A DNA stretch of 27,161 bases from IMG/VR virus record IMGVR_UViG_3300049459_000120, positions 1-27,161 of that record, one strand, 5' to 3'. Positions within the stretch are counted from its first letter, which is position 1. Each line of letters starts with the position of its first letter. Made by a program: the position numbers and the translations under genes. Shown here piece by piece: positions 1 through 27,161 of this stretch. The stretch is from a virus. The notes beneath the pieces were generated by a model that saw only the letters and a program-made list of their open reading frames with translations, did no database searches and was not told where the DNA came from.

Positions 1-453
1 TGCAATTTGGGCATCGACTGAAAGACTTGTCCCAAAATAAGGACGTATCATTTCTCCGCCAAACTCAAAAAATTCGCCCGCTTTGACTGGAAACCGGCAG
101 CCATAGTAATGGCGGTCATGGTAGTCGCGTTCGCTTGCCCAAATGAAGGCAATGGCGTCGCCTTTGTCATCTAGATACATATGTCCCGTATGGCCTTCCG
201 ATGCCAGTTCGCGCATGGTGTCCACGCGATCACCAAAATGCTTATAGAACGCATTCGCATTATCTTTATCTATGGTCACTAAACTAACTGAGGTATAAGG
301 TCTTAATTTGTGAGGTGATACCGGTGTAATCAGATCACGTTCCATCCAAAGCAACTCCCAGTGGAAAAATACGTAACGCTCCCAGAGAGTATTAACTGTA
401 TGTCGAAATCCTTTCTTCTTTATTTGGTCATAGAACTTCCTAAATGGGGTCAT
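1..453 (-). CDS. GNAT-like acetyltransferase, partial (C-terminus beyond left edge)
   Basis: Reading the minus strand, an ATG at 453 opens a frame that stays open to the left edge (151 codons). It begins MTPFRKFYDQIKKKGF, continues through WELLWMERDLITP and contains YTSVSLVTIDKDNANAFYKHFG, then GHMYLDDKGDAIAFIWAS. A GAGG motif lies 7 bases before this ATG and an in-frame TGA lies four codons upstream, so 453 is favoured over the internal ATG at 345, which also has a passable GGGAG. The layout (short basic helical leader, beta strands, then a GNAT-like body) resembles GNAT-family N-acetyltransferases often found near polysaccharide genes; the acetyl-CoA loop would lie beyond the edge, so the family call is an inference. 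The A+T-rich composition differs from the rest of the window and suggests an acquired region. Confidence 0.6.
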   Translation of the reverse strand, partial: MTPFRKFYDQIKKKGFRHTVNTLWERYVFFHWELLWMERDLITPVSPHKLRPYTSVSLVTIDKDNANAFYKHFGDRVDTMRELASEGHTGHMYLDDKGDAIAFIWASERDYHDRHYYGCRFPVKAGEFFEFGGEMIRPYFGTSLSVDAQIA

Positions 454-602
454 GTTGCAGCCTCATGCACTGGAGATACGAAAAACACCATTAGCTTGGA
501 AGACAGACTCAATTTTCACGAGGACGAATCGAACTGGCAACCGGTTGAAATGGGTATAGATCAACGCCCCTTAGTGCGTGCCAATTAACTGATGCAATAT
601 TT

Positions 603-617
603 GTAACAAAATGTTAC
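603..617. repeat. Perfect inverted repeat GTAACA-AAA-TGTTAC
   Basis: GTAACAAAATGTTAC is a perfect dyad with 6-base arms and a 3-base centre, set in A+T-rich intergenic DNA. It has the size and symmetry of a dimeric regulator site. It lies 150 bases upstream of the acetyltransferase start and 420 bases upstream of the kinase, so which gene it would serve is unclear. There is no T-run, so it is not an intrinsic terminator. Confidence 0.35.
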
Positions 618-944
618 TGTCGAATTTTATCAAATCAAACCGCGACTTACTGATTAAGCCATTAACTTTACGTTACTAGCAATGATTGTCGATTGCTATT
701 ATTTATTTCATGAGTGTTGGCCAGGCTTATTTCACCCACGAAGGACAAAGAGCTTCGCTTTTATGCAATACAGCGCACCCAGGAATACCCTGATAAAAGT
801 TAGATTAAAAGCTCACTATTGAATCCCCAACTTCAGGGGAAAAGCCCCCCATATTGGGCTGCATTACCCGCCTCTCCATCCGCCAATAGCGGCGAATAGG
901 CTGCGACATCAGACTGCACCGCTTCGACGCATAGCGTTTAACTG

Positions 945-960
945 TGGCATAGAGAATGCT
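945..960 (+). promoter_or_regulatory. Sigma-54-like -24/-12 element before the kinase
   Basis: TGGCATAGAGAATGCT contains GG and GC separated by exactly 10 bases, the invariant spacing of RpoN promoters (consensus TGGCAC-N5-TTGCW), with mismatches at the less conserved positions. Transcription would start near 971, about 67 bases before the kinase ATG. The kinase resembles the NtrB/AtoS/FleS group, whose partners are commonly sigma-54 activators, which makes the match more plausible. A single match of this length can arise by chance. Confidence 0.35.
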
Positions 961-968
961 GTGCATTC
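954..968. repeat. Perfect inverted repeat overlapping the -12 element
   Basis: GAATGC-TGT-GCATTC is a perfect 6-3-6 dyad that covers the GC of the sigma-54-like element. It is followed directly by ATCTAGC repeated twice in tandem (969-982). A protein bound here would cover the -12 region and start point, so a repressor operator is the natural guess. Confidence 0.4.
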
Positions 969-1037
969 ATCTAGCATCTAGCGCACTATCGAGCGGTTTA
1001 GGTCCAATGGACACCCAGAACTTCTGGAGGCACGCCC

Positions 1038-2498
1038 ATGCATGCATCTGCCGCATTGTTTAAACGTTTGCGCCGAGGAATGGCTGACTCGATTGCGCCC
1101 ACCCAGCAATTTAACCTGCTGCGATGGTTTTCGATTGTTAGTTTCCTAGTCATTAGTATGATTGCCTTCGGGCTGGGCTCTGTGTCAACACGTTTTCTAA
1201 TAGCTGAAAGTCTTGAGCGCGATGCCCTGATGTCAGCGCAGTTTATTCAGACCATTGCAAAAGGTGAGATCCGTCATCACGGATTGGCTGGAATACCGAT
1301 CAAAGAAATGGCACTTGCTCCACATGAAACGCGGGCGGAAGACATGACGCAAAACAGGCCGCGTGAGCGCTCCGATTTTCTAGATTATCTATCACGCATC
1401 CCCGACTCGCTTTTGATTTCTGTTTACTCCCCATTTCGGACTGTGGTCTGGTCGACCAATCCGCTGTTGGTCGGAAAAAAAATCTTGAATGACGAGCTGG
1501 AAGAGGCTTTCAATGCTAAAGATCGGGTTTCCACTAAATACAACGAGGTTGATGAAGACCGAATTGAGCAGCAATTTTTGCATGCCCCCAAGAGGTTCTT
1601 CGTCGAGAGCTACATCCCTATTTTGAATGACCAGGGGAACATCCTGGCGGTGGTTGAAATTTACAGGGAGCCGCTCGACCTGATTGCGGGCCTTAATCGC
1701 GGACACTGGATCATCTGGCTGTCCACAATGGTCGGTCTGCTTATCTATTTCGGGGTGTATTGGTTTGCCCGACGCACCTCAATTTTTCTGGCCGCACAAG
1801 AGGAGCAAGTCGTTGCCAACAAGACCTATGGGGGCTTGGTCGAAATGTCCACGGCGGTCGCCCATAGCCTTCGCAACCCTTTGGCCTGTATTCGCTCAAG
1901 CGCAGAATTAGCGAAAGACATGGACGGTCAACCTGCCAAGAAGCAAATCGACGATATCGTCAGTCAGGTGGATCGGATGTCGCGCTGGGTGCATGAATTA
2001 CTGCTGTGTTTGAGCCCAATTCGTGGCGAGGTAGAACTGGTGGAGCCGATGCCGGTGATAGGAACCACACTTGATGGCTTCAACCTTCAGCTGACTCAGT
2101 CCAGAATCCAGGTCGAGTTCACCAATGAGCCCACTCCAAGAATCATCAGCAATCCGCTTTTGCTTTCCCAGATCCTCAACAGTGTCATTGCCAACGCCAT
2201 AGAAGCGATGCCAGCAGGCGGAACATTAACCATTCAGACCAACGTGGACCAAGCCCATCAATGGCTGCATCTCACTATTGGTGACACCGGCGATGGCTCG
2301 TCACGACAGCAAGAAATGGCGGCCTTCAAATCCTTCTACACCACCCGGCAAGGCAGGCTAGGCATAGGCTTGACCATGGTGAAGCAGATCATGCAAAGCT
2401 TTGGCGGAGAAGCAAGTCTGACCAGTCACGAACATCGCGGTGCAGCGGTGCATTTGAGCTTCAGGGTTTTGGATCGAAGAGCCAGCGCCGTGGGCTAA
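1038..2498 (+). CDS. Membrane-bound sensor histidine kinase
   Basis: This 486-residue protein has the full transmitter layout. A first membrane segment spans about residues 29-50, a roughly 170-residue periplasmic sensor region follows, and a second segment spans about 223-244. The H-box is HSLRNPLACIRSSAEL with the phospho-accepting His276, the N-box NAIEAMPAGG has Asn386, G1 is GDTGDG (416-420) and G2 is RLGIGLTMVK (about 440-449). The HSLRNPL type of H-box and the short linker resemble NtrB/AtoS/FleS-like kinases. A GGAGG lies 7 bases before the ATG at 1038; MADSI at residue 15 is an alternative start without comparable signal. No response regulator gene lies on either side, so in this window the kinase is an orphan. 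The signal sensed is unknown. Confidence 0.9.
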   Translation: MHASAALFKRLRRGMADSIAPTQQFNLLRWFSIVSFLVISMIAFGLGSVSTRFLIAESLERDALMSAQFIQTIAKGEIRHHGLAGIPIKEMALAPHETRAEDMTQNRPRERSDFLDYLSRIPDSLLISVYSPFRTVVWSTNPLLVGKKILNDELEEAFNAKDRVSTKYNEVDEDRIEQQFLHAPKRFFVESYIPILNDQGNILAVVEIYREPLDLIAGLNRGHWIIWLSTMVGLLIYFGVYWFARRTSIFLAAQEEQVVANKTYGGLVEMSTAVAHSLRNPLACIRSSAELAKDMDGQPAKKQIDDIVSQVDRMSRWVHELLLCLSPIRGEVELVEPMPVIGTTLDGFNLQLTQSRIQVEFTNEPTPRIISNPLLLSQILNSVIANAIEAMPAGGTLTIQTNVDQAHQWLHLTIGDTGDGSSRQQEMAAFKSFYTTRQGRLGIGLTMVKQIMQSFGGEASLTSHEHRGAAVHLSFRVLDRRASAVG

Positions 2499-2519
2499 CA
2501 ATATTTGGGAGTTATTCTC

Positions 2520-2627
2520 ATGCGCGATGAACCGACCGTGCTCAGCCTGATACTCATCCTCATCCTCATCCTCTTCATCTTTGCCGTCGGGACCGTCTTG
2601 AGGCGCATCAGCTTGTTCGGCGGATGA
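2520..2627 (+). CDS. 35-residue single-span hydrophobic mini-protein
   Basis: A short frame starts 21 bases after the kinase stop: MRDEPTVLSL, then a run of alternating Ile and Leu (ILILILIL), then FIFAVGTV and a basic tail LRRISLFGG. A GGGAG sits 8 bases before the ATG, at the right distance. The polar N-terminus, about 20 hydrophobic residues and an Arg-rich end form a standard single transmembrane helix with the tail predicted inside. The placement suggests co-transcription with the kinase. Small membrane proteins of this kind often bind and tune a sensor kinase, but that role is only inferred. The Ile-Leu run is encoded by tandem CTCATC hexamers (about 2549-2572), where slippage would add or remove residue pairs without breaking the frame. 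Confidence 0.6.
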   Translation: MRDEPTVLSLILILILILFIFAVGTVLRRISLFGG

Positions 2628-2997
2628 ACTCACGGTCAGTGCGGCCTGGGGCAGCCAGACAGAAAACGCTCCGGCTCACGGTGGGATGGGCATTCCGAAA
2701 AAGTTCGCCTCACCAGCCACTCAGGGACGAGCTGATCAGGCCGTGACTAGCAAGGCGAACAATTAGACATTAGCTGAATCCAACAATTTTTCTCGCTCCT
2801 CAGGCGCGATCACTTCCCCGGACGCTGCCCCACCACCCTCAGGAAGATTGGCACCGTCGACCTTAGTGTGCGGAGCGCCATTGACGCATATGGTCCTATG
2901 GCTTGCGGACCGTGAGCGGTCTCGGCAACGCTATCAGCCCACACCGACGCCGCGTCGATTGGTGATGCTACGCTGAACGCTCCACCGAGGACTCGCG
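2628..2997. other. Intergenic stretch, possible chromosome/prophage transition
   Basis: No complete gene was found in about 370 bases. The only coding-like signal is a headless minus-strand frame (2763-2930). No tRNA, integrase remnant or long repeat was recognised, but the switch from the kinase locus to small phage-type genes makes this one of the places where a prophage end could lie. Confidence 0.4.
2763..2930 (-). pseudogene. Headless coding-like fragment
   Basis: The minus strand is open from a stop at 2931 to a TAA at 2763-2765 without a usable start codon. Its last part reads like real protein: KVDGANLPEGGGAASGEVI and then APEEREKLLDSANV. The neighbouring frame contains GPQAIGPYAS, which recalls the AIGPYSQA start of RidA-type proteins; this may be coincidence. 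It may be the 3' end of a decayed gene left by an insertion. Confidence is low because no start, ribosome site or family match supports it. Confidence 0.15.
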
Positions 2998-3207
2998 ATG
3001 CCAAACTCAGACCTACTGCCGTCCCTGCTGTTCAAAATCAATGAAAACCAACTCGCCCTCGAAGCGGCCATCCTGGAGCTTTCTAACTGGGTTGAGGCCC
3101 GCGGTTCCGCTGATGTCGCCGACAACGTGCGCGGTGCCTTGGACACCATCGATCGAAATGAGGAATTCATCAAGCTGACCCTGGCCGTCCTGATGACGCC
3201 CGAGTAA
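2998..3207 (+). CDS. Small conserved-type hypothetical protein (69 aa)
   Basis: The frame starts MPNSDLLPSLLFKINENQLA and is predicted to be almost entirely helical and acidic, with a central SNWVEARGSADVADNVRGAL. GAGGA lies 7 bases before the ATG. The size and style match the small unassigned proteins common in Pseudomonas genomes and accessory regions; the family is not recognised. There is no membrane segment or signal peptide. The gene is followed by hairpin-rich non-coding DNA and then by another small gene on the same strand. Confidence 0.6.
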   Translation: MPNSDLLPSLLFKINENQLALEAAILELSNWVEARGSADVADNVRGALDTIDRNEEFIKLTLAVLMTPE

Positions 3208-3228
3208 TCTGCCATGGGTTCATCGTGC

Positions 3229-3325
3229 CGGAAATTTTCTTTCCGAACTGGAAAGACATTTCCGTCCACTAAACGTCTGTAAACACTCACTCAGATGTCC
3301 ATGCTCTGCTACCGTCACTGGTAGC
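3229..3325 (+). repeat. Cluster of three short hairpins between two small genes
   Basis: CGGAAA-TTTTC-TTTCCG (3229-3245) is a perfect 6-base stem. It is followed at once by GGAAA-GACA-TTTCC, and further on by GCTACC-GTCACT-GGTAGC (about 3308-3325). None carries a T-run, so these are not typical intrinsic terminators. They may structure the leader of the next gene or bind a regulator. Confidence 0.3.
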
Positions 3326-3365
3326 GCCTACTACTGGAAGTCACCACCCAGGAGCATGATCCACC

Positions 3366-3620
3366 ATGACTTTCCCACCGCTCAACCCGTTTGCCAATTG
3401 GCCCAAGCATCATCTGATGTTCGTGTCACTACGCGACGGCGGGGATAGTCCGGAAAAACTCGCCCCAGCCGTCGCCGCCATTCATGGCATCAGTGTCGAA
3501 GAGCTAAAAGCGCAGTGCCGGCGGACCGGTGAGGAGTGGATCGCCCGCGACGGCGGCCTGGGTGAAATCAACCAACGCGTGTATGACTGGGCGAAAGGTC
3601 AAGACCAGCACTACCTATAA
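3366..3620 (+). CDS. Small hypothetical protein (84 aa)
   Basis: The product begins MTFPPLNPFANWPKHHLMF and contains GISVEELKAQCRRTGEEWIA, and it ends with a VYDWAKGQDQHYL tail. It is soluble and mixed helical with no membrane segment; no known domain was recognised. AGGAG lies 11 bases before the ATG, slightly long but acceptable, and a competing ATG at 3356 is out of frame. A strong intrinsic terminator follows 20 bases after the stop, so this gene ends a transcript and is separate from the pair at 3776-4341. Confidence 0.6.
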   Translation: MTFPPLNPFANWPKHHLMFVSLRDGGDSPEKLAPAVAAIHGISVEELKAQCRRTGEEWIARDGGLGEINQRVYDWAKGQDQHYL

Positions 3621-3640
3621 CGCCACTTATGTAAAAACGA

Positions 3641-3675
3641 CCCCCATACTTTGTCCAGGTGTGGGGGCCTTTTTT
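3641..3675 (+). terminator. Rho-independent terminator
   Basis: CCCCCATAC pairs with GTGTGGGGG (nine positions with one G-U) around a nine-base loop, followed by CC and six T residues. This is a textbook intrinsic terminator for the gene ending at 3620. Confidence 0.85.
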
Positions 3676-3775
3676 ATTGGCCAGGGCAACCACCACCCCC
3701 CTAGACTGGATGACCAGCCCCCAGTCACTGGTTTCACGCGCTGACCGCCACCTCGCCGAAAAGGAATCGCCCTCG

Positions 3776-4081
3776 ATGTCGACCCCGCCGCTCTCCACTC
3801 TTGACCCCTACGACGAACCGTTGCTGAGCCGCACCCAAGTGCGCGAACTGCTGAACGACTTGCCCCTGGCAATCAGTAACGGTCTGCGCGAACGCTTGAA
3901 TGCCGTGCTGGGCGCCCAGGCACCGGGACCGTTTTCTGACGCCTTAGGCGAACTGGAGGGCTATCTGTTCGGGCTCGAGGACGCCGGCTGTTTGCCCTTC
4001 GAACAACTGATCCAGTTGAAGGGGTATGTGCTGGTCGGCTGGAAAACCTGGCGCACCAGTTTTGCCGCGCTGACGGTGTGA
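3776..4081 (+). CDS. Small hypothetical protein with EGYLFGLE motif (101 aa)
   Basis: Translation starts at the ATG at 3776, with AAGGA ten bases upstream; the longer frame from 3659 runs back through the terminator and is rejected. The protein has an acidic helical body with LLNDLPLAISNGLRERLNAV and a segment GELEGYLFGLEDAGCLPFEQ. That segment resembles EGFVLGLESAGAL in the protein at 6373-6603 and ESFALGIETVRAL in the next gene, which suggests a small paralogous family. The stop codon lies 2 bases before the next ATG, so the two are translationally linked. Function is unknown. Confidence 0.6.
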   Translation: MSTPPLSTLDPYDEPLLSRTQVRELLNDLPLAISNGLRERLNAVLGAQAPGPFSDALGELEGYLFGLEDAGCLPFEQLIQLKGYVLVGWKTWRTSFAALTV

Positions 4082-4083
4082 GT

Positions 4084-4341
4084 ATGAGCAGCGGCAATCC
4101 CATCAGCGATCCGCTGGCTCCGCTGAACCTACCAGCGGCGATTCGTGCCCAGGCCAGTAAGTTGCTGCGCGCAATCAATAGCGCGGCTACCCCAGCCGAC
4201 ACCCTGAGCGCGGCCAACCGCGCCGAAAGCTTTGCCCTGGGCATTGAGACTGTGCGCGCGCTGAACCCGGGTGACGTCGAAGGGCTGTACCTGGTTTTTG
4301 ACCGGGCCTTCCAAGAGCGCCAGGCGGAGCTGGGCGGATGA
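4084..4341 (+). CDS. Small hypothetical protein, paralogue of the one at 6373-6603 (85 aa)
   Basis: The product contains NRAESFALGIETVRALNPGD and then LYLVFDRAFQERQAEL. This aligns without gaps to the protein at 6373-6603 over RAE-x-F-x-LG-x-E, AL, LY-x-x-FD and a final R and L. The start is set at ATG 4084; a GTG at 4078 in the same frame would overlap the previous stop and add two residues. The protein is helical and soluble without a signal peptide. It sits behind 3776-4081 and may be coexpressed with it. Its occurrence beside a prophage copy suggests a phage-related gene, function unknown. Confidence 0.6.
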   Translation: MSSGNPISDPLAPLNLPAAIRAQASKLLRAINSAATPADTLSAANRAESFALGIETVRALNPGDVEGLYLVFDRAFQERQAELGG

Positions 4342-4407
4342 TCGGCGACCGACATTAGTGGCATCGACGCAAACTGATCATCCGCGAAAGGAAGAAAACG
4401 ACCCATA

Positions 4408-4429
4408 GCTGCCGGTCGTGACAGGCAGC
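4408..4429. repeat. Inverted repeat between convergent genes
   Basis: GCTGCC (4408-4413) pairs with GGCAGC (4424-4429) around a ten-base loop. It lies between the ends of the gene at 4084-4341 (+) and the DUF3606 gene (-). No clear T-run follows on either strand, so at most it is a weak bidirectional transcription barrier. Confidence 0.3.
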
Positions 4430-4445
4430 AATCGTCGAGCATGTG

Positions 4446-4634
4446 TTATTGGAGTTTTTTTATGCTTTCGAGTTGACTATGGACCGCGCTAGGGGCATCA
4501 CCCACCGCTCTCACTGCGGATTTGAGCTCACTCGTAGTTACACCGAATTTTTTTGCCCAATACTTAAGTTCGAAGGTGTCGTTAGCATTGATTCTGATCT
4601 CGTCACAGCCGTTCGTGAGATTTTGTTGCTGCAT
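4446..4634 (-). CDS. DUF3606 family protein (62 aa)
   Basis: The product runs MQQQNLTNGCDEIRINANDT and has the hallmark FELKYWAKKFGVTTSELKSA followed by VRAVGDAPSAV. Family members share an R-I-x-V/A-x-x-x-x-E-L-x-Y-W-x-K-x-F-G-V core of about 55-60 residues, and this one has the full length. AAGGA lies 8 bases before the ATG. The domain has no established biochemical role; many members are small proteins of stress or stationary phase bacteria. It is transcribed away from the SOS operon, and a CTATCCTATT sequence just upstream could be an RpoS-type -10. Confidence 0.85.
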   Translation of the reverse strand: MQQQNLTNGCDEIRINANDTFELKYWAKKFGVTTSELKSAVRAVGDAPSAVHSQLESIKKLQ

Positions 4635-4664
4635 AGATTCGTCCTTGATTCGCTGGGTATGAGG

Positions 4665-4674
4665 AATAGGATAG
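4665..4674 (-). promoter_or_regulatory. Candidate -10 element for the DUF3606 gene
   Basis: On the minus strand GGCTATCCTATT matches the extended RpoS-type -10 (CTATACT) in six of seven positions. It would give a transcript starting about 25 bases before the DUF3606 start codon. No good -35 was found at 17 bases, which is tolerated by RpoS. This is a motif match only. Confidence 0.3.
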
Positions 4675-4785
4675 CCGAATCGAGGCAGTTTTGATGTTTT
4701 TGGGAAGAGTTCGCAAACTCGACTGAAATTTTATGAGGTTTTTTGGATACGTAGCGTGCATGAGCCCTTCTGATGGCCGTTAGTG

Positions 4786-4808
4786 ATAGCAGGTTTAACG
4801 GCTGCTAT
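4786..4808. repeat. Inverted repeat in divergent intergenic region
   Basis: ATAGCAG (4786-4792) and CTGCTAT (4802-4808) form a perfect 7-base dyad with a 9-base loop in the 294-base region between the DUF3606 gene and the SOS operon. It could be an operator or a leader hairpin. No T-run is present. Confidence 0.3.
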
Positions 4809-4886
4809 TGGCCGATTGTTGCCTGTCTCGGAGGGTTGCAATCGACTGCTTGTCGCCTCCCCCTCGCCGGATCTCCTCATCTATAT

Positions 4887-4906
4887 TACTGTACATCCAA
4901 CCAGTG
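4887..4906 (+). promoter_or_regulatory. LexA (SOS) box
   Basis: TACTGTACATCCAACCAGTG has the CTG-N10-CAG frame of a LexA site and matches the E. coli recN-type box TACTGTATATAAAACCAGTT at 16 of 20 positions. A TATATT that could serve as -10 lies at 4882-4887 and overlaps the box, the usual arrangement for SOS repression. A further half site, TGTACAG (4909-4915), mirrors CTGTACA (4889-4895). The downstream operon includes an SRAP-family gene, a family known to be associated with SOS genes, which makes the site much more credible. Confidence 0.75.
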
Positions 4907-4928
4907 ATTGTACAGTGAACCCGTTTTT

Positions 4929-5657
4929 ATGAATTTCGACCAGGCTAAAGCGCTGAGACTGCAGCAGTGGCGCTCGACCCTCGACGACCACGACTTTCGA
5001 CTGCAAAACCCCGAGGCCCACCGCCAGACCTTGCACGCCATGAGCGCCACTCTGGCGGCCGAAGGCTTGATCGACACACTCCAGCAGTTCGACCTGAACG
5101 AGACGGCGAACGCCGCCTATTGGCATGCCGTGGAGGAATTGCAGACCGCGCCAGCCCGCTACTGCGGCGCCTCTGCCTACGACGTCTTGCGGCACGGCAG
5201 CACCGAGCTGTTCGGTAAGATTGGGCTGTCTATTTTTTACGCCGCAAGCACGCTGGCTGCCGGTGCACGATCCTCCTACGACGGGAAGATTTACCGCGAT
5301 GCCGCCGGAGCGAACCTGGTGTTCACCCTCTCCGGAGCGGTGGCGAGAATCACCGGCCTCACGTTGACCCTGCCGGATGGGCAGCAGTACGACCTGGTCG
5401 AAACCGGCCGGACGATTGAAGGAGTCTCGTTCGAGCCAATTGAGGATCCAGATCTCTATCGCGCGCTGGTGGACGTCGCCCAAGTGGCTCAGGAGTGCCG
5501 CGACCTGCCCACTTTCGAAAGAGTGCGGCCGCTGATCGATCTGGCCCGGTTTCGCATCTGCCCCGCCTGCCTCGATCGCTTTGACCGGCGTGAAGATTGC
5601 CCGACCTGCACTGGCCAAGGGTTTGCAATGAAGCCGGCTGCCACGGGTCTATCCTGA
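4929..5657 (+). CDS. Unknown protein with C-terminal CxxC-x9-CxxC knuckle, SOS operon
   Basis: The product (242 aa from ATG 4929) begins MNFDQAKALRLQQW and has a helical N-terminal half. A central beta-rich part has AARITGLTLTLPDGQQ-like strands, and the end reads CPACLDRFDRREDCPTCTGQ followed by GF. The Cys spacing C-x2-C-x9-C-x2-C-x-G-x-G is that of a treble-clef or DnaJ-type zinc ribbon, so metal binding is likely. The frame can be read back to TTG 4908, but that lies inside the LexA box region, so ATG 4929 is preferred although its ribosome site is weak. The SRAP gene follows after 23 bases, which indicates one SOS-induced transcript. I do not recognise the family; a DNA-damage role is inferred only from context. 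Confidence 0.75.
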   Translation: MNFDQAKALRLQQWRSTLDDHDFRLQNPEAHRQTLHAMSATLAAEGLIDTLQQFDLNETANAAYWHAVEELQTAPARYCGASAYDVLRHGSTELFGKIGLSIFYAASTLAAGARSSYDGKIYRDAAGANLVFTLSGAVARITGLTLTLPDGQQYDLVETGRTIEGVSFEPIEDPDLYRALVDVAQVAQECRDLPTFERVRPLIDLARFRICPACLDRFDRREDCPTCTGQGFAMKPAATGLS

Positions 5658-5680
5658 AGAAACAGCCGGAGGGTGCAATC

Positions 5681-6376
5681 ATGTGCGGACGCCTTTCACA
5701 GTATCGGGGCATTCACGACTTCGTCGCGGCGTTGAGTATCCCCAACGCCTTGCTCAACAATGCCGGCGACCAGCCATTCGAGCGCTACAACGCCGCGCCG
5801 ACCGATCAGCTCGCCCTCTTTCACCGGGATGGTGAATATCTACGCGCTGACATGGTTCGCTGGGGATGGCGCCCGCACTGGGCCAAAGACCGCGCCGCGC
5901 CGATCAATGCCCGAGTCGAGAAAGTTGCCCACGGACCATTCTTCAAAGCGATCTGGCCCCATCGTGCAATCATCGCGATCGACAACTGGTTTGAGTGGGT
6001 TTTTGAAGGCGGGCCGAAGAAACAGCCCTACCTGATACGCCACCGCGACCGGACGCCGATCCTCTGTGCTGCGATCGGTCAGTACCCCATCGGCGAGCAT
6101 GAACAGGGTGAGCATGACGGCTTTGTGATCATCACCGCCGACAGCGCTGGTGGGATGGTGGACATCCATGATCGACGGCCAGTGACGCTCTCGCCTGAAC
6201 TGGCGCGTGAATGGCTAGACCCGGCCACACCAAAAGAGCACGCCGAACAGATGGTGTTGCTCCAGGGCGAGCCGACTGAGGCGTTCGAGTGGTTCAAGGT
6301 AGACCGGGCCATTGGCAATGTGCGCAATCAGGGGCCTGATTTGATCAAGCCAATGGAGCAGGACGGCTTGTTCTAA
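5681..6376 (+). CDS. SRAP domain protein (YedK/HMCES family, abasic-site DNA-protein crosslink)
   Basis: Family members cap abasic sites in single-stranded DNA by a thiazolidine link from the N-terminal Cys. The mature start is MCGRLSQY, leaving Cys2 as the nucleophile. The other active-site residues are in place: Asn76 and Arg78 in PINARVEK, Glu105 in NWFEW, and His163 in VDIHDRRPV. Length (231 aa) is normal for the family. GGAGGG lies 7 bases before ATG 5681, so the longer in-frame extension from 5597 is wrong; only a free Cys2 is functional. The gene shares an SOS box with the preceding CxxC protein. It converges with the small gene at 6373-6603 and their stop codons overlap by 3 to 4 bases. 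Many prophages and bacteria carry SRAP genes, so whether this copy is phage or host is open. Confidence 0.93.
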   Translation: MCGRLSQYRGIHDFVAALSIPNALLNNAGDQPFERYNAAPTDQLALFHRDGEYLRADMVRWGWRPHWAKDRAAPINARVEKVAHGPFFKAIWPHRAIIAIDNWFEWVFEGGPKKQPYLIRHRDRTPILCAAIGQYPIGEHEQGEHDGFVIITADSAGGMVDIHDRRPVTLSPELAREWLDPATPKEHAEQMVLLQGEPTEAFEWFKVDRAIGNVRNQGPDLIKPMEQDGLF

Positions 6377-6603
6377 GTAGGCACCAGCGACTTCAGCCGA
6401 TCTTCAGTGGCGACATCGAAGATGACATAGAGTTTATCGATGGTTGATTCATTCAGCGCTCCGGCCGATTCCAGGCCCAGAACAAATCCCTCTGCCCGCG
6501 CCCCGGCCTTCGCCGCAATTATCATCGAATCAGCCCGCGCGATCTGAGCAAGAAGTTTATCGGCTTCGCGCTCAATCTTTGGGCTAAGAGATATGCCTTC
6601 CAT
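6373..6603 (-). CDS. Small hypothetical protein at the distal end of the late operon (76 aa)
   Basis: The product starts MEGISLSPKIEREADKLLAQ and contains ARAEGFVLGLESAGALNEST, then LYVIFDVATEDRLKSL. It is helical, soluble and without a signal peptide or membrane span, so it is not a holin. It is clearly related to the protein of 4084-4341 and, over the EGFVLGLESAGAL core, to that of 3776-4081. AAGGA lies 8 bases before the ATG. It is the last gene of the minus-strand block, 52 bases after the endolysin, and its stop overlaps the stop of the convergent SRAP gene. Function is unknown. Confidence 0.65.
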   Translation of the reverse strand: MEGISLSPKIEREADKLLAQIARADSMIIAAKAGARAEGFVLGLESAGALNESTIDKLYVIFDVATEDRLKSLVPT

Positions 6604-6655
6604 ACGGCCATCCTTTCATTCAGAGAATGGGTGGAAGGATAGCTGCATGCTCGCG

Positions 6656-7081
6656 TCATGGAACGTCCTTGAAGAAGACGTGGTGACCGAGCTTCAGCGT
6701 CTGCTTGGCCTTCCCCGCCCAGTCAGGGGCCTTCGGCATAGTGGTCGCGTAATAGTGCGTGGCTCCGCCGGTAGGGTCAGGCACCTTCCCTGCGATCACT
6801 TGGTCAGCGGCGATTTGAGCCTGGGCAAACTCGCGGAACGGAATCGGCTGGGCGCCACTCAGGTAGACGTAGTTCGGGTCGTTCTTGTTCCAGCAGCTGA
6901 ACTGCCACTTGGCCAGGCAAACACCGGCATAACCCTCACCCCACCACGACTTGGCCTTGCCGTCGTTCACCCGGTTGCGGATGGTCCAGGCCACGGCGAT
7001 CTGCCCTGCCAACGATTCGCCACGGGCCTCGCCCCAAAGGGTTCGGGCAAGAACGTCGCGGTCTCTTTCGGTTTCGGTCAT
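6656..7081 (-). CDS. Endolysin, SleB-like cell wall hydrolase
   Basis: The 141-residue product begins MTETERDRDVLARTLWGEAR and continues GESLAGQIAVAWTIRNRV. This is the start of the hydrolase_2/SleB fold, where the Glu of WGEARGE is the likely catalytic acid. It also has SWWGEGYAGVCLAKWQFSCW, typical of the family, and GATHYYAT near the end. Such enzymes cleave peptidoglycan glycan strands and, in phages at the end of the tail genes, act in host lysis. GGAG lies 7 bases before ATG 7081; the longer frame from 7114 reads back through a terminator hairpin and is rejected. No holin, spanin or signal peptide accompanies it here, so how it reaches the wall is not shown by this window. Confidence 0.88.
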   Translation of the reverse strand: MTETERDRDVLARTLWGEARGESLAGQIAVAWTIRNRVNDGKAKSWWGEGYAGVCLAKWQFSCWNKNDPNYVYLSGAQPIPFREFAQAQIAADQVIAGKVPDPTGGATHYYATTMPKAPDWAGKAKQTLKLGHHVFFKDVP

Positions 7082-7096
7082 CAGTTTTCTCCAGGC

Positions 7097-7121
7097 AAAA
7101 AAATACCCGCTCAAGGGCGGG
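7097..7121 (-). terminator. Intrinsic terminator before the endolysin
   Basis: On the minus strand CCCGC and GCGGG flank a six-base loop and are followed by TA and a run of seven T residues. The endolysin ribosome site begins directly after the T-run (TTTGCCTGGAG). It is one of five related hairpins in the late operon. Confidence 0.75.
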
Positions 7122-7166
7122 CCGGTGTCTCAAAAGGGTTGATGTCGATATCGGAGGAATACGAAC

Positions 7167-8636
7167 TCAATAGGTGAGGAACTGGCCACCGCCTGCGTTT
7201 GGCTGGCCAACTGGCATGCAGTTGCGGAAGTAGATTTTTGCCCCAGGGTCGATGTTGGTGGCAAAGGCCCAGGTGCCCGCCTGCATATCGATCTTCACGC
7301 TGTCGCACCAGATCTGCGATGTATCCTTGGCCATCACCGCCACTGGCACCTGCTGCCCGCCACCGCCAAGCACCGCATCGCCGCGGTCGTTCTTGATCCA
7401 CGTCCCAGCGAGCAGACCGGTAGACGTGCCAACGATGGCAACGGTGCCGCCGTGGGCCTCCTCATAGGCCCCGCACAGGTCGATACCCACACAGTTTTCG
7501 TGCAGCGTCCAGGCATTACAGGATTGCTGCCCGAAAATACCCGGATTCTTACCCGTGCAATTGACGGTGAGTACAGCCGCCTTGGCCGCCCCGTAGTTGT
7601 TGTGGATATTGAATATATCGGTGGCCGGGTTGCCGCCGTGACAGTTGAAGGCCGCGATCAGTCCGTTGAAGCTGTTGCCAGACACTGCCCGCGCGGTGCT
7701 GTTGATCTGTCCGCCGGCCTGCTGAAACCGCACGCTGCTGAACACCGAGCAGCCTGGCGTGGAAGCGGGGGAGGTACAGAGGAAGTCGACGATGCCATTG
7801 CCGTTAGACCCTTCCATGTCCCAGCTAGACCCATTAAGCGCGGTGAACATCACGTTCACCTGCGGTCCCATGATGTAGTTGGCAGCGCCACTGCGGTAGG
7901 CCCGAGTGTTGGCGTTGGTCACCGGCAGGCCGTCGGCGCGGTTTACGTAGATGTCGAAGGACGTGGAGTTCACCACAGCGCACCAGCTGTTCGGCGTGTT
8001 GTTGCAGATCGTCGGTGTGGCCACATACCGAAGCCGCGCATAGTCGCCCCAGATGTCTAACTCCAGGCGGTTGACGATGCGGTCACAGCTGCCCAGCAGC
8101 GGCAGTTTGTAACAGTTTGGGTAGGTCCCGTCGGCAGCGGCTGGCGGCGCATAGTTGTCGAAGGTGCCGGTCATCACCTTGCCACCGTAGGCCATGAACA
8201 CCATGTCCACGGTCGGGATGACAGCCACCCCTGAGTTGTTGCGTGGGTTGTTGTTTCTCGGGTACGAGCCCGCGGCTACCATGCCCATGCACGGATGCCC
8301 GGTCGCGTTGCCCAGGGCCTGCAGCTTGCCAATGGATTTGACCGGCAGGGCCTGCGTCCCGGGGTTGGTATCACTGCCAGACGGGGACGCCCAGAAGACG
8401 GCGAAGGGTGCGGTGAACGCCAGGGAGCGCAGCGAGAACAGCAGTTCGGGGGTGTAGTTCACCCAACCCACCTGTGGCGCCAGACCAAACGACTGGGTGA
8501 TCGTCATCTCTATGGGGAAGGTCTCGTGGTCCCACAGAAGCCCCTCAGGGATTTCCACCGGGTAAGCGTAGCCAGGGCGGGCGTATCGGCTATCCGCAAC
8601 ACTCATCGGGATGCCTGGCGCGTCCAAAATACTCAT
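7167..8636 (-). CDS. Beta-helix tail spike or receptor-binding protein
   Basis: The 489-residue product starts MSILDAPGIPMSVADSRYAR at ATG 8636, which overlaps the upstream stop in an ATGA. A short N-terminal adaptor domain is followed by FWASPSGSDTNPGTQALPVK, the characteristic entry of right-handed parallel beta-helix (pectate-lyase-like, DUF1565-type) proteins. Many short strand-turn repeats rich in Asn, Gly and Cys follow, and the protein ends AGGGQFLTY. Spikes with this fold bind and often degrade surface polysaccharide. The location among tail fibre genes, and the end-to-end coupling with two small genes, support a virion receptor-binding role. No catalytic residues can be assigned from reading, so depolymerase activity is inference. 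The open frame back to 8825 is a shadow of the upstream gene. Confidence 0.7.
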   Translation of the reverse strand: MSILDAPGIPMSVADSRYARPGYAYPVEIPEGLLWDHETFPIEMTITQSFGLAPQVGWVNYTPELLFSLRSLAFTAPFAVFWASPSGSDTNPGTQALPVKSIGKLQALGNATGHPCMGMVAAGSYPRNNNPRNNSGVAVIPTVDMVFMAYGGKVMTGTFDNYAPPAAADGTYPNCYKLPLLGSCDRIVNRLELDIWGDYARLRYVATPTICNNTPNSWCAVVNSTSFDIYVNRADGLPVTNANTRAYRSGAANYIMGPQVNVMFTALNGSSWDMEGSNGNGIVDFLCTSPASTPGCSVFSSVRFQQAGGQINSTARAVSGNSFNGLIAAFNCHGGNPATDIFNIHNNYGAAKAAVLTVNCTGKNPGIFGQQSCNAWTLHENCVGIDLCGAYEEAHGGTVAIVGTSTGLLAGTWIKNDRGDAVLGGGGQQVPVAVMAKDTSQIWCDSVKIDMQAGTWAFATNIDPGAKIYFRNCMPVGQPNAGGGQFLTY

Positions 8637-9061
8637 GCGACACCTTCCGTGATGATCAGATCGGGTTGAATGACGACGGCGCCCATGGCGTTGCGGGTGT
8701 ACGCCGGCTGCGTGATGGTCAGCGGCGGAGTGCTCAGGTACGTGACGTGCCAGGCATCCACAGCGCCAGGGAAAGAGGTGCTCAAGGTGTCGGCGATGAA
8801 CTCGCCGAGGACCTTGTCCGGCCACCGGACGTCAGCGCGGATCAGCGCCCCGTTGACGTCGCGCTCATCGCCCTTGAGCAAGGTGAAGTTGAGGACGGTG
8901 ACCCAGGCGATCAGGTTGGTCAGGTCCAGCTCGGCGAGTTTGTCGGTGATCGGGGTCAGGTTCGGTGTCGGTCCGGGCGGCCCGCGCAACTGACCTTCGC
9001 CTGTCGTAATCGTGATCCGCTCTGCGGTCCCAACCACAGTGATCTCAGTGGTTATCGTCAT
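8633..9061 (-). CDS. Tail-associated protein with short collagen-like patch (142 aa)
   Basis: The product begins MTITTEITVVGTAERITITT and contains a short GPPGPTPNLTP stretch of collagen-like triplets near residue 30. It then runs into a hydrophobic LAWVTVLNFTLLKGDE-type segment and a beta-rich C-terminal half. Short Gly-Pro patches are common linkers in phage fibre proteins. It is joined by ATGA overlaps to the genes on both sides, so three genes (9354 to 7167) form a single translational unit. A role as a connector or chaperone of the spike is inferred from position. No family is recognised. Confidence 0.6.
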   Translation of the reverse strand: MTITTEITVVGTAERITITTGEGQLRGPPGPTPNLTPITDKLAELDLTNLIAWVTVLNFTLLKGDERDVNGALIRADVRWPDKVLGEFIADTLSTSFPGAVDAWHVTYLSTPPLTITQPAYTRNAMGAVVIQPDLIITEGVA

Positions 9062-9354
9062 TCGGTTATACCTTTTGCGACGAAGACGCGAACCGGATCG
9101 GTGGTGAGGATCTGTTCCGCATCAGTCGTGTATCTGATATCGAAGCTGAGCGCGCCTGTCGGCCAAGTGCCGGTCTCGGCGCTCAAGGTGAATTCCCCAG
9201 CAGCCCTGTCGGTGAATTCAACTGCAAGCTCGGCAATGACCAGGGAAGGGGTTCCTATGGATGCCCGAACCTGCCAGTTGGTCAGGTCCTGGGGCACATC
9301 GTCCACCTTCACCACCATGGCGATCTGAAAGGAGTCGCCGCGTTTTATGTTCAT
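9058..9354 (-). CDS. Small beta-sandwich tail/fibre protein (98 aa)
   Basis: The product starts MNIKRGDSFQIAMVVKVDDV and goes on with PQDLTNWQVRASIGTPS. This is the pattern of the Ig-like N-terminal module seen in phage baseplate or fibre proteins of BppU type (RGDxFxI...DLTxxxVRAxI). AGGAG lies 6 bases before the ATG, and an intrinsic terminator separates it from the upstream fibre chaperone gene. It begins the second receptor-binding module. The exact role is unknown; a structural adaptor for the spike is likely. Confidence 0.6.
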   Translation of the reverse strand: MNIKRGDSFQIAMVVKVDDVPQDLTNWQVRASIGTPSLVIAELAVEFTDRAAGEFTLSAETGTWPTGALSFDIRYTTDAEQILTTDPVRVFVAKGITE

Positions 9355-9394
9355 GTACTGCTCCTGGGCGATTGATCAGATGTTTTTTGAAGGC

Positions 9395-9419
9395 AAAAAA
9401 AATCCCGCTCGATGGCGGG
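9395..9419 (-). terminator. Intrinsic terminator after the fibre chaperone gene
   Basis: On the minus strand CCCGC and GCGGG flank a six-base loop, followed by AT and a run of eight T residues. The stem matches those at 7097-7121 and 22815-22835. It separates the fibre module from the spike module. Confidence 0.8.
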
Positions 9420-9441
9420 TGCGTTGTGCGGGTAATGCGCG

Positions 9442-9888
9442 TTACATCGCTTCAGATGGGAGAGTCTCGGGGTCAGCTTCGATCACTGGTATGGCTGGTT
9501 CAACTGGCCACACCGGAGCCGCCGGCCAAGTCGGCTGCTTCGTGACTTTGCCCAGAGCGAACTTGTAGGCCTTCCATGCTTTCAGGCTGATGGTAAGCGC
9601 TGCCAGCTCGGCTTCATCTTCTTCGGTCGCCTCGCCTGCATCGACGCCGTATCCAAGCGTATCAATGCGATCCTGAATTCGGGCGATCTGGGCAGCGGCT
9701 GCAGTATTGAGCGTCGCCAGCTGATTGGTGCTCGTCGCCTTGATTTCCTCTGCTGAAAGCGGTGGGTTGAGGTGGATGTGTACTTCTTCATCCGTCATGA
9801 GAATCAGGTCTTCCCCGATCCATTCATCCTGCGAGCCGTCAGATTCAAAGGCGAAAACCTCGCCCGTGGGGGATTTGTAATATTTCAT
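9442..9888 (-). CDS. tfa: Tail fibre assembly chaperone (Caudo_TAP type)
   Basis: The 148-residue product begins MKYYKSPTGEVFAFESDGSQ and contains EWIGEDLILMTDEE and NPPLSAEEIKATST. The C-terminal WPAAPVWPVEPAIP is typical of fibre assembly proteins downstream of fibre genes in Pseudomonas phages. Tfa proteins help trimerise or cap the distal fibre. The start is ATG 9888 rather than the in-frame GTG at 9894, because GAGGTGATC just before the ATG is a nine-base perfect match to the complement of the 16S 3' end and includes that GTG. The fibre stop codon lies inside this ribosome site, so chaperone and fibre are translationally coupled. Confidence 0.85.
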   Translation of the reverse strand: MKYYKSPTGEVFAFESDGSQDEWIGEDLILMTDEEVHIHLNPPLSAEEIKATSTNQLATLNTAAAAQIARIQDRIDTLGYGVDAGEATEEDEAELAALTISLKAWKAYKFALGKVTKQPTWPAAPVWPVEPAIPVIEADPETLPSEAM

Positions 9889-9890
9889 GA

Positions 9891-10859
9891 TCACCTCAAC
9901 TCATACCAGGACACCAAAGCGGCAGTACCGTTACCGACGACAGCGGAGTAAGTGGCACCGGGTGGAATGATGACGACTTGCGAAGGGACGTAGCTGTTTA
10001 CAACACCGCTATAGGGGCCGGGGATGTTGAACCCCTGCGTCGAGATGGCAACGGTCGTCAAGGTGCCGGATGTCGGTCCACAAAGAACGGCGACCGTGAT
10101 GGGTTTACCGGTGGTGTTCGTGTAGGTAGTAGCAAGTGCGCGACTCGCAGTCATGTTTTGCCATGACTGACCGACGCCCAGCGAGGACTTCGCGTTGAGG
10201 GCGGATTGCAAATCTGTCTGGTCTGAAAGCGCTCCTTTGAGATTCCCCCACGCCAGCCCATCCGTTCTGCCCGTTCCGCCCTGCCCAAGACCCAATGCTG
10301 TAGTCAGGCCTAAGAGCGAGGTGATGTCGTTATTCGCGCCTTTCGCGGCTTTGCCAGAGACCTGCGCCTGCAGCTTTCCGAACGCCCCGATAATTGCATC
10401 GGTCGCCGTTACAGCCGACGAGTCGGTCGTAATCATCCCGGTCAACACCGCGGCCCTGACCCTCGCATCGGTGTAATACTTGTTTGTACCTTCAGGCAGC
10501 CCGCCGGTATCGGTCAGATTGAGCGCGGTGCGTACGCCGGACGTAGTAGGAGTTGTGCCAAGCACGGCGAGCACGCCACCGAATTGATTGACCAGCGCGC
10601 GGAGTGCATCAGCCGAATCCTTCACGTAGCCCTGCATCGGCGCGAGCGCGTACGCCCCTCCAGCGCTGGTCGCGCCCTGGTACGGTGGTGCGATCGACAT
10701 CGCGGTGTCACTCGCGATATTGGTCACTTCGTACCAGCCACCGTCCGGACCACGAAAGGCATCACCGACACGGCTGTTGGCAATGAATGCGGTACCGGAA
10801 CCGATCACGGCATTGGAATTTTGGGTGACAGAAACCGTCCCGGCTTTATACCAAGGCAT
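9891..10859 (-). CDS. Tail fibre protein
   Basis: The 322-residue product has the organisation of Pseudomonas phage side fibres. An N-terminal virion-binding domain starts MPWYKAGTVSVTQNSNAVIG and has GDAFRGPDGGWYEVTNIAS. A linker with GLPEGTNKYYTDARVRAAV follows, then Gly-Thr-rich repeats with LGLGQGGTGRTDG, and a compact C-terminal receptor-facing domain ending in SWYELR. AGGAAG lies 5 bases before the ATG. It lies directly upstream of its chaperone gene, as expected. The C-terminal part is the likely host-range determinant; the receptor is not predictable. Confidence 0.85.
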   Translation of the reverse strand: MPWYKAGTVSVTQNSNAVIGSGTAFIANSRVGDAFRGPDGGWYEVTNIASDTAMSIAPPYQGATSAGGAYALAPMQGYVKDSADALRALVNQFGGVLAVLGTTPTTSGVRTALNLTDTGGLPEGTNKYYTDARVRAAVLTGMITTDSSAVTATDAIIGAFGKLQAQVSGKAAKGANNDITSLLGLTTALGLGQGGTGRTDGLAWGNLKGALSDQTDLQSALNAKSSLGVGQSWQNMTASRALATTYTNTTGKPITVAVLCGPTSGTLTTVAISTQGFNIPGPYSGVVNSYVPSQVVIIPPGATYSAVVGNGTAALVSWYELR

Positions 10860-10882
10860 GGCAACTTCCTATATGAGGTGAT

Positions 10883-11560
10883 TTATACGGCGAGCTTTGC
10901 GAAGACGGCCGGCATGAAGAAGGCGAAGGGGTTGCTGAATCCATCGGTTACGGCGTACAGCACACCAGCATTGAAATCCCATAACGTTTTGACGAGGCGC
11001 CCCGCCGCCGAGCCCGTCAGCATCCTCATGCCGAAAGTATTAATCAGCAGGTATTCGTTTTCTGGAAAGTTGAACGTCACCGTGTAAAAACTTCGAGTGG
11101 CACTCGTGTCGGTTGTTTCGGATCGAACATAAGCCCAGTTCTGAAATGCTCGCGTGAACAAGGCTGTCGGTGTTCCAGAGTCGAACAGCAACTTTGAAGA
11201 ACCGTCCCATAACCGCATGCCATAAGTGGCGACAGGCTGCGCGCCGAAGGTGGCGGCGAAGTAGCGCCCGTTTGGCTGGGCAGTGTTCACGTCGTAAGCC
11301 CTGACGTAAAACCCGGTCCAGTTACCCGCCGAGCCAATCACCTGCATGGCCGTTAAGCCGGCTATGCCGCCAGTGTCCGGACGGCAGAACACCAGCGGAG
11401 GCTCCGCACTGGTGATGACACGCGGAAAATAGGTGGTCGATCCGAGTCCAGACTCCTGAGTCGGCGCGTAACGCCCACTGCAAATAACGTTGAGCCTGGC
11501 AAATTCGGAATCGATGACCACCTGGTTGCTGTTGTTGATGAAGGTCAGTCCGTAACTCAT
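10883..11560 (-). CDS. Tail-tip associated protein with two YGL/YGM modules (225 aa)
   Basis: The product begins MSYGLTFINNSNQVVIDSEF and has a second copy of the same short module inside it, ATYGMRLWDGSSKLLFDSG, near residue 115. The module (YG-x-x-x-W/I-x-x-x-x-x-L/V-x-x-D) also starts the neighbouring protein at 11560-11883. Similar motifs occur in small proteins that follow gene J in phages of Pseudomonas. The start overlaps the previous stop by one base (TGATG). It is probably a virion component at the distal tail; the molecular role is unknown. Confidence 0.65.
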   Translation of the reverse strand: MSYGLTFINNSNQVVIDSEFARLNVICSGRYAPTQESGLGSTTYFPRVITSAEPPLVFCRPDTGGIAGLTAMQVIGSAGNWTGFYVRAYDVNTAQPNGRYFAATFGAQPVATYGMRLWDGSSKLLFDSGTPTALFTRAFQNWAYVRSETTDTSATRSFYTVTFNFPENEYLLINTFGMRMLTGSAAGRLVKTLWDFNAGVLYAVTDGFSNPFAFFMPAVFAKLAV

Positions 11561-11883
11561 CAGGCAAACCTTATGACCATCAGTCGCATGGTCCCGTTGG
11601 TAGACAGGCTGGCGGCGAAGGTGCGGGTGTAGTTGTAGACGCGTGCAACCCCCGAAAGCATTTCGGTCTCGAACTGAAAGGACAGCGCCTCGTTGTAAGG
11701 CCCCACCGGGATCACGATCGCAACTGAGTTGGAGGCATCGCTGCCCGGCACCGAAAAATCCACATTCGTTTTGTTGTTGTCTGGGAAGGTCACCAGCGTC
11801 GAAAGCACGACCCGCATGGTGAAGGAGTTCTCGTCGAGCTGGAGCGCCCCATCGGCGCCCCAGACCCGCATTCCATAGGCCAT
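11560..11883 (-). CDS. Small tail-tip protein with YGM module (107 aa)
   Basis: The product starts MAYGMRVWGADGALQLDENS and continues with a beta-rich body (SVAIVIPVGPYNEALSFQFE). It begins 3 bases after the J stop codon and overlaps the following gene by one base, so it belongs to the J transcript. Its N-terminal module is shared with the protein at 10883-11560. It is not related to Lom by eye. It is likely structural, with role unknown. Confidence 0.65.
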   Translation of the reverse strand: MAYGMRVWGADGALQLDENSFTMRVVLSTLVTFPDNNKTNVDFSVPGSDASNSVAIVIPVGPYNEALSFQFETEMLSGVARVYNYTRTFAASLSTNGTMRLMVIRFA

Positions 11884-11886
11884 GTG

Positions 11887-14800
11887 CTACCCCAGATATC
11901 CGAGACGTACCCGCAGAACGTTGTTGGCGTCATAGACCGACACATTTTGCGAGTTGATGATGAGACGACCTTGGCCAGGTATGACGCCGTTTATTTCCAA
12001 CGTGCCATCCTTGTTGAGGATCCATCCCTGCGTACCTGCGATGTAGTTCGTCGAACTGATGTAGTTTCCAATTTTGGCGTTGGTGATGCTGCCGTCCAGA
12101 ATGAACGCCGAGTTCATGAACACTTGGCCACCCTGCACCGCAAACGGCACCGAGATGGTGCCGCCGGCAATGGTGTTGACGATCGCGAACCGGTCAGCGC
12201 TCACCAGGAACTGGCTCTGCAATCCGGCGCCGGTGTTCTCGATGCCCAGGCCAATGCCGGCAGCGATGTACTTGCCGTCTGCCGCCACCTGCATCTTCAC
12301 CGACCACATCGTCGACAATTTGCCGGCGGTGTTCCCGTAGGCGGTCGAGGTTTCCTGAATGGCGGCGGTGTTCTCGCCGACCTTCACGTTGACCTGTGTG
12401 AGTGCAGTGGCGGTGGCTTCCTTGTCGGTGGCCACGACCTGCTGCAGGTCGATGACGTTGGCCTCGTTCTCTTCGACAGTGGCAGTCAGCGTGGTGATCT
12501 TCTGGGCGCTGGCGTAGTTCTCAGAGGCCCGAACCTTCTCTTCGGTGGCAATGGCTGCCGTGCTGCTCCAGCCTTTCAGTGCATCCGCGAGATCACCCTC
12601 CCCGCTGTCATCACGGAAAGAAGCGCGCAAGGCCTGAAACGCCGAGGCCTGGGCTGTGACAACGCCGTCGATCTCGGTGATGTCCGCCGTATTGGTGGCG
12701 ACCTGCTGAGCCAGCCCATTCGCTGTCTCGATCGTCTGGCCGACATCCAGCCAGTAAGCGGCATTCGGCGGTGGACTATTGATCGGCACTTCGCCGATGG
12801 CTTGGTAGATCCGTTTGCCAACGACCACCAGGTCGTCTTCCTCGTAGGTCTCATCCGGCTCATATCCCTTGAGTCCGTCGAGGGCATCGATCTGCGCCTG
12901 CAGGCCAGGGATCTTGTTGATTTCGTCCAGAATGTCCTGACCGAGTTCGGTTTCGCCGATCTGCCCGGCGATCATTTCCAGAATGGCCGCCGCGTCCGCG
13001 CTCGACTGGCCTTGAACGCCAAGGCCGATCGGGTGCCAAGGACCGATGTTGCCGATCCGATCGATCAAGCGGGCCCAGAAATAAAAGGTCACGCCCGCAC
13101 GCAGGCCCAGCATCGAGAAGTCGCTTTGCGGGTATGCCAGGTCAGTCAGCTTGGTTGCAGCGTCCAGGCTGGTCGTCGGGCCGTACCAGATTTCCGTCCG
13201 CTGGGTGTCCTCGGCACCAGCCGGAAGCCCCCACTTCAGGTAGATGCCGAACAGCAGCGGCGTGGCCGTGAGGTACGACACCGCCGGCGGCAGGCCTTGT
13301 TTGCCAGAGAGCTGAGTCAGGACCGAGTTGCGCCAGATCGACGAGATATCGAAGGCGCTCACGGCCCGCACGCGCGCCACATAGGCGCCGGCGTAAATGC
13401 CCACCACGTCAACACTGGTCATCCCGGTGCGTTGCAGCTTGATCCAGTTGCCGCTGTCCTTCCGCCATTCAACGTCATAACCCACAGCGCCGTTCACCGC
13501 TGGCCAGTTGATGGTCATGGTGGCTACGGCGAGCCCCTGAGAAACCACCGACGTGGATGTGACGGTGACACTGGCTGGGGCCGGAACAACGGTGATCGGA
13601 ATCACGCTGATCGGCCGTTCTTCCAGTCGGGCGCCGGTGTCGATGAAAGCAAACTTGCTCGGGTCGTACTGCAGCGCGCTGATTTCGAAGTCGCCCTCAG
13701 TCGTGCGCTTGGTCCGCAACACGCGATAGAGCGGGATCGCCAAATCATCGGCGTCCAATGCCCATTGCAACTGTGGCAGGGGTGCCTCGCTGTAGTTGGT
13801 GGTCACGGTGACGGCACGGCCGCTCACACTTTGGACGGTGCGACCTTCAGCCCTCCCACCTGGCAGGTTGATGATCAGACGATCGCCAACCTTGGCCTGG
13901 GTATCACGGTCCAGCGTAACGACGCGGCCGGCGACGGCAGAGATGCGCCCGCCGATTTCGCGACCCGCCAGCAGCGAATCCGCCACCGGGATGATGTGGC
14001 CTGGAAGCGGTATCACCCCTTCCATGCCGGTCTTGAACGAAATGGTGCGGTCCTGATTGTTGCTCAGGATCGCCCACTTACCGCGGCGCTGCGCTTCGGA
14101 TGCCCGAGTGCAACCGATGGCGCTCAGCTCAGTCGGCTTGTCGCCCATACGGCGCTGAAGGTCCAGGTCCGCGAACGGAATAACGTCGGTGTCGTAGTTG
14201 TTCGCCGGGTTGTCGTAACTGACTAGGGCGCGGGTGTATCGGGTTTTGGCCGATGCGCTGCCGTAGGAGAACTTCCCGTCGATGACGTTGGTCCGGGTGA
14301 AGACGTAGTCGAAGTCCTGCGCGCGCGGCATATCGGCTTGCATCACCAGTTGGCCCTGGGCCCAGTAGGTCATGCCACGGTAGATGCCGGCGATGTCGCG
14401 CAACAACGACCAGGCATCAGCCTTGCCTTGCAGGTTCATGTCGCACAGGAATCGTGGCTCGGTACCGCCCAGCCCATTCGGCACCAACTGGTCGGCATAC
14501 TGCGCGATCCGGTAGAGCTCCCATTTGTCGACCATGAACGGTTTGATTCGCTTGCCCAGGCCGAAACGGTCCTCGGTGCAGATGCCGTAAGTGATCCAGG
14601 CCGGGTTGTTGGTCCAAGCCTGTTTCATGCTGCCGTCCCACGTACCGGTATAGGTTCGTGCGATCGGGTCGTAATTGCTCGGCACCTGCCATTTGCGGGC
14701 CCGGCACTTCACGGTGACAGCTGGAATATTGGTGAACTGCTCGGCATCAAATTCGATGTAGAGCGATGCGGTGTTGGGATAACGAAGCTTGGCGTCGATC

Positions 14801-15450
14801 ACTTCGGTGTAACCGGCGATAAACATGGTGTCGGCGATCTTGTTGCTGTTCTGGTTCGACGTGAGGCGGCGGACCCGGATCTGCCAGCCAGTGGTGGCAT
14901 CTGGCAAGTTGATGCGCGGCGAGCGCTCGTAACGCGTACTGGTCTTGCCGTCTACTGCGTCGACCAGCATCTGCTGATAGGCCCCGCCGTCAGTGGCCAC
15001 GTCAATGGCGTAGTCGATGCGGTAGCCGCCGATGTTTCCTTCGTCGTCTTGGCGCTGCAGTGCAGGCCAGGCCAGGCGCACACGCACAGCTGAAAGCTGG
15101 ATGTTGCTGATCGAACGCACCCATGGCGCGTCGCTGCGCAACTCGACCTTGAGCGTGGTTTCGTTTTCGACCGACGGAATACCAGGGATATAGGTCTGAT
15201 CGACAGAGCCCGAGCGCCAGTCCCACTTCACATTAGGGAAGTTGTAGTTACCGCTCGCGTCCCGGATCGGGGTGTTGTCGAGGTAGATGTCGTAATCGGT
15301 CGGGATTTCATCGAACTCGCCCTCGCCCACTGCGATCAGCAGCTTGGCCAGGTTCGTCGAGCGCAGGCTGTCGCTGACCTCGGTCGGTGATTTCGGTTTG
15401 CTTTCCCCGCCCTTCGCGCCATGGATGTCGATCTTCTGTACTGCGCCCAT
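11887..15450 (-). CDS. J: Tail tip attachment / host specificity protein J
   Basis: The 1187-residue protein begins MGAVQKIDIHGAKGGESKPK followed by SPTEVSDSLRSTNLAKLL, the diagnostic N-terminus of lambda J-type proteins. The baseplate-hub part follows (about residues 100-560). Fibronectin-III-like domains lie around 600-750 (YDVEWRKDSGNWIKL). A long coiled region follows (about 830-990), and a C-terminal DUF1983-like tip domain has GKLSTMWSVKMQVAADGKYI. J forms the central tail fibre, binds the primary receptor and takes part in DNA ejection. ATG 15450 has GGAGG 5 bases upstream; the frame back to 15558 crosses a terminator and is rejected. The gene follows I after a 56-base gap holding that terminator. 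Confidence 0.95.
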   Translation of the reverse strand: MGAVQKIDIHGAKGGESKPKSPTEVSDSLRSTNLAKLLIAVGEGEFDEIPTDYDIYLDNTPIRDASGNYNFPNVKWDWRSGSVDQTYIPGIPSVENETTLKVELRSDAPWVRSISNIQLSAVRVRLAWPALQRQDDEGNIGGYRIDYAIDVATDGGAYQQMLVDAVDGKTSTRYERSPRINLPDATTGWQIRVRRLTSNQNSNKIADTMFIAGYTEVIDAKLRYPNTASLYIEFDAEQFTNIPAVTVKCRARKWQVPSNYDPIARTYTGTWDGSMKQAWTNNPAWITYGICTEDRFGLGKRIKPFMVDKWELYRIAQYADQLVPNGLGGTEPRFLCDMNLQGKADAWSLLRDIAGIYRGMTYWAQGQLVMQADMPRAQDFDYVFTRTNVIDGKFSYGSASAKTRYTRALVSYDNPANNYDTDVIPFADLDLQRRMGDKPTELSAIGCTRASEAQRRGKWAILSNNQDRTISFKTGMEGVIPLPGHIIPVADSLLAGREIGGRISAVAGRVVTLDRDTQAKVGDRLIINLPGGRAEGRTVQSVSGRAVTVTTNYSEAPLPQLQWALDADDLAIPLYRVLRTKRTTEGDFEISALQYDPSKFAFIDTGARLEERPISVIPITVVPAPASVTVTSTSVVSQGLAVATMTINWPAVNGAVGYDVEWRKDSGNWIKLQRTGMTSVDVVGIYAGAYVARVRAVSAFDISSIWRNSVLTQLSGKQGLPPAVSYLTATPLLFGIYLKWGLPAGAEDTQRTEIWYGPTTSLDAATKLTDLAYPQSDFSMLGLRAGVTFYFWARLIDRIGNIGPWHPIGLGVQGQSSADAAAILEMIAGQIGETELGQDILDEINKIPGLQAQIDALDGLKGYEPDETYEEDDLVVVGKRIYQAIGEVPINSPPPNAAYWLDVGQTIETANGLAQQVATNTADITEIDGVVTAQASAFQALRASFRDDSGEGDLADALKGWSSTAAIATEEKVRASENYASAQKITTLTATVEENEANVIDLQQVVATDKEATATALTQVNVKVGENTAAIQETSTAYGNTAGKLSTMWSVKMQVAADGKYIAAGIGLGIENTGAGLQSQFLVSADRFAIVNTIAGGTISVPFAVQGGQVFMNSAFILDGSITNAKIGNYISSTNYIAGTQGWILNKDGTLEINGVIPGQGRLIINSQNVSVYDANNVLRVRLGYLG

Positions 15451-15465
15451 GCTTTCCTCCAGGCG

Positions 15466-15488
15466 AAAAAAAACCACCTCATGGGCGG
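15466..15488 (-). terminator. Intrinsic terminator between I and J
   Basis: On the minus strand CCGCC pairs with GGTGG; the central pair is G-U and works only in the minus-strand RNA, followed by eight T residues. The J ribosome site CCTGGAGG begins within 5 bases of the T-run. Confidence 0.7.
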
Positions 15489-15506
15489 CCTGTTTGCTGC
15501 GTGCGG

Positions 15507-16097
15507 TTACGCTTTGTCTTGGGCGTAGATCGATGCGGAAATAATCATGCCGCCCCACCGGCGTTCGCCAATGCAGATTGGTACCGGGTTACCGCTGGCG
15601 GTGGTGTTCTTGGCGCTGCCGAATGCATACGATGGCGAGTTCTCAGGGGATGCGCTCTGCTTTAGGCCCGATGCCTGGGGGCTGAGTAGCTGAACTACGC
15701 CACCTGCAACCATAGCAATCCCGACCGGTAGCAACGCTTGAAAGCCTGGGATGAAAGACGCGGCGATTAGAATGACACCGATGACGGTTTGAAGAACGCC
15801 GGCACGCTTGCTGCCAGAAATCACAGGTACGATTCTGATCTCCTGCGTACCACCAAGAGCAAAATCTTTCTCGGAAACATTCTTGCGGTTGCGGAAAATC
15901 GCAAAGCTCATCCCCCGCCTCTGTAGGTTTTTTATTGCCTCTTCAAAGCCATTAAGAGTGCATTTCAACGCCTTAAATGCTTCGCCAACCGATTTGCTTC
16001 CGAGCTCCCTATAGTGAGTTCTGCCGAACAATTTGATAAGCGGGCCAGAAAGCAAAATGGTTGTCATCGATTGATTGGCGCATGCAAGTGCTGTCAC
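15507..16097 (-). CDS. I: Tail assembly protein I
   Basis: The product (196 aa from GTG 16097) contains MTTILLSGPLIKLFGRTHYR, the usual opening of lambda I-type proteins. A central GVILIAASFIPGFQALLPVG hydrophobic hairpin follows, and the end has CIGERRWGGMIISASIYAQD. Protein I acts with K, L and J in assembling the tail tip and is not found in mature lambda virions. GGAG lies 6 bases before GTG 16097. The classical start would be ATG 16067, which has no good ribosome site, so a ten-residue leader (MTALACANQS) is possible. It lies just downstream of the lipoprotein gene and its terminator rather than abutting K as in lambda. Confidence 0.85.
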   Translation of the reverse strand: MTALACANQSMTTILLSGPLIKLFGRTHYRELGSKSVGEAFKALKCTLNGFEEAIKNLQRRGMSFAIFRNRKNVSEKDFALGGTQEIRIVPVISGSKRAGVLQTVIGVILIAASFIPGFQALLPVGIAMVAGGVVQLLSPQASGLKQSASPENSPSYAFGSAKNTTASGNPVPICIGERRWGGMIISASIYAQDKA

Positions 16098-16113
16098 AGT
16101 TTTCTCCAGGCAT

Positions 16114-16134
16114 AAAAAAACCGCCCGAAGGCGG
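16114..16134 (-). terminator. Intrinsic terminator after the lipoprotein gene
   Basis: On the minus strand CCGCC-TTCG-GGCGG forms a five-base stem capped by a stable UUCG tetraloop, followed by seven T residues. It lies 16 bases after the lipoprotein stop and just before the ribosome site of I (CCTGGAG). Confidence 0.85.
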
Positions 16135-16149
16135 CTCACTTGATCATGG

Positions 16150-16494
16150 TCAGAGGCATCCGTTTATCGCCTGCTTCATATCGCCACGACCATATCCGGG
16201 CGACCAGGCCATTCGCTGATACAGCGTGACCGTGCTTCCCTTCTCCGATTTGCGGATGTCGAGCAGCTCGTCGGTCATATTGTTGCTGGCAACAACAAGG
16301 CGATAGCCGTTCTCGGTTTCTGACATCGAAGCGTCACTGCGCGCATCCTGCCACTTCGGGAAGACGCAGAGCGCATAACGCTTAGGGTCTTTCGCAGTGG
16401 ATACCTTTAGGCTCGGCTCGTTCTTTTGCAAGTCGCCAGGTGACACACACCCAGCCAATAGCAATACCGCCAATGCTCCTACAAAAAATCTCAT
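16150..16494 (-). CDS. Lipoprotein inserted between tail genes K and I (moron candidate)
   Basis: The 114-residue product has a clean lipoprotein signal: MRFFVGALAVLLLAGCVSPG, with lipobox LAGC and the modified Cys at residue 16. The +2 residue is Val, not Asp, so outer membrane sorting is expected. The mature part is small, with two more Cys (one in YALCVFPKW, one in NGCL) that may form a disulfide in the periplasm. ATG 16494 has AGGAG 8 bases upstream; a GTG three codons earlier is less likely. In lambda K and I are adjacent, so this gene looks like an insertion, and it carries its own terminator. Known prophage lipoproteins near tail genes (Cor, T5 Llp) block superinfection; that role is only a hypothesis. 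Confidence 0.75.
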   Translation of the reverse strand: MRFFVGALAVLLLAGCVSPGDLQKNEPSLKVSTAKDPKRYALCVFPKWQDARSDASMSETENGYRLVVASNNMTDELLDIRKSEKGSTVTLYQRMAWSPGYGRGDMKQAINGCL

Positions 16495-16527
16495 GCAGGT
16501 CACTCCTGTGGGAAAGACCGCACGATA

Positions 16528-17283
16528 TCACCGAGCATCCTTGTGGCGCAGCACCAAGCGCGTGCGCTGGAGCCATGGCCCACCGAAGACGATGATCTCG
16601 CTCGGGCGACCGTACAGGTGGTGCAGCATGAATGGGCCGGGGCCGAAGGTGGCCGAGTCCTCACCTGGCAGCGCCGGGGTTGTGCCGAGGAATATCCCGG
16701 CATGGTTTGGGTACACGGTGCGCCCGACTTCCATGACGATCATGTCGCCGCGCTGCGGCTGGTCAACCTTATAGAAGCCGGCTGCCTCGTAGTTCGCCTC
16801 GTAAAGACTGGCATTGTCGATGCTTTCCCACCAGCCATCAGTGCGCTTGAAGGCTTCGAACTGCAACCCCCATTCGCGCTTGTACCAGTCGGCGCAGACT
16901 TGCCAGCAGTCCCAGGCGCCATGCACGAACGGGCGTTTTAGCAGCGGCACATCGCCCGTCGGCATCACGGTGCGCAGGTCGCCCTCAGGCCAGCTGAGGA
17001 TGTGCCACGGCATCGCGGTCGCTTCGCACATGGCGCGGTCACGCGGTGACGGCCGACTGGTTGCGTCCGGGTGCGAGTGAACAATGCCGATCACTTCACC
17101 CAGGTCTTCCGCCGCGGCGTATTCCTCCGGATCAATCCGGAACTCTTCGTTCGGCTCAGTCGAAATATTCCGGCATGGGTAATACTTCTGTTTGCGCCCA
17201 ATGCCCAGCAGCAGCCCGCAGCACTCTTTTGGGTACTCGGCGGCCGCGTGAGCCTGGATCGCGTTCAATATGTGCTTACGCAT
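16528..17283 (-). CDS. K: Tail assembly protein K (JAMM + NlpC/P60 peptidase)
   Basis: The 251-residue protein is a fusion of two peptidase domains. The N-terminal MPN/JAMM domain has EYPKECCGLLLG and the complete zinc motif HSHPDATSRPSPRD (H-S-H-x7-S-x2-D) near residues 69-82. The C-terminal NlpC/P60 domain has the catalytic Cys in GAWDCWQVCADWY and the His in YPNHAGIFLG. Both active sites appear intact. K-type proteins are needed for tail tip assembly, and the second domain may cut peptidoglycan or process tail proteins. GGAG lies 6 bases before the ATG, and the gap from the L stop is 2 bases. Confidence 0.93.
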   Translation of the reverse strand: MRKHILNAIQAHAAAEYPKECCGLLLGIGRKQKYYPCRNISTEPNEEFRIDPEEYAAAEDLGEVIGIVHSHPDATSRPSPRDRAMCEATAMPWHILSWPEGDLRTVMPTGDVPLLKRPFVHGAWDCWQVCADWYKREWGLQFEAFKRTDGWWESIDNASLYEANYEAAGFYKVDQPQRGDMIVMEVGRTVYPNHAGIFLGTTPALPGEDSATFGPGPFMLHHLYGRPSEIIVFGGPWLQRTRLVLRHKDAR

Positions 17284-17285
17284 GA

Positions 17286-18035
17286 TCAGCTCCGAGCGAT
17301 CAGGGAGACGGCGGGGAAGCCACCAAACGGCAGCGGGTTGCCCTCACCGAAGCGCGGGATGCAGCCCCGGCCTAGCGTGGCATCGCACTCGTCGAGCTCG
17401 GGGTTATCTGTTTGCACCCCGTCTTTGGTGAAATATGGGCCAGTCCAGCCACAGCTCGGCCCCCGGTAGCCGCCGGTGAGGCACCAGTGGCACAAGGTGG
17501 TCGCCTGTCGGCCAATGGATTCACCACCGACGTCGCCAGGGCTGGCCAACTCCCAACTGACCGTCTCACCGTCCTCGTTCGTTTTCTGGTCGATGTACCA
17601 GACCTCAATCGTCTCTTGGGTTGGATCTGCCGTCGGATTGCCGGCCGGAAAGTTCTCCGCATCCAGGTACGTGCCCAGCGTGTGACGCATTGTGAGCTTG
17701 AATTCGAGCAGATCGTCGAATGCCAAGCACAGCGCAGTGATGCGTCCGTGGACATTGCCGACCGACAGCGAAGGCCGTACCGCTGTGCCGTCGCCGTTAG
17801 CCTCGATGCCGTCGATCTGCATCGGCCAGGCCCCGTACTCGTTGCCCTGCCAGCAGATTGCCTTGGCCGGCAAAAGATCAGCGTCACCGCCAGCCGCAAT
17901 GATCTCAGCCGGAGTGTGCGGGATCGCGTGCCCATGGAAGCGCAGCACGTCCGCGCCATAGTCCGAGCCGTCCAATTCAAAAAGCAGCACTTCACTACCA
18001 GGCTCTAAAACCTGAATGTCACTGATCAGCGGCAT
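17286..18035 (-). CDS. L: Minor tail protein L (iron-sulfur tail tip protein)
   Basis: The 249-residue product starts MPLISDIQVLEPGSEVLLFE. It has the conserved TGGYRGPSCGWTGPYF segment and five Cys in the C-terminal half (about 182, 185, 195, 217, 225) with the pattern C-x2-C-x9-C-x21-C-x7-C. Lambda L proteins are established to bind a 4Fe-4S cluster through conserved Cys in this region, so the same is expected here. L closes the tail tube at the tip with I, J and K. AGGGG lies 5 bases before the ATG and the gap to M is 8 bases. Confidence 0.92.
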   Translation of the reverse strand: MPLISDIQVLEPGSEVLLFELDGSDYGADVLRFHGHAIPHTPAEIIAAGGDADLLPAKAICWQGNEYGAWPMQIDGIEANGDGTAVRPSLSVGNVHGRITALCLAFDDLLEFKLTMRHTLGTYLDAENFPAGNPTADPTQETIEVWYIDQKTNEDGETVSWELASPGDVGGESIGRQATTLCHWCLTGGYRGPSCGWTGPYFTKDGVQTDNPELDECDATLGRGCIPRFGEGNPLPFGGFPAVSLIARS

Positions 18036-18043
18036 GGTTGCCC

Positions 18044-18382
18044 CTATGGCTGGAAGGCACGGTCAAAGGTGGCCGTGAGCTTGAATACGCCGCCACCCAC
18101 TGGAGTGGGTACGGGATTTTTGCAGGTGAACAGGCCTAGCTGGCCGAGCGGAGTTGTCCAGGCGAACGCCTTGGCCCCGGCGTGCCGATCGAGGAACTCC
18201 ATGATTTCCAGCACTTTGGCTTTTGGCCCGCTGTAGGAAATCGGGTAGGAGTCCTCTTTGTTGTTTGGCCCGTCGCCAGCCTCTTGCTTGTAGCCATCGC
18301 CGAACTGCGCGGTACGCACCCGATACTTAATCTCGGGCGAGCTACCACGCTCGGTTGGCCATCCGAATGTCTCGATTGCCAT
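18044..18382 (-). CDS. M: Minor tail protein M
   Basis: The 112-residue product starts MAIETFGWPTERGSSPEIKY and has RTAQFGDGYKQEAGDGPNN, the characteristic N-terminus of the phage_min_tail M-type family, then an alpha/beta body ending TATFDRAFQP. M sits at the tail tip under the tape measure. The ATG at 18382 overlaps the stop of the tape measure gene by one base (TGATG), with GGGAG in the coding end of that gene as ribosome site. A longer frame from 18430 would only read back into the tape measure gene. Confidence 0.9.
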   Translation of the reverse strand: MAIETFGWPTERGSSPEIKYRVRTAQFGDGYKQEAGDGPNNKEDSYPISYSGPKAKVLEIMEFLDRHAGAKAFAWTTPLGQLGLFTCKNPVPTPVGGGVFKLTATFDRAFQP

Positions 18383-21300
18383 CAAGCTCTCCCATTTACA
18401 TTTCGGAAACTGACACCACCGGCACGCCAAGACTCGGCTACAGCCCTTTCGGCTGCCGCCTTCATTTGCGTTTGTAGGTTCTGCTGAAGCGCCTGCTGGT
18501 CGAGCTGCATACCTTCCGAACTTCGATCCTGCGTAACCACGCTCACCGGCGCATTGATCTGTATGGAGCCCTGCCCGCCGCCGCTATTCATAGCAGCAAC
18601 ACGCGCCCCAGAGGTAAGCGGAGTGACACTGCCGCCGTTCGCGCCAGTCATGAGGAACGACTTGCCGCCCTCGCTATACAGCTCCGGCCCCAGTTCATTT
18701 ACCTGGTACATCGAATTCGGGGCGACAGGACCGCCAGCCGCTCGGTATCCGGAGAAATCGACATTGGTATAACCGGCCTGCGATGCGCCGACATTCGACG
18801 ACACAGCCCCGGTAGAGCCAGAGGTCAGGCCGTTCCCGGTACCGCTCCCAACGAAGTAGCTGGTCGCCGCGCCGACAAGGCTGTTAAGCAATGCCGAGCT
18901 GGCTTGCCGAGTTGCAATGCGAGCCATATCCGCAATGATCGACTTGGTGAAGTCCGCGAACGATAGCTTCCCGGTCATAGCGAAGTTGACGATCGCGTCC
19001 TCCATCGAGCTGAAGGCATTGGTGAACAGGCTTTTCGTCTGCCCGGCAACATCCCGCGCCGACTCCAGGTAGTTCTGCCACGCGGACGATGCGCCAGCGC
19101 TCCAGACTCCTTGGGCGGCGGTCATGTCGTTATAGTTGGATTGCACGGTGTCGTGCAGATCTTGCTGAGTGGCTTTCAGCGCGGCCAGCTTCTGGGTGTA
19201 CTCATCGAGACTCATTCCTCGGGAGCCATCGCCGTACTGGTTGGCCAACTCCAGTCGCTGCTGGTTGAAGCGGTCGTCGATTCCGTTCTGCTGATCCGTC
19301 AGCCCGCGTTGCCGGTCTCCCTGACCAAGGCCAGAAGCCGCCCGCAAGCCCTGCTGTCGCATCGTCTCGACCTGTTGCTGCAGTGCGCTGGTGTACGTGT
19401 TGACGGCCAGGGTCTGCTTGCGCAGGCGACCGTCTTCGTTGGTGGCGATGATCGACAGTTCGCTATCGCTCTCCTGCTGCGCCTTGACCATGGCGCTGCG
19501 GGCATCGGCAATCTTCTGATCAATCTGGATGACCTGAGCCGCAGTTGTGCCCTTCCTGGTCTTGGCTGCTTCGAGCGAATCGATCTCCGACTGATAGCTT
19601 TGGGCGACCTCAGTGGCCTCCTGTTGCAACAGACTGACGCGTTGCTCGGTGTAACTAGCCTGAGAGATCACCCCCGCCCGTTGCGATGCTTCAAGCTCCT
19701 TGTCCGCGTTTTTGTAATAGGCCAGGGTTTCGGCCAATACGTTCTTCGCATTGTTGAAGCCGGACAGATCGACACTGCCGGCGGCAGCCTTCGGATCCTT
19801 GAACTTGTCGTTTAGGTTCGCCATGTTCTTGGCGACTGCTGCCGGATCAAGCCGGGAGTCGTTCGGATTGACCTTCCGAATGTCGCCCAGGCTTTTCTTG
19901 TAATCCTTGATCGCCTCGGCGCGCTTCTGCTCGTTGGTCAGTGAGGACTTTGTGAGCGCGTCGACCTTCGACATCGCGACAACTGCGCTTTGCTGTGCCT
20001 TTGCCTGCTCACCGTCGTATTTGGCAATGTCGGCCGCCGCGGCCTTCTGATCTTCCAGCATGTTGAGCTGGTTGCTGTAGACCTCGACCATCTCTTTCTG
20101 GTTTTGGAACAAGCCAACATCGCCGGATTGGGCGGATGCAAGATTGCGCCGGGCCCGCTCGATATCAGCATCGATATCCGGCCGGCCGATGTTCTTCAAA
20201 CCATCCGCAGCCCGTGCAACAGCGTTGTAGCCCTTTTCCCAGAAGCTCAGGTTCTCGAGAATCTTCGGCGTGCGCTCGTTGATGGCGTCCGCGTATTGCT
20301 CGGTGGCAAGCTTCACAGCGCCTGCGTGGTCGCCCTGCTCTTCCATTGCTGCGATCTGCGAGTAAACCGAGGCTGTCAGGTAGTGGTACTGCTCGTTCAG
20401 TGCGGCAGATGCCTTCACTGGATCGTCGGCAAGCTTCGAAAACTCGGCGACGGTTTCGCTGACTGCTTTGCCCGTCGCTTCCTGCATGGAAACGGCGGCC
20501 TGGGTGATGCCAGTGAAACTCTCGCCCGCGATCTTGCCATTTCCAGCCAACAGCGCGAGAACAGCAGCAGCTTGGCCAGTGGTGCCGACGGTGGCGCTGA
20601 CCTGCCGCGCCATTTCGCCCAACTGCTCAGAGCTCACCCCTGCGGAGTTACCGGTGAGGACCAGGCCCTTGTTGTATGTGTCTTGCTCCTCGCTGCCCTT
20701 GTGATAGGCGTAGGCCAGGCCGCCAATTGCTGCGGTGGCCAGTGCGATCGGCGCAAGGATGGCAAGAAGGCCGGCAGCAGAAGCGCCAGCCCCTGCACCC
20801 AGCTGAGCGACGGCACGAACACCGCTACCCCAATCGCCAGAGGACAACGCATTGCCGAGCTGTACAACGTTTTCCTGCGCCTGTCGGGTGCCAAGCTTCA
20901 GCCGGTCGAAACCGGTGGCGGTTTTCTCCAGCGCCGCATAGTTACCGTCGATCTTGCTGAGAGCGGAGTTGTACTGGTCCTGGCTGATGCGGCCGGCATC
21001 CAGGTGTTTGCCCAATTGCTCAACCTGAGTGTCCAGCTTCGCCATCGAAGTTCGGGCCGGGTCGATTGCGCCGAGCAGGCTATTCAGCGCCTTTTGCTCA
21101 TCCAACGTCGACTTGGCCAGGGCCACCTGCTGCTTATCGAGTTGCGCGGTGATCTTGGTGAACTCGGCCTCGCCATAGGCGCCAGTCTTGGTGAGTTTCG
21201 CCAGACTTTCGCGCTGCTGGGCCAGTTCCTGCGTGGTGGTCGCGCCTTTCGACAGCGACTTCTCCAGCGCCTCCATCTCTTTCATCAGGCCGACGGCGGA

Positions 21301-21402
21301 CTGCTCAGCGCGATCACCGGCCTTGGTGAGCTTGTCGAGATCGGTCGCAGCCTGGGCAGCATCAGCCGAGTCGACCTTAATGCCGAGTTCTGCAATGTTC
21401 AT
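18382..21402 (-). CDS. H: Tail length tape measure protein (lambda H-like)
   Basis: The 1006-residue protein begins MNIAELGIKVDSADAAQAAT, a TMP_2-type start. It is dominated by long helical heptad-rich stretches, with a hydrophobic segment at about residues 205-235 (GLLAILAPIALATAAIGGLA) that probably enters the host membrane. The C-terminal part has SFADFTKSIIADMARIATRQ, the signature of the lambda tape measure C-terminal domain. Tape measure length sets tail length; by the usual ratio of about 0.15 nm per residue this predicts a tail near 150 nm. AAGGTGAG lies just before the ATG. It follows the G-T gene after 27 bases, as in lambda. Confidence 0.96.
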   Translation of the reverse strand: MNIAELGIKVDSADAAQAATDLDKLTKAGDRAEQSAVGLMKEMEALEKSLSKGATTTQELAQQRESLAKLTKTGAYGEAEFTKITAQLDKQQVALAKSTLDEQKALNSLLGAIDPARTSMAKLDTQVEQLGKHLDAGRISQDQYNSALSKIDGNYAALEKTATGFDRLKLGTRQAQENVVQLGNALSSGDWGSGVRAVAQLGAGAGASAAGLLAILAPIALATAAIGGLAYAYHKGSEEQDTYNKGLVLTGNSAGVSSEQLGEMARQVSATVGTTGQAAAVLALLAGNGKIAGESFTGITQAAVSMQEATGKAVSETVAEFSKLADDPVKASAALNEQYHYLTASVYSQIAAMEEQGDHAGAVKLATEQYADAINERTPKILENLSFWEKGYNAVARAADGLKNIGRPDIDADIERARRNLASAQSGDVGLFQNQKEMVEVYSNQLNMLEDQKAAAADIAKYDGEQAKAQQSAVVAMSKVDALTKSSLTNEQKRAEAIKDYKKSLGDIRKVNPNDSRLDPAAVAKNMANLNDKFKDPKAAAGSVDLSGFNNAKNVLAETLAYYKNADKELEASQRAGVISQASYTEQRVSLLQQEATEVAQSYQSEIDSLEAAKTRKGTTAAQVIQIDQKIADARSAMVKAQQESDSELSIIATNEDGRLRKQTLAVNTYTSALQQQVETMRQQGLRAASGLGQGDRQRGLTDQQNGIDDRFNQQRLELANQYGDGSRGMSLDEYTQKLAALKATQQDLHDTVQSNYNDMTAAQGVWSAGASSAWQNYLESARDVAGQTKSLFTNAFSSMEDAIVNFAMTGKLSFADFTKSIIADMARIATRQASSALLNSLVGAATSYFVGSGTGNGLTSGSTGAVSSNVGASQAGYTNVDFSGYRAAGGPVAPNSMYQVNELGPELYSEGGKSFLMTGANGGSVTPLTSGARVAAMNSGGGQGSIQINAPVSVVTQDRSSEGMQLDQQALQQNLQTQMKAAAERAVAESWRAGGVSFRNVNGRA

Positions 21403-21429
21403 CGACTCACCTTGAATAAGTGCCCGTCT

Positions 21430-21753
21430 TCACGGGCTGTTGTCGCGGGCTTCGGCCATAACCGCGATGGCTTCCGATTCCATTACGCGGATGTCTTGGA
21501 ACACGCGGGGGCGATCCTTTGCAGGGACGCCGACGAGTTTCATCACGTCGGGTAGGACGCCGTAGTCGAGGCCGGTCGCGCCGCATGCGCCTGTACGCCA
21601 CTGAGTTCCCATCGAATCCATGACAAGGAACGCCCTCCAGTTGTCCGGCCAGACTTCGAAGGTTTCGTCGTAGTCATCGGGCGAGAATCCAAACAGCGCC
21701 ATCTGTTCGGCTGAGCCATCGGATTCGTACAGCGCACGGGCAGCGGCGGTCAG
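21430..21753 (-). CDS. T: T portion of the G-T tail assembly chaperone (made by -1 frameshift)
   Basis: This frame reads LTAAARALYESDGSAEQMAL, then FGFSPDDYDETFEVWPDNW and a C-terminal part ending EARDNSP. It matches the DUF1799-type partner of tail chaperones. Coding quality extends well upstream of the ATG at 21702, back through the end of G to TAA at 21769-21771. It is therefore expected to be translated as the continuation of G after a -1 slip, not from its own ATG, which lacks a convincing Shine-Dalgarno. In lambda the G-T fusion binds the tape measure through the T part. The fusion here would have 127 + 107 = 234 residues. Confidence 0.8.
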   Translation of the reverse strand: MTAAARALYESDGSAEQMALFGFSPDDYDETFEVWPDNWRAFLVMDSMGTQWRTGACGATGLDYGVLPDVMKLVGVPAKDRPRVFQDIRVMESEAIAVMAEARDNSP

Positions 21754-22133
21754 TTTCCCAATCGAGCCTTACCGAAGGCTTCGCTGTACGCCTTCACCAC
21801 GGCATCTGAAACACCGACACAGCTCTTCACCAAGGCAGTGATCGACTCGTCGTTGAGCTTGTCGCCAAAACCCCAAGACACGACCAGATCCTTGATCTGA
21901 TCGACCCCCTGCTCAACCTCGGCTGCGGTGATATCCACAATGGTTGGTTTCGTGCCCTTGAAGCGTTCGCCAATGGCATCCGCTTTTTCCTTCCAAGAGT
22001 CGAACAGTTCAGCAAGTGCGGTGCGGTCGCGGTACTTGAACGTGAACGGCACCATGGCAGGCTTGTCGCCAACCTGCGGGATGGCCACATCGACGGTGAA
22101 CGTCGGCTTTGGCGCAATCGAAAACTTTGCCAT
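21750..22133 (-). CDS. G: Tail assembly chaperone G
   Basis: The 127-residue product starts MAKFSIAPKPTFTVDVAIPQ and contains FKYRDRTALAELFDSW and a helical end ASDAVVKAYSEAFGKARLGN-like in style. This is the phage tail assembly chaperone (TAC) family. The position between tail tube and tape measure, followed by an overlapping DUF1799 frame, is that of lambda G. It ends GGA AAC TGA, and the slippery heptamer lies exactly there. A TAC protein coats the tape measure and recruits tail tube subunits. The gene starts 9 bases after the tail tube stop. Confidence 0.88.
   Translation of the reverse strand: MAKFSIAPKPTFTVDVAIPQVGDKPAMVPFTFKYRDRTALAELFDSWKEKADAIGERFKGTKPTIVDITAAEVEQGVDQIKDLVVSWGFGDKLNDESITALVKSCVGVSDAVVKAYSEAFGKARLGN
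21753..21759 (-). promoter_or_regulatory. Programmed -1 frameshift site GGGAAAC
   Basis: On the minus strand the heptamer G GGA AAC fits X XXY YYZ in the zero frame of gene G, and the next codon is the G stop TGA. A slip of one base gives GGG AAA CTG ACC GCC and enters the T frame exactly. Lambda uses GGGAAAG at the same place in its G gene. No downstream hairpin was worked out. Confidence 0.85.
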
Positions 22134-22142
22134 GTGGACCCC

Positions 22143-22790
22143 TTAGGCGTTGTAGCGAGTTGGGCGGGAGGCGAACGACAGAGTGATGGTCCGCGTCATG
22201 ATGTTGTTGCGGCTCAGCGTCGGGGTCGCGGTGATCGACACGTACGCGTAGTAGTATATGGTCGCGCCGCCCGGAAGGTTTGCACGCACCAGGCGAGGCT
22301 CTTTGTCTTCGTCCGCCGCCTCGACAATCGCCACATACGCCTGGGCTGGATCGTCACCTACCGGCAGAGTCATGCTGCTGGCCGACTTGTTGGTAGGCAG
22401 CTGACGGTCATCGTCATCTTCAAGGAAGCCGTAGGTAAGGAACTGCTGCTCGCCGCCGTTGGCCGACGGCTCAGTGATTTGCGCGATCTGCGTCCATCCA
22501 GAAGCGGAGCGAACCTTGCCCGCGCCGGAGCCGGTCGGGTAGTTTTTCACGCTGGTGGTGTCCAGACCTTCAGCCGCGAACTCGCCGGTTTCCGAGTCGA
22601 TGACGCGCGCCGGGCGGCCGTTCAGCTTCGCCCAGGCAGAATCGATCACGATCACGTCGCCATCGGCCAGACCATGGGCAGCAGCAGTCAGGACCGCGGG
22701 CTTGGCGTTGCTGATAGCAGTGAAGGGTTTCGCAAGGCTCAACGTGGCCGCGATCTCGAACGTGGTGCCGTTGGGAATCTTGACGCTCAT
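22143..22790 (-). CDS. V: Major tail tube protein (V-like)
   Basis: The 215-residue product begins MSVKIPNGTTFEIAATLSLA and has AAHGLADGDVIVIDSAWAKL. It ends in an anti-parallel beta part with YYYAYVSITATPTLSRNNIM and SFASRPTRYNA. The length, the beta-rich character and the place between tail terminator and G identify it as the tail tube subunit; sequence similarity to lambda V itself is not evident. AGGA lies 8 bases before ATG 22790; the frame back to 22817 crosses the terminator hairpin. As an abundant virion protein it has a terminator-like hairpin just upstream. Confidence 0.85.
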   Translation of the reverse strand: MSVKIPNGTTFEIAATLSLAKPFTAISNAKPAVLTAAAHGLADGDVIVIDSAWAKLNGRPARVIDSETGEFAAEGLDTTSVKNYPTGSGAGKVRSASGWTQIAQITEPSANGGEQQFLTYGFLEDDDDRQLPTNKSASSMTLPVGDDPAQAYVAIVEAADEDKEPRLVRANLPGGATIYYYAYVSITATPTLSRNNIMTRTITLSFASRPTRYNA

Positions 22791-22814
22791 GGGTTTTCCT
22801 CTTTGCAGAAATGA

Positions 22815-22835
22815 CAAAACCCGCTCAATGGCGGG
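22815..22835 (-). terminator. Terminator-like hairpin before the tail tube gene
   Basis: On the minus strand CCCGC and GCGGG flank a six-base loop, followed by only four T residues and G. A second small dyad (GCCC-AAC-GGGC) lies at about 22846-22856. The weak T-run means it may be an RNA processing or stability element rather than a true terminator. Confidence 0.5.
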
Positions 22836-22859
22836 TCTTGGGTTTGCCCAACGGGCGGG

Positions 22860-23276
22860 TTAGTTCGAGTCAGCTCGGTACAGAAACGACACAGGCACGA
22901 TGAAGGTTGTGTCGTCCGGAATTCCGGGACCAGGATCGACCGGAGTCATTGTCACCACCGTCAGCGCGCCCTTCGTATTGCGCTCGTACAGCGGGAACAA
23001 AGCGGCAATCTGGTCAGCCAGTGCGCCCGCCGCGCCGCGGTACTTGCCTGAAGGCGTCACGATGCTGACCTGAAACACGCCGGTATACAGCTTGTGGTCA
23101 CCGCCGAGGGTGTTGCTCGTGGTGTCGGCCGGTAGCGTGAACGCCTTCAGATAGGTAGCGCCGTCGACGGGCGTATAAGCCTCGTTCTCGACGACGACCT
23201 TCAGCGGTACCGGCAAAGCCTTCGCCCAGGCGATCAGCTTGGCCTCATAGATCGAGGCGATGATGTTGTGGCTCAT
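22860..23276 (-). CDS. U: Tail terminator protein (U-like, DUF4128-type)
   Basis: The 138-residue product starts MSHNIIASIYEAKLIAWAKA and contains VVVENEAYTPVDGATYLKAF and LADQIAALFPLYERN. It closes with VPVSFLYRADSN. The pattern is that of DUF4128/U-type tail terminators, which form a hexamer on top of the tail tube and join it to the head. The ATGA overlap with the preceding gene shows tight coupling. The place just before the tail tube gene supports the call. Confidence 0.8.
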   Translation of the reverse strand: MSHNIIASIYEAKLIAWAKALPVPLKVVVENEAYTPVDGATYLKAFTLPADTTSNTLGGDHKLYTGVFQVSIVTPSGKYRGAAGALADQIAALFPLYERNTKGALTVVTMTPVDPGPGIPDDTTFIVPVSFLYRADSN

Positions 23277-23929
23277 ATCTGGTTGTTCCTGATGGCCTCC
23301 TGCACGATCTGCTGGAAGCGGGCCACGGTGATGCGGACCATGCCACCCGGGACCTGGGTCGAATGCCCAAACTCCAGCGGGATTGCATACGGCAAGTTAT
23401 TGATGAGGTAGGCCGTCTGGCCGGCGGTGAAGTCGCTCACCGCCGAAACGAGTGCAGCAATCGTCTCCTGCCCGCCCGGATCAACCTCGTCGAAGGTGAC
23501 ATTCTCGATCACATCGATTGATAGATGCCAATTGGCCCGGAACCGCCCGCCAACGTAATCCTTGCCAGCGACCAGTCCGTTCACATTGAAGTTCTGGTCA
23601 CGCTCGGTCTTAGTCAGCGGCTTGGCGTACTTCACGCCGCGCTTCAGATTGTCCGCTTTGGTGAAGTTGCTCGGCGAAAGCGAAGTGATGACGTTGCGAA
23701 CTTCAACATGCTCGTCATAGGCGTCGGCCAGTGCCTTGTTGCCAGCCCGGTGCGCGACGTTCGCCGCCCAGATCTCAGGGTTGCCAACCGGAGACATCCG
23801 GATAACGCTGCTGCCGACCTCGATGATGATTTCGCGCAGACTGGCGTCGATGGCTTCAGTGGCCTGGGCTGCGAACTCTGCGAGGCTCAAAGCGAAGCTG
23901 CCGGACTGGCCGGCGCCGGCGCGGCTCAC
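23273..23929 (-). CDS. HK97 gp10 / Z-like tail completion protein
   Basis: The 218-residue product begins with GTG (MSRAGAGQSGSFALSLAEFA). It carries IRMSPVGNPEIWAANVAHR and NNLPYAIPLEFGHSTQVPGG followed by MVRITVARFQQIV, the hallmark elements of gp10/Z-type proteins. They act at the head-tail junction and are needed for correct tail joining. The GTG overlaps the previous stop in GTGA, which indicates coupled translation. It is flanked by the stopper and tail terminator genes, as in HK97 and lambda. Confidence 0.85.
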   Translation of the reverse strand: MSRAGAGQSGSFALSLAEFAAQATEAIDASLREIIIEVGSSVIRMSPVGNPEIWAANVAHRAGNKALADAYDEHVEVRNVITSLSPSNFTKADNLKRGVKYAKPLTKTERDQNFNVNGLVAGKDYVGGRFRANWHLSIDVIENVTFDEVDPGGQETIAALVSAVSDFTAGQTAYLINNLPYAIPLEFGHSTQVPGGMVRITVARFQQIVQEAIRNNQI

Positions 23930-24294
23930 GATCGAACCTGCAATTCATACAGAATCGGCGTGCCGGCTGGATTGATCTCTTTCAGCGGAGGGACGATTGA
24001 CCAGGTGCGCCCCTGAACGATGACCTTGTTCAGCAGATCAGGCGCCCAAGCCAACCCCTGCGCGGCGATCTTGAGCTTCTTGTCGCCCTGCTTGATGAGG
24101 CTGTTGTTCTGGAATTCTTGGCCGGTGAAGTCGAGCAGGATGCCTTGGGCGGTCAGCTCGGTAATGGTGTCAGACGGTGCGCTCCCGGTATCCGGGTCGT
24201 ACTCTCCGACGGTAACTGCCCGGATGGTTACGGGCTGGCCGAACTCTGTGATCATGTCCAGCGCCATCACGGCCATTTCGTCATAAAAGGCCAT
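23926..24294 (-). CDS. Head-tail stopper / connector candidate
   Basis: The 122-residue product starts MAFYDEMAVMALDMITEFGQ and includes VTVGEYDPDTGSAPSD and KKLKIAAQGLAWAPD. The end has GRTWSIVPPLKEINPAGTPI. The fold outline (N-terminal helix, then a beta barrel with a P-L-K-E-x-x-P-A-G-T-P turn) is that of head-closure proteins. It occupies the slot between adaptor and gp10 in this gene order. GGAG lies 5 bases before the ATG. The functional call depends mostly on synteny. Confidence 0.75.
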   Translation of the reverse strand: MAFYDEMAVMALDMITEFGQPVTIRAVTVGEYDPDTGSAPSDTITELTAQGILLDFTGQEFQNNSLIKQGDKKLKIAAQGLAWAPDLLNKVIVQGRTWSIVPPLKEINPAGTPILYELQVRS

Positions 24295-24310
24295 GGGGGC
24301 TCCGTTTCAG

Positions 24311-24814
24311 CTATGCGCGGACGGCGAACAACCCCCGCCTCTGTAGGTAGTCAGCGAACTGCGTAGCGCTCGGCCGATCCGGCGCCGCCGGCAACAGTCG
24401 GCCGCTGGTGTTTGAAATCGTAGCGTACTCGCGGGTTACCGCACCCTCGACACGCTCGAGCGTCACAGCACCTTTGCGCTTGTCGATCGGGTCGATATCG
24501 TCGGTGTGGATCTCAGCAGCCAAGGCCATCTGTCCATACTGGATACGCGCAGGCAGGTAGTTGTCGGGCTTGATCTGGCAGTCAAGCTCAACACCTCGGC
24601 GCGGCCAGGCCAATGCCTGATCGCTGTCCATCTTGCGGCCTTTCCAGGTCATGCCGTCCATCACCAAGGCAGCCCGGCGAAGCAACGCTTCCTGCGAAAT
24701 CTCGTCCGCAGGAATGGTCACGCCGAATTTCTCGGCATACATGGCCAAGTCCCCAGCGGTTGCGTAGCTTTCGGCATTTGGCTTGCCGGTGCCGTCCTCG
24801 ATGATGAGTGTCAT
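24311..24814 (-). CDS. Head-tail adaptor candidate (DnaT-like ssDNA-binding family)
   Basis: The 167-residue product begins MTLIIEDGTGKPNAESYATA and has GDLAMYAEKFG. It also has LDGM/MDGMTWKGRKMDSDQALAWPRRGV-type features: a W-x-G-R-K element and LAWPRRGVELD. This is the pattern of phage proteins labelled DnaT-like ssDNA-binding, which sit after the capsid gene and correspond structurally to connector adaptors (HK97 gp6/SPP1 gp15 type). Its place favours the adaptor role over DNA replication. It lies 16 bases before the stopper gene. Confidence 0.75.
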   Translation of the reverse strand: MTLIIEDGTGKPNAESYATAGDLAMYAEKFGVTIPADEISQEALLRRAALVMDGMTWKGRKMDSDQALAWPRRGVELDCQIKPDNYLPARIQYGQMALAAEIHTDDIDPIDKRKGAVTLERVEGAVTREYATISNTSGRLLPAAPDRPSATQFADYLQRRGLFAVRA

Positions 24815-24875
24815 GGTTCAACTCGCTGGATTGTGTTTTGAATGATTGGTTGACGTATAGCCGTAGCCAGCAGTA

Positions 24876-25439
24876 TTACGCCTTGGGCAGATCAGCGACG
24901 AGCTTTTCCAAGGAGTCTTTTGAGGCGTTCGCGCGGTAGGTCACGCCAGCGGCATCGAGCGTGGCCTTTAGGGCTTCGACTTCCTGACCTTCGCCCGCCT
25001 TTAGCGCTTGGAGTTCGCCGCGCAACTTCTCGTTGTCCGTAGCGAGGTCATCTCGCTTGCCCGCAAGCTCAGCTACCTGGACGCGAATGTGATCTAGTGC
25101 ATCGTACAGTCGAATTGCTAGTTCGCCGGCTTCCGGTTTTTCAATCTCGCCGGCTTCCAATCCATCAACCAGCAGGCGGATTGCATCGCTCTCGGCCCGC
25201 AGTTTGCCCACCAACTCTTCCAGCTGGCCTTGATTGCTGCCGCCCACAACTCGCGGCCGCGTCACATCCTTCACTGATATTTCGACTCCGGCAGCCTTAT
25301 AGGCATCAACCACATTTGGCCAGTCACCAACGACCAGAACACTGGTCACGTCAGCTTCTGGTTTGTCGAAATGTTCAGGGTTGCGATAACGCCTTCCCGG
25401 GTCAAACCCACTGAGCTGATTGCTGTATGTAAGTTCCAT
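24876..25439 (-). CDS. Coiled-coil protein after capsid gene, HeH/LEM-like C-terminus (187 aa)
   Basis: The start is set at the ATG of MELTYSNQLSGFDPGRRYRN (25439), which has GGAG 6 bases upstream; earlier ATGs at 25451 and 25460 have none. The middle third is a heptad-rich charged region (about residues 85-145) predicted to form a coiled coil. The end, LKATLDAAGVTYRANASKDS, resembles the small HeH/LEM fold (L-x-x-x-L-D-x-x-G-V/I-x-Y-x-x-x-A-x-K-x-x-L). Such a domain occurs at the ends of several phage head proteins. Location suggests a head decoration or completion protein; this is unproven. Confidence 0.65.
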   Translation of the reverse strand: MELTYSNQLSGFDPGRRYRNPEHFDKPEADVTSVLVVGDWPNVVDAYKAAGVEISVKDVTRPRVVGGSNQGQLEELVGKLRAESDAIRLLVDGLEAGEIEKPEAGELAIRLYDALDHIRVQVAELAGKRDDLATDNEKLRGELQALKAGEGQEVEALKATLDAAGVTYRANASKDSLEKLVADLPKA

Positions 25440-25452
25440 CGTGCTCTCCATG

Positions 25453-25470
25453 GCGGCCATTACTGGCCGC
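25453..25470. repeat. Perfect inverted repeat after the major capsid gene
   Basis: GCGGCC (25453-25458) and GGCCGC (25465-25470) form a six-base all-GC stem with the loop ATTACT. It lies 15 bases downstream of the capsid stop and 14 bases upstream of the next start at 25439. There is no T-run. It could protect the 3' end of capsid mRNA or lower translation of the next gene. Confidence 0.4.
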
Positions 25471-25484
25471 GCTGTGAATTGAAG

Positions 25485-26450
25485 TTAGCCTTCTTCGCCA
25501 GGAGGAGTGGTGGTCAGCTGAATCATCACCCCGGCGGTGACCTTGTTGCTACCGGCATGCTTGATCCAGTTGGCAGCAGAGCCGACAGCAGCCAAAGTCG
25601 GGTTGGAGCCGCCAGTGGTTGCCTTCCAGCTGTAACCCAACACGTCGATGTTCACGGTGCCTTCGGCACGGTAGCCGATGGCGAGGTTTTCCTCATCGTT
25701 CACTTCGTACGAGCGGAATCCCGGAGCCTGAGATTCGGTGATGGTCACGGCGTTCGGCAGCAGGCCGAAGATCACATCCGCCGGCGCGGTGTCGGTTACC
25801 AGGACCGGCTTGCCGAGCGTGCCTGGCAGGCCGCCATAGATCACGACACCCGCCTCTTCGTAGATCTTGTTGGTGATCGCTTCGTCGACAATGTCGAAGT
25901 AGGCGCTGGAGTGCATGACCCAGAGCGCGATACGACCGAACTTGTCGCCGAACTTGCGCATGCCACGAGTCAGCGTTTTCTTGCCGTCGGTTTCGATGTT
26001 GGCCGAAACCACCATGTCAGCGTTGGAGCCGATTGCTGCACGAAGACCAGCAGTGGCGTACTGGATGAAGCCTTCCAAGGTTGCATCGGCAACATCCGCG
26101 CCGACGATCTGGGAGAACTCTTCGACTGGACGACCGCGACGCTTGAACGCCTCTTCGGTGGTCTGGTAGGGGCCGTACTTCCAAGGAGCCTTGACGCCAA
26201 CAGCTTCGCCGGCGCTGATTTTCTTGGCAGTAACTTTGGTTTCGGAGTTGACGTCGCGGTGTTCCAGCGAGCCGTTGAGCTTGTACAGAGCGCGCTTGCG
26301 GAAGTCGCCCTCGATCAGCTCGTTGTCGAGCACCATCGCACCGTTGGACGAGGCGTTGAACACATCGAGGTTGTCTTGGACGCGCTCCAAGTATGCGGTT
26401 TGCGCCTCATCGTTGTAGATGATCAGGTCGCTGTTAACAGTTGTAGCCAT
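25485..26450 (-). CDS. Major capsid protein
   Basis: The 321-residue product starts MATTVNSDLIIYNDEAQTAY and contains NGAMVLDNELIEGDFRKRAL, then WVMHSSAYFDIVDEAITNK and GKPVLVTDTAPADVIFGLLP. It ends TTTPPGEEG. The pattern of an N-arm, a spine helix region and a central A-domain with NLAIGYRAEGTVNIDVLGYS is that of an HK97-fold capsid protein of the class with a separate scaffold gene. AGGGGA lies 8 bases before the ATG. The scaffold gene lies 12 bases upstream. No protease gene is in view, so whether the N-arm is cleaved is unknown. Confidence 0.92.
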   Translation of the reverse strand: MATTVNSDLIIYNDEAQTAYLERVQDNLDVFNASSNGAMVLDNELIEGDFRKRALYKLNGSLEHRDVNSETKVTAKKISAGEAVGVKAPWKYGPYQTTEEAFKRRGRPVEEFSQIVGADVADATLEGFIQYATAGLRAAIGSNADMVVSANIETDGKKTLTRGMRKFGDKFGRIALWVMHSSAYFDIVDEAITNKIYEEAGVVIYGGLPGTLGKPVLVTDTAPADVIFGLLPNAVTITESQAPGFRSYEVNDEENLAIGYRAEGTVNIDVLGYSWKATTGGSNPTLAAVGSAANWIKHAGSNKVTAGVMIQLTTTPPGEEG

Positions 26451-26462
26451 GGGTCAATCCCC

Positions 26463-27161
26463 TTATTTGGGCAATTGCAGATATGCGGTTTGGCCGTGCT
26501 TGCGCTGGAAATCGCGCTTCTGCTCGGAAGTCATTTCGGAGCGCTTGAATGCAGCCTTGCCGCCACCCCCGCCCGGGGCAAATGTTCCCGAAGCCCTTGG
26601 CCACAGGTGAGGTGCACTTTCGCGCAGAGATTCCGCCCATTCGAGCGGGGTCAGAGGGGTCTTGCCGTCTTTGCCGAGGATGGTCTGGCCGGATTCATCA
26701 GTGGCGACAGCTTCACCATCTTCATTCAGGGTGAACACGCCTTTGGCGCGAAGGATGATGTCGTCGGTTGCTTCCGGCAGTGCGCCGGCCTTCAGTGCTG
26801 CACTGCGTACCGAGTCACCCAGGACTTTGCCCTGGAACTTGGCAGCGAAGGACTCGGCCTTCTCGGCGCGCTCGCTGATGGTCTTCAACTGCTTGTCGTA
26901 GTCGCCACGCAGGCGCTCAGTACGGCGGTTGAAGACCTCGTCTACCTTGCCCTCAGTCAGCAACTTGGTTTCTTCATCTTGGCCCGCCCGGCTGAGCAAG
27001 CCTTTGACGGCATCAATGTCGATGCCTTCAAATTGGGTTTCGAATTGGGTCAGCTTGGTGGAGGTGTCCTTCAGCTTGCCCAGTAGCTCGGTATTCTTGG
27101 TTTTCAGACCGGTAACAGAGGCTTCAACGGCAGTCGCGATAGCGGCCTTGATTGCCGGGTC
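26463..27161 (-). CDS. Scaffolding protein, partial (N-terminus beyond right edge)
   Basis: The frame is open from the right edge to TAA at 26463 (232 residues seen). It begins inside a highly charged helical region (DPAIKAAIATAVEASVTGLK, then TKNTELLGKLKDTSTKL). It continues with ERAEKAESFAAKFQGKVLG and a Gly-rich tail TFAPGGGGGKAAFKR, and ends basic (KRDFQRKHGQTAYLQLPK). Long coiled coil, a basic capsid-binding C-terminus and position just before the capsid gene are the features of phage scaffold proteins. The full start lies outside the window. Confidence 0.85.
   Translation of the reverse strand, partial: DPAIKAAIATAVEASVTGLKTKNTELLGKLKDTSTKLTQFETQFEGIDIDAVKGLLSRAGQDEETKLLTEGKVDEVFNRRTERLRGDYDKQLKTISERAEKAESFAAKFQGKVLGDSVRSAALKAGALPEATDDIILRAKGVFTLNEDGEAVATDESGQTILGKDGKTPLTPLEWAESLRESAPHLWPRASGTFAPGGGGGKAAFKRSEMTSEQKRDFQRKHGQTAYLQLPK

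Follow-up and report, generated by a model that had tools for sequence, protein, structure and literature searches.

A very probable programmed -1 frameshift at GGGAAAC joining the tail assembly chaperone frames G and T of a siphophage

Introduction

The tail module described here raises the question of how a short reading frame, T, situated between gene G and the tape measure gene, comes to be translated: as a gene of its own, or as the C-terminal part of a longer protein made by ribosomes that change frame at the end of G. The window (the whole stretch of DNA that was analysed, a viral record of 27,161 bases) contains a siphophage tail module on the minus strand in which Pfam and PHROG matches identify neck and tail terminator genes, the major tail protein, G, T, the tape measure protein, minor tail proteins and a central fibre J-like protein. 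G and T occupy the position of a chaperone unit, with the major tail (tube) protein (22143-22817, minus strand; PF08813, E 9e-60; phrog_584) as the upstream neighbour of G and the 1006-aa tape measure protein (18382-21402, minus strand; PF06791 and PF09718; phrog_24) as the downstream neighbour of T. The closest bacterial contigs carrying G are Pseudomonas genomes, so the host of the phage is most likely a Pseudomonas, as judged from sequence relationships. Elsewhere on the minus strand, the tail fibre genes are followed downstream by an ORF of 552 aa (7167-8825) that matches phrog_16653 ('hydrolase'); a protein encoded between the capsid and head-tail adaptor genes (24876-25460) matches phrog_2101, a family of unknown function, and has a weak match to an Arc-like repressor family.

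Results and Discussion

The junction between G and T

Gene G (21750-22133, minus strand) runs from an ATG to a TGA and encodes a protein of 127 aa that matches the tail assembly chaperone family PF08748 (Phage_TAC_4) over its full length (E 1e-34) as well as phrog_569, as would be expected of the first protein of a G/GT pair. On the minus strand the end of the gene reads ...GCT CGA TTG GGA AAC TGA. The heptamer G_GGA_AAC (21753-21759) thus lies in the X_XXY_YYZ register of the zero frame, as the preliminary description had claimed, with GGA and AAC as in-frame codons, GGG and AAA available for re-pairing in the -1 frame, and the stop codon (21750-21752) directly 3' of it. The T frame is -1 relative to G and is open from 21768 to its stop at 21430-21432; from the C of AAC it reads LTAAARALYESDGSAEQM..., so that the slip product would be ...ARLGN-LTAAARALYESDG.... 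The T part comprises 107 codons (21430-21753, minus strand), beginning with CTG (21753-21751), and its match to PF08809 (DUF1799, E 3e-26) bears out the earlier assignment of this frame as DUF1799-like. The predicted fusion accordingly has 127+107 = 234 aa, the length given at the outset, and the whole G-T unit spans 21430-22133 (minus strand). A single family, PHROG 17368 (213 aa), matches both G and T, with T in its second half.

A slip site would rarely be found at such a place by accident. GGGAAAC occurs once in the whole window on both strands together, compared with 3.7 occurrences in dinucleotide shuffles, and in-register X_XXY_YYZ sites with A or T as Y number 5 per 4216 codon positions across twelve ORFs of the window. 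An upstream TAA in the T frame (21769-21771) limits the doubly open region to about 5 codons before the T part; since both frames are open for only this short stretch ahead of the G stop, about 0.006 in-register sites are expected there by chance. G contains one more X_XXY_YYZ site in register, GGGTTTT (21867-21873); it was rejected, as a -1 slip there would run into the T-frame stop at 21769-21771 at the latest.

We consider it very probable from the sequence that G and T constitute a programmed -1 ribosomal frameshift unit of the tail assembly chaperone type, the evidence for which is very strong; the mechanism is familiar from many tailed phages, and the unit adds another case of it. Most ribosomes would terminate at the TGA that follows AAC, giving G, and a minority would slip one base back on G_GGA_AAC, re-pair on GGG AAA and continue in the T frame to yield the 234-residue GT. 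By analogy with lambda, many copies of G may coat the tape measure protein, and a few copies of GT, also on the tape measure protein, may use their T domain to bring in the tail tube protein. We infer the slippage itself as well as the roles of G and GT, and the slip rate of a few percent that had been suggested would be a figure carried over from lambda.

Conservation of the heptamer in close relatives

The overlap was compared in related phages, as had been proposed when the locus was described. The close set consisted of 87 loci from viral contigs and Pseudomonas genomes (88 sequences with the window), collected with peptide patterns none of which spans the heptamer. In all 88 sequences GGGAAAC is retained and followed directly by the stop codon, and T lies in the -1 frame. 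Of the 42 sequences left for codon analysis after clustering at 95% DNA identity, every one has GGA as codon 126 and AAC as codon 127. On a tree built without codons 126-127, synonymous changes numbered 0 at codon 126, compared with a mean of 8.9 at well-conserved four-fold columns. The G stop varies (TGA in 58 and TAA in 29 of 87 sequences), and the first T codon always encodes leucine (CTG or CTA). The T part of the fusion begins at the last base of AAC, leaving the wobble base of GGA free in both proteins; since the T part does not include this base, the invariant GGA cannot be put down to overlapping coding.

Protein constraint on a C-terminal Gly-Asn, combined with codon bias, is another way in which the heptamer might be preserved, and it agrees with the invariance of Gly126 and Asn127 throughout the close set. 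However, GGA is a minority glycine codon elsewhere in G and T, each of the other nine glycine columns varies among two to four codons, and more distant relatives replace the glycine with lysine (AAA) while the X_XXA_AAC rule stays. Among the 88 close sequences, neither GGC AAC nor GGT AAT was found at the junction with an intact T frame. An explanation by protein constraint alone has next to no probability in our estimation.

T without a conserved start of its own

An internal ATG of the T frame (21700-21702, minus strand) is the start that an ORF caller would choose, and one alternative to frameshifting is that T is a separate gene, with ribosomes starting at this ATG by translational coupling or reinitiation past the G stop and the heptamer being incidental. 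In the window 48 nt separate the G stop from this ATG, and T has its own CDS with a downstream start in most GenBank records. The position is ATG in 59 of the 87 relatives, however, and the codon is missing from the other 28, and it is not preceded by anything resembling a Shine-Dalgarno sequence. Protein-level conservation extends over the 17 codons ahead of it, starting with the invariant leucine at the junction, and a separate start would leave the zero synonymous change in the GGA codon unexplained. Because coding begins right after the slip and the ATG is not conserved, a stand-alone start at 21702 is unlikely, in agreement with the preliminary description, which had regarded an annotation from that position as incorrect.

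The coding character of the frame ahead of the ATG, also noted there, is evident from the pattern of substitution. Of the pairwise differences in codons 5-10 of the T frame, 1703 affect position 3 and 35 position 1, with 0 at position 2; across 41 diverse T sequences the leucine that is the first residue past the junction never varies, and A5 and Y9 hardly do. The T frame is thus protein-coding from the residue after the slip. When start codons were sought from the upstream stop to codon 17 of the T frame (looking back at most 60 bases into G), 21 of the 42 clustered relatives proved to have no ATG, GTG, TTG, ATT, ATC or ATA. The second frame overlaps the end of G in the -1 register in 88 of 88 sequences and has no conserved start of its own. 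Translation of T upstream of 21702 would most likely need ribosomes already engaged on G; T is unlikely to be a separate gene, and we regard coupling or reinitiation at the ATG as very improbable.

The slip site across the wider family

A wider survey, in which single sequences from distant relatives served as seeds, yielded 393 usable loci in 110 clusters at 90%. GGGAAAC or AAAAAAC stands in register 0 or 3 nt before the G stop in 389 of the 393 loci and 109 of the 110 clusters (GGGAAAC adjoining the stop, 248 loci; GGGAAAC one codon before it, 83; AAAAAAC adjoining it, 58). Since both heptamers are of the form X_XXA_AAC, the family, as far as its sequences indicate, so switches between two slip-competent sites rather than drifting among synonymous codons. 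Conservation on this scale, together with that in all 88 close sequences, leads us to dismiss chance as an explanation for the heptamer. Five further GenBank relatives, found through T, also carry one of the two heptamers, GGGAAAC or AAAAAAC, in the slip register upstream of the stop, at a distance of 0 to 9 nt from it, ZDD2 having the largest (9 nt). TAG does not serve as the G stop in any of the 393 loci, yet it does in two of these five records (PS-1 and ZDD2), and the notion that the G stop is never TAG was consequently dropped. In four loci (L321, L383, L384 and L109) the T frame is truncated 76-82 codons past the junction, reflecting sequence error or decay.

Loss of the heptamer with both frames retained, which the preliminary description had named as the pattern that would speak against a slip, was not seen in the 88 clade sequences or in 109 of the 110 family-wide clusters. 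The single exception is a clade of Klebsiella phages, comprising four loci (phiKp_7-1, Fuzzy_ER39, HBM00 and MUC-5; L105:1860-1884 and L112-L114) that read CGC CAA AAG CAC TAA at the junction, have no X_XXY_YYZ site and still carry T in the -1 frame. This clade likely slips on A_AAG within C_CAA_AAG, a non-canonical site.

The abutment of stop and slip site in most relatives is reminiscent of 'shifty stop' cases and could be taken to favor some other form of recoding into T, namely readthrough of the stop codon, a +1 shift, or an RNA polymerase that slips on the G3A3 run. Readthrough of the TGA and a +1 shift would, however, lead into the wrong frames, and in 20 of the 110 clusters the stop is one codon away from the heptamer, which is still in register. 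A run of three G and three A is a poor site for transcriptional slippage and fits tandem slippage of tRNAs. These other routes to T together carry only a very slight probability, and -1 slippage of the ribosome is the reading followed below.

RNA signals around the slip site

No conserved downstream stimulatory RNA structure was found with RNAalifold in six windows of 36 aligned relatives (z -0.2 to -1.1); in the window by itself a 75-nt stretch folds at -20 kcal/mol, a structure that is not conserved. An internal Shine-Dalgarno sequence before the slip site was rejected as a family signal, as AAGG occurs in 24 of the 110 clusters, GAGG in 13 and AGGG in 1, with none of these in 72. A_AAA_AAC is reported to slip far less readily than A_AAA_AAG on E. 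coli ribosomes (PMC5009743), and for this reason the AAC site described here may be weak. A rather doubtful, though more than negligible, suggestion is that the stop 0-1 codon behind the heptamer, a near-constant feature of the family, is itself part of the signal: slow termination would hold the ribosome on the slip site after translocation, the G:GT ratio would depend on the supply of RF2, and the arrangement would substitute for the missing RNA structure and the weaker AAC site. The X_XXA_AAC-stop arrangement found throughout the family provides a clean natural set in which to test whether a stop next to the slip site tunes bacterial -1 frameshifting.

Predicted structures

Two phage proteins annotated as one-chain 'tape measure chaperone', one from Serratia phage Scapp (236 aa) and the other from Klebsiella phage Solomon (210 aa), are each matched by the structure models of both G (pLDDT 87) and T (pLDDT 86), as would fit a G-T fusion. 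Neither an NCBIfam match nor a sequence relative of G in the PDB was found. Among PDB chains the HK97 tail assembly chaperone 2ob9 ranks first against the G model, with a low Z of 4.7 (rmsd 4.7, 97 aligned), and the likeness of the modelled G to an HK97-type fold is only suggestive.

Comparison with known systems and annotation

In lambda, a -1 slip near the end of G produces GT (Levin 1993; Xu, Hendrix and Duda 2004; both as cited in PMC5009743), at a G:GT ratio of about 30:1 (PMC5009743). Direct checks upheld the earlier statements that lambda slips at GGGAAAG and has the same gene order: the two units share the succession of major tail protein, G, T and tape measure, and they would also share the slip at GGGAAA(G) and a T made only as the C-terminal part of GT. 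They differ in that the lambda heptamer ends in AAG and is separated from the TGA of G by five sense codons, whereas the heptamer described here ends in AAC and is followed directly by the stop. The lambda proteins match PF06894 and PF06223, to which neither G nor T of the window is matched at E up to 0.001, the two giving only PF08748 and PF08809. The unit is therefore lambda-like in its predicted mechanism and in its order, and it is not a detectable sequence relative.

Parallels to the slip site are also found in other phages. In gp18/gp19 of Burkholderia phage KL1, GGGAAAC is the predicted slip site, lying directly ahead of the TGA that ends the first protein, and would give a -1 extended product (PMC3483164); compared by description, this is the same GGGAAAC-TGA arrangement, although in KL1 a further tail gene precedes the tape measure. 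The pre-tape-measure chaperones of Caulobacter phages phiCbK (AAAAAAC) and Colossus (GGGAAAC) (PMC3556154) use the same two heptamers as the G/T family, again compared by description, but in phages with large prolate heads; the model of T has a weak structural match in K4K660 of Colossus (TMq 0.73, E 0.21). The pre-tape measure frameshift protein of Serratia phage vB_SmaS-Smarc2 (MT980831) is of the same G/T type and is annotated as a two-piece joined CDS with AAAAAAC directly before TGA; its G is 28% identical to that of the window, and its slip site is A_AAA_AAC in place of G_GGA_AAC.

Smarc2 (L102) is the only one of the 27 GenBank relatives inspected (L089-L107, L112-L114 and L399-L403) in which the join of G and T is annotated. 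Relatives of T are present in 1,097 GenBank phage records, and DUF1799 most likely represents the T half of a chaperone made by frameshifting. The mechanism being already known, the unit is of value mainly for annotation, in that it corrects the naming of genes in a large family whose members are poorly labelled. Current labels are varied: several GenBank relatives name both G and T 'tail length tape measure protein', T of Acidovorax phage Aval is annotated as an FAD-dependent oxidoreductase, and HK639 and Pandora71 carry no annotation of T. In Pseudomonas phage YMC11/02/R656 the usual gene order is broken by an 'immunity to superinfection' gene inserted between T and the tape measure gene (L101:2298-2885).
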